Below are positions 1 to 64,000 of a stretch of 64,000 nt of DNA, piece by piece. The DNA is from Variovorax sp. OV700. Its GTDB lineage: Bacteria; Pseudomonadota; Gammaproteobacteria; Burkholderiales; Burkholderiaceae_C. The stretch lies in assembly GCF_900099805.1 (NCBI RefSeq), contig NZ_FNDR01000005.1, positions 62,001-126,000 on the forward strand. The letters are read 5' to 3'. Made by a program: the position numbers and the translations under genes. A model generated the notes under the pieces. The model saw only the letters and a program-made list of their open reading frames with translations, was not told where the DNA came from and made no database searches. Each line of letters opens with the position of its first letter. Within the stretch, counting starts at the first letter, position 1.

Positions 1-509
1 GCGGCCAGGTCGATGCCGATGGCGCCTCCGAGCGAGTGGCCGAAGATGTAACGGTGCTGACGGGGGTGGCGGGCGGCAAGCCAAGTCCAGGCGGCGCGGG
101 CGTCTTCGCGTGCCGATTCTTCGGACGGCAGGCCCTTGGAGCTCTTGCCGAAGCCGCGGTAGTCGATGGCCAGCACCGAAAAGCCCAGATCGTGCATGCG
201 CTGGATGCGCGGCGCCGAGCCGGCCACGTTGTAGCGGGCACCATGCAGGTAAAGCATCACGGGCCGGTCGGTAGTTTCGGGCTCGCCGCCGAGCCAGAGG
301 CCATGAAGGCGTGCGGATTCTCCGGTAATGGACGACTGGAAGTCGATCCAGACGTCCTGCATGCCCTCGGTCATGGTGGCGGTGTTGCCCCAGCTGCGGT
401 CGCTGGGTTGAAAGATCCACTCGCGTTGCTGCTCATCGAACGTGGAGCAACCGGCCGCCAGAAGGGCGCACAGCGAAAGAACGGAGGCAAGCAGGGACCA
501 GCGTTTCAT
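1..509 (-). CDS. Alpha/beta hydrolase lipoprotein (C-terminal part beyond window)
   Basis: About 169 residues are visible; the 3' end lies off the left edge. The ATG at 509 opens a lipoprotein signal peptide (MKRWSLL, hydrophobic core, lipobox LAAGC), so the protein should be membrane-anchored outside the cytoplasm. A YLHGARYN segment resembles the oxyanion-hole region of alpha/beta hydrolases, and FGHSLGG is the nucleophile elbow (GxSxG, catalytic Ser). The acid and His of the triad would be in the missing part. The family covers esterases and peptidases; no substrate can be inferred. There is no clear Shine-Dalgarno sequence. The downstream neighbour is outside the window; mutL lies upstream on the same strand, 187 bp away. 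Confidence 0.85.
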   Translation of the reverse strand, partial: MKRWSLLASVLSLCALLAAGCSTFDEQQREWIFQPSDRSWGNTATMTEGMQDVWIDFQSSITGESARLHGLWLGGEPETTDRPVMLYLHGARYNVAGSAPRIQRMHDLGFSVLAIDYRGFGKSSKGLPSEESAREDARAAWTWLAARHPRQHRYIFGHSLGGAIGIDLA

Positions 510-696
510 GGGCTAGAGGGACAGCGAAGCCGGCAGAAAGTTCATGTACTTTCGACTGAAACGCGCCGACACTGCGCCTCAGCACCCCTCCCTCGCAGTG
601 CTCATGCGGCACTTTGTTCTACACATGCAACGCCCGTGCCCGTTTCACGGATGACCGCCAAAAACCCCGGAAAAACCCTCAAAAGCACCCGATTGG

Positions 697-2586
697 TTAC
701 CTGCCGCGCATAAAAAGCGCGTCCAGCTCGCGAATCGACAGCTGCCGCCAAGTGGGGCGGCCATGGTTGCACTGGTCCGAGCGCTCGGTTGCTTCCATTT
801 GACGTAATAAAGCGTTCATTTCGTCGATGGTGAGCTTGCGATTGGCCCGCACGGCACCGTGGCAGGCCATAGTCGAAAGCAATTCGTTCCGTGCCCGCTG
901 CACCACGCTGCTCGCTTCGTGCTGGGCCAGTTCGGCCAGCACGCTGCGCGCGAGCTCCACCGGATCGCCATCGGCCAGGGTGCCCGGGACCGCACGCACC
1001 GCAAGGGTGCGCGGCGAAAAGGGGGTGATTTCCAGCCCCAGCGTGGGCAGTACCGCGGCGCAGGCTTCGGCGGTGGCCACTTCTTGCGGCGTGGCCGCGA
1101 ACGTGGCCGGAATCAGCAGCGGCTGGCTGGTGATGGCGGCGCCGTCCAGCTGCATCTTGAGCCGCTCGTAGACGATGCGCTCGTGCGCGGCGTGCATGTC
1201 GACCACGATCAGGCCCTGGCTGTTCTCGGCCAGGATGTAAATGCCTTGCAGTTGCGCCAGCGCGCGGCCGAGCGGCCAGGCTTCGTCGTGGGTGGCAAGG
1301 GCTTCGGGTGCTGACGATTCACCCGGCAACCCGGCCGGGGCGCGCAACGCCATCGGCGATGCGCCGGCACTGGGCCAGCCCGAGGCAGCGGGCTCGGGTG
1401 AGTGGGACGCCTCGTCCGCCCGACGCGGCCACATGGCCTCGAAATCGCCGGCCCCGCGCTCCCTGGCCGTGAAGTTGATGGCGGGCTGCGCCCAGGTGAC
1501 GCCCGAAGCCGGCAGGTTCGGCTTGAAAAAGGGTTGCTGCACGCCCGCCGGCGCCACCGCATCGCCCGCGCGCGGCGCGGCAAGCGCGTTCTCGATGGCG
1601 TGGCGCACCGCCTGGTGCACCTCGCGCCCGTCGCGAAAGCGCACTTCGATCTTGGTCGGATGCACGTTCACGTCGACCCGCGACGGGTCGATTTCGAGGT
1701 AGAGCGCGTACACCGGCTGGCGTTGGCCATGCAGGACGTCTTCATAGGCGCTGCGCACCGCGTGCGAAAGCACCTTGTCGCGCACGAAACGGCCGTTGAC
1801 GTAGAAGAACTGCTGATCTCCGCGCGACCGGGCCGCGTCGGGAATGCCCGCACGGCCGACCACGCGAACCGGGCCGCCGACATGATCGACTGCCACGCTC
1901 TGCGCCACGAAGTCGTCGCTGAGCGCATCGGCGAGCCGCTGCTCGCGCTGGTCAGCGGCGCGCCACTGCTCCACCAGCTTGCCGTCGTGCCACACCGAGA
2001 AGCCGACTTCTTGCCGCGCCAGCGCATGGCGCCGCACGGCCTCGATGCAGTGGGCCAGTTCGGTGGCGTCGGTCTTCAGGAACTTGCGGCGTGCCGGCGT
2101 GGCGAAGAAAAGCTCGCGCACCTCGACCGTGGTGCCCACGGCGCGGGCTACCGGGCGCAATTCGCCGGTGCGGCCATCGAGCGCAAAGGCACCGTCGGCA
2201 CCCGCAAAGCGCGAAAGAATGCTGAGTTCGGCAATGGCATTGATGGCCGCGAGCGCCTCGCCGCGAAAGCCCATGGTGCCCACGGTTTCCAGGTCGTTCA
2301 GGCTGGCGATCTTGCTGGTCGCATGGCGGCGCAGCGCCACCGTGAGTTCCTCGCGCGGAATGCCCTGGCCGTCGTCCTCGACCGAGATCAGCCGAACGCC
2401 ACCCGAGGCCAGCCGCACCGTGACCTGCCGTGCGCCTGCATCGAGTGCGTTGTCGAGCAGCTCGCGCACCACGGATGCCGGGCGTTCGACCACTTCGCCG
2501 GCCGCGATCTGGCTGATCAGCTCGTCGGGAAGTTCGCGGATCGGACGTCGTTCGAGAGAGGGAATGGAGGAGGGAAGGGCGCTCAC
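697..2586 (-). CDS. mutL: DNA mismatch repair protein MutL
   Basis: 629 residues starting at GTG. It couples MutS mismatch recognition to strand incision and excision. The N-terminal GHKL ATPase shows AAGEVVERP (about residue 30), LLDNALDAG with the catalytic Glu just before it, and GFRGEALAAI (about 110). The C-terminal dimerisation domain holds DMHAAHERIVYE (about 465), which matches the metal-binding endonuclease motif DQHA(x)2E(x)4E. ACHGAVRA and QCNHGRPT complete the endonuclease-type MutL signature. This suggests a nicking MutL and no need for MutH, as in most bacteria outside the enteric group. A TAGAAT hexamer ends 6 bp before the GTG, so the transcript may be leaderless. It diverges from the DedA gene. 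Confidence 0.97.
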   Translation of the reverse strand: MSALPSSIPSLERRPIRELPDELISQIAAGEVVERPASVVRELLDNALDAGARQVTVRLASGGVRLISVEDDGQGIPREELTVALRRHATSKIASLNDLETVGTMGFRGEALAAINAIAELSILSRFAGADGAFALDGRTGELRPVARAVGTTVEVRELFFATPARRKFLKTDATELAHCIEAVRRHALARQEVGFSVWHDGKLVEQWRAADQREQRLADALSDDFVAQSVAVDHVGGPVRVVGRAGIPDAARSRGDQQFFYVNGRFVRDKVLSHAVRSAYEDVLHGQRQPVYALYLEIDPSRVDVNVHPTKIEVRFRDGREVHQAVRHAIENALAAPRAGDAVAPAGVQQPFFKPNLPASGVTWAQPAINFTARERGAGDFEAMWPRRADEASHSPEPAASGWPSAGASPMALRAPAGLPGESSAPEALATHDEAWPLGRALAQLQGIYILAENSQGLIVVDMHAAHERIVYERLKMQLDGAAITSQPLLIPATFAATPQEVATAEACAAVLPTLGLEITPFSPRTLAVRAVPGTLADGDPVELARSVLAELAQHEASSVVQRARNELLSTMACHGAVRANRKLTIDEMNALLRQMEATERSDQCNHGRPTWRQLSIRELDALFMRGR

Positions 2587-2592
2587 GCGAGC

Positions 2593-2598
2593 ATTCTA
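2593..2598 (-). promoter_or_regulatory. Candidate -10 element of mutL
   Basis: TAGAAT on the minus strand, with 6 bp to the GTG start of mutL. A TCGATA hexamer 17 bp upstream matches TTGACA at four of six positions. Transcription would begin at or next to the start codon. Confidence 0.5.
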
Positions 2599-2676
2599 GA
2601 AGCGTCATCCGGATGTATCGAGCTGTCATCCAGGGTCTCTGAATCCATCACGGGAAGCCATGCGGCACGCAGCACG

Positions 2677-2682
2677 GATAAT
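2677..2682 (+). promoter_or_regulatory. Candidate -10 element of the DedA gene
   Basis: GATAAT ends 8 bp before the ATG at 2691. No convincing -35 hexamer and no Shine-Dalgarno sequence is visible, which fits a leaderless or near-leaderless message. Confidence 0.4.
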
Positions 2683-2690
2683 CCGCCACC

Positions 2691-3359
2691 ATGGAAATCA
2701 TCAGCTTTCTCGTCGACTTCATCCTGCATGTAGATAAACATCTCGAGGCCTTCGTCATTGCCTATGGACCGTGGGTCTATGCACTGCTCTTCCTGATCGT
2801 GTTCGTGGAGACCGGCGCGGTGGTGATGCCGTTCCTGCCCGGTGACTCGCTGCTCTTTATCGTGGGTGCACTGTGCGGCGTGGGGCTGATGAGCTTTCCG
2901 CTGGCCTGCGCGGTTCTGATTGCCGCTGCCATCCTGGGCGACCAGTGCAACTACAGCATCGGCCGCTTCTTCGGGCCCAAGGTCTTCAAGTGGGAGAACT
3001 CGCGCTTCTTCAACCGCAAGGCCTTCGACCAGGCGCATGCGTTCTACGAGCGCTACGGCGGCGTCACGATCATTCTTGCCCGCTTCATGCCCTTCATTCG
3101 CACCTTTGCGCCCTTCGTGGCCGGCGTGGCCGAAATGAGCCGCGCAAAGTTCACGATGTTCAACGTGGTCGGCGGGCTGATCTGGGTGCTTGGCATCGCA
3201 ACGGCGGGCTATTTCTTCGGCAACCTGCCCTTCGTGCGCGAGCACCTCGACAAGATCATCTGGGCGCTGATCTTCGTGCCTGGCCTGATCGCCATCTTCG
3301 GCGCCTGGCGTGCGTCGCGCGCGGAAAAGGCTCGCGCGCAATTGCCTTCGAAGGCCTGA
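2691..3359 (+). CDS. DedA/VTT family membrane protein
   Basis: 222 residues with about five hydrophobic segments. The family signatures are present: a glycine/acidic loop near residue 40-55 (FVETGAVVMPFLPGDS) and a downstream amphipathic segment with FMPFIRTFAPFVAG, carrying the conserved Arg. DedA proteins are inner-membrane proteins; members flip undecaprenyl phosphate or phosphatidylethanolamine or support proton-motive-force homeostasis, and the exact substrate cannot be told from sequence. The C-terminal tail is basic and cytoplasmic. The gene stands alone, diverging from mutL and converging on a glycine-zipper lipoprotein gene with a shared hairpin between them. Confidence 0.92.
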   Translation: MEIISFLVDFILHVDKHLEAFVIAYGPWVYALLFLIVFVETGAVVMPFLPGDSLLFIVGALCGVGLMSFPLACAVLIAAAILGDQCNYSIGRFFGPKVFKWENSRFFNRKAFDQAHAFYERYGGVTIILARFMPFIRTFAPFVAGVAEMSRAKFTMFNVVGGLIWVLGIATAGYFFGNLPFVREHLDKIIWALIFVPGLIAIFGAWRASRAEKARAQLPSKA

Positions 3360-3368
3360 CCGGCGCTC

Positions 3369-3397
3369 AAAAAAAGCGCGCCGGTGGTGGCGCGCTT
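3369..3397 (-). terminator. Rho-independent terminator
   Basis: A perfect 9-bp stem (AAGCGCGCC / GGCGCGCTT) with a 6-nt loop. Read on the minus strand it is followed by a 7-T tract, so it terminates the glycine-zipper lipoprotein gene. It also lies just past the DedA stop codon. Confidence 0.85.
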
Positions 3398-3419
3398 CTC
3401 AGTAGAGGGTCAGAACGGG

Positions 3420-3710
3420 TCAGTAGGTCGGACCGTTGCGCGGGTAGTAGGTGTTCGGCGGATAAGCGCGCTGGCTCTCGTAGTAGTTGCGTTCGTCCAC
3501 ACTACGGCCCACCTGGTTGCCAATCACGCCGCCGATGGCTGCGCCGCCCAGCGTACTGGCGGTATTGCCGCCAATGGCGTGGCCCACTGCCGCGCCGCCG
3601 AGTGCGCCGACCCCGGTGCCCAGGTTCTGATTGGGACCGGATGCGCAACCCGCCACTGCCATGACCGTGGTAGCCGCCGCAGCAGCCATCCAGATTCGTG
3701 CCTTCATCAT
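3420..3710 (-). CDS. Glycine-zipper outer-membrane lipoprotein
   Basis: 96 residues. Either of two adjacent ATGs (3710, 3707) could be used; an AAGGTGG Shine-Dalgarno sequence lies 5-8 bp upstream. The signal peptide ends in a lipobox (VAGC). The mature part is a glycine zipper with repeated GxxxG spacing (GVGALGGAAVG, LGGAAIGGVIG), followed by a Tyr/Pro/Asn-rich tail. This resembles the 17-kDa antigen/OsmB/SlyB group of small envelope lipoproteins, whose roles are mostly structural or stress-related. A longer reading frame reaches upstream to 3884 but lacks the signal peptide at its front, so the internal start is preferred. Confidence 0.85.
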   Translation of the reverse strand: MMKARIWMAAAAATTVMAVAGCASGPNQNLGTGVGALGGAAVGHAIGGNTASTLGGAAIGGVIGNQVGRSVDERNYYESQRAYPPNTYYPRNGPTY

Positions 3711-3843
3711 GTCGTCCACCTTTCTAGAGTGATGTGACCATGATGGGCAAAAGCGGCCTGCCGGCGTTGTAGGAGCCTGCCGCGCCTGGGTGTGCGGTGC
3801 CACGGGCCGCCCCGCGTGGGACAGCAGGGCGGCGCAAGACAGT

Positions 3844-5424
3844 TCAAAGCTGACGGCTGCGCGCCAGCGGCGGGTTCTGCGCAAAGTAGCGCTGGATGCC
3901 GCGCATCAGCGCGTCGGAAAGGCTTTCCTGGTAGCTGACGCTGCGCAGGTTGGCTTCTTCTTCGGGGTTGCTGATGAATGCCGTCTCGACCAGCACGCTT
4001 GGAATGTCGGGCGCCTTGAGCACGGCAAAACCGGCCTGCTCGACCTGCGGCTTGTGCAGCCGCGCACCGATGCCGCGGATCTCACCGAGCATGGCGCCGC
4101 CGAGCTTCAGGCTGTCGTTGATCTGTGCCGTGGTGCTCATGTCGAGCAGTGCGCGCTGCACCTGCGCTTCATGGTTGCCGACGTTCACGCCGCCCACCTT
4201 GTCGGCATCGTTTTCCTTGTTGGCGAGCCAGCGTGCGGCGCTGCTCGAGGCGCCGCTCTGGCTCAGCGCGAACACGCTCGCGCCGCGCGCGGCGGGCGTG
4301 GTGAAGGCATCGGCATGGATGCTCACGAACAGGTCGGCCTGCACGCGCCGTGCTTTTTGCACGCGCACGCCCAGCGGCACGAAAAAGTCCGCATCACGCG
4401 TGAGAAACGCACGCATCGGATTGCCGTTGACGCTGCTGGCGTTGATGCGGTCGCGAAGGCGGTGCGCGATCTGCAGCACGATGTCTTTTTCGCGCGTGCC
4501 GTTGGGGCCGATGGCACCCGGGTCTTCGCCGCCGTGGCCGGGATCGAGCGCCACGATGATGATGCGGTCGGTGCGGCTGGCGGTAGCGTTGCCGCGTGCG
4601 GGCGCGGGGGGCGCGGGGGGCGCGGGGGGCACGGCAGGTGCGACAGGCGCAGCAGGCGCAATGGGCGCGACAGGTGGTGGTGGCGCGGCAGGCCCGGGCC
4701 GCGTCGACTGCTGCGTCATCAGTTCGCCGAGCGGATCGGGCGCGGGCGCGGCCGCCGCGGCCGGCGGCCGAGCGGGAGGCGCGGTGCTGCCGGGCACAGG
4801 GCGCGGCGCGGGCACGTTGGGCGACGGCCGCACGAGGATCGGCGGCCCGCCATCGGGCGCGACGGCCGAAGAGGGCGCGGCGGGCGGTGGGACCGAGGGC
4901 GCGCTGGCCACGGCGGTGTCGTTGCCGCTGCTGCTACCGCCGCTGCGCGGTGCCTCGCGCAGGCGCTCGGTGATCAGCGCTTCCATCGGATCGATGGCTT
5001 TTTCGGGGTAGAGGTCGAGCACCAACCGGTGCTTGTACGCGGCGATCGGCGCCAGCGAGAACACCTGCGGCACCACGGCCTGCTTCAGGTCGAAGACGAT
5101 GCGCACCACCTTCGGCGCGTTTTGCCCGACGCGCAGGCCGTTGATGTAGGGGTCGCCGGGCTTGATCTTGCCGACCAGCTCGCGCAGTTCGGGATTCAGG
5201 TCGATGCCTTCGATGTCCACTGCCAGCCGCGGCGGACTGCCCACCACGAGTTGCTGCGAATGCAGGCGCGCATCGGACTCGATGGTCACGCGCGTGTAGT
5301 CGGCGGCGGGCCATACGCGCACTGCGAGGATGGTGGCGCCGCGCGCGATCTGGTGCACGCCGAGCATCAGCGCAATGCTGCCGCCTTGCAGCAGCACGCG
5401 CCGCTTGAGGCCGCTCGCCTTCAT
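3844..5424 (-). CDS. amiC: N-acetylmuramoyl-L-alanine amidase, AMIN plus Amidase_3
   Basis: 526 residues. The enzyme cleaves the amide bond between N-acetylmuramic acid and the stem peptide, splitting septal peptidoglycan at division. The N-terminus (KRRVLLQGG plus a hydrophobic stretch) looks like a Tat signal, as known for AmiA/AmiC. An AMIN domain (about 30-140) targets the division site. A long Pro/Ala-rich linker (about 165-285) joins it to the zinc amidase domain (about 290-515), which shows DPGHGG with the following Glu, SIHAD and ETAFISNPEEE. The ATG overlaps the tsaE stop by 4 bp (ATGA), so the two are translationally coupled, a common amidase-tsaE arrangement. Confidence 0.95.
   Translation of the reverse strand: MKASGLKRRVLLQGGSIALMLGVHQIARGATILAVRVWPAADYTRVTIESDARLHSQQLVVGSPPRLAVDIEGIDLNPELRELVGKIKPGDPYINGLRVGQNAPKVVRIVFDLKQAVVPQVFSLAPIAAYKHRLVLDLYPEKAIDPMEALITERLREAPRSGGSSSGNDTAVASAPSVPPPAAPSSAVAPDGGPPILVRPSPNVPAPRPVPGSTAPPARPPAAAAAPAPDPLGELMTQQSTRPGPAAPPPPVAPIAPAAPVAPAVPPAPPAPPAPARGNATASRTDRIIIVALDPGHGGEDPGAIGPNGTREKDIVLQIAHRLRDRINASSVNGNPMRAFLTRDADFFVPLGVRVQKARRVQADLFVSIHADAFTTPAARGASVFALSQSGASSSAARWLANKENDADKVGGVNVGNHEAQVQRALLDMSTTAQINDSLKLGGAMLGEIRGIGARLHKPQVEQAGFAVLKAPDIPSVLVETAFISNPEEEANLRSVSYQESLSDALMRGIQRYFAQNPPLARSRQL
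4600..4629. repeat. 9-bp tandem repeat in amiC
   Basis: About three copies of GGCGCGGGG in the stretch encoding the amidase linker; read on the coding strand it gives repeated Pro-Pro-Ala. Such a tract is prone to length change and lies in a part of the protein that should tolerate it. Confidence 0.7.
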
Positions 5425-5930
5425 GCGCCGACGCGCGCCAGCAGGTCGCTGCCGCGCGGGGTGTTGGCCAGGAGGGCCACGCTGCGTGTGTCGTCTGTCA
5501 TTGCTTCTATTTTAATAGCGAGGTCGGCAGTTGGTGTGCGGCCTGCGGCGTTTTCCGGCCATTCAGCGAGCTTGAGCCCCGGTCCCGCAAAAATGTCGCG
5601 AAAACCGGCGTCGTCCCATTCGCGGGGATCGTTGAAGCGATAGAAATCGAAATGGAAGATGGCGAGCCCGTCGGGTGCCTCGTGCGGCTCGACCACCGCA
5701 TAGGTCGGGCTCTTGATGCGACCCTGGATGCCCAGCGCGCGCAGCAGGTGCCGCACGAAGGTGGTCTTGCCGGCGCCGAGGTCGCCATGCAGCGCAATGA
5801 AGGCATCGCGCAAGGCGGGCGAGGCCGCGAGCGCGCGTGCGAAGGCGGCGGTGTCGTCCTCGCTGCGCCAGTGCAGCGTGCGGCCGGCGTTCTTCGGAAT
5901 TTCTACAATCGGCAAGTGATCGTCAGCCAT
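5421..5930 (-). CDS. tsaE: tRNA threonylcarbamoyladenosine biosynthesis ATPase TsaE
   Basis: 169 residues from the ATG at 5930; an upstream in-frame start at 5981 would run deeper into queG and is not favoured. TsaE is the ATPase that, with TsaB and TsaD, makes t6A37 in tRNAs reading ANN codons. Visible motifs are the P-loop GDLGAGKTT (about 44-52), SPTYAVVEPHE in the switch region, and FDFYRF followed by a Trp-Asp-containing segment. The 3' end is coupled to amiC. The 5' end overlaps the divergently transcribed queG by 15 bp, an arrangement that leaves no separate promoter region. Confidence 0.93.
   Translation of the reverse strand: MADDHLPIVEIPKNAGRTLHWRSEDDTAAFARALAASPALRDAFIALHGDLGAGKTTFVRHLLRALGIQGRIKSPTYAVVEPHEAPDGLAIFHFDFYRFNDPREWDDAGFRDIFAGPGLKLAEWPENAAGRTPTADLAIKIEAMTDDTRSVALLANTPRGSDLLARVGA
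5904..5909 (+). promoter_or_regulatory. Candidate -10 element of queG
   Basis: TACAAT ends 6 bp before the GTG at 5916 and lies inside the tsaE coding region. No Shine-Dalgarno sequence separates them, so the transcript would start at about the start codon. Confidence 0.5.
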
Positions 5931-7043
5931 CCACTCGTTGCTCGTATTCAGGCATTGGCCCGGGAACTCGGATTCTCCCAAATCGGAATCGCGGGCGTCG
6001 ATCTATCGAGCGCCGAGGAAGGTCTGATGCAATGGCTGGCCCATGGGTTCCATGGCGAGATGAAATACATGGCAACGCACGGCACGCGCCGCGCGCGGCC
6101 CGCAGAGCTGGTGCCGGGCACGGTGAGCGTCATCACGGCCCGCATGGACTACCTGCCGCGTGACACGCCGCTGGACGATTGGCAGGCCGTCGAATTCGAC
6201 CGTCTCACGCGCCCCGGCGAGGCCATCGTCTCCGTCTATGCACGCGGCCGCGACTATCACAAGGTGCTGCGTGCACGGCTGGCCAGGCTGGCCGAACGCA
6301 TTGCCGAGGAGGTCGGCCCGTTCGGGCATCGCGCCTTCACCGATTCGGCCCCGGTGCTCGAAGCCGAACTCGCGTCGCGCAGCGGCCAAGGCTGGCGCGG
6401 CAAGCACACGCTGGTGCTGGATCGAAGCGCGGGCTCGATGTTCTTTCTCGGCGAGATCTACGTCGACATGGCGCTGCCCGAGAGCGAGCCGGTCACCGCG
6501 CATTGCGGCAGTTGCAGCGCCTGCATCGACGTGTGCCCGACGAAGGCCATCATTGCGCCCTACCGGCTCGATGCGCGCCGCTGCATCTCGTATCTCACCA
6601 TCGAGCACGGCGGACCGATTCCGCTGGAGCTTCGGCCGTTGATGGGCAACCGCATCTACGGTTGCGACGACTGCCAGCTGATCTGCCCCTGGAACAAGTT
6701 TGCGAAGAAAAGCGCGCTGCCCGACTTCGACGCACGCGAAGGGCTGACCGGCCAGGCGCTGGCGTCACTCTTCGCCTGGAGCGAGGAAGATTTCTTGCGC
6801 TTCACCGAAGGCAGTCCCATCCGGCGCATCGGGCACGAACGATGGTTGCGCAACATCGCCGTCGCGCTTGGCAACGCACTGCGTGCTGGCGAAAGCGGTG
6901 CCGCGGAGGCACTGGCCACACGGGCTGCCCACCCCAGCGAACTGGTGCGCGAGCACGTGGCGTGGGCGCTGGCGCAGCAGCCCGAGTCGGCTAGCGCGGC
7001 AACGCCAGCGCAAACGGCAGGCTGGCCATCCCCAACAACGTAG
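5916..7043 (+). CDS. queG: Epoxyqueuosine reductase QueG
   Basis: 375 residues from the GTG at 5916, chosen because it begins just ahead of the conserved N-terminal helix and sits 6 bp after a -10-like TACAAT. QueG is the cobalamin-dependent iron-sulfur enzyme that reduces epoxyqueuosine to queuosine in tRNA, the last step of Q synthesis. The two 4Fe-4S clusters are bound by CGSCSACIDVCP (about residue 205) and CDDCQLICPW (about 250). FTDSAPVLE in the N-terminal half and a C-terminal HEAT-like helical region complete the family layout. The last 53 bp overlap the convergent AEC transporter gene, so the C-terminal tail is probably dispensable. Confidence 0.94.
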   Translation: MIVSHPLVARIQALARELGFSQIGIAGVDLSSAEEGLMQWLAHGFHGEMKYMATHGTRRARPAELVPGTVSVITARMDYLPRDTPLDDWQAVEFDRLTRPGEAIVSVYARGRDYHKVLRARLARLAERIAEEVGPFGHRAFTDSAPVLEAELASRSGQGWRGKHTLVLDRSAGSMFFLGEIYVDMALPESEPVTAHCGSCSACIDVCPTKAIIAPYRLDARRCISYLTIEHGGPIPLELRPLMGNRIYGCDDCQLICPWNKFAKKSALPDFDAREGLTGQALASLFAWSEEDFLRFTEGSPIRRIGHERWLRNIAVALGNALRAGESGAAEALATRAAHPSELVREHVAWALAQQPESASAATPAQTAGWPSPTT

Positions 7044-7908
7044 ACAGGGTCACGAGACCCGCCACGTACGGCCCGTTGTAGCCCATGCGCGCTGCCAGCA
7101 CATAGGCGCTCGAGGCCGTGGGCACGGCCGAAAACGCCATCAGCACGGAAGCCTGCGTGGCGTCCAGGCGCAGCGCAAGGGAGAGACCCCAAGCGACCAG
7201 GGGCAAGATCAGGTGCCGGATGGCCAGCACCGAAACCGCCAGCACCTTGCCGCGCCCAAGGGTTGCGAACTGCATGCCCGCTCCCGCTGCCAGCAGGCCG
7301 AGCGCAAGCGATGCGGCGCCGATGCGCGTGAGCGTCGGCGTGGCCCAGTTCGGAACGGTGAAGCCCAGCACGTTCGCGAGCAGCCCCGCCAGCGTGGCAA
7401 CGATCAGCGGATTGCGCACCAGCTGCCGCGCAAACCCGGTCTTGGCGTGCCGCGTCATCGGCCAGACGGCCGCGATGTTGAACATGGGCACGCACACGCC
7501 GATCAGCACCGCGATCAGCAACAGGCCTTGCGGGCCGGCCAACCGTTCGGCCAGCGCGAGGCAGATGAAGGAGTTGAAGCGAAACGCGATCTGCGCGCTT
7601 GCGGCGTGATCGCGGCGGTCGATGTGCGTGCGCAGGCCCGGGATGAAGGGCAGTGCATAGGCCAGCGCGATGCCGCTGATGCCGATGCCCACGCCCGCGG
7701 TGAGCAGGCTCGATGTGGCGCCAAAATCGAGCGGGCTGCGCACGATCGAATGGAACAGCAGTACCGGAAAAAGAAAGTAGTACACCAGGCTTTCGACCTG
7801 GTCCCACACGCGGCGGTCGAGAGCGGTGTAGCGGCAAAGCAGCCAACCGATGGCAATGAGAGAAAAATCCGGAAAGAGCAGCTGGGCGAAGTTCACCGCT
7901 TCGAGCAT
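6991..7908 (-). CDS. AEC-family (auxin efflux carrier type) transporter
   Basis: 305 residues from the ATG at 7908; a GTG at 7941 is also in frame. About ten hydrophobic segments in two five-helix halves match the AEC/MdcF family of bacterial permeases, which move small organic acids such as malonate or malate. Conserved features are the Asn in the first half and the small-residue-rich, kinked helix near the C-terminus (SAVPTASSAYVLA). No neighbouring metabolic gene hints at a substrate. The 3' end overlaps queG tail to tail by 53 bp, with the TAG stop at 6991. Confidence 0.88.
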   Translation of the reverse strand: MLEAVNFAQLLFPDFSLIAIGWLLCRYTALDRRVWDQVESLVYYFLFPVLLFHSIVRSPLDFGATSSLLTAGVGIGISGIALAYALPFIPGLRTHIDRRDHAASAQIAFRFNSFICLALAERLAGPQGLLLIAVLIGVCVPMFNIAAVWPMTRHAKTGFARQLVRNPLIVATLAGLLANVLGFTVPNWATPTLTRIGAASLALGLLAAGAGMQFATLGRGKVLAVSVLAIRHLILPLVAWGLSLALRLDATQASVLMAFSAVPTASSAYVLAARMGYNGPYVAGLVTLSTLLGMASLPFALALPR

Positions 7909-8009
7909 AAACCGCGGCGGACCATGGGTATTCCACAGCACGGGCCCGGTGCGAAGCCGCTAGCATCCGGGGCTTTGCTTTTTCGACACAGTCAATCAAG
8001 GAGTTTTCG

Positions 8010-8984
8010 ATGCAACGTCGTCAATGGGGCGCCATGATGGGTGCCGCCGCGCTGGTCGCGGTCGCGGGCCAGAGCTTCGCGCAGGGCTATCCCAACAAGC
8101 CGGTCGAACTGAGCGTGCCCTTTGCACCGGGCGGCACCACCGACATCGTGGCGCGCGTGATTGCCGATCCGCTGGGCAAGGTGCTGGGTCAACCCGTGGT
8201 GGTGATCAACCGCGCGGGTGGCGGCGGCATCGTGGGTGCGGCCGAAACGGCGCGCGCCACGCCCGACGGCTACAAGCTCGGCGTGGCCACGGTCTCGAGC
8301 ACGGCGGCCAACCCGGCCATCAACCCCAAGGTGCCGTACGACCCCATCAACGACTTCACGCCGATCATCAACATTGCGGCCACGCCGAACATCATTGCGG
8401 TGAACCCGAGCTTCCCGGCCAAGAACTATGCAGAGTTCGTGGCCGAGCTCAAGAAGAACCCCGGCAAGTATTCATATGCCTCGTCGGGCACGGGCGGCAT
8501 CGGCCATCTGCTGATGGAGCTCTACAAGAGCCTTACCAACACCTTCGTAACGCACATTCCCTATCGCGGCGCGGGCCCCGCGCTCAACGACGTGGTGGCA
8601 GGCCAGGTGCCGATCATTTTCGACAACATTCCGTCGGCCATGCCGTTCATCCAGAGCGGCCGCCTGGTTCCCATCGTGGTGTCGGCGCCGCAGCGCCTTG
8701 CCGCGTTGCCCAACGTGCCGACCTTCAAGGAAGTGGGGCTCGAGCCGGTCAATCGCATGGCCTACTACGGCATCCTCGGCCCCAAGGGCCTGCCGAAGGA
8801 AGTGGTCGACAAGATCAATGCCGGCGTGAAGAAGTCCGTGGAAGACCCGGCCGTGAAGAAGCGCATCGAAGACACCGGTTCGCTGATCGTGGCCAACACG
8901 CCCGAGCAGTTTGCCGCGCAGATCAAGGCCGAGTACGACGTCTACAAGCAGGTGGTTGCCAAGCAGAAGCTGAAGCTCGACTGA
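8010..8984 (+). CDS. Bug/TctC-family periplasmic substrate-binding protein
   Basis: 324 residues with a Sec signal peptide ending near SFA-QG. The Bug fold is seen in the paired ligand-loop signatures PFAPGGTTD (about 35) and [10 protein letters not shown] (about 70), and in the [13 protein letters not shown] segment typical of the family. These proteins bind carboxylates or small amides for tripartite tricarboxylate transporters, but Burkholderiales carry many copies with no permease beside them, and none is seen here. A good AAGGAG Shine-Dalgarno sequence precedes the ATG. The gene is monocistronic, closed by a terminator at 9003-9033. Ligand unknown. Confidence 0.92.
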
Positions 8985-9002
8985 CCGCAGTTGCTCTGAG
9001 CC

Positions 9003-9033
9003 AAGGCCGCCCGCACGAGGCGGCCTTTTTCTT
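9003..9033 (+). terminator. Rho-independent terminator
   Basis: A 9-bp perfect stem (AAGGCCGCC / GGCGGCCTT), a 7-nt loop and a T-rich tail. It closes the first Bug receptor gene and separates it from xerD. Confidence 0.9.
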
Positions 9034-9051
9034 TGGTGATTTTCTTTTTGC

Positions 9052-9057
9052 TATCTT
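9052..9057 (+). promoter_or_regulatory. Candidate -10 element of xerD
   Basis: TATCTT ends 6 bp before the xerD ATG. It is a weak match, but it falls at the same distance as the -10-like boxes of several other genes here. Confidence 0.3.
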
Positions 9058-9063
9058 GCAGGC

Positions 9064-9975
9064 ATGACCGAGGCCACCGCCACACAAACCCCTGAAATCG
9101 ACGACTTCATCGACGCCCTCTGGCTCGAAGACGGACTGTCGAAAAACACGCTGGCCGCCTACCGGCGCGACCTGGCGCTGTTCGCCGGGTGGCTGCGCAA
9201 GGAGCGCGGCGGCGCGCTGCTCGATGCCGCGAAGGAGAACGACCTGCAGGCCTACATGGGCGTGCGCCTTTCCACCAAAGGCAAGGCCACCTCGGCCAAT
9301 CGCCGGCTCACCGTGTTCAAGCGCTACTACCGCTGGGCGCTGCGCGAGCGGCGCATCTCGGCCGATCCGAGCCTGCGGCTCGCGCCGGCGCGGCAGATGC
9401 CGCGCGCCATCAAGACCTTGTCCGAGAAGCAGGTCGACGACCTGCTGGCCGCGCCCGACGTCGAGACGCCGCTGGGGCTGCGCGATCGCGCCATGCTCGA
9501 GCTGATGTATGCGAGCGGGCTGCGCGTGAGCGAGCTCGTGTCGCTCAAGGCCATCGACATGAGCCTGAATGACGGTGTGTTGCGCGTGCTGGGCAAGGGC
9601 AACAAGGAACGCCTCGTGCCCTTCGGCGGCGAGGCCAGGCGCTGGATCGAGCGCTACCTGGAGGAGTCGCGGCCCGCCATCCTGGACGGCCAGCAGACGC
9701 CCGACCTGTTCGTGACTTCGCGCGGCGCGGGCATGACGCGCGTGATGTTCTGGATCATCGTGAAGAAGCAGGCCGCCGCGGCCGGCATTCACGTGCCGTT
9801 GTCGCCGCACACCTTGCGCCATGCGTTCGCCACGCATTTGCTGAACCATGGCGCCGACCTGCGCGCGGTGCAGCTGCTGCTGGGGCACGCCGATATTTCG
9901 ACCACCACCATCTACACCCACGTGGCGCGCGAGCGGCTCAAGCAGCTGCACGCCAGGCACCACCCGCGCGGCTGA
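9064..9975 (+). CDS. xerD: Site-specific tyrosine recombinase XerD
   Basis: 303 residues, the usual XerD length. With XerC it resolves chromosome dimers at dif under FtsK control. The N-terminal SAM-like core-binding domain (about 10-95) contains GLSKNTLAAYRRDL. The catalytic domain holds the full set: Arg in GLRVSEL (about 157), Lys in GKGNKERLVP (about 180), HTLRHAFATH (His and Arg, about 252), and GHADISTTTIYTH ending in the His and nucleophilic Tyr. The start ATG follows a terminator by 30 bp. DUF72, a second Bug receptor and a MaoC protein follow closely on the same strand and may be co-transcribed. Confidence 0.95.
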   Translation: MTEATATQTPEIDDFIDALWLEDGLSKNTLAAYRRDLALFAGWLRKERGGALLDAAKENDLQAYMGVRLSTKGKATSANRRLTVFKRYYRWALRERRISADPSLRLAPARQMPRAIKTLSEKQVDDLLAAPDVETPLGLRDRAMLELMYASGLRVSELVSLKAIDMSLNDGVLRVLGKGNKERLVPFGGEARRWIERYLEESRPAILDGQQTPDLFVTSRGAGMTRVMFWIIVKKQAAAAGIHVPLSPHTLRHAFATHLLNHGADLRAVQLLLGHADISTTTIYTHVARERLKQLHARHHPRG

Positions 9976-9987
9976 GGGTGCACGCGA

Positions 9988-10764
9988 ATGAACCGTGCCA
10001 TGCCGCCGCCGCTGCTCCGCATCGGTTGCGCGGGCTGGAGCCTGCCGCGGGTGTCGTGGCCCGATTTTCCTGCCGATGGTTCGCATCTGGCGCGCTATGC
10101 GCAGCGCTTCGATGCGGTGGAAATCGACAGCTCGTTCTACAAGCCTCACCGGCGCGAAACCTATGAGCGCTGGGCCGCCAGCACGCCCGGCGGCTTCCGC
10201 TTCGCGGTGAAGTTGCCGCAGTTCATTACGCACGAAAGGCGGCTGGCCGATGCCATGCCTGCGTTCGAGGCGTTCCTCGCGCAGGTCGGCGGGTTGGGCG
10301 GCAAGCTTGGCTGCCTCGTCGTGCAGCTGCCGCCCAGCCTTGCGTTCGATGCAGGCATTGCAAAGCGATTCTTGGCGGCGCTGCGAAAGAGGTTCGAAGG
10401 CCCGGTGGCGCTCGAGCCGCGGCATCGCAGCTGGTTCGTGCCGCAGGCGGAAGGCTTGCTCTCGTTGTTTCACGTGGCCCGCGTGCTGGCCGACCCGGTC
10501 CTGTTCCACGAGGCCGCGGCACCGGGGGGATGGCCCGGGCTGGTGTACCTGCGCCTGCACGGTTCACCACGCCGCTACTGGTCGGCCTACGACGACGCAC
10601 TGTTGCTGCGGCTTGCCGTTCGCTTGCGCCAGGCCACGGAGAGGGACGGCGCGGCATGCTGGTGCATCTTCGACAACACGGCCAGCGGCGCAGCCGTGGG
10701 CAACGCGCTGACGCTGTTGCGCATTGCTTCAAAATCGGCGCCTCCCTCCATGGGACATCCATGA
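9988..10764 (+). CDS. DUF72 family protein
   Basis: 258 residues, 12 bp after xerD with a GAGGG sequence upstream. It shows the DUF72 TIM-barrel signatures: IGCAGWS at the N-terminus, AVEIDSSFYKP (about 45), FRFAVKLPQ (about 70), LGCLVVQLPPSL (about 110), LEPRHRSW (about 147), YLRLHGSPRRYWS (about 187) and CWCIFDNTASGAAVGNA near the end. DUF72 proteins are widespread; their structure resembles TIM-barrel endonuclease IV/xylose isomerase folds, but no reaction is established. The stop codon overlaps the next gene's ATG (ATGA), implying coupled translation with the Bug receptor. Confidence 0.9.
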   Translation: MNRAMPPPLLRIGCAGWSLPRVSWPDFPADGSHLARYAQRFDAVEIDSSFYKPHRRETYERWAASTPGGFRFAVKLPQFITHERRLADAMPAFEAFLAQVGGLGGKLGCLVVQLPPSLAFDAGIAKRFLAALRKRFEGPVALEPRHRSWFVPQAEGLLSLFHVARVLADPVLFHEAAAPGGWPGLVYLRLHGSPRRYWSAYDDALLLRLAVRLRQATERDGAACWCIFDNTASGAAVGNALTLLRIASKSAPPSMGHP

Positions 10765-11756
10765 ACTTCTCCAGATTCGACATGCATTTTTCATTCAAGT
10801 CCGCGTGGTTCCTTGCCGGCGCGGCGCTCTGCGCAGCGGCTGCCGGTGCACAGGCCCAGACCATTCCCAAGACCATCCGCCTCATCGTGGCGTACCCCGC
10901 AGGAGGCGTCAGCGACGTGGTCGCGCGCGCGCTCGGCGACAAACTCGCCACGCAGTTGGGAACCACCGTGGTGGTGGAAAACCGCGCCGGTGCCAGCGGC
11001 ACCATCGGCATGGACGCAGTGGCCAAGGCCGCGCCCGATGGCGCCACGCTGGGCTTTTCGGCCATCAGCCCGCTGGTGTTGAGCCCGCACCTCGGCAAGC
11101 TGCCCTTCGATCCGCAGAAAGACATCGCGCCCGTCGCGAGCGTGATGTATTCGCCGGTGCTGCTGATCGCCACGCCGGCCAGCAAGTCAAAGGATTTCCG
11201 CGCGCTCATCGCCGATGCCAAGGCGCAGCCGGGCGCGGTGCGCTGGGCCACTTCGGGTCCGGCGTCGCTCGGCCACATCGTGCTGGAGCAGGTGAGGGCG
11301 GCGGCGGGCGTGGACATCACGCACGTGCCCTACAAGGGTGGCGGCCAGCAGCTCAACGATGGCTTGGGCGGGCAGTTCGAGATTCTTTCGAGCAACGCGA
11401 GCCCCACGCTCACTTCGCACATCCAGTCGGGCAAGCTGCGTCCGCTGGCGGTGGGCGCGCCCGCGCGGCTCGAAAGCTTGCCGCAGGTGCCCACGCTGGG
11501 CGAGCTGGGCTACAACGCGGCCAACATCAACTCGCTGTTCGGTGTCTTCGCGCCCGCGGCGACACCACCCGCGCTCGTTGCAAAGTACAACGCCGAGATC
11601 AACAAGGCGCTGGCGAGCCCCGAGTTGCGCGCCAAGCTCACGGCCACCGACAACGTGCCGACCGGCGGCACCCCCGCGGCCTTTGCCAAGGAGATCGCCT
11701 CGGAGTTCGAGAGCAACGGGCGCATCGTCAAGGCCGCGAACATCAAGGCCGATTGA
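10761..11756 (+). CDS. Second Bug/TctC-family periplasmic substrate-binding protein
   Basis: 331 residues starting at the ATG that overlaps the DUF72 stop by 4 bp; a second Met seven codons later is an alternative start. The signal peptide ends in AGAQA-QT. Bug-family signatures are IVAYPAGGVSDVVARAL, NRAGASGTIGMDAV and VPYKGGGQQLNDGL. It is only moderately similar to the Bug receptor at 8010, so this is not a recent tandem duplication. No TctA/TctB permease lies nearby. Its coupling to DUF72 and the MaoC gene downstream suggests a catabolic operon, but the ligand is unknown. Confidence 0.9.
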   Translation: MNFSRFDMHFSFKSAWFLAGAALCAAAAGAQAQTIPKTIRLIVAYPAGGVSDVVARALGDKLATQLGTTVVVENRAGASGTIGMDAVAKAAPDGATLGFSAISPLVLSPHLGKLPFDPQKDIAPVASVMYSPVLLIATPASKSKDFRALIADAKAQPGAVRWATSGPASLGHIVLEQVRAAAGVDITHVPYKGGGQQLNDGLGGQFEILSSNASPTLTSHIQSGKLRPLAVGAPARLESLPQVPTLGELGYNAANINSLFGVFAPAATPPALVAKYNAEINKALASPELRAKLTATDNVPTGGTPAAFAKEIASEFESNGRIVKAANIKAD

Positions 11757-11815
11757 CCCTGCGTCCTGGCGCGCTGAAAGTTCGAGAATGCGCACAGGCA
11801 CTACAAGGAACTCCC

Positions 11816-12292
11816 ATGGTGGCACTCCCTGACGACACCGGCGCGAAGCGCGCGCTGTACCTGGAAGACCTGTCGGTTGGCGATCGTTTCCAGAGCGGCG
11901 AACATGTGCTGGACGTGAAGCAGATCAAGGCCTTTGCGCTTCAGTTCGATCCGCAGCCTTTTCACACCGACGAAAAGGCCGCGAAGAACACTTTCTTCGG
12001 CGGCCTGGCGGCGAGTGGCTGGCACACGGCGGCGCTCACGATGAAGCTGCTGGTGGAAAGCGGCATTCCGCTGGCCGAGGGCATCATCGGCTCGGGCGGC
12101 GAACTGCAATGGCCCAAGCCCACGCGGCCCGGCGATGTGCTGCATGTGGTGAGCGAAGTCCTCGAGATCACGCCCTCGCGCTCCAAGCCCGGCCGCGCGA
12201 TGGTGACGATGCGCTGCCGCACGCTCAACCAGCTGGGCGAGGTGGTCCAGTACTTCACGCCGAAGCTGGTGGTGCACGCCCGGCCTGCGTAG
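11816..12292 (+). CDS. MaoC-like hydratase/dehydratase family protein
   Basis: 158 residues, with a CAAGGA Shine-Dalgarno sequence 8 bp before the ATG. It is a single hot-dog domain. The R-hydratase catalytic region is recognisable: FALQFDPQPFHTDEKAAK (Asp and His, about 42-50) followed by FGGLAASGWHTAALTMKL, with the usual glycine-rich turn. The family hydrates enoyl-CoA or related thioesters. Together with the Bug receptor 59 bp upstream it may act on an imported carboxylate after CoA activation, but no CoA ligase is present in the window. Its stop lies 9 bp from the convergent DUF455 gene. Confidence 0.9.
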   Translation: MVALPDDTGAKRALYLEDLSVGDRFQSGEHVLDVKQIKAFALQFDPQPFHTDEKAAKNTFFGGLAASGWHTAALTMKLLVESGIPLAEGIIGSGGELQWPKPTRPGDVLHVVSEVLEITPSRSKPGRAMVTMRCRTLNQLGEVVQYFTPKLVVHARPA

Positions 12293-12301
12293 GCCTTCCG
12301 T

Positions 12302-13114
12302 TCAGTCTTTGCTGCTGGCCGAGAGCGCGCGCAGTTCCTCGGTGCTGAAGCCGGCCCGTCCGCGGGCTTCGAGGTTGAAGGGCGGCTTCAGGCGCGGCGC
12401 CTCGTAGCGTGCCACCAGTTCGGGGTAGGTCGCCTCGGGGTCGCGGCCCTCACGCTCGCAGAGCCAGCGGTACCAGTGGTTGCCGATGGCCACGTGGCCC
12501 ACTTCGTCGCGCAGGATGATGTCGAGGATCTCGACCGCGCGCAGTGCATCGGGCGTGTTGACGCGCTTCAGCTTGGCCTGGATCAGCGGCGTGGCGTCGA
12601 GCCCTCGCGCTTCGAGCGTGCGTGGCACCAGCGCCATGCGCGCCAGCACGTCGTCCTTCGTTTTCTCGCACATGCTCCAGAGCCCGTCGTGGCCGGGTAA
12701 GTCGCCGTAGCGCCAGCCCATGTCCTGCAGGTGCGCATGCAGCAGCGTGAAGTGCTGTGCCTCTTCATCGGCCACGCGCAGCCAGTCGCGGTAGTAGGCC
12801 TCGGGCATGCCGTCGTAGCGCCAGACCGCATCGAGCGCAAGATTGATGGCGTTGAACTCGATGTGGCAGATCGAATGGATCAGCGCAGCGCGGCCGTCGG
12901 TCGTGAAGGGCGAGCGTTTTTGCACGGCGGTGGCAGCCACGCGCAGCGGCCTTTCGGGACGGCCCGGCACGCCGATGTCATCGCCTACCGTGCGCAGGGG
13001 TTCGGTTGCTATGGAATCGGTAGCGGCTCGCGCAGCGGTGGTGCGTGTTGCCGCCACCTTTGCTTCAGGATCGCTCAGTCGCAGCGCGGCCAGCGCGCTC
13101 AATCGGGGGTGCAT
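12302..13114 (-). CDS. DUF455 ferritin-like protein
   Basis: 270 residues from the ATG at 13114; an upstream start at 13150 would nearly touch the neighbouring gene. It is a ferritin-like helical protein with carboxylate/His iron-ligand motifs: HIEFNAINLALDA (about 82), ADEEAQHFTLLHAHL (about 115) and IILRDEVGHVAIGNHWY (about 200). This spacing (ExxH type) fits a di-iron or di-metal centre. MiaE-like and other ferritin-like oxygenases are relatives, but no DUF455 reaction is firmly known. A TAGAAT box ends 7 bp before the ATG, overlapping the -10 of the divergent carbonic anhydrase gene. Confidence 0.88.
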   Translation of the reverse strand: MHPRLSALAALRLSDPEAKVAATRTTAARAATDSIATEPLRTVGDDIGVPGRPERPLRVAATAVQKRSPFTTDGRAALIHSICHIEFNAINLALDAVWRYDGMPEAYYRDWLRVADEEAQHFTLLHAHLQDMGWRYGDLPGHDGLWSMCEKTKDDVLARMALVPRTLEARGLDATPLIQAKLKRVNTPDALRAVEILDIILRDEVGHVAIGNHWYRWLCEREGRDPEATYPELVARYEAPRLKPPFNLEARGRAGFSTEELRALSASSKD

Positions 13115-13117
13115 CCC

Positions 13118-13127
13118 TACAATTCTA
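13118..13127. promoter_or_regulatory. Overlapping divergent -10 elements
   Basis: TACAAT on the plus strand (13118-13123) serves the carbonic anhydrase gene, and TAGAAT on the minus strand (13127-13122) serves DUF455; they share two base pairs. The plus transcript would have a leader of about 22 nt with a CGGAG Shine-Dalgarno sequence, while the minus transcript would be leaderless. RNA polymerase can occupy only one of them at a time. Confidence 0.5.
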
Positions 13128-13151
13128 GTTTTTGCTCCCGGAGACTCCACG

Positions 13152-13676
13152 ATGGCCCTCTATGAACTCGACGGCGTTGCGCCGCAACTCGGCACCGGCG
13201 CATGGGTCGCCGACAGCGCGGAAGTGATCGGCAACGTGCAGCTGGGCGAGAACGCGAGCATCTGGTTCGGTGCGGTGCTGCGCGGCGACAACGAGACGAT
13301 GACCATCGGACGCAACAGCAACGTGCAGGACATGTCGATGCTGCACTCCGACCCCGGCAGCCCGCTCACCATCGGCGAGAACGTCACCATCGGCCACCAG
13401 GTCATGCTGCATGGCTGCACCATCGGCGACAACTCGCTGATCGGCATCCAGGCCGTGGTCTTGAATAACGCGAAGATCGGCCGCAATTCGATTGTCGGTG
13501 CCGGCAGCGTCGTGACCGAGGGCAAGGAGTTTCCCGACAATTCCCTGATCTTCGGTTCGCCCGCCAAGGTGATGCGCACGATCAGCGACCAAGACGCCGC
13601 CCGTTTGCGCCACGGCTCCGACCATTACGTCGACAACGCCGTTCGCTATGCGAAGGGCCTCAAGAAGATTGCCTGA
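13152..13676 (+). CDS. Gamma-class carbonic anhydrase family protein
   Basis: 174 residues of left-handed beta-helix hexapeptide repeats (V/I-G-x-N-x-x type) with a C-terminal helix. The three zinc His of the gamma carbonic anhydrase family are all present: one in DMSMLHSD (about 60), and two in IGHQVMLHG (about 79 and 84). The Arg/Asp of the subunit interface is seen in VLRGDNE. It is closest to the YrdA/PaaY group of this family, where hydration of CO2 is seen in some members only. CGGAGACT precedes the ATG. hslO follows 34 bp downstream and may be co-transcribed. Confidence 0.9.
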   Translation: MALYELDGVAPQLGTGAWVADSAEVIGNVQLGENASIWFGAVLRGDNETMTIGRNSNVQDMSMLHSDPGSPLTIGENVTIGHQVMLHGCTIGDNSLIGIQAVVLNNAKIGRNSIVGAGSVVTEGKEFPDNSLIFGSPAKVMRTISDQDAARLRHGSDHYVDNAVRYAKGLKKIA

Positions 13677-13710
13677 CCGAGCGCGGGCCCAACAGAAAGA
13701 AGAATCCGTT

Positions 13711-14718
13711 TTGAGCGAGCTGCACAAATTCCTGTTCGATGGCCTCCCGGTGCGCGGCATGATCGTGCGCCTGACAGATGCGTGGCAGGAAATCCTGGCG
13801 CGGCGCGCCTCCAACACCGCCACCGGCGCCTATGCGCCGCCCGTGGCCGAGCTGCTCGGCGAGATGACCGCCGCGGCCACTCTGATGCAGGCCAACATCA
13901 AGTTCAACGGCGCGTTGATTCTGCAGATCTTCGGCGACGGTCCGGTCAAGGTGGCCGTGGCCGAGGCCAAGCCCGACCTGAGCCTGCGCGCCACCGCCAA
14001 GGTGATCGGCAACCTGCCTGCCGATGCGCGCCTGCCGGAGATGGTGAACGAGAACAACAAGGGCCGCTGCGCGATCACGCTCGACCCCAAGGACAAGCTG
14101 CCGGGCACGACGCCTTACCAGGGCGTGGTGCCGCTCTTCGACGACGAGGGCGAGAAGCTCGGCAAGCTCAGCGACGTGCTGCAGCACTACATGCTGCAGA
14201 GCGAGCAGCTCGACACGACGCTGGTGCTCGCGGCCGACGACAAGGTGGCGGCGGGCCTGCTCATCCAGCGCTTGCCGGTCAAGGGCGAGGGCAATCTCGA
14301 AGGCCAGTCCGGCACATCGGTCAGGGACCATGACCAGGGCAACCAGGACCAGATCGGCCTGAACGAGGACTACAACCGCATTTCGATTCTCGCCTCGAGC
14401 CTCACGCGCGACGAGTTGCTGACGCTCGACATCGAGACCATTCTTCGGCGCCTGTTCTGGGAAGAAAAGCTGCTGCGCTTCGAGCCGCAGGCGGGCCTGC
14501 TAGGGCCGCACTTCGCGTGCACCTGCGGCCGCGACCGCGTGGCGCAGATGATCCGCGGGCTCGGCGTGGAAGAGGCCGAGGAGATCCTCGCGGAGCGCGG
14601 CGACATCGAAGTGGGCTGCGACTTCTGCGGCAAGCAGTACCGCTTCGACGCGGTCGATGCGGCGCAGATCTTCAGGCCGCCGGGCGACCAGGTTCCGGGC
14701 AGCCCCGTCGTCCAGTAA
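13711..14718 (+). CDS. hslO: Hsp33 redox-regulated chaperone HslO
   Basis: 335 residues from the TTG at 13711 (SELHKFLFDGLPVRG is the conserved start region); an ATG at 13648 would lie inside the preceding gene. AGAAAGAAG upstream could serve as Shine-Dalgarno sequence. Hsp33 is a cytosolic holdase activated by oxidation. The N-terminal binding domain shows MQANIKFNGALILQIFGDGPV. The C-terminal zinc switch has all four Cys: CTC (about 268-270) and CDFC (about 305-308). The domain between (residues about 185-225) has a Gln/Asp/Asn-rich insertion. Oxidation of the four Cys releases zinc and exposes the client-binding surface in the family. Confidence 0.93.
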   Translation: MSELHKFLFDGLPVRGMIVRLTDAWQEILARRASNTATGAYAPPVAELLGEMTAAATLMQANIKFNGALILQIFGDGPVKVAVAEAKPDLSLRATAKVIGNLPADARLPEMVNENNKGRCAITLDPKDKLPGTTPYQGVVPLFDDEGEKLGKLSDVLQHYMLQSEQLDTTLVLAADDKVAAGLLIQRLPVKGEGNLEGQSGTSVRDHDQGNQDQIGLNEDYNRISILASSLTRDELLTLDIETILRRLFWEEKLLRFEPQAGLLGPHFACTCGRDRVAQMIRGLGVEEAEEILAERGDIEVGCDFCGKQYRFDAVDAAQIFRPPGDQVPGSPVVQ

Positions 14719-14748
14719 CAGCGCCGTCGGCGAAGCCGGCCGCCTAGA

Positions 14749-15729
14749 TCAGCGCGGCGCCTTGTCGTCGAAGTCGCCGAACACGATGTCGGGTGCGCTG
14801 GTGTTGTGGCGCGAAGGCAGGCTGCGTCCGAAGCGCAGGTGCGTGCCGCTCAGCGTCTTCAGCTCGGGAAGGGACAGCACCTGCTCCGCGGCATCGGGCG
14901 ACTCCTGCCACCGCACCTCGCTCACGTCGGCGTTGTCGGGCGTGACGTACATCGAGCGCAGCACGGCAAAGGGCCGGGCATTGGCCGTCGGCGACGAGAG
15001 TCGCACGTCGAGCGCGGTGCGCGTTCGGCTGATCTCGGAAACCTTGGCCACGGCGCTGCCGCCCCCGACGAAGCGCAGGTGGATGGCCAGGGGCTTGGGC
15101 ACGATGCGGATCGACGCAATGTCGACCACCGGCCGCTTGCCCTGTTCGACCGGCCCGAGCAGGAACGAAGAGCCGTACACCCCGTCACCGAAGCGTTCTT
15201 CCGGCAGCGGCTTGATGCGCCAGTAGCCGTCGGCCGGATAGAGCACCAGCGCCTCGAGCGCCTTGCCTTCTTCCTTGCGGAAGATCTGCAGCATGTGAAA
15301 GCCACGGTCCGTACGCGCGCCCACGCGCACCGGCACTTGCTGCGGCCGCCAGAAGCTCGGCAAGGTCATGCCGACGATGCGCCACTGCGCGTCGTCCAGC
15401 AGCACCACGCGGCGGGGCTTGAACTTGTGCGCGGGATCGGTGGGGTGCGCACCGCCGTCGAAGTTGCAGTTCGAGAAGTCGGGTGCGGTGGTGTCGTTGC
15501 CGATGCTGTCCAGGTAGGGCGGTTGCAGCGCCTCGATGCGCATGCGCCGGATGCCAGCGCCGTGCAGCACCAACGAGACGTTGTCTTCCTCGGCGCAGGC
15601 CGTGGGCGTGGTGGCGTTTTCCACCGTGGCGGCAACGGGCGCGGCCATGGCGGCGCCGGCCGCGAGCAGTGCGGCAAACAAGAGGCTGGCCCAGCCAGCG
15701 GAATGATGAGAGAAACGAATCGGGAACAT
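14749..15729 (-). CDS. Secreted protein of unknown function
   Basis: 326 residues with a clear Sec signal peptide (hydrophobic LLFAALLAAGAAMA, cleavage near AMA-AP). The mature protein has no motif I recognise. It is rich in beta-strand-like alternation, contains several Trp and aromatic residues, and one Cys pair (Cys in TACAEED and SNCNFDGG) that may form a disulfide in the periplasm. The ATG overlaps the stop of the NadR-like kinase gene by 1 bp (TGATG), so it appears to be the last gene of a pnuC-kinase-secreted protein operon. A role in NAD-precursor handling is possible by context alone and cannot be claimed. Confidence 0.75.
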   Translation of the reverse strand: MFPIRFSHHSAGWASLLFAALLAAGAAMAAPVAATVENATTPTACAEEDNVSLVLHGAGIRRMRIEALQPPYLDSIGNDTTAPDFSNCNFDGGAHPTDPAHKFKPRRVVLLDDAQWRIVGMTLPSFWRPQQVPVRVGARTDRGFHMLQIFRKEEGKALEALVLYPADGYWRIKPLPEERFGDGVYGSSFLLGPVEQGKRPVVDIASIRIVPKPLAIHLRFVGGGSAVAKVSEISRTRTALDVRLSSPTANARPFAVLRSMYVTPDNADVSEVRWQESPDAAEQVLSLPELKTLSGTHLRFGRSLPSRHNTSAPDIVFGDFDDKAPR

Positions 15730-16427
15730 CAGATCTCCGAACTGGGGGTCGAGGGGTTGTCGCGGCGTCCGATCAGGTCGCTGAAGAGCCGATGTTCGCA
15801 TTCCGGGTCGGAGCACTTCTCGCAAGGCCATGTCCAGGCGGCTGGTTTCGAATCGAAGCGGCCTCGTGCGCGAGGCCGGCCTTCGCTGGCGGCAATGGAG
15901 TTGATGGCGTTCCACGCACTGGAAAGCCTTTCGCTGCCGGTGCCGTGCACCACCGCGAAAGAAAGCCTCGCGCCCGTCAGCGCCGCGCGCACCAGCGCAT
16001 CGGTGGGCTCGCGCGCGTGATCGCCATCGCGCAATGCGTCGGCAACCCATGGAATGTCGAGCGCGGTCAGCAAGGTGATGGCATAGCGCGCCTGCGCCGC
16101 CAGCGCGTCGGCATGGAGCGAGGTGTCGCCGAACAGCTGCTCGCTGTAGACCGCGGTCATGAGGGCCGTGGTGTCGGCCACCACCACGCCCACGGCGGCC
16201 GCGGCGTCGATGCGGCGGGTCTGCTCTTGGGCAATGGACCGCTGCTCGTCGGGGCGGGGCGTGCGGCCTTCGCGGTCGCACCACTCGCGCAGGTATTCGC
16301 CCACCATCGTGGTTGCAATGCCGCGCTCTTGCAGGCGCTGCACGAGCGCGCGGGCGAGTTCGGTCTTGCCCGTGCTCTCGGCGCCGAGCAGCGCAACGAC
16401 GCATCCGACCGGCAGCATGGGAGTCAT
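15729..16427 (-). CDS. NadR-like nicotinamide riboside kinase, AAA-type P-loop
   Basis: 232 residues. The P-loop LLGAESTGKTELA (about 13-25) and VGEYLREW (about 43) match the ribosylnicotinamide kinase domain of NadR, which phosphorylates nicotinamide riboside to NMN. ADTTALMTAVYSE (about 85) resembles the Walker B region. There is no adenylyltransferase or DNA-binding domain, so this is a stand-alone kinase. The C-terminal 50 residues are an extension with CEKCSDPECEH, a possible metal site not expected in the kinase. The ATG overlaps the pnuC stop by 4 bp, which fits uptake by PnuC and trapping by the kinase. Confidence 0.85.
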   Translation of the reverse strand: MTPMLPVGCVVALLGAESTGKTELARALVQRLQERGIATTMVGEYLREWCDREGRTPRPDEQRSIAQEQTRRIDAAAAVGVVVADTTALMTAVYSEQLFGDTSLHADALAAQARYAITLLTALDIPWVADALRDGDHAREPTDALVRAALTGARLSFAVVHGTGSERLSSAWNAINSIAASEGRPRARGRFDSKPAAWTWPCEKCSDPECEHRLFSDLIGRRDNPSTPSSEI

Positions 16428-17044
16428 GCGCGCGCAGCCCCGGGCATGCGCGTGCGCCATGCAAGAAAGCCGGCCACGCTGAGCACAGCAAACACGGCGT
16501 AGAGGCCGACCGTGAGCCACAGGCCCTTGTGGATGAACAGGCCTACGCTCACGATGTTCACCGCCAGCCACACGAGCCAGTTCTCGATGAATTTGCGCCC
16601 GAGCAGGAACTGGCCGACGAGGCTGAGCCCGGTCGAGAACCCGTCCCACCAGGGCACGTCGGTGTCTGTAAAACGGTGCAGGAAGAGCGCGACCGCGGGC
16701 CACGCCAGTGCGCAGGCCGCCAGCGAAAACGCGATGCCGCGCGGCGGCAGCCGGCTGACCCGCAATGCACTGCCATCGGCGCGATGGCCCCGCAGCCACT
16801 GAAACCAGCCCCAGCTCGCGACGATCGCGAAAAACACCTGGAGCGAGGCGTCGCCATAGATGCGTGCCTGTGCGAACACAGCCACGTAGAGCAGCGAACT
16901 GACGATCGCGAGCGGCCAGCCCCAATGGACTTCGCGCATGTTGCAGCCGACCATCGCAAGCGCCAGCACGGCGGCCACGAGTTCGAGCCAGCTGACCGGT
17001 GAGCCCCAGAGCGCGAAGGCGGGGGCCGAGAAGAACTCGGGCAT
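16424..17044 (-). CDS. pnuC: Nicotinamide riboside transporter PnuC
   Basis: 206 residues with about seven transmembrane segments. Family signatures are SWGWFQWLRG in the central helix and KFIENWLVWLAVNI near the C-terminus, which carry the substrate-binding Trp and Asn residues. PnuC moves nicotinamide riboside by facilitated diffusion, and uptake depends on phosphorylation inside, here presumably by the overlapping kinase gene. The gene is preceded by a GC-rich intergenic repeat and ftsB; no NAD riboswitch or NrtR-like palindrome is evident in the 114 bp upstream. Confidence 0.93.
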   Translation of the reverse strand: MPEFFSAPAFALWGSPVSWLELVAAVLALAMVGCNMREVHWGWPLAIVSSLLYVAVFAQARIYGDASLQVFFAIVASWGWFQWLRGHRADGSALRVSRLPPRGIAFSLAACALAWPAVALFLHRFTDTDVPWWDGFSTGLSLVGQFLLGRKFIENWLVWLAVNIVSVGLFIHKGLWLTVGLYAVFAVLSVAGFLAWRTRMPGAARA

Positions 17045-17054
17045 CAGGGCGTCA

Positions 17055-17154
17055 GGTGCCGAGTGTGGGAGTATCGAGCGCCGCCGGGCCGCCCCAAGGC
17101 GCGAGCGGCCCCCTCGGGGGGCAGCGAGGACACGCAGTGCCGAGCGTGGGGGCC
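17055..17154. repeat. GC-rich intergenic repeat with direct-repeat ends
   Basis: GTGCCGAGTGTGGGA (17056-17070) and GTGCCGAGCGTGGGG (17137-17151) are near-identical direct repeats flanking a GC-rich segment with a hairpin (GCCCCCTCGGGGGGC, about 17108-17122). I associate elements of this type with intergenic DNA of Comamonadaceae. It fills the space between ftsB and pnuC and may end or stabilise the ftsB-end transcript. Confidence 0.6.
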
Positions 17155-17158
17155 ATAT

Positions 17159-17437
17159 TCAGCGTGTGACCTGAACGAACACTTCGTTGGGCTTGACCAT
17201 GCCCAATTCTTGGCGCGCGCGCTCCTCGACCATCTCGAGGCCGACCTTGAGGTCGTTGACCTCTGAGGCCAGCCGCTCGTTGGTCACAGTGGCCTTGGCA
17301 TTGGCCTCTTTTTGCTCCGCCAGCTTGGTCTGCAGCTGCGACACGTCGCGCACGCTGCCGCGCCCGTTCCACAGCTGCCACTGCAGGATGACCAGCAGCA
17401 GCAACAGCACGATGGGTGGAACGAGGCGCGAGCGCAT
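17159..17437 (-). CDS. ftsB: Cell division protein FtsB
   Basis: 92 residues: a short cytoplasmic start, one transmembrane helix (VLLLLLVILQWQLW, about 9-24), then a periplasmic coiled coil rich in Glu/Lys/Leu heptads (about 30-75). FtsB joins FtsL and FtsQ to control septal peptidoglycan synthesis by FtsWI. A VEERARQELGMVKPNE segment near the end is characteristic of the family. It is the last gene of the pyrG-kdsA-DUF1330-eno-ftsB operon, 17 bp after eno. Confidence 0.93.
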   Translation of the reverse strand: MRSRLVPPIVLLLLLVILQWQLWNGRGSVRDVSQLQTKLAEQKEANAKATVTNERLASEVNDLKVGLEMVEERARQELGMVKPNEVFVQVTR

Positions 17438-17454
17438 GCCGCCGGCTTCGAGCG

Positions 17455-18750
<1,296 letters not shown>

Positions 18751-18763
18751 TCAATAAAACGGA

Positions 18764-19050
18764 TCACAGACCTTCGACAACGATCATGCGCATGATCGCG
18801 GCGCCCTGGCGCGAGGCGCGCGCCTTGCCGTACTCGGGCGATTCATTGAATTTCTTGGCGGCTTCGACGCTCGGGAACTTGAGGATCACGATGCGCTGGG
18901 GAGCCCAGTCGCCCTCGAGCACTTCGACCTTGCCGCCGCGCACACACACCTCGGCACCGTGCGCCTTCATGGCTTCGGTGGACCACTTCTTGTAGTCCTC
19001 GTACTGCACCGGGTTGGTGACTTCGACGTTGGCGATGATGTAGGCGCTGC

Positions 19051-19054
<4 letters not shown>
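18764..19054 (-). CDS. DUF1330 family protein
   Basis: 96 residues in a single dimeric alpha/beta-barrel (ferredoxin-like) fold typical of DUF1330: [18 protein letters not shown] at the start, [11 protein letters not shown] (about 42), [16 protein letters not shown] (about 55) and a conserved ending near [10 protein letters not shown]. No enzymatic role is established. Its ATG overlaps the kdsA stop by 4 bp, so translation is coupled inside an essential operon (pyrG-kdsA before it, eno-ftsB after it). Confidence 0.9.
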
Positions 19055-23416
<4,362 letters not shown>

Positions 23417-23418
23417 AA

Positions 23419-23865
23419 GTGAAAGTAGACGTTCGTATCCTCGATCCACGCATGGTGGATCAATTGCCCGCCTATGCCACCCCCGGCAGCGCAGGGCTCG
23501 ATCTCAGGGCCTGCCTCGATGCACCCATCACGCTGGAGCCCAATGCCTGGCAGCTCGTGGGCACCGGCATCGCGATCCACTTGGCCGACGCTGGCTATGC
23601 GGCGCTGATCCTTCCGCGCTCCGGCCTGGGTCACAAGCACGGCATCGTGCTGGGCAACCTCGTGGGCCTGATCGACAGCGACTACCAGGGCGAACTGAAG
23701 ATCAGCGCATGGAACCGCAGCGACACGCCGTTCGTGCTCCAGCCGATGGAGCGGCTGGCGCAGCTCGTGATCGTGCCCGTGGTGCAGGCGGAGTTTCGCG
23801 TGGTCACAGAATTTGCAGCTTCGCAACGTGGCGAAGGCGGCTACGGGTCCACCGGCAAGCACTGA
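23419..23865 (+). CDS. dut: Deoxyuridine 5'-triphosphate nucleotidohydrolase
   Basis: 148 residues from the GTG at 23419, just after the preceding stop; this gives the normal N-terminus KVDVRILD. dUTPase hydrolyses dUTP to dUMP and pyrophosphate, keeping uracil out of DNA and feeding thymidylate synthesis. All five trimeric-dUTPase motifs are visible: [34 protein letters not shown] with the catalytic Asp, [10 protein letters not shown], and the C-terminal arm [10 protein letters not shown]. It is the third gene of the coaBC operon. Confidence 0.96.
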
Positions 23866-23983
23866 CCTCGTCTTCGCGTATCGGGCCGGTAAAGATCGGA
23901 ACCGTCAGTTCGCGGCCCGCTCCTACGTTTCGGTGTGTGTCAGGCGTCATCCCTCTTGCGAGAAAGGCGTTAGACACAGGCTT

Positions 23984-24001
23984 GGTGCATTCGAATGCAC
24001 C
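23984..24001. promoter_or_regulatory. Perfect 18-bp palindrome upstream of a glycine-zipper lipoprotein gene
   Basis: GGTGCATTCGAATGCACC, 23 bp before the ATG at 24025. Its two-fold symmetry without a loop is more like a dimeric protein-binding site than a terminator, and no T-tract follows. The regulator is unknown. Confidence 0.5.
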
Positions 24002-24024
24002 CATTAATTCGAGGAGCCCTCAAC

Positions 24025-24525
24025 ATGAAAATTTCAATGCGCTTCGTTTCCATCGGCGCTTCCGCGCTGGCGATTGCCACGCTCACGGCCTGCGTCGCTC
24101 CCGCGCCGGTCTACCAGACCACACGTTACCCCTACCAGGCGCCGCCACAGGCCGTTCCGTACCAGGAGGCGGCGTATGTCGAATATGGCCACGTGGCCAA
24201 TATCGAAGTGCTGCGCAGCGAGACCGGTGGCACCGGCACCACCGGCGGTGGTGCCGTGGCGGGTGGGGTCGTGGGCGGCGTGGTGGGCAACCAGTTCGGG
24301 CACGGCAGCGGCCGCGCCGCGGCAACCGCCCTGGGCATCGTGGGTGGTGCACTGCTGGGCAACACCATCGAGGCTCAGCGCAACGGCCCCCGCGCCTACG
24401 AGAGCTATCGCATCTCTGTGCAGACCGACCGCGGCGGCTACCGCGCCTTCGACGTGCAGAACCCGGGCGACCTGCGCATTGGTGACCGCGTGCGCATCGA
24501 CAACGGGCAGATCTCGCGCATGTAA
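24025..24525 (+). CDS. Glycine-zipper 2TM lipoprotein
   Basis: 166 residues with a GAGGAG Shine-Dalgarno sequence 8 bp upstream. A lipoprotein signal ends at LTAC. After a Tyr/Pro/Gln-rich stretch comes a glycine zipper (about 70-115: AVAGGVVGGVVGNQFG, then ALGIVGGALLGN), as in the Rick_17kDa_Anti/SlyB-like family. The C-terminal 45 residues form a small beta domain (SYRISVQTDRGGYRAFDV, then GDRVRIDNGQI). It should sit in the outer membrane, with a structural or envelope-integrity role. A palindrome lies upstream and a strong terminator follows. Confidence 0.88.
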   Translation: MKISMRFVSIGASALAIATLTACVAPAPVYQTTRYPYQAPPQAVPYQEAAYVEYGHVANIEVLRSETGGTGTTGGGAVAGGVVGGVVGNQFGHGSGRAAATALGIVGGALLGNTIEAQRNGPRAYESYRISVQTDRGGYRAFDVQNPGDLRIGDRVRIDNGQISRM

Positions 24526-24551
24526 TCTGCCCACGGGCAGCTATCGCAAGC

Positions 24552-24586
24552 AACAAAAAGCCGGGCAGTCTGCCCGGCTTTTTGTT
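24552..24586. terminator. Bidirectional rho-independent terminator
   Basis: A perfect 16-bp stem (AACAAAAAGCCGGGCA and its complement) around a 3-nt loop, with T-rich flanks on both strands. It separates the convergent glycine-zipper lipoprotein and FKBP-type PPIase genes. Confidence 0.93.
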
Positions 24587-24616
24587 GTTGGCTGTCGCGG
24601 TATGCCCGCCTTTCGG

Positions 24617-25141
24617 TCAGTGCAGCAGATCGTTGCCCGGCGCCGTTGGAGGCACCTTGAAAAAGGCCGTGCCCGCCGTGCCGCTGCCGACTTCTTCTTC
24701 CGTGGCCTCGCGTACCGAGCGCACCGTGATGTCGAGCCGGATCGCAATGCCCGCGAGCGGATGGTTGCCGTCGAGCACCAGGTGCTCCGGGTAGATTTCG
24801 GCCACGGTGTAGATCACGTCCTTGGGCATGGCGTCGCTCACGCCCTTGGGCAGTGCGGCGCCGTCGAAGGTCATGCCTTCCTCGGTGCCTTCGGGAAACA
24901 GCGAGCGCGGCTCAAGAAAGAGCAGCTGGTCGTTGAAGTCGCCGAAGCCCTGCTCGGGCTCGAGCTGCAGCTGTACCCGGGCGCCGGGCTCGTGGCCCTG
25001 CAGGGCAGCTTCGATCACGTCGAAGAGGTCATCGCCCCCGACCATGAATTCCACCGGTTCGTCGAGCACGTCCAACACTTCGCCCAGAGTGTCTTTCATC
25101 GTCCAGGTCAGGCCGACCACGCATTGTTCAGAGATTTCCAT
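24617..25141 (-). CDS. FKBP-type peptidyl-prolyl isomerase, SlyD-like
   Basis: 174 residues, cytoplasmic (no signal peptide). It shows the SlyD layout: an FKBP domain split by an insert-in-flap chaperone domain, with VVGLTWTMKD at the start, GHEPGARVQLQLEPEQGFGD (about 50-70) and VLDGNHPLAGIAIRLDITV (about 122-140), the DGNHPLAG being a hallmark. It lacks the His-rich metal-binding tail of enteric SlyD. Such proteins isomerise X-Pro bonds and chaperone client proteins. The gene diverges from the roxA-like gene with only 14 bp between start codons. Confidence 0.92.
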   Translation of the reverse strand: MEISEQCVVGLTWTMKDTLGEVLDVLDEPVEFMVGGDDLFDVIEAALQGHEPGARVQLQLEPEQGFGDFNDQLLFLEPRSLFPEGTEEGMTFDGAALPKGVSDAMPKDVIYTVAEIYPEHLVLDGNHPLAGIAIRLDITVRSVREATEEEVGSGTAGTAFFKVPPTAPGNDLLH

Positions 25142-25155
25142 TGCAGAATTCTCCC
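25142..25155. promoter_or_regulatory. 14-bp divergent intergenic region with two -10-like hexamers
   Basis: The whole spacer is TGCAGAATTCTCCC. On the plus strand CAGAAT ends 6 bp before the roxA-like ATG; on the minus strand GAGAAT ends 6 bp before the PPIase ATG. They share the palindrome AGAATTCT. The -35 regions must lie inside the opposing coding sequences. Confidence 0.45.
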
Positions 25156-26298
25156 ATGGAGACTACACAACCGCTGCCGTTGCTCGGCGGCCTGAGCGCC
25201 GCGCAGTTCATGCGGCAGTATTGGCAGAAAAAACCGTTGCTGGTGCGCCAGGCCATTCCCGCCATGGTGCCACCGATCGAGCGCGGCGCGCTGTTTGCCC
25301 TGGCCGAGCGTGAAGACGTGGAATCGCGCCTTATCCGCCAAGGCAAGGCCGGCTGGACGCTCAGGCACGGGCCGCTTGCGCGGCGTGCGCTGCCGCCGCT
25401 GAAGCAGCCCGCATGGACGCTGCTGGTGCAGGGCGTCGACCTGCATCACGACGGCGTGCATGCATTGCTGCAGCAGTTCCGCTTTCTGCCCGACGCACGG
25501 CTGGACGACCTGATGATCAGCTACGCGAGCGACCAGGGCGGCGTGGGCGCGCATTTCGACAGCTACGACGTGTTTCTGCTGCAGGCGCAGGGCACGCGGC
25601 GCTGGTCGATCGGCAAGCAGAGCGACCTGCGCCTGCAGCAAGGCGTGCCGCTCAAGATCCTCGAGCATTTCGAGCCCGAGCAAAGCTTTGTGCTGGAGCC
25701 AGGCGACATGCTCTATCTGCCGCCGCGCTATGCGCACGACGGCGTGGCGGTCGGCGACGACTGCATGACCTGCTCCATCGGCCTGCGGTCGTCCGCGGCG
25801 GGCGAGCTTGGCGCCGATCTGCTGGCGCGCATGGCGCAGGCCTATTCGGAGGCGCTCGAAGATGCGGGCCCGGCCGAGCTGGCGCGCTATCGCGATCCGT
25901 CGCAGCCCGCGGTCGATGCGCCAGCCGCCATGCCGGCCGCGCTGCAGGTCTTCGCGCGCAAGGCCGTCGAAGCCGCACTGCGCGACCCCGACGCGATCGA
26001 CCGCGCACTGGGCGAATCGCTCACGGAGCCCAAGGCCAACGTCTGGTTCGACGAAGGCGCCGAAGCGCCGGACGGGTTGAACCAGGTGGTGCTCGACCGC
26101 CGCACGCGCATGCTTTACGACGCACGGCACCTGTACATCAACGGCGAGAGCTTTCGCGCCGGCGGAGCCGATGCAACGCTGATGCGGCGGCTGGCCGACC
26201 GGCGCGCGCTCGGCCCTCGCGAACTGGCGCGCGCGAGCGAGGGTGCGCTGGCGCTCTTGGCCGAGTGGTGCGAAGCGGGGTGGGTTCATGCAGGGTGA
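25156..26298 (+). CDS. roxA: JmjC/cupin 2-oxoglutarate oxygenase, RoxA (YcfD)-like ribosomal protein hydroxylase
   Basis: 380 residues from the ATG at 25156. The 2OG/Fe(II) oxygenase core carries HxD in GAHFDSYDVFLLQ (about 134-136) and the distal His in PPRYAHDGVA (about 196). LSAAQFMRQYWQKKPLLVRQA at the start and the C-terminal winged-helix-like dimer region match YcfD/RoxA, which hydroxylates an arginine of ribosomal protein L16. The exact substrate is inferred from the family. It overlaps the following gene by 11 bp and diverges from the PPIase gene. Confidence 0.9.
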   Translation: METTQPLPLLGGLSAAQFMRQYWQKKPLLVRQAIPAMVPPIERGALFALAEREDVESRLIRQGKAGWTLRHGPLARRALPPLKQPAWTLLVQGVDLHHDGVHALLQQFRFLPDARLDDLMISYASDQGGVGAHFDSYDVFLLQAQGTRRWSIGKQSDLRLQQGVPLKILEHFEPEQSFVLEPGDMLYLPPRYAHDGVAVGDDCMTCSIGLRSSAAGELGADLLARMAQAYSEALEDAGPAELARYRDPSQPAVDAPAAMPAALQVFARKAVEAALRDPDAIDRALGESLTEPKANVWFDEGAEAPDGLNQVVLDRRTRMLYDARHLYINGESFRAGGADATLMRRLADRRALGPRELARASEGALALLAEWCEAGWVHAG

Positions 26299-26803
26299 GA
26301 CGCCCGCGCCTTCGGAACCGTCCTTGCCCGAAGGACGGTTCGATGGCCGCGAGGCCTTCGAGGGCATCGTGCGCGCTGCGCTCGAGAACGCGTCGCGGCA
26401 GGGCTGGAGGGAACTGGTTCTCAGCGACCCCGACTTTGCCGATTGGCCGCTCGGCGAGCGGGCCAGCATCCAGGCGCTGCAGGCCTGGTCGGCCAGCGGC
26501 CGCCGTTTTGTTCTGCTGGCGCAGCGCTTCGACGTCATCGAACGTGCCCACACGCGGCTGGTGCCGTGGCGGCGCATGTGGGACCACATCATCGAATGCA
26601 GGGCGGTCCGGCCGGAGGCGGGGAGCCCCGCGGTGCCCAGTGCCATCTGGACCCCGGATTGGTTCGCGCACCGGCACGATCCCGAACGTAGCCGCGGCGT
26701 GTGCGGCTTCGATCCGCGTGCGCGGCGCGAACTTCGAGAAACAATTGATGAGTTGTGGAGGGCAGGGCGGCCCGCATTTCCGGCATCGACGCTGGGCTTG
26801 TAA
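26288..26803 (+). CDS. Protein of unknown function coupled to the roxA-like gene
   Basis: 171 residues from the ATG at 26288, which overlaps the roxA-like stop by 11 bp. It is soluble, Trp- and Arg-rich, with no signal peptide or membrane segment. Recognisable landmarks are LVLSDPDFADWPLGE, RRFVLLAQRFDVIERAH and the paired aromatic run VPWRRMWDHIIECRA, but I cannot place it in a named family. The 11-bp overlap argues for joint expression and possibly a role next to ribosomal hydroxylation. Confidence 0.75.
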   Translation: MQGETPAPSEPSLPEGRFDGREAFEGIVRAALENASRQGWRELVLSDPDFADWPLGERASIQALQAWSASGRRFVLLAQRFDVIERAHTRLVPWRRMWDHIIECRAVRPEAGSPAVPSAIWTPDWFAHRHDPERSRGVCGFDPRARRELRETIDELWRAGRPAFPASTLGL

Positions 26804-26854
26804 GCCAATGCCGCGAAAGAGGCTGCGAGACATAAACGGGCAGTGATGCGGGTC

Positions 26855-26860
26855 TAGAAT
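26855..26860 (+). promoter_or_regulatory. Candidate -10 element of a small lipoprotein gene
   Basis: TAGAAT with ATAAAC 17 bp upstream as a weak -35. It predicts a leader of about 30 nt that contains the AAAGGAG Shine-Dalgarno sequence before the ATG at 26897. Confidence 0.45.
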
Positions 26861-26896
26861 TTTTTCGTTTAGATATCCATTGCCAAAGGAGTTTCC

Positions 26897-27163
26897 ATGA
26901 AGAAGTCGTCTTCCGTCCTGCTCGCCTCGTTGATCGCCGCTGCCGCACTCGTGGCTTGCGGAAAGAAAGAGGAAGTCGCGCCGGTCGTTGTGACCCCTCC
27001 GCCCGCTCCGGTGACCGAGCCTGCGCCTCCGGCGGTTGTGGTGACACCGGCGCCGTCGACCGGTTCCGCGGCCACGGCGCCTTCGCCGGCGGCCTCATCG
27101 GCCCTGGACGCGGCCAATGCGGCGACCGAGGCTGCCAAGAAGAACGAAGCGCCCAAGCAGTAA
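26897..27163 (+). CDS. Small Pro/Ala-rich lipoprotein
   Basis: 88 residues with a strong AAAGGAG Shine-Dalgarno sequence. The signal peptide ends in a lipobox (LVAC), followed by a short charged GKKEE and then a low-complexity Pro/Val/Thr/Ala tract and an Ala-rich end. No folded domain is evident. It could be an envelope spacer or toxin-antidote-like entericidin relative; length and composition do not decide. A terminator follows at 27196-27225, so it is probably monocistronic. Confidence 0.8.
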   Translation: MKKSSSVLLASLIAAAALVACGKKEEVAPVVVTPPPAPVTEPAPPAVVVTPAPSTGSAATAPSPAASSALDAANAATEAAKKNEAPKQ

Positions 27164-27195
27164 GCAAGCTTGGCTTGCGGCGTTTCATGCGCCGG

Positions 27196-27225
27196 GCAAA
27201 AAGCCGCCCTCGGGCGGCTTTTTGC
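27196..27225. terminator. Bidirectional rho-independent terminator
   Basis: A perfect 14-bp stem (GCAAAAAGCCGCCC with its complement) and a 2-nt loop, T-rich on both strands. It lies between the convergent lipoprotein and MBL hydrolase genes. Confidence 0.93.
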
Positions 27226-27259
27226 ATGGTGGTCGAAAGACGCGAAGCCGGCCGCGCGC

Positions 27260-28036
27260 TCAGACGTCCAGCCAGGGCGAGCCTTCCGACGCACTGGCCG
27301 TGAGCATCTCGGCCTCGTGCCCCCCAAGGGCGTCGGCCATCAGGCGCCGCACGATCTCGGGACGGTTGTTCTGTTCGCTCAAATGCGCCGCGACCACATG
27401 GCGCAGGCCGTCGTGGCGCACCGCGCGCGCAATGTCCGCGGCCGCCGTGTTCGACAGGTGGCCATGCTTGCCGCCCACGCGCAACTTGAGAAATGCCGGA
27501 TAGGCCGAGTTGGCCAGCAGCTCGCTGTCGTGGTTGAACTCGAGCAGCAGCGCGTGCACGCCGCTGAGCCTGGAAAGCACATGGGCCGTGGCATGGCCCA
27601 GGTCGGTGAGCACGCCCAGGGTCCGCGCGCCATCGGAGCAGCGCAGCTGCAGCGGCTCGCGCGCATCGTGCGGCACGGTGAAGGGCCGCACAGCGATGTT
27701 GCCGACCGCAAATTCCGTATCGTCCCGCGCGAGGTTGAGCCGGCCTTCGAAATCCCGCCCGCCCGTGGCGAGCCAGGTGCCTTCGCTCATCCAGACGGGA
27801 ATGCGGCTGCGCCGCGACAGCGAATGGGCGCAGCCGATGTGGTCGCCGTGTTCGTGGGTGACGAAGATCGCGTCGATGTCGCCAGCCGTGAGGCCCGCCT
27901 TGGCGAGCCGCAGATCGAGCTGCCGCAAGCCGAAGCCGCAGTCGATCAGGAGACGCGAGGTGCGCCCGCCGCTGGTCGCTTCGACCAGCGCGGCGTTGCC
28001 CGTGCTGCCGCTGCCGAGGCTTCGGAAGCGGAGCAT
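27260..28036 (-). CDS. MBL-fold metallo-hydrolase, YycJ/WalJ-like
   Basis: 258 residues. The N-terminal RSLGSGSTGNAALV and VTHEHGDHIG (HxHxDH metal site, about 62-67) match the YycJ/WalJ group. Further His ligands are likely in FTVPHDARE (about 120), TDLGHAT (about 147) and the C-terminal AAHLSEQNN (about 222). Members are cytoplasmic nucleases or hydrolases of uncertain substrate. It is the last gene of the minus-strand MFS-...-dapA-bamC operon, 5 bp after bamC. Confidence 0.9.
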   Translation of the reverse strand: MLRFRSLGSGSTGNAALVEATSGGRTSRLLIDCGFGLRQLDLRLAKAGLTAGDIDAIFVTHEHGDHIGCAHSLSRRSRIPVWMSEGTWLATGGRDFEGRLNLARDDTEFAVGNIAVRPFTVPHDAREPLQLRCSDGARTLGVLTDLGHATAHVLSRLSGVHALLLEFNHDSELLANSAYPAFLKLRVGGKHGHLSNTAAADIARAVRHDGLRHVVAAHLSEQNNRPEIVRRLMADALGGHEAEMLTASASEGSPWLDV

Positions 28037-28041
28037 GCGGG

Positions 28042-29133
28042 CTACTTCAGGTCGTCGGCAATGACCTGGACGATGCGCTGTGCGTTGGCCGAGGTTTCGG
28101 GCGCGCCGGATTCGTCCAGGACCGAGACGGTGGTGCTCTCGCCCTGGCCGCCCTTCACGAGAATGCGGAACTTGATCGGCGCCTCGTTCTTGCTCGAGCT
28201 GCTGAACAGCTTGCCGAAGAAGCCGGGTTCCTTCTTGTCCGGGTTGGGAGTCACGTAGCGCACGTAGTAGATGCCGGCGGTGCGGTCGCGGTCTTCCACG
28301 GTGAAGCCGGTGCGGTCGAGTGCCAGGCCCACGCGGCGCCATGCGCGGTCGAAGCCTTCGCTGATCTGCACGACCGGCTGGCCGCTCACGGTGGCGACAG
28401 TGGCGGTCTTGGTCGGCGCGGTGGTTGCGGCCAGGATCTTCGACTGCTCTTGCGAGACGCCGAGCTTGACCATCAGGCGGCGCAGGAACTCGGTTTCGAG
28501 TTCAGGGTCGCTCGGGCGGGGCTGCCACACGGTCTGATCCTGGCGGCTGTTGTTGTAGACCTCCTGCATGCCGCGGTGGCTGATGAAGATCTCGGTGCCG
28601 GTGGGCGTGCGCTCCAGGCGGGTGCGGAAGCGGTCGAGTTCGCCGGTCGAGTAGACCGAATCGACCAGCTTGCCCAGCGTGCCGCGGATGATGTCCTGCG
28701 GCAGCTTGGCGCGGTTCTCGGCCCAGTCGGTTTCCATGATGCCGAGGTTGCGCTGCTCGGTGGTCAAGAGGAAGCCGCTTTCCTGCCAGAAGTCTTTCAC
28801 CGGGTCCCAAAGCTGGTCGGGCGAGCGGTTGATGACGATCCAGCGCTGCGTGCCCGAGCGCTCCATGCGCACGTCGCCGATGTTGGCCACCGCGGTCGGA
28901 ATGCCCGGCGCGTTGGCAACGCCGGCCTGGTAGGCGTTGGCCGTGACCGCGCCGCCCGGCACCGCATAGCGGTTTTCGCGCGAAAGCTGCGAGAGGTCGG
29001 GCGGAACTTCGAGCGTCGGGGCTTTGCCGGCGCTCTTGTAGTCGATCTTGTCGCTCTCGAGGACGGAGCAGGCGGCGAGGCTGACAACGATTGCCAGCAG
29101 TGCGAATCGCGAGATGTGCGAAAGGTTCTTCAA
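28042..29133 (-). CDS. bamC: Outer-membrane protein assembly lipoprotein BamC
   Basis: 363 residues from the TTG at 29133, which has AAGGAAG just upstream and starts directly at the signal peptide (lipobox LAAC); longer in-frame starts add a non-signal segment. BamC is an accessory lipoprotein of the BAM complex that inserts beta-barrel proteins. KIDYKSAGKAPTLEVPPDLS, just after the lipidated Cys, is the conserved unstructured segment that binds BamD. Two helix-grip domains follow (about 90-200 and 235-355). dapA lies upstream, the usual dapA-bamC order. Confidence 0.92.
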   Translation of the reverse strand: MKNLSHISRFALLAIVVSLAACSVLESDKIDYKSAGKAPTLEVPPDLSQLSRENRYAVPGGAVTANAYQAGVANAPGIPTAVANIGDVRMERSGTQRWIVINRSPDQLWDPVKDFWQESGFLLTTEQRNLGIMETDWAENRAKLPQDIIRGTLGKLVDSVYSTGELDRFRTRLERTPTGTEIFISHRGMQEVYNNSRQDQTVWQPRPSDPELETEFLRRLMVKLGVSQEQSKILAATTAPTKTATVATVSGQPVVQISEGFDRAWRRVGLALDRTGFTVEDRDRTAGIYYVRYVTPNPDKKEPGFFGKLFSSSSKNEAPIKFRILVKGGQGESTTVSVLDESGAPETSANAQRIVQVIADDLK

Positions 29134-29280
29134 CGTCGTCTTCCTTGTTGGAATGGGTTCGGTCAATCTAGGGGCCGCATTGCCCGCACTCTCTGAGCAC
29201 GGTTCGGGCAAAAGGTTGCTTGACCTTGATGCGGCAGGCGAAAAAGAAGTACGGGAGGTGTATGGGAGCGGCGGACCGGC

Positions 29281-30171
29281 TCAGCCCTTGAGCAGGCCGG
29301 TGGCACGCAGGGCGGCCTCGACCACGGGGCGGTTCGATTCGGCCAGTTCGGTAAGCGGCAGCCGCAGCGTGCCCCCGCAGAGTCCGAGCCTGGACATGGC
29401 CCACTTGAGCGGGATCGGGTTGGGCTCGACGAACAGGTGGCGATGCAGCGGCATGAGCTCGAACTGGATCTCCATGGCGCGCCGCACGTCGCCTGCAATG
29501 GCTGCAACGCACAGCTCGTGCATCTTGCGCGGCGCAATGTTGGCCGTGACGCTGATGTTGCCTTGGCCGCCGCAGAGCATGAGGGCCACGGCGGTGGGGT
29601 CGTCGCCCGAATACACGGCAAAGTGCTTTGGCAGATCGCGAATCAGCCACTGCGCGCGTTCGATGTTGCCGGTGGCTTCCTTGATGCCGATGATGCCCGG
29701 CACCTGCGCGAGCCGCAGCACGGTGTCGTGCGCCATATCGGCCACGGTGCGGCCGGGCACGTTGTACAGCACGGTGGGCAGGTCGCCCACGGCTTCGGCG
29801 ATGGCCTTGAAGTGCTGGTACTGGCCTTCTTGCGTCGGCTTGTTGTAGTAGGGCACGACCTGCAGTTGCGAATCGGCGCCCACGCCTTTGGCGAAGCGGG
29901 CGAGCTCGATGGCTTCCTTGGTCGAGTTGGCGCCGCAGCCTGCCATCACGGGCACTCGGCCCTTGGCCTGCTCGACCGCCACGCGGATGATTTCGCAATG
30001 CTCTTCCACGTCGACCGTGGGCGATTCGCCGGTGGTGCCGACCACGCCGAGGCAGTCGGTGCCTTCGTCGATGTGCCAGTCGATCAGCCGGCGCAGGGCG
30101 GGATAGTCGACACTGCCGTCGTCGTGCATCGGCGTGACGAGAGCGACGATGCTGCCTGTCAGTTGCTCCAA
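29281..30171 (-). CDS. dapA: 4-hydroxy-tetrahydrodipicolinate synthase
   Basis: 296 residues from the TTG at 30171, chosen because the family begins [13 protein letters not shown] and AGAGAG-like purines lie about 8 bp upstream. It condenses pyruvate with aspartate semialdehyde, the first step to diaminopimelate and lysine. Motifs: [11 protein letters not shown] (about 40), YYNKPTQEG with the conserved Tyr (about 133), and GIKEATGN with the Schiff-base Lys (about 162). It sits between a methyltransferase gene and bamC on the same strand. Confidence 0.96.
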
Positions 30172-30250
30172 GGGGGAATCTCTCTGTCGGTGGACGAAAG
30201 CGCCGATTCTACTTACTCCGTGGTCGGCGGAAACCGGCCCCCCGGTGGGG

Positions 30251-30820
30251 TCAGTTTCCCCGCAGCGGATGGCGTGCGGGCTGGCCCGGACCGGCCTCGC
30301 CGGCACGGACGGCGGCAATGCGCTGAACGAAGCGCGGCGGCTCGTCAAGAAAACCGTCTTCATAGGCCACGACGCGCAGCTCCCGGCAGGCGGCCAGCAG
30401 TTCGCCGGGCTGCAGCAGGAAGTCCGGGCGCGAGGGCTTGCCCACGCTTTCGTTGCCGGCCGCAAAGGTTTCGTAGAGCAGCACGCCGCCGGGCGCAACC
30501 GCGGCCACGATGTCCGCCATGCGCGGGCGCCACAGGTAGTTGGTAACGACCACCGCGCCGAAAGCCCCGCCGGCGAAAGGCCAGGGGCCGGATTCGATGT
30601 CGGCCGTCAGGGTATGGCCGAAGGCACTTGCGGCCTGGGTGGCCTCCGGTGAGCGATCGACGCCGGTGACCAGATGTCCGCGTCCCTCGAACCATTGCAT
30701 GTGCCGCCCCTGGCCGCAGGCCACGTCGAGCACCGTGGCGCCGGGCGCGAGCAGGTGCGACCACTTCACGATCCATTCCGAGGGCGCCAGTCCGGCGTGC
30801 GGGTTTGCCATGTCTTTCAT
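30251..30820 (-). CDS. Class I SAM-dependent methyltransferase
   Basis: 189 residues from the ATG at 30820; a second ATG three codons later is possible. Motif [12 protein letters not shown] (about 30-40) and an acidic motif II (TGVDRSPEA, about 53) define a Rossmann methyltransferase of the Methyltransf_11/TehB-like group. The substrate is unknown. It follows a tiny membrane-protein gene by 5 bp and precedes dapA by 79 bp, within a minus-strand operon. Confidence 0.88.
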
Positions 30821-30825
30821 GGCGA

Positions 30826-30978
30826 TCAGAAGCAGGACCAGACCTGGTCGACCAGCGTCACGAGAAAGCTCGGGTGAACGTAGAGCGCGAAAACGCCGCC
30901 CAGCACCGCCAGCGCGCCGGCCAGCCAGCCGGCATGCACGAGGCGATGGCGCAACTGCGAAGTCATGTATCGGTCCAT
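30826..30978 (-). CDS. Very small single-pass membrane protein
   Basis: 50 residues from the ATG at 30978, or 46 from the ATG at 30966. It has a short basic N-terminus (SQLRHRLVH), one hydrophobic segment (about 17-36), and a short tail ending DQVWSCF. It lies 9 bp downstream of the MFS gene and 5 bp upstream of the methyltransferase gene, all on the minus strand, so it is probably translated in the operon. I recognise no family; GGAGA overlaps the first ATG, which favours the second one less clearly than spacing would suggest. Confidence 0.6.
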   Translation of the reverse strand: MDRYMTSQLRHRLVHAGWLAGALAVLGGVFALYVHPSFLVTLVDQVWSCF

Positions 30979-30987
30979 TCTCCGTCG

Positions 30988-32211
30988 TCAGCCCGGCACC
31001 GCGGCCGGCTGGTCGCCGCGCGCAATGGCGCTTTCCTTGACCGGCAGGTTGATCAGCGCTGCGAACACGCCCAACGCGATCGCGATGTACCAGACGATGT
31101 CGTAGCTGCCCGTGGTGTCGTACAGATAGCCGCCGAGCCAGACGCCGATGAACGACCCCACCTGGTGGCTCAGGAACACGAAGCCGCTGAGCATCGACAG
31201 GTGCGCCACCCCGAAGATGCCCGCGATGATCGCATTGGTGGCGGGCACGGTCGAAAGCCAGAGAAAGCCCATAGCCGCCGAGAACACATACACGCTGAGC
31301 GGCGAAATCGGCACCAGCAGGAACAGCATGATCGACACCGCCCGCGCAAGGTAGATGGCCGCCAGGATCTTGCGCTTGGCCAGCTTCTGTCCCAGCAAAC
31401 CGACCGTGTAGGTGCCGAACACGTTGAAGAGCCCGATCAGCGCCAGCGCGTAGCCCGCCACGTCGGCCGCCAGGCGCTGGTCGCGCAGGTAGGTCGGCAT
31501 GTGGATGCCGATGAAAGCAAGCTGGAAGCCGCAGACGAAGTACCCGGCCATCAGCAGGCCGAAGCTGGGGTAGCGGAAGGCCTCGCCCACGGCCTGCAGC
31601 ACCGATTGGTCGCGACGGCCGGCCAACGCCCCACGCTGCGGTTCGCGCAGGCCGAAGGCCAGCGGCACGATCACCAGCGCCAGCACTGCCACCACCGCCA
31701 GCGCGGTCTGCCAGCCCAGGTGGCCGATCAGGCGGCCCTCGATGGGCGCCATCAGGAACTGGCCGAACGAGCCGGCCGCCGCCGCCACGCCCATGGCCCA
31801 CGAGCGCCGCTCGGCCGGAATCTGGCGCCCGATCACGCCGTAGACGACCGCATAGGTCGTACCCGCTTGCGCCGCGCCGATCAGCACGCCGGCGCTCAGC
31901 GTGAACAGCAGCGGCGTGGGCGAATACGCCATGCCCAGCAGGCCCAGCGCATAGAACGCCGTGCCTGCGATCAGGACCCGGAAGGCGCCGAAGCGGTCGG
32001 CTACCATGCCCGCGAACACCCCGAAGATGCCCCACGACAGGTTCTGGACAGCCAGCGCGAACGAAAAGGTCTGGCGGGTCCAGTCCTGTGCCTGCGTGAT
32101 CGGCTGCAGCCAGAGGCCGAAGCCGTGGCGGATGCCCATCGAAAGCGTGACGATCATGGCGCCGCAGATCAGCACCTGCTTGATCGAGAGAGTGGGGGCG
32201 GAGGCTTGCAT
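30988..32211 (-). CDS. MFS transporter
   Basis: 407 residues with twelve hydrophobic segments. The start at 32211 is preceded by TACATT 7 bp upstream. MFS signature loops are seen in GMVADRFGAFRVL (between helices 2 and 3, about 64) and a weaker one after helix 8 (LLGQKLAKRK). GIRHGFGLWLQP near the start resembles the oxalate/formate and monocarboxylate antiporter (OFA/MCT-like) group, so an organic acid substrate is likely but not certain. It heads the operon that continues through dapA and bamC. Confidence 0.9.
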   Translation of the reverse strand: MQASAPTLSIKQVLICGAMIVTLSMGIRHGFGLWLQPITQAQDWTRQTFSFALAVQNLSWGIFGVFAGMVADRFGAFRVLIAGTAFYALGLLGMAYSPTPLLFTLSAGVLIGAAQAGTTYAVVYGVIGRQIPAERRSWAMGVAAAAGSFGQFLMAPIEGRLIGHLGWQTALAVVAVLALVIVPLAFGLREPQRGALAGRRDQSVLQAVGEAFRYPSFGLLMAGYFVCGFQLAFIGIHMPTYLRDQRLAADVAGYALALIGLFNVFGTYTVGLLGQKLAKRKILAAIYLARAVSIMLFLLVPISPLSVYVFSAAMGFLWLSTVPATNAIIAGIFGVAHLSMLSGFVFLSHQVGSFIGVWLGGYLYDTTGSYDIVWYIAIALGVFAALINLPVKESAIARGDQPAAVPG

Positions 32212-32218
32212 GGCGTCG

Positions 32219-32224
32219 AATGTA
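32219..32224 (-). promoter_or_regulatory. Candidate -10 element of the MFS-dapA-bamC operon
   Basis: TACATT on the minus strand, ending 7 bp before the ATG at 32211. No good -35 hexamer was seen. The spacing again predicts a leaderless message. Confidence 0.35.
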
Positions 32225-32283
32225 GCGACTTGCACTCATTGGCAGGCGGAGGCGCCTCCTGTCATTGATGATTTATGGCGGGG

Positions 32284-32310
32284 GCTTTGATGCGCTCCAG
32301 GCATCAAAGC
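32284..32310. repeat. Inverted repeat upstream of parE
   Basis: GCTTTGATGC and GCATCAAAGC are perfect 10-bp arms around a 7-nt spacer. No T-tract follows on either strand, so it is more like an operator or mRNA hairpin than a terminator. The 207-bp region also contains GGAGGCGCCTCC (32248-32259). The remainder shows only the parE -10. Confidence 0.55.
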
Positions 32311-32404
32311 GAACGGGAGCTGCGACCGCGTCGAAATTCGATGCATGGAACTGCGGCCGGACGATGCTGCTGTATGGGTATCCAGTCATTTGGATTCGAC
32401 TGAC

Positions 32405-32410
32405 TACAAT
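32405..32410 (+). promoter_or_regulatory. Candidate -10 element of parE
   Basis: TACAAT ends 8 bp before the parE ATG; the intervening bases are C-rich and lack a Shine-Dalgarno sequence. Confidence 0.45.
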
Positions 32411-32418
32411 CCGCCCCC

Positions 32419-34416
<1,998 letters not shown>

Positions 34417-34442
34417 TCACCCTCGTGAAAATTTCAGATCTC

Positions 34443-35333
34443 ATGCGTCCGTTGTTCCTGGCCTTGCTGCTGCTCTGCACGCAGCACGGGCTGGCGCACG
34501 CCGCTGACATCTACGGCTACATCGACAGCAAGGGCGTGGCCCATTTCGCAGCGGAAAAGATCGACGAGCGCTACCAGATCTTCTTTCGCCGCGGGCAGAG
34601 CTTCGACACCTCGCAGGGCGTGGCACCGTTCGGACGCGGCGGGCGCAATCTCGATGGGAAGGTGCCGCAAGCTTCGCAGACCCTGCTCGCTCTTTTCGAG
34701 GCCTCGCCCAGCTACAAGACCGCGAAGGCCGCGCTGCGCGATGCGGCGGACAAGCATTCGATCGACTACGAATTGCTGCAGGCGCTGATCGCCACCGAGT
34801 CGGGCTTCGACGCGCAGGCTGTCTCGCCCAAGGGCGCGATGGGGCTCATGCAGCTCATGCCGGGCACCGCGCAGCGCTACGGCGTCTCGGCAGACAAGCG
34901 CAGCAGCATCGAAAAGAAGCTGTTCGATCCGCGCATCAACATCGCCGCCGGCTCGCGCTACCTGCGAGACCTGATCGCCATGTTCCCGGGCCAGATCGAA
35001 CTGGCGCTGGCCGCCTACAACGCCGGTGAGGGCGCGGTGCAGCGCGCGGGCAACAAGATTCCGAACTACAAGGAAACGCAGAACTACGTGCAGACGGTGC
35101 TGCAGCTTTATGCCTACCTCAAGCCGTCGTCGGCGCTGGGCGGTGGAGGTGGCAGCAGCGCGCGCGGCGGCAAGGCGCCGGGTCGTATTCGCATGGAGCT
35201 GACGGTGCCGAAGGGCGGCGCCCTGGGCCGTGGCAACATGCCGCCCGATTCACCGAGCGGCATGCCGGCGATGCCCGACACGCCCGAGCAGCCGACGGTA
35301 TCGGATGGCGCGGCGGAAGCGCCGCTGTCCTGA
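34443..35333 (+). CDS. Lytic transglycosylase, SLT domain
   Basis: 296 residues from the ATG at 34443; a GTG at 34425 in frame is an alternative start. A Sec signal (LALLLLCTQHGLAHA) sends it to the periplasm. A short N-terminal domain of DUF4124 type (DIYGYIDSKGVAHF) comes first. The SLT domain (about 105-225) has the catalytic Glu in IATESGFDAQAVSPKGAMGLMQLMP and AAYNAGEGAV. It cleaves peptidoglycan to 1,6-anhydromuropeptides. The C-terminus is a Gly/Pro-rich tail. It lies 26 bp after parE. Confidence 0.92.
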   Translation: MRPLFLALLLLCTQHGLAHAADIYGYIDSKGVAHFAAEKIDERYQIFFRRGQSFDTSQGVAPFGRGGRNLDGKVPQASQTLLALFEASPSYKTAKAALRDAADKHSIDYELLQALIATESGFDAQAVSPKGAMGLMQLMPGTAQRYGVSADKRSSIEKKLFDPRINIAAGSRYLRDLIAMFPGQIELALAAYNAGEGAVQRAGNKIPNYKETQNYVQTVLQLYAYLKPSSALGGGGGSSARGGKAPGRIRMELTVPKGGALGRGNMPPDSPSGMPAMPDTPEQPTVSDGAAEAPLS

Positions 35334-35358
35334 TGCCGCATCCGTGCTTTCCTCGCCG

Positions 35359-36495
35359 ATGAATCAGTCCGCCATGCACCGCCGAAGCTTCGTCCTCGGG
35401 ACAGCCGCCTGCGCGCTGGCGGGCACGGCGCGCGCGCAGCATGCGGCACCGCACGACACGCTGCCCGTGGCGCCTTCCTCGAACGAGCCGTATGCGCGGT
35501 TGCAGGGCGGCGTGTCACACCACATGACTCCAGAGCAGGAGGCTCAGCGCGTCACCGAGAGCCCCGCACCCGCCGGTCTCGCCGGGCGCTGGGTGCCGCG
35601 CGCGGCCCTGCCGATTCCGCGCAGCGAGATGGCCTGGGCCACGGCGGCCGGGGGGCGCATGCACGTGGTCGGCGGCTATGGAGAGGGCGCGGTCAACCGC
35701 GACTACCACCACATCTACGATCCCAAGGCCGACCGCTGGCTGGACGGTGCGCCGTTGCCGCGCGGCGCCAACCATGTCGCGGTGACGGCCGATGACGGGC
35801 GCGTGTATGCGCTCGGCGGCTTCGTCGAACAGAACCGCCGCTCCGACATCAACGCCTACGTCTACGAGATCGCGGCCAACCGGTGGACCGCTATTGCGCC
35901 GCCGCCGCGCCCGCGCGGCGCCGCGGCCGCCGTGATGCAGGGCGGCGTTCTGCACCTGATAGGCGGTGCCTCCGAGCCCGCGGCCGAGCGCGCCAGCGTG
36001 GGCTGGCACGAGGTCTACGACCCGAAGGCCGACCGCTGGACCTCCGCCAAGCCGCTGCCCGGCGCGCGCGACCACGTAGGCTGCGTGGCGCACGGCGGTC
36101 AGATCCACGTGATCGGCGGACGCTTCAACACCTTCGAATACAACACCGACCTGCACCACGTCTACCTGACCGCGCGCGACACCTGGGAGCTGCGTGCGCC
36201 GCTGCCCACCGCGCGTTCGGGCCATGGTCTCGTGGTGTATCGCGGCCGCTTCTTCGCGATGGGCGGGGAGGGTGGCTTTCTGGTGGGCGGCGTGCCGCGC
36301 CAGGCGAAGGTGTTCGGCCAGATGGAAAGCTACGATCCCGTGGCGGACACCTGGCAGCGCCACGCACCCATGACCACGCCGCGGCACGCCGTCGGGGCCG
36401 CGGTGATCGGCGACTGGATCTACGTGGCCGGCGGCGGCGCGGTGCTCGGCGGGTCCGTGCAGTCCGCGGTGCACGAGGCTTTCACACTAGGCTGA
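35359..36495 (+). CDS. Tat-exported Kelch-repeat protein
   Basis: 378 residues; two starts (35359, 35374) are possible. [16 protein letters not shown] is a Tat-like signal, so it is probably folded before export. At least five Kelch blades are seen, with paired Gly and spaced Tyr/Trp: for example [33 protein letters not shown] and AMGGEGG, each followed about 20 residues later by YDP-x-x-D-x-W. This should form a single beta-propeller. Ligand and role are unknown; N-acetylneuraminate epimerase and galactose oxidase-type propellers are distant possibilities. It is 25 bp after the transglycosylase gene. Confidence 0.87.
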
Positions 36496-36544
36496 GCGCA
36501 AGAAAAGCGCACGGCCCGCAACTGTTTTTCTTTTTCTCTTCTAC

Positions 36545-38938
36545 ATGGACTCCCAACCTCCGCTCGATCTCCAGGGTCCCACCGACGGCGACACCACCCT
36601 CACGCTGGCCGACTACGCACAAACCGCCTATCTCGAATACGCGCTCAGCGTGGTCAAAGGCCGCGCGCTGCCCGACGTGTCCGACGGCCAGAAGCCGGTG
36701 CAGCGGCGCATCCTCTATTCGATGTCGCGCATGGGCCTGGGCTTCGGCGGCGCCAACGGCACCGTGGGTGCCAAGCCCGTCAAGAGCGCGCGCGTGGTGG
36801 GCGACGTGCTCGGCCGCTTCCACCCGCACAGCGACCAGGCGGCCTATGACGCGCTGGTGCGCATGGCGCAGGATTTTTCGCAGCGCTATCCGCTGGTCGA
36901 CGGCCAGGGCAACTTCGGCAGCCGCGACGGCGACGGCGCCGCGGCCATGCGCTACACCGAAGCGCGCCTTGCGCGCATCACCAGCCTGCTGCTCGACGAG
37001 ATCGACGAAGGCACGGTCGACTTCATTCCCAACTACGACGGCAGCACCGAAGAACCGCGCCTCTTGCCCGCGCGCCTGCCGTTCACGCTGCTCAACGGCG
37101 CGAGCGGCATCGCGGTCGGCCTGGCCACTGAAATCCCGAGCCACAACCTGCGCGAGATCGCCGATGCCTGCGTGGCGTTGATCAAGGCGAACGGCAAGCT
37201 CAGCGACGAGGAACTGCTGCAGATCGTGCCCGGCCCCGACTACCCCGGCGGCGCCCAGATCATCAGCGGCCCGGCCGACATCGCCGACGCCTACCGCACC
37301 GGCCGCGGCTCCCTCAAGGTGCGCGCGCGCTGGAAGATCGAAGACCTTGCGCGCGGCCAATGGCAGCTCGTTGTCAACGAGCTGCCGCCCGGCGTCAGCA
37401 CGCAGAAGGTGCTCGAAGAGATCGAGGAAATCACCAACCCGAAGGTCAAGGCCGGCAAGAAGGCCCTCTCCGCCGACCAGACCCAGCTGAAGGCCGCGAT
37501 GCTGTCGGTGCTCGACGTGGTGCGCGACGAATCCAGCAAGGACGCCGCGGTGCGCCTGGTGTTCGAGCCCAAGACCTCGCGCATCAGCCAGGACGAGTTC
37601 ATCACCACGCTGCTCGCGCAGACCTCGCTCGAAACCTCGTCGTCGATCAATCTCACGATGGTGGGCATCGACGGCAAGCCGACGCAGAAGTCGCTGCGCC
37701 AGATGCTCAACGAGTGGATCGCATTCCGCGAAATCACGGTTGAAAAGCGCTCGCGGCATCGGCTCAACAAGGTGCTGGAGCGCATCCACATCCTCGAGGG
37801 CCGGCAGCTGGTGCTGCTCAACATCGACGAGGTGATCGCGATCATTCGCGCGGCCGAGGACCCGAAGGCTGCGCTCATCGCGCGCTTCAACCTCAGCGAA
37901 CGCCAGGCCGAGGACATCCTTGAAATCCGTCTGCGCCAACTCGCGCGGCTCGAGGCCATCAAGATCGAGCAGGAGCTGAAAGGCCTGCGCGAAGATCAGA
38001 AAAAGCTCGAAGACATCCTCGGCAGCCCGGCCGCGTTGCGCCGCCTGCTGGTGAAGGAGATCGAGTCCGACGCCAAGACCTTCGAAGACCCGCGCCGTAC
38101 GCTGATCCAGGCCGAGAAGCGCGCCGTGGCCGAAGTCAAGGTGGTCGACGAGCCCGTCACCGTCATCGTCTCGCAGAAGGGCTGGGTCCGCGCGCAGAAG
38201 GGCTGGGCCAGCGAGAAGAATGGCGCCAACGGCGCGGCAGCGCCCGAATACAGCTTCAAGTCCGGCGACGCACTTTACGGCGCCTTCGAGTGCCGCAGCG
38301 TCGACACGCTGCTGGTCTTCGGTAGCGCCAAGGACAAATCGGTGCGCGTCTACACGGTGCCGGTGGCGTCGCTCCCCGGCGCGCGCGGCGACGGCCAACC
38401 CGTGACCACGCTCATCGAACTCGATGCCGGTACGCACGTCACGCATTTCTTTGCGGGGCCGGTGGGCGCGAGCGTGCTGCTGGCCAACACGGGCGGCTAC
38501 GGCTTCATCGCCACAGTCGAGAACATGATGTCGCGCCAGCGCGGCGGCAAGGCCTTCATCGACGTGGGCGAGGGCGAGCAGCTCTGCCGACCGTCGCTGG
38601 TGGGCGGCGCGAGTGGCGCGGAGCCGATGCCGGCCGCCACGCACGTGGCCTGCGCCTCGACCGGCGGCCGCATCCTGACCTTCGACATCACCGAGCTCAA
38701 GAGCCTGCCGAAGGGCGGCCGCGGCCTCACGCTGATCGACCTGGAGGCGAAGGACACGCTGGCGGGCGCCGCGGCCTACACGCGCAGCGTGAAGATCGAA
38801 GGCATCGGCCGCGGCGGCAAGGAGCGCGACGAGACGCTGGAGATCCGCACGCTCAACAACGCGCGCGGCAGCCGTGCGCGCAAAGGCAAGGCGGCCGACC
38901 TCGGCTTCAAGCCGGCCAGCATCGTGCGGATGCTGTGA
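36545..38938 (+). CDS. parC: DNA topoisomerase IV subunit A
   Basis: 797 residues. ParC is the cleavage-religation subunit. The winged-helix region has [27 protein letters not shown] (quinolone-resistance region starts here) and the catalytic Tyr in AMRYTEARL (about 138). The tower and coiled-coil regions follow (to about 480), with [22 protein letters not shown]. The C-terminal beta-pinwheel (about 520-780) carries repeats near KGWVRAQKG and GKAFI. Residues at the drug-contact positions are ordinary. It follows the Kelch gene by 49 bp. Confidence 0.96.
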
Positions 38939-39126
38939 TGGGCGGCATCGACATCAGCGTCATCGGCCTCTTCATTGCGGTGGTCACCGGCCTTGCCAGC
39001 TTCTGGTTCGGCCGCCGCATGCGCATGAAGCGCGGGGCCAAGCAGCGCGAGAAGGACCGCATCGCGGCGCAGGCCAACGAAACCCGGCAGCAGCGCCGGG
39101 CGCGCGAGCGCAAAGAACGCAATTAG
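38938..39126 (+). CDS. Small membrane protein coupled to parC
   Basis: 62 residues from the ATG at 38938, which shares one base with the parC stop (TGATG). One transmembrane helix (about 5-25: ISVIGLFIAVVTGLASFWFG) precedes a strongly basic tail rich in Arg, Lys and Glu (about 30-62), a likely cytoplasmic helix. I know of no characterised relative. The overlap implies coupling with topoisomerase IV subunit A. Confidence 0.7.
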   Translation: MGGIDISVIGLFIAVVTGLASFWFGRRMRMKRGAKQREKDRIAAQANETRQQRRARERKERN

Positions 39127-39141
39127 AGGCTGTTGCAGGCC

Positions 39142-40263
39142 TCAGTGCAGGCCCTGCCACCAGCGCTCGTTGGTGCGCGCCTTGCCTACAGTCAGCACTT
39201 CACCGATCACCGGCGTCGCCAGTTCGATCTTCTTGGCTTCCGACAGGTCCGCGATGCGATCGAGCGGATCGTGCCAAGTGTGGAAGGCGAGGTCGAAGGT
39301 GCTGTTGTGCACCGAATAGAGCACCTTGCCGCGCAGGTCTTCAAATGCTTGCACGCTCTGTTCGGGCGTCATGTGCACCGCGGGCCAGTAGGCGTCGTAG
39401 GCGCCGTTTTCCATCAGTGCCAGATCGAAGCCGCCGAAGCGCTCCCCGATCTGCTTGAAGCCCGAAAAATAGCCGGAGTCGCCGCTGTAGAAGATTCGCT
39501 GCTCGCCGCTTTGCACCACCCATGAGGCCCACAGCGTGCGGTCGCGGTCGGTCAGCGTGCGGCCCGAGAAGTGCTGCGCTGGCGTAGCGGTGAGCTTCAC
39601 GCCGTCGTGTTCGCCGCCTTGCCACCAGTCGAGCTCGGTCACGCGCTCCGCGGGCACGCCCATGGCCACGAGCCGCGCACGCACGCCCAGCGGGACGAAG
39701 TAGCGTTGCACGCGCTGAGCCAGGTACTCGATGGTGGCCACGTCGAGGTGGTCGTAATGGTCGTGCGAGAGGATCAGGCCTTCTATTGGCGGCAGCTGCT
39801 CCAGCGTGAGCGGCGGCTTGTGAAAGCGCTTGGGCCCGGCGAAGCTGAACGGCGACGCCCGCTCGCTGAACACCGGGTCGATCAGCCAGTATTTGCCCTG
39901 CAGCTTGAGCAGGTGCGACGAATGGCCGAGCCGCACCACGTGGTTGGCCTTGGCGTCGAGCGCGTCCAGGTCGGCGGTGCTCAGCATGCGCACGGGAATC
40001 GGATCGACCGGTACGGTGTCGACCTTGCTGCCGACGATGAAGCGCGACCAGATGCGCCATGCGCTGGCGGAGGGCTTGACTTCCGGGTTCGGCAGATTTT
40101 GAAAGGTGCAGCCCTTGAACTGCGGCGACGCGTCGTAGCGTGCTCCGCATCCACTGTTGCTTGTGCAGGCGGCCACCAGCGTGCAGCTGGCCGCGAACAG
40201 CAAGGTGCCGCAGCGGCGAAAGCTGCGCTGGAGGAGATTCGAGGGCTGGGCAACGTCGTTCAT
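39142..40263 (-). CDS. MBL-fold lipoprotein, NAPE-PLD/UlaG-like
   Basis: 373 residues. A signal peptide with lipobox (LVAAC) anchors it in the envelope. The metallo-beta-lactamase fold has the metal motif SHDHYDH (about 168) with further His in TPAQHFSG (about 236), GDSGY (about 268) and HNSTFDLAFHTW (about 330). The arrangement is closest to the NAPE-phospholipase D and UlaG-like families, so a phospholipid or lactone substrate is plausible. An extra Cys-rich segment follows the lipobox (CTSNSGC). It converges on the parC-linked small gene. Confidence 0.88.
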   Translation of the reverse strand: MNDVAQPSNLLQRSFRRCGTLLFAASCTLVAACTSNSGCGARYDASPQFKGCTFQNLPNPEVKPSASAWRIWSRFIVGSKVDTVPVDPIPVRMLSTADLDALDAKANHVVRLGHSSHLLKLQGKYWLIDPVFSERASPFSFAGPKRFHKPPLTLEQLPPIEGLILSHDHYDHLDVATIEYLAQRVQRYFVPLGVRARLVAMGVPAERVTELDWWQGGEHDGVKLTATPAQHFSGRTLTDRDRTLWASWVVQSGEQRIFYSGDSGYFSGFKQIGERFGGFDLALMENGAYDAYWPAVHMTPEQSVQAFEDLRGKVLYSVHNSTFDLAFHTWHDPLDRIADLSEAKKIELATPVIGEVLTVGKARTNERWWQGLH

Positions 40264-40467
40264 GGCTCGTGCGTGTTCTGGTTTTTGCGGTGCGAGCTTA
40301 GCCCGCGCGCCGCGCCGAATGGTTTCAGCGGCAGAAACATTCGGTGCAAAGGGGCATTCGCGCGGCCCGCCACCTGTCGTATGCCATGCGCTCTATGGAT
40401 GACGGCGGCATGGACCGGCACACTGCAAGGCGCCACGTTTCGCGGGCTACGGAAAGGCGCACACACC

Positions 40468-42060
40468 ATGAGCAGCAACCGCTATCCCATCATCTACGTG
40501 CGCGGCTACGCCATGACCGAAGCCGAGCGCGACGACACCGCCGCCGATCCGTTCTGCGGCTTCAACGTGGGCTCCACCGTGTATCGCGCCACCGTCAAGA
40601 AGGACGCGCCGGCGCAGAAGTTCGTCTTCGAATCTCCGGTGGTGCGGCTCCTTGCCGACTACCAATACCAGAGCGTCTATCAAAACGGCCTGGACATTCT
40701 CGACAACGACTGGAAGCCGTCTCCCGACGAAACCGGCAAGGACGTGGACGGCATTCCTGCCGCCTCCGTCATCATCTACCGCTACTACGACAGCGGCTCG
40801 GAGCTGCTCGGCGATGGCAAGTCGCGCGACGTGAAGATCTACGCACAGGGTTTGAGCAAGCTGATCCTCCGCGTGCGCGACCTGGTGGCGCAGCGCGAGG
40901 GCCTCGCTTTCCCTGCGGTCGACTTCCGCTGCTACCTGGTGGCGCATTCGATGGGCGGGCTGGTGGTGCGGGCCTTCTTGCAGAACCCGGCGCTCGGCGA
41001 TGCGGCGGCGCGCGCCTGTGTCGACAAGGTGTTTACCTATGCCACGCCGCACAACGGCATCGACATGGGCGGCGTCAACGTGCCGGCCTGGCTCACGGCC
41101 AACGAGATGAACACCTTCAACCGCGAGAAGATGTCAGAGTTTCTGGATACGGCTCCTGTCGATGGCCGCATGGACTACCTGCCGGCCGCATCCTTTCCGG
41201 CCGAGCGCTTCTTCTGCATGGTGGGCTCCAACCGCGGCGACTACGAAGCGGCCAAGGGTCTTTCGCGCATGTTCGCGGGCCACGGCAGCGACGGGCTGGT
41301 GCGCATCGAGAACGCCTCGCTCTGGTCCATCGACGAGCTGAAACGCAGCAAGCCCGTGGCCACCGCCTACGCCTTTCGTTCGCACTCGGGCTACTTCGGC
41401 ATCGTCAATTCGGAGGAGGCCTACCAGAATCTCGTGCGCTTTCTCTTCGGAGACGTGCGCGTCGATCTCTGGTTCGACGTCGATGGCGTCACCTTGCCGC
41501 CCGATCTGCCCAAGGACGCCGACGTGGATGCGCTCTACCAGGTCGAATTGCTGGCAGCGCCGCGCGGCAAGCGCTGGTACCTCAGCCGGCGCGTGGCCGA
41601 GGAAGACTCGCCCGCCTGCCGCACGCACAAGGAACTGACCGACCCGGAAAAGCCCGAGCGCCGCTCGATCTATCTCTCGACCGTGTTCCTTGCCAACAAG
41701 GCCCGCGTGAAGCAGGACCGGCCGACGCTGGCCTACGCCATGACGCTGGGCGTGCGCGTGCCCGACTACCAGGTGAACAAGAAGTTCTGGCTCGACGGCC
41801 ACTACGAAGGCAGTTCGCTGTTCCGCGACACGCTGGTCATCGAGATCGCGCCGCCCCGGCCGGACGATCCGGCGCAGAACTGGAACGTCAAGTACGGCTG
41901 GCAGACCGACACCGCGGGGCAGGCCTCGCTCCCGATCAGTCCGAAACAGCTGGCCAATGGCAAGCTGCAGTTCATCGTGCCGCTTTCAAGCCTGGGCGCG
42001 GCGCCGGCGGCTCCCGGCATCAGCGGCAAGGTTCGGCTCGAAGTGGGCGCCTGGAGCTGA
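40468..42060 (+). CDS. PGAP1/lipase-like alpha/beta hydrolase
   Basis: 530 residues from the ATG at 40468, with no signal peptide. The N-terminal alpha/beta domain has PIIYVRGYAM and the nucleophile elbow VAHSMGGLVVRAF (about 160-172), as in PGAP1-like and triacylglycerol lipase-type proteins. GSDGLV (about 272) and a His in FRSHSGYFG (about 305) could complete the triad. The C-terminal 210 residues (from about 325) form a beta-rich region with Tyr/Trp-containing strands and no recognised domain. It stands alone; 204 bp upstream hold no obvious promoter. Confidence 0.85.
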   Translation: MSSNRYPIIYVRGYAMTEAERDDTAADPFCGFNVGSTVYRATVKKDAPAQKFVFESPVVRLLADYQYQSVYQNGLDILDNDWKPSPDETGKDVDGIPAASVIIYRYYDSGSELLGDGKSRDVKIYAQGLSKLILRVRDLVAQREGLAFPAVDFRCYLVAHSMGGLVVRAFLQNPALGDAAARACVDKVFTYATPHNGIDMGGVNVPAWLTANEMNTFNREKMSEFLDTAPVDGRMDYLPAASFPAERFFCMVGSNRGDYEAAKGLSRMFAGHGSDGLVRIENASLWSIDELKRSKPVATAYAFRSHSGYFGIVNSEEAYQNLVRFLFGDVRVDLWFDVDGVTLPPDLPKDADVDALYQVELLAAPRGKRWYLSRRVAEEDSPACRTHKELTDPEKPERRSIYLSTVFLANKARVKQDRPTLAYAMTLGVRVPDYQVNKKFWLDGHYEGSSLFRDTLVIEIAPPRPDDPAQNWNVKYGWQTDTAGQASLPISPKQLANGKLQFIVPLSSLGAAPAAPGISGKVRLEVGAWS

Positions 42061-42126
42061 AGCGGCGTCCCGGAAGGCTGGCTCCGGAGTCATACTCGGT
42101 GACCCAAGGTCCTGCTTTCCATCATC

Positions 42127-42663
42127 ATGAAAACTGCCGTCCTCGTCATCGACATGCAGCGTGGCCTCTGCGACGATCCACCTCGCCCTCACGAGGCCGG
42201 CGAAGTCGTGCAGCGGATCAATGCGCTCACCGAACGCGCGCGTGCCGCAGGCGTGCCGGTGGCCTTCATCCAGCACGAGAACGCCGTCGACCTGGAGTTC
42301 GATTCCGAACGTTGGCAGCTGGCCCATGCGCTGCATGTCGATTCGCGCGACACCAAGATCCGCAAGACCACGCCCGACTCCTTCCTGCGCACCCCGCTCG
42401 AGGCCTGGCTGACCGGGCAAGGGGTGCAGCGCGTGGTGATCTGCGGCTACTCGTCGGAGTTTTGCGTGGACACCACCACGCGCCGCGCCGCCGGGCTGGG
42501 CTACGAGGTCACGCTCGCGGCCGACGCACACACCTCGCACGACAAGCCGCACGCCACGGGCGCCTTCATTCGCGCGCACCACAACGCCGCGCTGTCGGAC
42601 ATCACGAGCTTTGGTGTGCCGATCCGCGCGATCGACAGCGCGGAGATCGCGTTCGGCGACTGA
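42127..42663 (+). CDS. Isochorismatase-family cysteine hydrolase
   Basis: 178 residues. The catalytic triad of the cysteine hydrolase family is seen: Asp in VIDMQRG (about 9), Lys in KIRKTTPDSF (about 79-82), and Cys in GYSSEFCVDTTTRRAAGLGYEV (about 112). A cis-peptide Ser-Ser region precedes the Cys. Family substrates include nicotinamide, isochorismate, biuret and N-carbamoylsarcosine; the pocket cannot be read from sequence. It is 66 bp after the hydrolase gene and 6 bp from the convergent phosphoesterase gene. Confidence 0.9.
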   Translation: MKTAVLVIDMQRGLCDDPPRPHEAGEVVQRINALTERARAAGVPVAFIQHENAVDLEFDSERWQLAHALHVDSRDTKIRKTTPDSFLRTPLEAWLTGQGVQRVVICGYSSEFCVDTTTRRAAGLGYEVTLAADAHTSHDKPHATGAFIRAHHNAALSDITSFGVPIRAIDSAEIAFGD

Positions 42664-42669
42664 GCGCTG

Positions 42670-43407
42670 CTACGGCATGCGCCCGGTGGAGAGCGCGCAG
42701 GCCCAGTCCGGACGCGCGTGCTCCAGAGCCAGCGCAGCCATGGCCGCGTGGTCATACGGCACGGCAATGAGCGTCGAGATCCAGGCGCCGTCCGACCGCT
42801 CGACGATGGCATAGCGCGCATCCGGCGAACCTGTTTCGACGGCGTGCGGATAGGGATGGATATCGTCATACGCCGGCAGGCCGACGCTGCCCGGATTGAC
42901 GATCAACTGCCCGCCGGATGCGCGGGCCACGCGCGGCACGTGAGTGTGACCGCACGCGATCAGCTCGGCATCGACCTTGCCGAGGCGTGCATCGATTTCC
43001 GGCATGGTTGCCGCGCGGAAGTTCGAGGGCTCGACGGTCTCCAGAAAGTACTCGAGATCGCTCGCCGGCGTGCCATGGCAGAGCAAGACTTCCGGACTGA
43101 AGCGAAGGCTCGGCCCCAGCGATGCCATCCATGCGAATTCCTTCCCGCCGAGCCGCGAATGCGCGAACTCATCGGACGGTCCTCGCCGGCCGGAGGGCAG
43201 GGTAAGAAGCTGGCGCTCATGGTTCCCGGCAAGATGAACCCAGTTCTGGGCCATCAGGAACTGCGCGGTCTCCAGCGGCATCAGCGGACCGGAGAGGCTG
43301 TCGCCCAGGTTGACGACGGCGTCCACACCGCGGCGGCGGATGTCCTTGACCACGGCCTCGAGTGCATGAAGGTTTCCATGAATGTCGGAGACGATCGCAA
43401 TGCGCAT
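42670..43407 (-). CDS. Metallophosphoesterase, YfcE/MJ0936-like
   Basis: 245 residues starting at MRIAIVSDIHGNLHAL. The five calcineurin-like motifs are present: DIHGN (about 8), GDSLSGP (about 39), GNHER (about 61), a His in CHGTP (about 111) and GHTHVPR (about 153). Both metals should be bound. The protein is cytosolic and could act on phosphodiesters or nucleotides. It shares a convergent end with the isochorismatase-like gene. A start further upstream is in frame but precedes the conserved first strand, so it is not used. Confidence 0.92.
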   Translation of the reverse strand: MRIAIVSDIHGNLHALEAVVKDIRRRGVDAVVNLGDSLSGPLMPLETAQFLMAQNWVHLAGNHERQLLTLPSGRRGPSDEFAHSRLGGKEFAWMASLGPSLRFSPEVLLCHGTPASDLEYFLETVEPSNFRAATMPEIDARLGKVDAELIACGHTHVPRVARASGGQLIVNPGSVGLPAYDDIHPYPHAVETGSPDARYAIVERSDGAWISTLIAVPYDHAAMAALALEHARPDWACALSTGRMP

Positions 43408-43451
43408 TCGCAAACCCTGTGCAGGCAACGGAGAGAGGAGAGGGCGCGATC

Positions 43452-45173
43452 TTAGTCCGAGCCCGGCCGCCACACCCGCGCCAGCGCGGCCAGCTTGCCC
43501 TTGAAGCTCAGCCGGTCGTTCGACAGCGCATCGATGAAGTCCGACAGGCGCTGCGACTTCACCATGGTGTAGATGGTGAGCCAGGTGGTGAAGACGAAGA
43601 CCACGCCAAACCAGAGCACCTTGCGCCATAGCGGCGCGTCGGCTTCGGCCAGCAGGTTCATGCCGAGGAAGCCCGTCGTCACGGTGCCGATCAGGCCGAA
43701 CAGCGTGACCACCGTGAGCCGCACCACGGTGCTGGCCTGCCGGCGCAGGCTGTCTGCATCCAGGTAGGTGTTCATGTCGGCGATGCGCGCCTTGACCTCG
43801 TCGTAGAGCGGGTCGAGCCCGAGGTGCGCGGTGCACATGTGGGACAGCGCGCGCACCTGCGCCTGCTCCGAGATCTCGTGGAACCAGTAGCGGTGCGTGA
43901 AGCGCAGAAAGCGTTCGAAGCTCGCGCGAATGGCGCGCTTGAACTGCTTCACGCTCGGCGTGCTGCGGATGTCGAGCCGCTTGAGGGCCTCCACCAGCTG
44001 GTCGGAGAACATCAGGAGCGAGGCCTTCTGGAAGTGCGCGATGAGGAACAGCAGGAAGTGTTGGTGCCTGAACTGCGCGAGCACGCCGCGGTCGCGGCAG
44101 CAGAAGAATTCGGAGCGCGCATCACCCACCACGATCAGTGCGTGGCCGTTGCACAGGTAGCGCGTGTTGGGCGCCGCGCCCGCATCGACCCAGAAGCGGT
44201 CGTAGCAATAGCGCTTCTCGAAATCGGCCAGATGCTGGTCGGCATAGGGCAGGTGCGCCTGCTGCGCCGCATCGGCCTCGGCGGCGCCAGTGACCAGCCC
44301 GAGCCGAATGAAGTCGTTGCGCGAGAGGCGCTTGGGGTCGTCGAGCGAAAGGTAGGCCATTACCGGCATGCGGTAGTACTCGATCTGCCGGAAGCGCAGC
44401 ACGCCAGGGTCGTCGGAATGGTCGCTCACCAGCGGCTGCATCAGATAGGCCCAGTGGGCCGAGATGCGTGGCGCGCGGTGCTGAGCCACGTGCGAAAGAA
44501 AAGCTTCGCGCTGCTGAGCATCCGAACGCGCGAGCACGCTGCCATCGGCAGCCAGCCATTCGACGCTGGCCATGCAATGCAGCGCGCCGCCCTCGGCGTT
44601 CCAGCCGGCCGGATACGCGCGGCCGAACCGGTAGAGCAGGTCTTGCGCCTGCGCGAGGCTCAGGTGGTCCGCGCCGACCTCGAGGTTGAGCATCACCACG
44701 TCGATGTCGAAGAAGAAATACAGGTCGCAATGCACCACGTCGAGCGTGATGGGCGCATCGCCGGGCTGCGCCACCACGCGCACCGCCGCAATGTCGTGGC
44801 GGCGGAAGACGCGCATCGGCGAATCGCCGCCGTGGCCGTCTTCATCGCCGCTCTTGCTCTTCGAGCGGCCCTCGCCGTAGAGAAAGCGCTGCACATACGG
44901 CAGGAAGCTCACGAACTCGTTGTAGTGCCGTTCATGAAAGCGACTGCTGTCGCCGGTGTATTCATCGATCTCTTCACGCCATGGCGAGGCATCGCCCATC
45001 TCGCGCAGCACATGCCAGGGACCGTGGTGCGAGGGCTTGTCGTCCGGAGCCGGCATCAGCCGCAGGGGCCAGAGCAGGGCCTGCCTGAAATGCTGCACGG
45101 CAGGCGCCGCGGAAGCGCCAGCCAGGGATGCGCCTGCCTCTGCGCGAACGGGAGCCTCGGATGTATTCAGCAT
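43452..45173 (-). CDS. CorA-like membrane protein with large N-terminal domain
   Basis: 573 residues from the ATG at 45173, with a GTG immediately before it. The C-terminal 85 residues have two transmembrane segments (about 500-520 and 533-553) joined by a short loop, with GMN in TTGFLGMNLL at the end of the first, the signature of CorA/ZntB-type channels. The preceding helical region (about 410-490) could be the stalk helix. The first 400 residues are longer than in typical CorA and contain many aromatic and charged residues with no recognised domain. It may be a divalent-cation transporter with an added cytoplasmic sensing domain. Confidence 0.8.
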   Translation of the reverse strand: MLNTSEAPVRAEAGASLAGASAAPAVQHFRQALLWPLRLMPAPDDKPSHHGPWHVLREMGDASPWREEIDEYTGDSSRFHERHYNEFVSFLPYVQRFLYGEGRSKSKSGDEDGHGGDSPMRVFRRHDIAAVRVVAQPGDAPITLDVVHCDLYFFFDIDVVMLNLEVGADHLSLAQAQDLLYRFGRAYPAGWNAEGGALHCMASVEWLAADGSVLARSDAQQREAFLSHVAQHRAPRISAHWAYLMQPLVSDHSDDPGVLRFRQIEYYRMPVMAYLSLDDPKRLSRNDFIRLGLVTGAAEADAAQQAHLPYADQHLADFEKRYCYDRFWVDAGAAPNTRYLCNGHALIVVGDARSEFFCCRDRGVLAQFRHQHFLLFLIAHFQKASLLMFSDQLVEALKRLDIRSTPSVKQFKRAIRASFERFLRFTHRYWFHEISEQAQVRALSHMCTAHLGLDPLYDEVKARIADMNTYLDADSLRRQASTVVRLTVVTLFGLIGTVTTGFLGMNLLAEADAPLWRKVLWFGVVFVFTTWLTIYTMVKSQRLSDFIDALSNDRLSFKGKLAALARVWRPGSD

Positions 45174-45210
45174 CACATGAGTGTAGGCAGAAGGGCTGTC
45201 AAAAGGCTGA

Positions 45211-45228
45211 CCTAGGGCAATCCCTAGG
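45211..45228. promoter_or_regulatory. 18-bp palindrome upstream of the ABC-kgu operon
   Basis: CCTAGGGCAATCCCTAGG: perfect 7-bp arms around CAAT. It lies just upstream of the -35 position, so a protein bound here could activate the operon or affect the divergent CorA-like gene. The cognate regulator is not identified. Confidence 0.6.
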
Positions 45229-45234
45229 TAGGCC

Positions 45235-45254
45235 TGAAACCGGTTTCATATAAG
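45235..45254 (+). promoter_or_regulatory. PtxS operator and -10 of the ABC-kgu operon
   Basis: TGAAACCGGTTTCA (45235-45248) is identical to the PtxS operator palindrome described for Pseudomonas ptxS/kgu promoters, and the gene at 51117 encodes a PtxS-like LacI repressor. It abuts TATAAG (45249-45254), the likely -10, so bound repressor would block RNA polymerase. At 17 bp spacing the -35 region is AGGTAG, a poor match. The predicted leader is about 48 nt. Confidence 0.8.
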
Positions 45255-45308
45255 CTGCAAGCCTTGCTTTCAAGGCATGCGCGCGGCCACGCCGTGCTTG
45301 CCGCACCC

Positions 45309-45980
45309 ATGAACTACCAGTTTCAATTCGAAGCCGTCTTCGCTGCCTGGCCGCTGTTGCTCAAGGGCACCTGGATCACGATCCAGCTCTCCCTGGTGGC
45401 CACCCTGCTGGGCCTGGTGGTCGCCATCTTCTGTGCCTGGGGCAAGACTTCGGGGCCAGGCTGGCTGCGCTTTGTCGTCAATGCGTACATCGAGGTGATC
45501 CGCAACACGCCGTTCCTGGTGCAGCTGTTTTTCTTCTTCTTTGCACTGCCGGCCATCGGGCTGCGCTGGTCGCCGCAAACGGCGGCGCTGGTGGCCATGG
45601 TGGTGAACCTGGGTGCGTATGCGACCGAGATCATCCGCGCGGGCATCGAATCGATTCCCAAGGGGCAGATCGAGGCGGGCAGGGCGCTCAACCTGAAGCC
45701 TTGGGAGATCTTCCGCTTCGTGATCATCAAGCCCGCGCTCAAGGCCATCTACCCGGCACTCACGAGCCAGTTCATCCTGCTGATGCTGAGCTCGGCCGTG
45801 GTGTCGGTCATCTCGGCCGACGACCTGACTTCGGTGGCCGCCAACCTGCAGTCGCAGACCTTCCGCAGCTTCGAGATCTACATCGTGGTGGCCGCCATCT
45901 ACCTGGCATTGGCGCTGGCGTTTTCGGCGCTGTTCAAGCTCATATACAAGCGCACGCTCAACTATCCGGACCGCCGGTAA
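45309..45980 (+). CDS. ABC transporter permease, polar amino acid (HisMQ) family
   Basis: 223 residues from the ATG at 45309. Four to five transmembrane segments; the EAA coupling loop is seen in IESIPKGQIEAGRALNLKPWEIFRFVIIKPALKAI (about 115-150). NTPFLVQLFFFFF is the typical N-terminal half-signature of the family. It forms a heterodimer with the next gene's product. The family usually serves glutamate, aspartate or basic amino acids, but here it is the first gene of a PtxS-controlled kgu-like operon, so a sugar acid is a reasonable alternative substrate. No Shine-Dalgarno sequence is clear. Confidence 0.92.
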   Translation: MNYQFQFEAVFAAWPLLLKGTWITIQLSLVATLLGLVVAIFCAWGKTSGPGWLRFVVNAYIEVIRNTPFLVQLFFFFFALPAIGLRWSPQTAALVAMVVNLGAYATEIIRAGIESIPKGQIEAGRALNLKPWEIFRFVIIKPALKAIYPALTSQFILLMLSSAVVSVISADDLTSVAANLQSQTFRSFEIYIVVAAIYLALALAFSALFKLIYKRTLNYPDRR

Positions 45981-46007
45981 CAGGCCACGCACGGAACACA
46001 AAAAATC

Positions 46008-46661
46008 ATGCGTACCTTCGGCTTTCCCGAATTTCTCTTCATCCTCGAAGCGGCCAAGTGGACGCTGGCGCTGTCTGCCATTGCCTTCATTGGCGGCGCG
46101 ATCCTGGGGCTGGCCGTCGCGCTCATGCGCACCTCCGATTCGACCTGGGCACGCACCGTGTCGACGGTGTTCATCCAGGTCTTCCAGGGCACGCCGCTGT
46201 TGCTGCAGCTGTTCCTGATCTTCTTCGGCGCGCCGGTGCTCGGGCTCGACATCAACCCGTGGATTGCCGCGGGCGTGGCGCTGGTCTTCAACAGCGCGGC
46301 CTTCCTGGGCGAGATCTGGCGCGGCTGCATCCAGGCCATTCCGCGCGGCCAGTGGGAGGCCGCCGAGGCGCTGAGCCTCAAGTACAGCGCGCGCATGCGC
46401 GACGTGGTGCTGCCGCAGGCCTTCAAGATCGCGCTCGCGCCCACGGTGGGCTACCTGGTGCAGATCATCAAGGGCACATCGCTCGCGGCCATCATCGGCT
46501 TTGCGGAGATCACCCGCGCGGGCCAGATCATCAACAACGCCACCTTCCAGCCGCTGATCGTGTTCTCGGTGGTGGCCGCCATCTACTTCGCGATCTGCTG
46601 GCCGCTGTCGCTGCTTGCTGCCCGCATGGAGCGCAGGCGCGCGCAGGCCCTGGCCCGCTGA
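46008..46661 (+). CDS. ABC transporter permease, polar amino acid (HisMQ) family
   Basis: 217 residues, 27 bp after the first permease. About five transmembrane segments, QGTPLLLQLFLIFFG signature (about 60), and the EAA loop in IQAIPRGQWEAAEALSLKYSARMRDVVLPQAF (about 108-140). It should pair with the first permease, together with the ATPase encoded at 47541. Confidence 0.92.
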   Translation: MRTFGFPEFLFILEAAKWTLALSAIAFIGGAILGLAVALMRTSDSTWARTVSTVFIQVFQGTPLLLQLFLIFFGAPVLGLDINPWIAAGVALVFNSAAFLGEIWRGCIQAIPRGQWEAAEALSLKYSARMRDVVLPQAFKIALAPTVGYLVQIIKGTSLAAIIGFAEITRAGQIINNATFQPLIVFSVVAAIYFAICWPLSLLAARMERRRAQALAR

Positions 46662-46707
46662 TTCCCTTTTCTCGTCGCTTCCTTTCTTTTTCCGGAGACA
46701 CATCCCC

Positions 46708-47505
46708 ATGACCCGTACCACCACCCGCCGCGTTGCGCTGGCAGCCCTCGGCCTTGGCGCCGCGCTCACCGTGTTCGCCCCCTTTGCCTCGGCACAGTCC
46801 GTCGCCGACATCAAGAAGAAGGGCGAGATCACCATCGGCATGCTGGTCGATTTTCCGCCCTACGGCACCACCAATGCGCAGAACCAGCCCGACGGCTATG
46901 ACGCCGACGTCGCCAAGCTGCTGGCCAAGGACTGGGGCGTCAAGGCCAACATCGTGCCGGTGACCGGCCCGAACCGCATTCCCTTCCTGCTGACCAACAA
47001 GGTCGACGTGCTGGTCGCCTCGCTGGCCATCACGCCCGAGCGCGCCAAGCAGGTGCAGTTCTCGCAGCCCTACGCGGCCGCGACCATCGTGCTGTATGGC
47101 GCCACCAAGACGCCCATCAAAGCGGCGGGCGACCTGAAGGGCCTGCGCGTGGGCGTGGCCCGCGCCTCGACGCAAGACGTGGCCGTGACCAAGGCCGCGC
47201 CGGAAGGCACCGAGATCCGCCGCTTCGACGACGACGCCTCGGCCATGCAGGCGCTGATCTCCGGCCAGGTAGATGCCATCGGCTGCTCGGTGACGGTGGC
47301 GGCGCAAATCGCCAAGCGCGTGCCCGCCGGCACCTATGAAAACAAGTTCACGCTGGTGCAGCAATCGATGGGCATCGCGATGCGTCCGGGCCAGGAAGAG
47401 TTGCACAAGGCAGTCAACGAGTTCGTCGCCAGGAACACCGCCAACGGCGAGCTGAACAAGCTCTACCAGAAGTGGCTGCAGGCCGACTTGCCCAAGATGC
47501 AGTAA
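46708..47505 (+). CDS. ABC transporter periplasmic substrate-binding protein, SBP family 3
   Basis: 265 residues with an N-terminal signal (ATG at 46708, CCGGAGA Shine-Dalgarno sequence upstream; cleavage near ASA-QS). It is not a lipoprotein. The mature protein shows the family 3 pattern: GEITIGMLVDFPPYG, GYDADVAKLLAKDWGVK, ITPERAKQVQFSQPY and a C-terminal LNKLYQKWL. The ligand-binding Asp for the amino group and the Arg for the carboxylate would need structural modelling. Family members bind amino acids; the operon context suggests 2-ketogluconate or another aldonic or keto acid. Confidence 0.92.
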   Translation: MTRTTTRRVALAALGLGAALTVFAPFASAQSVADIKKKGEITIGMLVDFPPYGTTNAQNQPDGYDADVAKLLAKDWGVKANIVPVTGPNRIPFLLTNKVDVLVASLAITPERAKQVQFSQPYAAATIVLYGATKTPIKAAGDLKGLRVGVARASTQDVAVTKAAPEGTEIRRFDDDASAMQALISGQVDAIGCSVTVAAQIAKRVPAGTYENKFTLVQQSMGIAMRPGQEELHKAVNEFVARNTANGELNKLYQKWLQADLPKMQ

Positions 47506-47540
47506 GCCGCCAAGGCTGAAGAAAAACGAGGAATCCTGGC

Positions 47541-48296
47541 ATGACGACGGAATCGATCATCCGCATGGAAGCGGTCAACAAGTGGTACGGTGAATTCCAG
47601 GTGTTGACCGGCATCGACCTGTCGGTGCGCCAGGGCGAGCGCATCGTGATCTGCGGGCCTTCGGGTTCGGGCAAGTCCACGCTCATCCGCTGCATCAACC
47701 GGCTCGAGACGGTGCAGAAGGGCCGCATCGTGGTCGATGGCATCGACCTCACGGCCGGCGGCAAGAACGTGGACGCGGTGCGCGCCGAGGTCGGCATGGT
47801 GTTCCAGCAGTTCAACCTGTTCCCGCACCTCACCATCCTGGAAAATTGCACGCTCGCGCCAATGCGCTCGCGCGGCATGACCAAGGCTCAGGCCGAAGAG
47901 GTGGCCATGAAGTACCTCGCGCGCGTGCGCATTCCCGAGCAGGCCCACAAGTACCCGAGCCAGCTCTCGGGCGGCCAGCAACAGCGCGTGGCGATTGCGC
48001 GCGCGCTGTGCATGACGCCCAAGATCATGCTGTTCGACGAGCCCACCTCGGCGCTCGACCCCGAGATGGTCAAGGAAGTGCTCGACACCATGATCGGCCT
48101 GGCCGAAGACGGCATGACCATGCTGTGCGTGACGCACGAAATGGGCTTTGCCCGCAGCGTGGCCGACCGGGTGATCTTCATGGCCGACGGAAAGATCGTC
48201 GAGCAGGCGGCGCCCGCCGAGTTCTTCGGCAATCCAAAGGACGAAAGGACACGACAATTCCTCGGCCAGATCCTCAGCTCCCACCAAGCACACTGA
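47541..48296 (+). CDS. ABC transporter ATP-binding protein
   Basis: 251 residues, GAGGAA Shine-Dalgarno sequence upstream. Walker [10 protein letters not shown] (about 39), Q-loop in VFQQFNLFP (about 91), signature [15 protein letters not shown] (about 144), Walker [15 protein letters not shown] (about 164) and the switch His in VTHEMGFA (about 200). It is the polar amino acid ATPase type (GlnQ/HisP-like). Its TGA directly abuts the ATG of the kguE-like gene, so the transporter and metabolic genes are one transcript. Confidence 0.95.
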
Positions 48297-49040
48297 ATGT
48301 CCTTTTCCGTTCTGATTTCCCTGTCGTCCTTCGGCGCGGCCGAGGTGGGGCGGCACGGCCAGCTCTGGTGCGCGCAGCTGGCATTGGCAGCGGGCGCCGT
48401 TTCCGTTGAAGTGCGTGGCGAGATGCTGCGTGATGCGGATGCGGAACTGCCCGCGCTGAAGGGTCTCGCCTCCGTGTACTCCAGCCCCGAAGGCCTCTGG
48501 GCCGAAGGCGGCTGGCTCGACAGCGCCGCGCTCAAGCGCGGCATCGCCGCAGCGACGCGCGTCGGCGCCAAGCGGCTCAAGATGTCCATCGGCGATTTCC
48601 AGCCTTCTTCGCACGGCTCGCTCTGGGGCCTGAAGGTGGAACTGTCGCAAACCCGCGTCGAGCTGCTAATCGAGAACGACCAGACCGTGCGCGCCGGCAC
48701 GCTGCCCGCGCTGCAGGCTTTCTTCGATGCGGCCGATCGGGCCGGCGTCGAGCTGGGCATGACCTTCGACATGGGCAACTGGCACTGGGTCGGCGAGTGC
48801 CCCTTGCAGGCCGCAGAGGTGCTGGGCCGCCGCGTGCGCTACGTGCATTGCAAGGGCGCGCAGCGCCTGCCGCACAAGTGGGTGGCGGTGCCGCTGGGCG
48901 ACTCCGCCGCGCCATGGCGCGCCGTATTGCGCGCGCTGCCGGCCGACGTGCCGCACGCCATCGAATACCCGCTGGCGGGTGACGACCTGCTGGCTGCCAC
49001 GCGCACGCAAATCGACTTCATCCGCGCCGCACGGGCGTAA
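48297..49040 (+). CDS. kguE: Sugar phosphate isomerase/epimerase (KguE-like)
   Basis: 247 residues, ATG immediately after the ATPase stop. It is an AP-endonuclease-2-like TIM barrel: SISLSSFGA-like strand at the start, VEVRGEML (about 38), LLIENDQT (about 122), MTFDMGNWHW (about 156) and YVHCKG (about 181), where Glu, Asp and His would bind a divalent metal. In Pseudomonas the kgu operon begins with such a protein, whose biochemical step is not firmly known. The name rests mainly on gene order with kguK, kguD and ptxS. Confidence 0.75.
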   Translation: MSFSVLISLSSFGAAEVGRHGQLWCAQLALAAGAVSVEVRGEMLRDADAELPALKGLASVYSSPEGLWAEGGWLDSAALKRGIAAATRVGAKRLKMSIGDFQPSSHGSLWGLKVELSQTRVELLIENDQTVRAGTLPALQAFFDAADRAGVELGMTFDMGNWHWVGECPLQAAEVLGRRVRYVHCKGAQRLPHKWVAVPLGDSAAPWRAVLRALPADVPHAIEYPLAGDDLLAATRTQIDFIRAARA

Positions 49041-49052
49041 GCAGAACCACAC

Positions 49053-50006
49053 ATGACAGAACCCACCGCTTTCGACGTTGCCCTGTTCGGCGAAGCCATG
49101 CTGCTGCTGGTGGCCGACCGGCCCGGTCCGCTGGAAAACGCAGAGGCGTTCCACAAGCGCACGGCCGGTGCCGAGACCAACGTGGCCATCGGCCTTGCGC
49201 GCCTGGGCCTCAAGGTGGGCTGGGCCAGCCGGCTCGGCACCGACTCGATGGGGCGCTATCTGATCGCCGCGATGAAGGCCGAGGGCATCGACTGCTCGCA
49301 CGTCATTTGCGATCCGTCGCAGCGCACGGGTTTCCAGTTCAAAGGCCGCGTCACCGATGGCAGCGACCCGCCCGTCGAATACCACCGCAAGGGTTCGGCC
49401 GCCAGCCAGATGGGCCCGGCCGACGTCGATGAAGCCTGGCTGCGTTCGGCGCGCCACCTGCATGCCACGGGCGTGTTCCCGGCCATCTCCGACAGCAGCC
49501 TGCAGGCCGCGCTCAAGAGCATGGACGTGATGCGCGCGGCCGGCCGCACGATCTCGTTCGACACCAACCTGCGGCCCACGCTGTGGTCTTCGACCGAGAC
49601 CATGCGCCACTGGGTCAACGAGCTGGCCTCGCGTGCCGACTGGGTGCTGCCCGGCATCGAGGAGGGCTTGCTGCTCACGGGCCACACCAAACCTGAAGAC
49701 GTGGCGCGCTTCTACCGTGAGCGCGGTGCGAAGCTGGTGGTCGTCAAGCTTGGTGCCGAAGGCGCCTATTACGACAGCGACGTGGCCGGTACCGGCCGCG
49801 TCGATGGCTTTCCGGTGAAGGAAGTGATCGACACCGTGGGGGCGGGCGACGGCTTCGCGGCCGGCGTGGTGAGCGCATTGCTCGAAGGCAGGAGCGTGCC
49901 CGAGGCCGTGCGCCGCGGCGCCTGGATCGGCGCGCGCGCCGTGCAGGTTCTGGGCGACACTGAAGGCTTGCCCACCCGCGCACAACTCGAAGAAGCAGGA
50001 TTCTGA
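49053..50006 (+). CDS. kguK: PfkB-family sugar kinase (2-ketogluconokinase-like)
   Basis: 317 residues. PfkB signatures: GAETNVAIGLARLG (about 39), the GTDSMGR turn (about 63), and DTVGAGDGFAAG with the catalytic Asp (about 258). The KDG-kinase-like segment FDTNLRPTLW (about 170) typically accompanies 2-keto sugar acid substrates. In the kgu pathway KguK phosphorylates 2-ketogluconate to 2-keto-6-phosphogluconate. 2-keto-3-deoxygluconate is an alternative substrate from sequence alone. It begins 12 bp after kguE and ends 2 bp before the dehydrogenase ATG. Confidence 0.8.
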   Translation: MTEPTAFDVALFGEAMLLLVADRPGPLENAEAFHKRTAGAETNVAIGLARLGLKVGWASRLGTDSMGRYLIAAMKAEGIDCSHVICDPSQRTGFQFKGRVTDGSDPPVEYHRKGSAASQMGPADVDEAWLRSARHLHATGVFPAISDSSLQAALKSMDVMRAAGRTISFDTNLRPTLWSSTETMRHWVNELASRADWVLPGIEEGLLLTGHTKPEDVARFYRERGAKLVVVKLGAEGAYYDSDVAGTGRVDGFPVKEVIDTVGAGDGFAAGVVSALLEGRSVPEAVRRGAWIGARAVQVLGDTEGLPTRAQLEEAGF

Positions 50007-50008
50007 CC

Positions 50009-50992
50009 ATGACGACGAAAAAGAACGTGCTTGTCTTTCGCCCGTTGCCCGAAGACCAGCTGGCGCGCCTTCAGGCCGCGCACCATGTGACCGTGGCCGA
50101 TCCGCGCAAGGAGCCGGAAGCTTTTGCGGCCGCGCTGCGCACCGCGAACGGGCTCATCGGCGCGAGCCACACGGTCGATGCGGCGCTGCTCGACGCGGCG
50201 CCCGCGCTCGAGGTGATTTCGAGCATATCGGTCGGCGTCGACAACTACGCGCTGGCGGAACTGCATAAGCGCGGCGTCGTGCTGTGCCACACGCCCGACG
50301 TGCTGACCGAAACGGTGGCCGACACGGTGTTCGCGATCCTGATGGCCACGCAGCGCCGCGTGGTCGAGCTTTCGAACCTCGTGCGCGAAGGCCGGTGGAC
50401 GAAGAACATCGGCGACGAACTCTTCGGCACCGACGTGCATGGCAAGACGCTGGGCATTCTCGGCTTCGGGCGCATCGGCCAGGCCGTGGCGCGCCGCGGC
50501 GCGCTGGGCTTCGGCATGCCGGTGCTCTATCACTCGCGCCGGCCGGTCGACCTGGCCACGCAGGCGCCCGAGCTGCAGGACCGCGCCACGCATACGCCCC
50601 TGGACGAACTGCTCGCGCGTTCGGACATCGTGCTGGCGATGCTGCCGTTGACCGACGCGACGCGCGGCATGATCGACGCCGCCTTCTTCGCGCGTATGAA
50701 GCCCGGAGCGGCCTTCATCAACGGCGGCCGCGGTGCCACGGTGAACGAAGCCGCCTTGCTCCACGCACTTGATCACGGCACGCTGCGCGCGGCGGGCCTG
50801 GACGTGTTCGCGAAGGAGCCGCTGCCGGCCGATTCGCCCTTGCGCACCCATCCGCGCGTGACGCCGCTGCCGCACATCGGATCGGCCACGCACGAGACGC
50901 GGCATGCCATGGCGGAACTGGCAACCACCAACCTGCTGCAGGTATTGGCCGGCGAGAAGCCGACGGCGCCGTACGACACGGCGACTGCATGA
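50009..50992 (+). CDS. kguD: D-2-hydroxyacid dehydrogenase (KguD-like 2-keto-6-phosphogluconate reductase)
   Basis: 327 residues. The Rossmann motif LGILGFGRIGQAVARR (about 148) and the catalytic Arg (GGRGATVNEAALL, about 237), Glu and His (LPHIGSATHETR, about 287) define the D-2-hydroxyacid dehydrogenase family, GhrB/glyoxylate reductase-like. In the kgu pathway KguD reduces 2-keto-6-phosphogluconate to 6-phosphogluconate, which enters the Entner-Doudoroff route. A general hydroxypyruvate or gluconate reductase activity is the alternative. It follows kguK by 2 bp. Confidence 0.82.
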   Translation: MTTKKNVLVFRPLPEDQLARLQAAHHVTVADPRKEPEAFAAALRTANGLIGASHTVDAALLDAAPALEVISSISVGVDNYALAELHKRGVVLCHTPDVLTETVADTVFAILMATQRRVVELSNLVREGRWTKNIGDELFGTDVHGKTLGILGFGRIGQAVARRGALGFGMPVLYHSRRPVDLATQAPELQDRATHTPLDELLARSDIVLAMLPLTDATRGMIDAAFFARMKPGAAFINGGRGATVNEAALLHALDHGTLRAAGLDVFAKEPLPADSPLRTHPRVTPLPHIGSATHETRHAMAELATTNLLQVLAGEKPTAPYDTATA

Positions 50993-51008
50993 ACCCGCAG
51001 AGGATTTT

Positions 51009-51109
51009 CTCCCTCCCCTTCCGGGGGAGGGCAGGGGTGGGGGCAAGCGGCGTATCCATCGGACGCTCTGCCTGCCCCCATCCCAGCCTTCCCCCGGAGG
51101 GGGAAGGAG
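51009..51109. repeat. Long imperfect inverted repeat containing the ptxS Shine-Dalgarno sequence
   Basis: Arms at about 51009-51044 and 51074-51109 are imperfect complements of each other, and each is itself palindromic (for the right arm, CCTTCCCCC-GGA-GGGGGAAGG, 51087-51107). It resembles an intergenic repetitive element. The right arm supplies GGAAGGAG, 7 bp before the ptxS ATG, so the ribosome site can be folded into a hairpin. Confidence 0.7.
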
Positions 51110-51116
51110 CAGATCC

Positions 51117-52142
51117 ATGAACCCGGCGGGCCGCGCCACCATCGCCGACGTCGCCGAGGCGGCGGGCGTTTCCAAGGCCACTGTCTCGCGCTTTCTCAAC
51201 CACCGCGACCGGCTCCTGAGCCGCGACATCGCGGCGCGCGTGGAGGCGGCCATCGCCAAGCTGGCCTACACGCCCAGCCCGATGGCGCAGGCGCTGAGCC
51301 ATGGACGCTCGCGGCTCATCGGTCTGATCGTGGCGGACATCACCAACCCCTATTCGGTGGCGGTGCTGCGCGGCGCCGAGAAGGCCTGCCAGGAAGCGGG
51401 TTACCTCGTGATGCTGTTCAACCTGGGCAACGAGAGCGAACGCGAGCGCGAGGCCATCAATGCGCTCGCGGGCTACCAGGTCGACGGCTTCATCCTCAAC
51501 ACGCTGGGCCGCGGCAGCAACGTGGTCGACGCGGTCACGCTGCACGGCAAGCCAGCGGTGCTGGTCGACCGTCGCCACGCCGGCATGCACACCGACTTCG
51601 TGGCGCTCGACAACCATTCGGCCATGCGCGACACCTGCGGCCACCTGGTCGAAGGTGGCTTTCGCGAACTGCTCTACGTGACCGAGCCGCAGAAGGGCGT
51701 GAGTTCGCGGCGCGAACGCACGGCCGCCTTCGGTGCCTGCGTGGCCGCGCACGAGCCGCGGGTGGCGGGCGAGGTGTTCGAGAGCGTCGAAGACGACGGC
51801 GATGCGCTCGACGTAGCCTTGCGCTTGCTGCGGCAGCGCGCAAAAAGGGGGCGCCGGGCGGCGGTGGTCGCTGGCAACGCCGTGGTCACGCTGCGCATCG
51901 CGCAATCGATGGCGCGGCTGGGCTGGCAGTTTGGACAAGACCTGGGCTTCGTCGGCTTCGACGATCCCGAATGGGCCTCGCTGATCGGGCCCGGCCTGAG
52001 CACCGTGGCGCAGCCGACCGACGCCATTGGCCGCTCGGCGGCTACCTGCCTGATAGAACGGCTGCAGGGGCTGGATGCAGCGCCGCGGCAACTGCTGCTG
52101 CCGGGACAACTGGTGGTGCGGGGCTCGTCCCGGCCGGCATGA
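51117..52142 (+). CDS. ptxS: LacI-family transcriptional repressor, PtxS-like
   Basis: 341 residues from the ATG at 51117. N-terminal helix-turn-helix ATIADVAEAAGVSKATVSRFLN and the hinge helix SPMAQALSHGRSR (about 54-66) come first, then a periplasmic-binding-protein-like effector domain (IGLIVADITNPYSVAVLRG, about 68). PtxS represses kgu genes and responds to 2-ketogluconate in Pseudomonas. The exact PtxS operator upstream of 45309 supports the name. As the last gene of the operon it would be autoregulated. Its 3' end overlaps an HNH-like gene on the opposite strand by 101 bp. Confidence 0.85.
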   Translation: MNPAGRATIADVAEAAGVSKATVSRFLNHRDRLLSRDIAARVEAAIAKLAYTPSPMAQALSHGRSRLIGLIVADITNPYSVAVLRGAEKACQEAGYLVMLFNLGNESEREREAINALAGYQVDGFILNTLGRGSNVVDAVTLHGKPAVLVDRRHAGMHTDFVALDNHSAMRDTCGHLVEGGFRELLYVTEPQKGVSSRRERTAAFGACVAAHEPRVAGEVFESVEDDGDALDVALRLLRQRAKRGRRAAVVAGNAVVTLRIAQSMARLGWQFGQDLGFVGFDDPEWASLIGPGLSTVAQPTDAIGRSAATCLIERLQGLDAAPRQLLLPGQLVVRGSSRPA

Positions 52143-52422
52143 CGGGCTGATTCGCGGCGGAGGCGAGGCCCGCCTCGACGCGCTCGGCAATCCAGCGCTG
52201 GAAACCGCGTTCGGCCTGCAGCTTGAACTCGTTTCGGGTCTGGTTGCAGATCGCGTGGGCAAGCCGCCGGTGCTTCTGCTTGCGGACGCCGCCCAGTGTC
52301 GAATCGTTCAGGTGCTCGATGGTGGCCGACTCCGGCGCGCTGCGAGGTTCCGCAAAGTCCATCGGCAGCCCGCACCAGTGGCAGTTGTTGCCGAAGGACG
52401 AGCGCAGGGCCTGCACGCTCAT
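52042..52422 (-). CDS. HNH-like small zinc protein
   Basis: 126 residues from the ATG at 52422. CHWCGLPM (about 13-20), SATIEHLND (about 35) and HRRLAHAICNQTRN (about 53-66) have the CxxC-H-H-C pattern of treble-clef HNH nucleases of the type used in restriction, repair or phage packaging. The C-terminal 45 residues are a Pro/Ala-rich tail with no fold, and it is this tail that overlaps ptxS by 101 bp. It follows the RidA gene by 26 bp on the same strand. Whether it cuts DNA is unknown. Confidence 0.7.
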   Translation of the reverse strand: MSVQALRSSFGNNCHWCGLPMDFAEPRSAPESATIEHLNDSTLGGVRKQKHRRLAHAICNQTRNEFKLQAERGFQRWIAERVEAGLASAANQPVMPAGTSPAPPVVPAAAVAAALHPAPAAVLSGR

Positions 52423-52448
52423 GGCTGTTGCTGCCTGCGCAGAGCCGG

Positions 52449-52907
52449 TCAGCCGACTTCGGCGATCAGCTCGATCTCGACGCAGGCGCCCATGGGCACT
52501 TGCGCCACGCCGAACGCGCTGCGCGCATGCGCGCCCTTCTCGGGGCCGAACACTTCGGCGAAGAACTCGCTCGCGCCGTTGGTCACCAGGTGCTGTTCGG
52601 TGAACGTGCCCACGGAATTGACCAGGCTCATGACCTTGACGATGCGCGTGACCTTGTTCAGGTCGCCCACGGCCGCGTGCAGCGTGCCCAGCAGGTCGAT
52701 GGCAATGGCGCGCGCGGCCTGCTTGCCTTCTTCGGTGCCGATGTTCGCGCCCAACTGGCCGGCCCAGACCTTGCCGTCCTTCTTGGCGATGTGGCCCGAG
52801 AGAAAAACGAGGTTGCCGGTGCGCACGAAAGGCACGTAGGCCGCGGCGGGGGCGGCGACCGGGGGCAGGGTGATGCCGAGGCTGGAAAGCTTGTCGTAAA
52901 CGCTCAT
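52449..52907 (-). CDS. RidA/YjgF-family protein
   Basis: 152 residues. The YjgF fold is recognisable from FVRTGNLVFLSGHIAKKDG (about 27-45), AARAIAIDLLGTLHAAVGDLNKVTRIVKVM (about 64-93) and FGVAQVPMGACVEIELIA at the end. The conserved Arg that binds a carboxylate in imine deaminase members is replaced in the usual IPA site by a VPMGACVEIE context, which fits the YjgF-like (Rid2-7) subgroups. Members hydrolyse reactive imines/enamines. The ATG overlaps the transglutaminase stop by 4 bp. Confidence 0.88.
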   Translation of the reverse strand: MSVYDKLSSLGITLPPVAAPAAAYVPFVRTGNLVFLSGHIAKKDGKVWAGQLGANIGTEEGKQAARAIAIDLLGTLHAAVGDLNKVTRIVKVMSLVNSVGTFTEQHLVTNGASEFFAEVFGPEKGAHARSAFGVAQVPMGACVEIELIAEVG

Positions 52908-53896
52908 TGGAGGTCCTTGTCTGTGGGTTGCGATTCAATCTGCGATTGTGTCTGTGATTGTGACTGCGCCGCCTCTGCGGCCTGGGTCCGCAGCTCTTCG
53001 ATGGGCCGCACCGTCACGCCCACCTTGAGCGTGTGGCGCGCGCCGCCGTGCAGTACGCCGCGCATGGGCGAGACGTCGGAATAGTCGCGGCCGATCGCGA
53101 GTGCGACGTAGTCTTCGCCGGGCTGGCGGCCGTTGGTGGGGTCGAATTCGGCCCAGCCGCCGGCGCTGTCCGGGCCCTCGTCTTCGCTGGGCAGGTACAC
53201 AGAAACCCATGCGTGGGAGGCATCGGCGCCCACCAGCCGCGGCTGGCCAGGCGGCGGTTGCGTGAGGAGGTAGCCGCTCACGTAGCGTGCCGGCAGGCCC
53301 ATCGCCCGGAAGCAGGCGATCATGATGTGCGCGAAGTCCTGGCACACGCCCTTGCGCTGCGCCAGGGCCTCCACGGCGGGCGTGTTGATTTCGGTGCTGT
53401 CGGCGTCGTAGGCAAAGTCGCGGTACATGCGCTCGGTGAGGTCCATCGCCACGTCGAAGGTTGGCCGTTCGGGCGCGAAACTGGCGCGCGCATAGGCCGC
53501 GAAATCGCCGTGGCGCGGCACGTAGGGCGACGGAAAAACGAACTCCGAGGCCGGATCGAAGGTGGCGTCCTTGCGATAGCGGAAGCGCTCGCGCACGGCC
53601 TCCCAGGGCATGTCGAGCGCAATGCCTGGCGCTAGCAGCGGGGTCGAGGTTTCGACCACGCTTTCGGCGGTGACGACGAGACTGTCGTGCGTGGATTCGA
53701 GCGCAAAAAATGCGCGCATGTTGCCGTAGACGTCGGGCTGCTCGTTGCGCTGCGCGGGCTGCGGCTCGATGGCGAGTTTGTGGCTCACGAGCCGCTGCGA
53801 GCCGGTGGCCAGCGGCTTCAGATGGGCCAGGTGCTGCGCCGTTTCGACCGGAGGCGAATACTCGTAGCGGGTTTCGTGGGTGACGTGAAGGAGCAT
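52904..53896 (-). CDS. Transglutaminase-like cysteine protease/amidase
   Basis: 330 residues, no signal peptide. The N-terminal beta domain (about 1-130, bacterial transglutaminase-like N-terminal region) begins LLHVTHETRYEYS. The papain-like core has the triad Cys in KGVCQDFAHIM (about 180), His in ADASHAWVSVYLP (about 225) and Asp in EFDPTNGRQP (about 249). The last 25 residues carry a Ser/Gln/Thr repeat (QSQSQTQSQ). It belongs to the ATP-grasp/alpha-E cluster, where such proteins are thought to form or cleave peptide or isopeptide bonds. Its 3' end couples to RidA. Confidence 0.92.
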   Translation of the reverse strand: MLLHVTHETRYEYSPPVETAQHLAHLKPLATGSQRLVSHKLAIEPQPAQRNEQPDVYGNMRAFFALESTHDSLVVTAESVVETSTPLLAPGIALDMPWEAVRERFRYRKDATFDPASEFVFPSPYVPRHGDFAAYARASFAPERPTFDVAMDLTERMYRDFAYDADSTEINTPAVEALAQRKGVCQDFAHIMIACFRAMGLPARYVSGYLLTQPPPGQPRLVGADASHAWVSVYLPSEDEGPDSAGGWAEFDPTNGRQPGEDYVALAIGRDYSDVSPMRGVLHGGARHTLKVGVTVRPIEELRTQAAEAAQSQSQTQSQIESQPTDKDLQ

Positions 53897-53911
53897 GGGG
53901 TTTCTCTGTGG

Positions 53912-54709
53912 CTACTTCGGCGCGCTGCCGAAATGCGCTGCGTAGATCTTGTCGTAGCTGCCGTCGGCCTTGATGTCGTCAAGGCCCTTGTCGATCCTGG
54001 CCAGCAGTTCGGCGTTGCCCTTCTTGACCGCGATGCCGTAGTGCTCGACCGGGAAGGACGCATCGCTCACCGTCTTGAAGCCGCCCTTGGTGTTGTTGGC
54101 GAGGTAGTGCACCACTACGCCGTTGTCGGCGACCACGGCCTCGACGCCGCCGGCTTCGAGTTCCTTGAGCGCCAGCGGCGTGGACTCGAAGCGCTTGATG
54201 TTGCCGCTCGACTTGCCCTGCAGCTTGCCCACCACCTCGTCGCCCGTGGTGCCGTTCTGCACGCCGACCTTCATGGCCTTGATGTCTTCGAACCGGGTTA
54301 CCGGTGCATCGGTGCGGACGGCGATCAACTGCTTCGCGTCGAAGTAGGGCTTCGAGAAGTCCATGGTCTGGCGGCGCTCGTCGGTGATGGTGATGGCCGA
54401 AACCAGCAGGTCGCGATCGCCCTGGCCGAGCGCGTTGAAGATGCCTTCCCACGGCGTGTTGACGAACTTCACCTCGATGCCGGCCTTGTTTGCGACGGCC
54501 TTCACCACGTCGACGTCGAAGCCGACGATGTCACCCTTGTCGTTCTGCGTCTCGAAGGGCGTGTAGGCCGCATCGGTGCCCACCACGTAGACGCGGGCAG
54601 CGGGTGCGGCCGTCGGTGTGGCTACGGGCGCCTGCTTGCCACAGCCAGCCAATGCAAGGCCGGCGAGAAGGGTGGCGGCAATCAGCGTGAAGCGGCGGTT
54701 GTCGAGCAT
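53912..54709 (-). CDS. Solute-binding lipoprotein, SBP family 3
   Basis: 265 residues from the ATG at 54709. A lipoprotein signal ends in LALAGC. The mature sequence VYVVGTDAAYTPFE, IVGFDVDVVKAVA, and FSKPYFDAKQLIAV is the basic-amino-acid binding protein pattern. There is no permease or ATPase gene nearby, so it either feeds a distant ABC transporter or serves as a receptor. It lies between the transglutaminase gene (15 bp) and the ATP-grasp gene (26 bp), on the same strand, and so is embedded in that cluster. Confidence 0.9.
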   Translation of the reverse strand: MLDNRRFTLIAATLLAGLALAGCGKQAPVATPTAAPAARVYVVGTDAAYTPFETQNDKGDIVGFDVDVVKAVANKAGIEVKFVNTPWEGIFNALGQGDRDLLVSAITITDERRQTMDFSKPYFDAKQLIAVRTDAPVTRFEDIKAMKVGVQNGTTGDEVVGKLQGKSSGNIKRFESTPLALKELEAGGVEAVVADNGVVVHYLANNTKGGFKTVSDASFPVEHYGIAVKKGNAELLARIDKGLDDIKADGSYDKIYAAHFGSAPK

Positions 54710-54735
54710 GGGCTGCCTCCTGGGAGAGAGCGTCA

Positions 54736-57510
54736 TCAGGCTCCGACGGAGCGCAGCGATTCGGAAGTGAGCGTGAAGTAGCGCGTGCCGATGGCGTCGG
54801 ACACATGGTAGGCCGCCGTCTCGCAATTGGCCAGAAGTTCGGCCAGCGCAGGGTAGTTCGCGTCGGCTCCGACCGCGCAGAGATGCTCGAGCGTCCAGGT
54901 GGCCGGATCGGGCAGTTCGTATGACAGCGCGGTGAGCTTGCCTGGCGCGCTGCCGGCCAGGCGCGCAATTCGACCGCGCAGCGTTTGCGTGACCCACGCG
55001 AGCGAGCGCGGGTTCTCGGCATCGAGCACCAGCAGGTCGACCAGCGTGGCCACGTCGCGCCGTTGCTGGTAGCGGGCGTGAAAGGTGATGGTGCTGTCGA
55101 ACAGCGCCACCATGGCTTCGAAGCCGCTCACTTCATGCACTGCGCCGTCCTCGAAACCGGCCTCGAGCGCGCTGGCAAGAAACCCAAGGCGCTCGATGTG
55201 GCGGCCGATCGACAGCAGGCGCCAGGCGTCGTCGCGTGTCATGCGGTCGGTCTGGGCGCCGGTCATGGCGGCGAGTGCGGTGCTGGCCGATTCGAGCGCG
55301 CGCAGCGCCGCGCCGGTGGCAAAGCTGCCTTCGCCGGCCTGCTCGGCCGTGCGCCGCAGAAACTCGGCTTCGGCGCGCATGATCTGGTTCCAGTTGTCCT
55401 GCGAGAGGCGCTCGCGCACGGCGGCTGCGGCCTGCCGGATGCAGAGCAGGCTGAAGCCCACGCTGCCGCCGCGCTCCACATCGCCGAGCTCGGCGACCAG
55501 CGCGCGTTCGAACACGCGGCGCGACTGCGGCGCACTGGGCACTCCGGCCGGCACCAGCGCATTGCGCAGCGCCATGCGATGCAGCCAGTCGAGCAGCGGG
55601 CGCGACGACTGGTCTTCGCTGCCCAGCAGGTTGAGCGTGAGGCGCGCGAGGCGCACTGCGTTTTCCGCGCGCTCAGTGTAGCGGCCGAGCCAGAACATGT
55701 TCTCGGCAGCGCGGCTGGTCACGGGCGCGCGGTGCCGCGCCAGCGAGGCCGGCGTGGCGTGCGGCTGCAGCAGCGTGGTGCGGTCGACCTCACCATGCGT
55801 CTGCACCCATACGTCGGCGCTGCTGCCGCCGCGCTGCATGGAGGCGATTTGCGCATCGCGGCCTGCGAGCCGTGCCAGCCCGCCGGGCAGCACCCGCCAC
55901 GACTGCGCGCCATCGCTCACCGCGAAGACGCGCAGCAGCACCGCGCGCGGCGCGATGTGGCCGGGGCCCAAGTCGTTGGCCCAGGTGGGCATTTGCGACA
56001 GCGGGAGATAGCTCTGGATCGTGTGGGCTTCGCCCTCGCGCACGATGCGGCCGGCCCATTCGTCCAGCTTGCGCCGGCTCAGCTGGCTGCCCAGCACCGC
56101 GTCGAAGCTGGTCTGCCCGTCGGAGCCGGGGTAGGTGGGCTTGATGGCGCAGTCGCCCAGCTGCGGCAGCACCGCCTCGAGCGCGGCCCGTTCGCCGCAC
56201 CACCAGGTCGGCAGCGCCGGCAGCTTGAGCTTTTCGCCGATGAGGCGGCGCGCGAGGCCGGGCAGGAAGCCCAGCAGCGCGGGCGATTCGAGGAACGCCG
56301 AGCCCGGCATGTTGGCCACCAGCACATTGCCCGCGCGGATGGCCTGCAGCAGGCCTGGAACGCCCAAGGTGGAATCAGGACGCAGTTCGAGCGGATCGAG
56401 AAACTGGTCGTCCAGCCGCTTGATGAGCCCGTGCACCGGCCGCAGCCCCTGCAGTGTCTTGAGATAGAGCCGCTGGTCGCGCACGGTCAGGTCGCTGCCC
56501 TCGACCAGCGTCACGCCCAGGTAGCGCGCGAGGTAGGCGTGCTCGAAGTAGGTCTCGTTGTAGGGGCCGGGCGTCAACAGTGCGATGTGCGGCGGCACGC
56601 CGGCCGGGCACATGTTCTGCAGGCCGTCCATCATGGCGCTGTAGGTGGCGGCCAGGCGCTGCACGTGCAGCGCCTCGAAGGCCTGCGGAAACTGGCGCGC
56701 AATGGCGAGCCGGTTCTCCAGCAGGTAGCCCAGCCCCGAGGGCGCCTGTGTGCGCTGCGAGACCACCCACCAGTTGCCGTCGGGCCCGCGGGCGAGGTCG
56801 AAGGCTGCGATGTGCAGCCATGTGTCGCCGGGCGGCTTCACGCCGTGCAGGGCGCGCAAATAGCCGGGATGGCCGCGCACCAGCGCCGCGGGCAGCAGGC
56901 CTTCGGCCAGCAGCTGCTGCGGGCCGTAGACGTCGGCCATGACGCGGTCGAGCACCCGCACGCGCTGCAGCACACCGGTTTCGATCTGGCTCCAGCTCTC
57001 GGGCGAGACGATCAGCGGAAACAGGTCGAGCGACCAGGGGCGCTGCGGCCCGTTGGCGTCGGCATAGACGTTGTAGGTGACGCCGTTGTCCCGGATTTGC
57101 CGCTCCAGGCTGACCGCGCGCCTTGGCAGGTCGCCGAAACCGCCCTGGCCGAGCTGGTCGAAGAAGGCGTTCCAGGCGGGCGTGAGAGGCGGCTTTTCGC
57201 TGGAAGGCTGTGGTTGCTGGGCAGCCGGAGCCGGCATCGGCGTTTGCGTCTGGCTCTGGCTCTGCGTCTGGAATTGGGCCTGCGTACCTGGGACCGCCGT
57301 CGGGCGCTCTGCCGCGGCGTCGTAGAGCAAAGGCGCCATCGGCGCCATGGGAGGCATGCCCACGGCAGGCCGCGTCGGTGCCGCGGGCGTGGCCTCGCCG
57401 CGCAGCTCGTCGAAGTGGCCGGGCAGGGCGGCCGGGGCGAGCGCCGACGCCAGGGCGGCTGGAAATTCCAGTGCCTGGGCGTCGAACAGGGATTCGTTCA
57501 AAGGTTCCAC
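54736..57510 (-). CDS. Circularly permuted ATP-grasp plus alpha-E domain protein
   Basis: 924 residues. A 115-residue low-complexity N-terminus (Ala/Pro-rich with FQTQSQSQTQTPMP) comes first. The circularly permuted ATP-grasp part (about 120-575) shows NVYADANGPQRPWSLDL, ETYFEHAYLARYLGV, VEGSDLTVRDQRLYLKT and KPTYPGSDGQTSFDAV. The alpha-E domain (about 600-915) is all-helical, with ENMFWLGRYTERAEN and RLLSIGRHIERLGFLA as landmarks. In the family, these two modules sit in one or two proteins next to transglutaminases and are predicted to add amino acids or peptides to a target. No product is known. Confidence 0.9.
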   Translation of the reverse strand: MEPLNESLFDAQALEFPAALASALAPAALPGHFDELRGEATPAAPTRPAVGMPPMAPMAPLLYDAAAERPTAVPGTQAQFQTQSQSQTQTPMPAPAAQQPQPSSEKPPLTPAWNAFFDQLGQGGFGDLPRRAVSLERQIRDNGVTYNVYADANGPQRPWSLDLFPLIVSPESWSQIETGVLQRVRVLDRVMADVYGPQQLLAEGLLPAALVRGHPGYLRALHGVKPPGDTWLHIAAFDLARGPDGNWWVVSQRTQAPSGLGYLLENRLAIARQFPQAFEALHVQRLAATYSAMMDGLQNMCPAGVPPHIALLTPGPYNETYFEHAYLARYLGVTLVEGSDLTVRDQRLYLKTLQGLRPVHGLIKRLDDQFLDPLELRPDSTLGVPGLLQAIRAGNVLVANMPGSAFLESPALLGFLPGLARRLIGEKLKLPALPTWWCGERAALEAVLPQLGDCAIKPTYPGSDGQTSFDAVLGSQLSRRKLDEWAGRIVREGEAHTIQSYLPLSQMPTWANDLGPGHIAPRAVLLRVFAVSDGAQSWRVLPGGLARLAGRDAQIASMQRGGSSADVWVQTHGEVDRTTLLQPHATPASLARHRAPVTSRAAENMFWLGRYTERAENAVRLARLTLNLLGSEDQSSRPLLDWLHRMALRNALVPAGVPSAPQSRRVFERALVAELGDVERGGSVGFSLLCIRQAAAAVRERLSQDNWNQIMRAEAEFLRRTAEQAGEGSFATGAALRALESASTALAAMTGAQTDRMTRDDAWRLLSIGRHIERLGFLASALEAGFEDGAVHEVSGFEAMVALFDSTITFHARYQQRRDVATLVDLLVLDAENPRSLAWVTQTLRGRIARLAGSAPGKLTALSYELPDPATWTLEHLCAVGADANYPALAELLANCETAAYHVSDAIGTRYFTLTSESLRSVGA

Positions 57511-57524
57511 AGGGGATGGATTGT

Positions 57525-57560
57525 CACATTGCCGTCACGGGTGGTGTGACGGCCAATGTG
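57525..57560. promoter_or_regulatory. Long hairpin/palindrome before the ATP-grasp gene
   Basis: CACATTGCCGTCAC and GTGACGGC-C-AATGTG form a 14-bp stem with one bulged base and a 7-nt loop (GGGTGGT). No T-tract follows, so it is not a typical terminator. It could be an operator, an RNA-processing site or an attenuating hairpin between the two large genes. Confidence 0.6.
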
Positions 57561-57596
57561 CCAAATGTCCCTTTGCGGCCTTTTTATACCGGTGCC

Positions 57597-60500
57597 TCAG
57601 CGCCGCAAGTCCAGCGTGAAAGGGAATTCGCGGCTGCCCGCGAGCTCGATGGTGGCCGGCGGCGTGCGCATCAGGCCGGGCGTATGGCCCATCTCGGTGA
57701 AGCGCGACATGCGCCGGCTTTCTGCTTCGTAGGCATTGACCGGGAAGGTGTCGTAGTTGCGTCCGCCCGGGTGGGCGACGAAATACTGGCAGCCGCCCAG
57801 CGAGCGCTTCATCCAGGTGTCCACGATGTCGAAGGTCAGCGGGGCATGGGCGCCGATGCTCGGATGCAGCGCCGAGGGCGGGTTCCAGGCCTTGTAGCGC
57901 ACGCCCGCGACGAACTCGCCCACGGTCCCGGTGGGCTGCAGCGGCAGTACCTTGCCATTGACGGTGATCACGTGTCGGCTTTCGTTCAGACCGGTCACGC
58001 GCACCTCGATGCGTTCGAGCGACGAATCGACATAGCGCACCGTGCCGCCGGCCGAGCCTTCCTCGCCCATCACGTGCCAGGGCTCGAGCGCGTTGCGCAG
58101 CGAGAGCTCCACGCCCATGGCCTGCACCTGGCCCACCAAGGGGAAGCGGAACTCGAAATGCGGTGCAAACCAGTCGACGTCGAAGCCGAAGCCGGCCTGG
58201 CGCATCTCGCTGATCACGTCGTCGAAGTCCATCTTGACGAAGGTGGGCAGCAGGAATCGGTCGTGCAGCTCGGTGCCCCAGCGCGTGACAGGGGCCTTGT
58301 ACGGGTCGTCCCAGAAGCGCGCCACCAGCGCGCGGATGAGCAGCTGCTGCGCAATGCTCATGCGCGCATGCGGCGGCATTTCGAAGGCGCGCAGTTCGAG
58401 CAGGCCGAGCCGGCCGGTGCTGGAGTCGGGCGAGTAGAGCTTGTCGATGCAGAACTCGCTGCGATGCGTGTTGCCCGACACGTCGATCAGGATGTTGCGC
58501 AGCGTGCGGTCGACCAGCCAGGCCGGCATGTTCTGGCCGTGGATCTCGCGGTTCCTGGCAATTTCCTTCAGGGCGATTTCGAGCTCGTAGACCTGGTCGT
58601 TGCGTGCCTCATCCACGCGCGGCGCCTGGCTGGTCGGGCCGATGAACATGCCCGAGAACAGGTAGCTCAGCGACGGATGGTTGTGCCAGTAGAGCAAGAG
58701 GCTCGCAAGCAGCTCGGGCCGGCGCAGGAACGGGCTGTCCGCGGGCGTGGCGCCGCCCATCACGAAGTGATTGCCGCCGCCGGTACCGGTGTGGCGTCCG
58801 TCGGTCATGAACTTCTCGGCCGAGAGTCGGGTTTCGAATGCGGCGTTGTAGAGAAACTCGGTGTGATCGACCAGTTCTTTCCAGCTGTGGGCCGGATGGA
58901 TGTTGACTTCGATCACGCCCGGATCGGGGGTGACGGCCAGCATTTTGAGGCGCGGGTCGCGCGGCGGCGGGTAGCCTTCCATCACGATGCGCATGCCCAG
59001 CTGCTGCGCCGTGGCCTCGACGGCCGCGACGAGGTCCAAGTAATCTTCCAGGCGCGCGAGCGGCGGCATGAAGACGTAGAGCACGCCCGAGGCACTGCCC
59101 TTTTTCTCGGCTGCGGGGCCGTTGGCGCGCCGCGGATCGCGCACCTCGACGCACAGCGCCGTGCGCGTGACCCAATGGGCCGATTCGCCGCGCAGGGGCT
59201 GGCGGGTGGCCTGCGCCTTGAGGCCCTCGGCTGCATCGGCCGGTGATGTCTTGCCCTTGCCATCGCCTGTGGCTGCTTCGGCAGCTGCGGTGCCGCCAAC
59301 GCCCGGAGCCTGCATGCGCACGGCCGCGGGCACCACGGGCGGCGCACCGAATTCATAGGGCACCGTGCCGAGGTCGGCGCCCATGCCGCCTCCGGCAGGC
59401 ACGGCATACCGTGCGCGGTAGTCGGACGAACTCGGCAGGGCTGCGCGCGGCGCGGTCGGGTCGCGTTCGACCAGGTAAGGGTAGTCGCCCTTGCTGGCCC
59501 AGGGCTGCGAATCGAGCGGCAGGCGGTAGCCCATGGGCGAGTCGCCCGGGATCAGGTAGAGCCGGTCGTCGCGCAGGAACCAGGGGCCGGTTTTCCAGCC
59601 AGGGCCTTCGAGCGCGGGGGCGTCCACATCGGCATTGGCGGGTTCGAGCGGCAGCATGTAGCCGATGACGGCGTCGAGCTTTTGCGTGAACACGCGGCGC
59701 AGGCGAACCCGCTCGAGTTCGTCGTCGAGCTTCGATTCGAAGGGGTCGACGTTGACCGGCAGGCGGCGTTCGCGCCAGAGGTAGTAATAAACGTCTTCGT
59801 AGCCGGGCTGCGCGTAGCGCTCGGTGATGCCGAGCTTGTGTGCCAGCACGGTGGTGAAGCGGCGTGCGTCTTCGCTCGTGTAGTGCGTGGGCACGCGTTC
59901 GTCGGCAAAAAGTTCGGGGTCGTGCCAGAGCGTCTGGCCGTCGGCGCGCCAGAAGATCGAAAGCGCCCAGCGCGGCAGTTGCTCGCCCGGATACCACTTG
60001 CCCTGCCCGAAGTGAAGAAAACCGCCCTGGCCGTATTCGGCGCGCAGCTTGTGGACGAGCTCGGTGGCATAGCCGCGCTTGGTGGGGCCGAGCGCATCGG
60101 TGTTCCACTCGGGCGCGTCGCGGTCGCTGGTGGCCACGTAGGTGGGCTCGCCGCCCATCGTGAGCCGCACGTCGCCGGCCGTGAGGCGCGCATCGACCGC
60201 GTCGCCGAGCGCCAGCACCTCGGCCCACTGCTCTTCGGAGTAGGGCTTGGTCACGCGCGGCGATTCGTAGATGCGCGTGACCTTCATTTCATGGCCGAAA
60301 TCGACCTCGGCTTCGTCGACGCCGCCTTCGATGGGCGCGGCGCTCGAAGGTGTGGGTGTGCACGCCAGCGGAATGTGGCCTTCGCCGGCTAGGAGGCCCG
60401 AGGTGGCATCCAGGCCGACCCAGCCCGCGCCCGGCAAGAACACTTCGCACCAGGCATGCAGGTCGGTGAAGTCGACTGTGGTGCCGCTCGGGCCGTCGAG

Positions 60501-61142
60501 CGCCTTCACGTCGGGCGTGAGCTGAATCAGGTAGCCCGAGACGAAGCGCGCCGCCAGTCCGCAGTGGCGCAGCAGTTGCACCAGCAGCCAGCCCGAGTCG
60601 CGGCAGGAGCCGCTGCCGTTGGTGAGGGTTTCTTCCGGCGTCTGCACGCCGGGCTCCATGCGGATCAGGTAGTTGACGTCCTGCTGGACTTGCTGGTTGA
60701 TGCCGACCAGGAAGTCGATGGTGCGCTGTTCCTTGCGCTCGATCTTGTCGAGGTAGGCCGACAGCAGCGGTGTGGGCTCCTCGGTGACGAGGTAAGGCGC
60801 GAGTTCCTCGGCCTGCGAGGCGGTGTACTTGAACGGAAAGTTCTCGGCCTGCGGCTCGAGAAAAAAGTCGAACGGGTTGTAGACCGCCATTTCGACCACG
60901 AGATCGACCGTGACCTTGAACTCGCGCGTCTTCTCGGGAAACACGAGCCGCGCCTGGTAGTTGGCGAACGGGTCCTGCATCCAGTTGACGAAGTGATCGG
61001 CCGGCTCGACCTGCAGCGAATACGAAATGACCTTGCTGCGGCAATGCGGCGCGGGCCGCAGGCGCACGACCTGTGGGCCCAGCTGCACCAGGCGGTCGTA
61101 TTTGTAGTGGGTGACGTGGTGGAGTGCGGCGTGAATGGACAT
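57597..61142 (-). CDS. Transglutaminase-DUF2126 protein
   Basis: 1181 residues. The first 300 residues are a transglutaminase-like module with a bacterial N-terminal beta domain (HAALHHVTHYKYDRLVQLGPQ) and a Cys/His/Asp core: SGSCRDSGWLL (about 178), TDLHAWCEVFLPGAGWVGLDATSGLL (His about 230, Asp about 245). The remaining 850 residues are DUF2126, seen in GGEPTYVATSDRDAPEWN (about 330), GQGKWYPGEQLPRW (about 378), GGGNHFVMGG (about 790), and an N-terminal Gly-rich insertion near 615-660. DUF2126 is predicted to be a GCS-like ligase or glutamine-synthetase-fold enzyme in the literature. It heads the minus-strand operon. Confidence 0.9.
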   Translation of the reverse strand: MSIHAALHHVTHYKYDRLVQLGPQVVRLRPAPHCRSKVISYSLQVEPADHFVNWMQDPFANYQARLVFPEKTREFKVTVDLVVEMAVYNPFDFFLEPQAENFPFKYTASQAEELAPYLVTEEPTPLLSAYLDKIERKEQRTIDFLVGINQQVQQDVNYLIRMEPGVQTPEETLTNGSGSCRDSGWLLVQLLRHCGLAARFVSGYLIQLTPDVKALDGPSGTTVDFTDLHAWCEVFLPGAGWVGLDATSGLLAGEGHIPLACTPTPSSAAPIEGGVDEAEVDFGHEMKVTRIYESPRVTKPYSEEQWAEVLALGDAVDARLTAGDVRLTMGGEPTYVATSDRDAPEWNTDALGPTKRGYATELVHKLRAEYGQGGFLHFGQGKWYPGEQLPRWALSIFWRADGQTLWHDPELFADERVPTHYTSEDARRFTTVLAHKLGITERYAQPGYEDVYYYLWRERRLPVNVDPFESKLDDELERVRLRRVFTQKLDAVIGYMLPLEPANADVDAPALEGPGWKTGPWFLRDDRLYLIPGDSPMGYRLPLDSQPWASKGDYPYLVERDPTAPRAALPSSSDYRARYAVPAGGGMGADLGTVPYEFGAPPVVPAAVRMQAPGVGGTAAAEAATGDGKGKTSPADAAEGLKAQATRQPLRGESAHWVTRTALCVEVRDPRRANGPAAEKKGSASGVLYVFMPPLARLEDYLDLVAAVEATAQQLGMRIVMEGYPPPRDPRLKMLAVTPDPGVIEVNIHPAHSWKELVDHTEFLYNAAFETRLSAEKFMTDGRHTGTGGGNHFVMGGATPADSPFLRRPELLASLLLYWHNHPSLSYLFSGMFIGPTSQAPRVDEARNDQVYELEIALKEIARNREIHGQNMPAWLVDRTLRNILIDVSGNTHRSEFCIDKLYSPDSSTGRLGLLELRAFEMPPHARMSIAQQLLIRALVARFWDDPYKAPVTRWGTELHDRFLLPTFVKMDFDDVISEMRQAGFGFDVDWFAPHFEFRFPLVGQVQAMGVELSLRNALEPWHVMGEEGSAGGTVRYVDSSLERIEVRVTGLNESRHVITVNGKVLPLQPTGTVGEFVAGVRYKAWNPPSALHPSIGAHAPLTFDIVDTWMKRSLGGCQYFVAHPGGRNYDTFPVNAYEAESRRMSRFTEMGHTPGLMRTPPATIELAGSREFPFTLDLRR

Positions 61143-61182
61143 GCGTTTTGTGTGCAGTACTGCGAGATTGCATCGAAAAGAT

Positions 61183-61204
61183 GTCTCTTGTGAGACGCAT
61201 ACTA
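61183..61204 (-). promoter_or_regulatory. Candidate promoter and inverted repeat of the DUF2126 operon
   Basis: TAGTAT (minus strand, 61204-61199) is a -10 candidate with CGTTAA 17 bp upstream as a weak -35. Just downstream lies GTCTC-TTGT-GAGAC (61183-61196), a 5-bp inverted repeat near the predicted transcription start, which could be an operator. The leader would be about 50 nt. Confidence 0.35.
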
Positions 61205-61263
61205 GCCCAGAAGCAAAGCAATTAACGCGCCATTGAGCGCGGGCCTGGGAGGGTTTGCATCAT

Positions 61264-63761
61264 GTGTTCCGGAGTTTGTTGTTGACGCCGGTGCGGGCGT
61301 CCGGTGTCGTCATGGCCGGGTCGTGGGCCTTTGCCGCGCTGGGCGGAACGCTGCTCGGCGCCGCATGCCAGTTGCATCAGGCACGGCTGTGGAGCGGGGG
61401 TGCCTATGCGGCCTTGTTCTTCACGGGTCTCGCGGGGCTGGCCCTGCTTTCGCGGCGATGGCGGCCGATATTTCATTGGCCTCGTGCATGGCGCATGCTG
61501 GCCGGGCTGCCGGTGATCGTGGCCCTGGCCTGCGGAACCTTCGCCGGAGGCGGGCTCGCAGGGTGGCGGGCGGCTGCCTATGCAAGCGGCGCGCTGGACC
61601 CGGCCATCGAAGGACGAGACCTGCAGGTGGTCGGCGTGGTGGCGCAGATGCCGCAGCGCAACGAGGGCGGTACGCGGTTTCGGCTCGACGTGGAGTCGGC
61701 CCGCTGGGCCGATGAGCCCCTCGCATCGCCGCCGCGTGTTCCGGCACGCGTTGCACTCGGCTGGTATCGCGACGACACCAGCCTCTGGGGACGCGCTCCC
61801 GAAGGGCGAGCCGCGGCCAGGGGAGACGCGGCCGCCCCGCTGCACGCGGGCGAACGCTGGCGCCTCACGGTCCGGCTCAAGGCGCCGCATGGCAATCTCA
61901 ATCCGCATGGCTTTGACAGCGAACTGTGGATGTGGGAGCAGGGCGTGCATGCCAGCGGCTACGTGCGAACGGGCGCCCGCGACGCGGCGCCGGCACGTTT
62001 GCAAGCCACGTGGCAGCACCCGCTCGAACGGGCGCGCGAAGCGGTGCGAGACGCGGTTTCGAGCGCGTCGCCGATCCTCGGCAGGCGGGCGTGATCGCTG
62101 CCCTCGTCACCGGGGACCAGGGCGCCATCGAGCGCAACGACTGGGATATTTTTCGCGCCACCGGCGTGGCGCACCTGATGTCGATCTCGGGGCTTCACAT
62201 CACCATGTTTGCCTGGCTCGCGGCGCATGCGGTCGGCGCCCTGTGGCGCCGCAGCGGGCGGCTGATGATGCGCTTTCCCGCACCGCAGGCCGCGCTCGTT
62301 GGCGGCGTGCTCCTGGCCGGGCTCTATGCGCTTTTCAGCGGCTGGGGCGTGCCTTCGCAACGCACGGTCTGGATGCTGGCCACCGCGGCGCTGCTGCGCC
62401 TCACGGGGCGTCGTTGGCCGTGGCCCCACATCTGGCTGCTGATCGCGGCGGTGGTGGTCGGCATCGATCCCTGGGCGCTGATGCAGGCCGGTTTCTGGCT
62501 CAGCTTCGTCGCGGTCGGGGTGCTGTTCACGACCGGCTTCATGCGGGCGGCCGACGAGAAGACGGGACCGGCGGCCCGGCTGCTGGCGTTTTTTCGCGAG
62601 CAATGGGTGATCACGCTGGCGCTGACGCCGCTCGGCCTGCTGCTTTTCCAGCAGGTCTCGGTGGTGGGCCTGCTGGCCAACGCCGTTGCGATCCCCTGGG
62701 TCACGCTGGTGATCACGCCGCTGGCCATGCTGGGCACTGCCGTGGCGCCCCTCTGGGACGTCGCCGCATGGTCGGTCCAGGCGCTGGCCTTGCTCTTGCG
62801 CTGGCTGGCCGCATTGCCGTACGCCACGCTGTCCATGGCCGCTCCGCCGGCGTGGATGGCAGCGTGCGGGGTGGCCGGCGGCGTCCTGCTGGCCATGCGG
62901 CTGCCGTGGTCGCTGCGCACGCTGGGCCTGCCGTTCCTGCTGCCGGTGCTGCTGTGGCAGGCGCCCCGGCCGCCCGCGGGGGAGTTCGAGCTGCTGGCCG
63001 CGGACATCGGACAGGGGAACGCGGTCCTCGTGCGCACCGCAACGCACAGCCTGCTGTACGACGCGGGGCCGCGCTACAGCCTCGAAAGCGACGCCGGCCA
63101 TCGCGTGCTCGTCCCCTTGCTGCGCGCTTTCGACGAACGCCTGGACATGCTGCTGCTGAGCCATCGCGACAGCGACCACACCGGGGGCGCGGCCGCGGTG
63201 CTCGCGATGCAGCCGCAGGCTGCGCTCCTGAGCTCGATCGAAGCCGCGCATCCGCTGCAGTCGGTGCGCCCGGCCCGGCGTTGCGAAGCCGGCCAGCGCT
63301 GGACCTGGGACGGGGTGGATTTCGAAGTTCTCCATCCCGTGGCCGCCGACTATCTTTCCTTCACCAAGCCCAATGCCATTTCCTGCGTGCTGCGCGTCGC
63401 CAACGGCCGCGCCACGGCGCTGCTGGCCGGCGACATCGAGCGCCTGCAGGAAGCGGCGCTGGTGTCGCGAACCGGGGTGCTGCAGGCCGATGTGCTGCTG
63501 GCACCGCACCATGGCAGCAAGACCTCGTCGAGCGACGTGCTGCTCGGGGCGGTGCGCCCGCGCATCGCGCTGGTCCAGGCGGGCTATCGCAATCGCTTCG
63601 GCCATCCGGCCCCGGAGGTGGTCGAGCGCTATGCCGCGCACGGGGTGCGGCTGGTGGAAAACGTGCCCTGCGGCGCCGCTTCATGGCACAGCCGGGCGCC
63701 GGCCGAGGTCGGCTGCGAACGGGAGCGCCAGGCCCGTTACTGGCACCACCGCCTGCCTTGA
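61264..63761 (+). pseudogene. comEC: DNA-uptake channel ComEC/Rec2, frameshifted
   Basis: The gene would encode about 830 residues but is split. Frame 1 (from GTG 61264 or TTG 61255) runs to a stop at 62094 and ends EAVRDAV plus unrelated residues. The homology resumes in another frame at about 62058 (FERVADPRQAGVIAALVTGDQGAIE) and continues to 63761. Adding one T in the TTT at 62057-62059 would restore a single protein. The first part has the N-terminal membrane region and OB-like domain; the second holds the competence domain (MSISGLHITMFAW, GWGVPSQRTVWM) and the MBL domain (SHRDSDHTGG, APHHGSKTSSS). ComEC carries single-stranded DNA across the inner membrane. Confidence 0.85.
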
Positions 63762-63851
63762 GGGCGCCCGCCGGACCCGAAATCGCGCCAACATAGGGCT
63801 TTCACTGGCCTCGAACTTGCTAAGCTATGGCTCAAGGAGATTGGTCGTTCC

Positions 63852-64000
63852 ATGCACAAATTCGATGAGATGTATGAGCAGTTGCCCTATGCGGGGGCTG
63901 CAATCAGGCAACACTACAAGCGCTACGACCAATGGCTTGCGAAGCAACCCGGCGAGGTGATGCGGGCGCGTCGCGAGGAGGCGGAAATGATCTTCCGCCG
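63852..64000 (+). CDS. Start of a probable circularly permuted ATP-grasp protein (cut by window edge)
   Basis: About 50 residues are visible from the ATG at 63852. FDEMYEQL, then a segment ending IRQHYKRYDQWLA and RREEAEMIFRR, matches the N-terminal pattern of circularly permuted ATP-grasp proteins of the DUF404/407 type, which begin FDEM...RPHY-x-Y-x-x-WLA and an Arg/Glu-rich helix. It would be a second ATP-grasp in this neighbourhood, on the strand opposite the first cluster. The call rests on a short stretch, so it is tentative. An AAGGAG sequence lies about 18 bp upstream of the ATG. Confidence 0.6.
   Translation, partial: MHKFDEMYEQLPYAGAAIRQHYKRYDQWLAKQPGEVMRARREEAEMIFR

What the first reader, a model, noticed from the sequence alone, without database searches (positions are those of the whole stretch)
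45211..52142. A 2-ketogluconate (kgu/ptxS) operon that uses an amino-acid-type ABC transporter in place of KguT
Genes resembling kguE, kguK, kguD and ptxS are contiguous with two HisMQ-type permeases, a family 3 binding protein and a GlnQ-type ATPase. The ATPase stop abuts the kguE ATG, so transport and metabolism share one message. In the Pseudomonas kgu operon the transporter is the MFS protein KguT. The ABC family normally carries amino acids, so a sugar-acid substrate would be an unexpected specificity and a new way to take up 2-ketogluconate. Seen: gene order, motifs and operator. Known: kgu pathway and PtxS site. Inferred: substrate.
Basis: partly seen in the sequence, partly recalled or inferred. 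Interest (0 to 1): 0.85.

Follow-up and report, generated by a model that had tools for sequence, protein, structure and literature searches.

The report
Amino-acid-type importer repurposed for sugar acid
In soil bacteria of the Variovorax group, the genes for eating the sugar acid 2-ketogluconate come with an import pump of a family known for carrying amino acids, and the pump's binding pocket appears to have lost parts that hold an amino acid, so it probably carries the sugar acid instead.

Summary
Window 45235-52142 carries a 2-ketogluconate (2KG) operon: an exact PtxS palindrome, the genome's only site within one mismatch, then two HisMQ-type permeases, a family 3 binding protein (SBP), a GlnQ-type ATPase, kguE, kguK, kguD and a PtxS-like repressor. 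No KguT ortholog was found in the genome.

The pairing is conserved. A full ABC cassette lies beside kguE in 40 of 46 kguE-positive genomes of a 399-genome family sample and in 71 of the 80 best named loci; of the other 15, 8 are cut by contig ends and 7 lack it. None has KguT (over 40% identity) nearby. All seven close SBP orthologs in 399 genomes of the order adjoin kguK.

The pocket has changed. Of four polar residues holding amino-acid ligands in AncQR, the main clade keeps only the carboxylate arginine; the amino-group aspartate is serine or proline in 115 of 115 aligned SBPs.

Five Variovorax type strains with the operon use 2KG (published API tests), but so does one strain lacking the ABC, and no negative strain was available.

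Best reading: an ABC importer for 2KG. The substrate is inferred, not measured.

The parts
45235..45248 (.). PtxS operator, exact palindrome TGAAACCGGTTTCA
   Evidence: 0 mismatches; only site with 0-1 mismatch in the genome; same 14-mer reported as the Pseudomonas PtxS site (PMC3402500 and PMC11678583, passages)
45309..45980 (+). ABC permease 1 (HisMQ/GlnP type)
   Evidence: PF00528 1.5e-23 and TIGR01726 2.8e-29
46008..46661 (+). ABC permease 2 (HisMQ/GlnP type)
   Evidence: PF00528 4.6e-18 and TIGR01726 2.2e-29
46708..47505 (+). Family 3 periplasmic binding protein; proposed 2-ketogluconate receptor
   Evidence: PF00497 1.4e-37; model best matches AncCDT-1, T. maritima ArgBP and other amino-acid receptors; pocket changes
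47541..48296 (+). ABC ATPase, GlnQ-like
   Evidence: PF00005 1.7e-39; NF007027 GlnQ 325.9 bits, below its 379-bit cut-off
48297..49040 (+). kguE, putative epimerase; exact role unknown
   Evidence: 1yx1 (PA2260) E 2.4e-40
49053..50006 (+). kguK, 2-ketogluconate kinase (PfkB family)
   Evidence: PF00294 2.2e-57; 58% identical to KguK of a KguT-type operon
50009..50992 (+). [quoted passage not shown]
   Evidence: PF02826 5.1e-57; 49-54% identical to KguD of KguT-type operons
51117..52142 (+). ptxS-like LacI repressor
   Evidence: PF00356 and Peripla_BP_3; 43% identical to the LacI regulator of the Enterobacter kgu operon

Best explanation
This is a PtxS-controlled 2-ketogluconate operon whose importer is an ABC transporter of the polar-amino-acid type. 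PtxS sits on the palindrome at 45235-45248 and blocks the message until 2KG binds it (reported for Pseudomonas PtxS, inferred here). The binding protein catches 2KG in the periplasm: its conserved arginine (R112) holds the carboxylate, while the residues that hold an amino acid's amino group and side chain have been replaced. The permease pair and the ATPase drive uptake. KguK phosphorylates 2KG, KguD reduces the product to 6-phosphogluconate, and the Entner-Doudoroff route takes over. Shown here by sequence: gene identity, operator, conserved linkage, no KguT found, pocket changes. Inferred: substrate, co-transcription and mechanism.
For: Operon genes and exact operator. Full ABC cassette beside kguE in 39 of 45 fetched family loci plus the window (40 of 46; one of the 39, L075, is a diverged SBP-first cassette), and in 71 of the 80 best named loci, all 71 with an exact operator in the stretch. 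The two samples share some strains. No KguT over 40% identity near any of those 125 loci. KguT orthologs (76-77%) occur in 3 of 22 genomes searched, the three with KguT-type kgu operons. All 7 SBP orthologs at E below 1e-100 in 399 order genomes adjoin kguK, including two loci with ptxS, operator, kguK and kguD but no kguE. Pocket: R112 and A107 in 115 of 115 aligned SBPs; position 194 is S in 112, P in 3, D in none. By alignment to AncQR these columns are R83, T78 and D167, and E17 becomes L46 in the main clade (contacts from PMC5431781, passages). In a GlnH-based sensor D157, which bonds the alpha-amino group, mutated to N raised Kd from 85 nM to 130 uM (PMC3375291, passages). Twelve of 24 other SBPs examined in this genome keep both T78 and D167. 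A sister SBP in G178 lies next to a galactarate/altronate dehydratase gene. Five type strains with the operon use 2KG (PMC12396923, passages); one, J22P168, has no KguT-like protein at E 1e-20.
Against: No binding, uptake or mutant data. All eight type strains of PMC12396923 use 2KG, so the phenotype has no negative case. Variovorax J22R193 has only kguE and kguK at its locus, no ABC, kguD or ptxS there and no operator within one mismatch in the genome, yet is scored positive for 2KG. Two Variovorax loci (L118, L147) keep the operator directly before kguE but lack the ABC; their genomes show no KguT at E 1e-60 and no close SBP. Four genomes of one genus carry kguEKD without the ABC and have a TRAP-type DctP gene downstream. 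Pocket residues were assigned by sequence alignment, not from a liganded structure, and the model's mean pLDDT is 80.7. Seven of the 24 other SBPs lack D or E at the D167 column too, so its loss is not unique to kgu SBPs.
Confidence: 0.85

Rival explanations
1. The ABC is a broader sugar-acid importer (for example gluconate, 2,5-diketogluconate, 5-ketogluconate and 2KG), with 2KG only one of several substrates. This overlaps with the best explanation rather than excluding it.
For: A sister SBP (45% identical) sits beside a galactarate/altronate dehydratase, an FAH-family gene and an SMP-30 lactonase gene, so the subfamily may handle several sugar acids.
Against: A PtxS-type operator and linkage to 2KG enzymes. 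5-ketogluconate use does not follow the operon: 3 of the 5 typed strains that carry it use 5KG, all 5 use 2KG.
Confidence: 0.3
2. The ABC carries an amino acid or amino sugar acid and is only a neighbour of the kgu genes.
For: Most of the listed structural relatives are amino-acid receptors, and the closest curated models are for amino acids or ectoine.
Against: Conserved linkage in 111 loci of two overlapping samples (40 and 71) and across families, no KguT found beside it, operator upstream of the ABC, and no aspartate at the amino-group column in 115 of 115.
Confidence: 0.06
3. 2KG enters Variovorax mainly by another unidentified carrier, and the ABC is a minor or back-up system.
For: J22R193 uses 2KG without the ABC; weak MFS relatives of KguT (27-32%) exist in 5 of the 6 typed genomes searched.
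Against: J22P168 uses 2KG, carries the ABC operon and has no such MFS relative at E 1e-20.
Confidence: 0.12

Closest known systems
Pseudomonas kgu operon (kguE-kguK-kguT-kguD with ptxS)
   Same: Same enzyme families, same repressor family, same 14-bp operator
   Different: Transporter is the MFS protein KguT; here it is a four-gene binding-protein-dependent ABC importer
Polar amino acid ABC importers (HisJQMP, GlnHPQ, ArgBP type)
   Same: Same fold, permease and ATPase families; carboxylate arginine kept
   Different: Three of four polar amino-acid contact residues replaced in the SBP; linked to sugar-acid genes
Ectoine/hydroxyectoine importer EhuABCD
   Same: A branch of the same family with a non-standard substrate; its ATPase and permease models are among the closest NCBIfam models
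   Different: The SBP scores only 56 bits against EhuB, whose cut-off is 190.9
AncCDT-1 / cyclohexadienyl dehydratase line
   Same: Closest PDB fold match; a lineage that also left amino-acid binding (PMC7683729, passages)
   Different: That line became an enzyme; here a transporter setting is kept

Membership tests
2-ketogluconate utilisation (kgu) operon | kguE, kguK and kguD orthologs contiguous | tested here: met
2-ketogluconate utilisation (kgu) operon | PtxS-like LacI regulator and 14-bp palindrome upstream of the first gene | tested here: met
2-ketogluconate utilisation (kgu) operon | MFS transporter KguT in the operon | tested here: not met
   none in the operon; none at E 1e-60 in the genome
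2-ketogluconate utilisation (kgu) operon | Co-transcription and induction by 2KG | not testable with these tools
   only spacing and operator position seen
Polar amino acid ABC importer (PAAT) family | SBP_bac_3 receptor, HEQRo-type permeases, GlnQ-type ATPase | tested here: met
Polar amino acid ABC importer (PAAT) family | Residues binding alpha-carboxylate and alpha-amino group of an amino acid | tested here: not met
   carboxylate Arg kept; Thr78, Asp167 and Glu17 equivalents replaced. Membership by sequence and fold stands; the amino-acid function is what is doubted
Polar amino acid ABC importer (PAAT) family | Measured amino acid transport | not testable with these tools
   no assay

The most novel reading that the evidence does not exclude
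A whole subfamily of amino-acid-type ABC importers in Burkholderiales has given up amino-group recognition and taken on sugar acids and perhaps ureides or other organic acids. It would have been recruited to kgu operons possibly twice (main clade, and the SBP-first cassette in two genomes), taking KguT's place.
Probability: 0.5. Interest if true: 0.62.

Novelty: new variant of a known kind. Interest (0 to 1): 0.52.

Why it matters
It would be the first ABC importer assigned to 2-ketogluconate, as far as the listings of my searches of an open-access library show. It would correct the family label 'amino acid ABC transporter' for these genes in Variovorax, Acidovorax and relatives. It gives a ready test of how an amino-acid receptor changes its substrate: a few pocket positions separate it from known amino-acid binders. 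It also suggests that some of these bacteria scavenge 2KG made by neighbours: the gluconate dehydrogenase small subunit (PF13618) was found over its cut-off in 5 of 14 genomes with the ABC, 3 of 3 with KguT and 0 of 3 Variovorax genomes with kguE but neither, and not in the window's own genome. That is a weak hint, since other routes to 2KG exist.

Tried and rejected
Chance neighbour: rejected, because linkage holds across many genomes. A KguT elsewhere in the genome: searched, none at E 1e-60. Close SBPs outside the order: a class sample of 369 genomes gave only the window's own genome at E 1e-70 (the tool scored at most 7 candidates a genome), so this form may be confined to the order. Promoter and terminator scan of 45000-52400 gave 0 and 2 sites, not above shuffles. 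Gluconate dehydrogenase as a marker of home-made 2KG: mixed. Regulon papers were searched for PtxS, kgu or ketogluconate: no occurrence in PMC4052901 or, for PtxS and ketogluconate, in PMC5343134; their supplements were not seen. PMC7074706 (passages) tabulates Rhodoferax strains that differ in 2KG use; not followed, as I could not tie them to genomes here. Tree of 37 SBPs (six distant paralogs dropped before building): the 11 main kgu SBPs form one clade (100/99), the two SBP-first kgu SBPs group with a non-kgu one (100/100), all inside an 18-row group (100/100) apart from the arginine/glutamine and glutamate types. In the pocket table one own-genome SBP locus (L235) gave no usable ORF and was left out, and distant paralogs are alignment-dependent.
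Full report
What is there. The window lies in an unnamed 6.48 Mb genome. Its kgu genes are closest to those of Variovorax (KguE 96% identical to V. paradoxus DS1452), so I take it to be Variovorax. On the + strand, eight genes follow an exact PtxS palindrome at 45235-45248: two permeases, a binding protein, an ATPase, kguE, kguK, kguD and a LacI-type regulator. The 124-bp gap before ptxS holds an inverted repeat with 56-nt arms.

Are the enzymes Kgu enzymes? KguE's one PDB sequence match at E 0.001 is PA2260 (1yx1), E 2.4e-40; that PA2260 is kguE of P. aeruginosa is recalled. The window's KguK and KguD are 53-58% and 49-54% identical to the proteins of KguT-type kgu operons on two Enterobacterales plasmids and in three genomes of the order; KguE is 34-38%. 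No NCBIfam model passes its cut-off for the window's KguE, KguK or KguD. The same is true of KguE and KguK from the Enterobacter operon, where only the reductase passes one, GhrB (E 1e-30 or better).

Regulation. The 14-bp palindrome is the sequence reported to be bound by Pseudomonas PtxS, which 2KG releases (PMC3402500 and PMC11678583, passages). In the window's genome it is the only site with at most one mismatch.

Conservation. In a sample of 399 genomes of the order, 9 have KguE: 4 with this ABC form (window included), 1 with a diverged SBP-first ABC, 3 with KguT and 1 with neither in the stretch fetched. In 399 genomes of the family, 46 have KguE. I fetched 45 of these loci (the window is the 46th): 39 have all four ABC genes, 2 are cut by contig ends and 4, all of one genus, lack the ABC (two of those four genomes are 6-8% contaminated). 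One of the 39 (L075) is a diverged SBP-first cassette (44-53% identical). Of the 39, 28 have an exact operator in the stretch, and the other 11 each have two or more one-mismatch copies. Among the 80 best named loci (of 284 found, so close relatives only), 71 have the full ABC and all 71 an exact operator, 6 are cut by contig ends, and 3 (L118, L143, L147) lack the ABC. The samples overlap in strains. No locus of either set has KguT over 40% identity nearby; one cut locus, L111, has a 26% MFS relative.

The reverse test. SBP orthologs at E below 1e-100 in the order sample number 7, and all 7 adjoin kguK (the tool scored at most 6 candidates a genome). Two of them (G267, G207) have ptxS, operator, kguK and kguD but no kguE found, and in one (G294) kguK alone was recognised. 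A class sample of 369 genomes gave no close SBP outside the window's own genome at E 1e-70.

KguT. In 22 kgu-positive genomes searched, 4 have a match at E 1e-60. Three are the genomes with KguT-type operons (76-77%), one of which has a second, 34% relative; the fourth, G178, has a 32% relative. The window's genome has none.

The pocket. The SBP model (27-sequence alignment, mean pLDDT 80.7, pTM 0.75) best matches AncCDT-1, T. maritima ArgBP and other amino-acid receptors, AncQR among them. In AncQR the ligand is held by E17, T78, R83 and D167, with F20 and F58 as hydrophobic neighbours; D167 contacts the alpha-amino group (PMC5431781, passages). In 115 aligned kgu SBPs (window plus 114 loci, overlapping strains), R112 and A107 are invariant, and position 194 is S in 112 and P in 3. 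The alignment places these at R83, T78 and D167, and gives L46 for E17 and G87 for F58 in the main clade. So only the carboxylate contact survives. R152 is invariant and R90 is present in all 114 rows with a residue there; they may serve an acidic or hydroxylated ligand, which is inference. R90 is also common in the glutamate-type paralogs. Of 24 other SBPs of this genome, 12 keep both T78 and D167, and 17 have D or E at the D167 column.

Sister SBPs. The SBP belongs to an 18-row group (100/100) distinct from arginine/glutamine and glutamate types. One member in G178 lies beside genes for a galactarate/altronate dehydratase, an FAH-family protein and an SMP-30 lactonase. Others do not point to sugar acids: G132 lies beside a ureidoglycolate lyase gene, G317 near CoA-transferase and carboxymuconolactone-decarboxylase-family genes, and G158 beside a GntR regulator. 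The group may serve organic acids other than amino acids in general. The two SBP-first kgu cassettes group with the non-kgu G317, which fits a second recruitment but does not prove it.

Phenotype. PMC12396923 (passages and outline) reports API ID 32 GN tests: all eight Variovorax type strains use 2KG. Five of them are among my loci with the full operon: J2P1-59, J22R24, J22R187, J22P271 and J22P168. J22P168 has no KguT-like protein at E 1e-20, and the other four have only 27-32% relatives. Against this, J22R193 has kguE and kguK alone at its locus and still uses 2KG. Two further type strains (J2L1-78, J22R133) were not among my loci. With no negative strain, these data show only that the pathway goes with the operon in five cases.

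Loci without the ABC. In L118 and L147 the operator stands shortly before kguE, the genomes lack KguT at E 1e-60 and no close SBP is present (best 33%). In four genomes of one genus a shikimate-dehydrogenase-like gene and a TRAP-type DctP gene follow kguD. The transporter slot therefore seems to change hands between MFS, ABC and perhaps TRAP types, which fits a role in 2KG uptake for whatever fills it.

Verdict. The operon and the replacement of KguT are shown by sequence. It is a new variant of a known kind. My searches listed no paper whose title or abstract start describes an ABC importer for 2KG, but the library is open-access only and I saw only listings for most papers.

Noticed in passing
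window 51002-51116: An inverted repeat with 56-nt arms (79% complementary, 3 nt between) fills most of the kguD-ptxS gap; it may be a REP-type element or a hairpin affecting ptxS expression.
   Followed up: partly
window 53912-54997, minus strand: A second family 3 SBP that keeps T78 and the amino-group aspartate, probably an ordinary amino-acid receptor and a useful control for the kgu SBP.
   Followed up: partly
L251:4333-10735: An ABC ATPase and a sister SBP (45% identical) next to galactarate/altronate dehydratase, FAH-family and SMP-30 genes: a probable sugar-acid importer in another genus.
   Followed up: partly
L091:10065-12007 (also L095, L096, L097): A shikimate-dehydrogenase-like gene and a TRAP DctP gene follow kguD where the ABC is missing; no DctQM-sized ORF was seen right after it in L091.
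   Followed up: partly
L118 and L147: Variovorax loci with the exact PtxS operator shortly before kguE, no ABC, and no KguT at E 1e-60 in the genome; their 2KG carrier is unknown.
   Followed up: partly
L270:475-2953: A further sister SBP beside a ureidoglycolate lyase gene, hinting at ureide transport in the same SBP group.
   Followed up: partly
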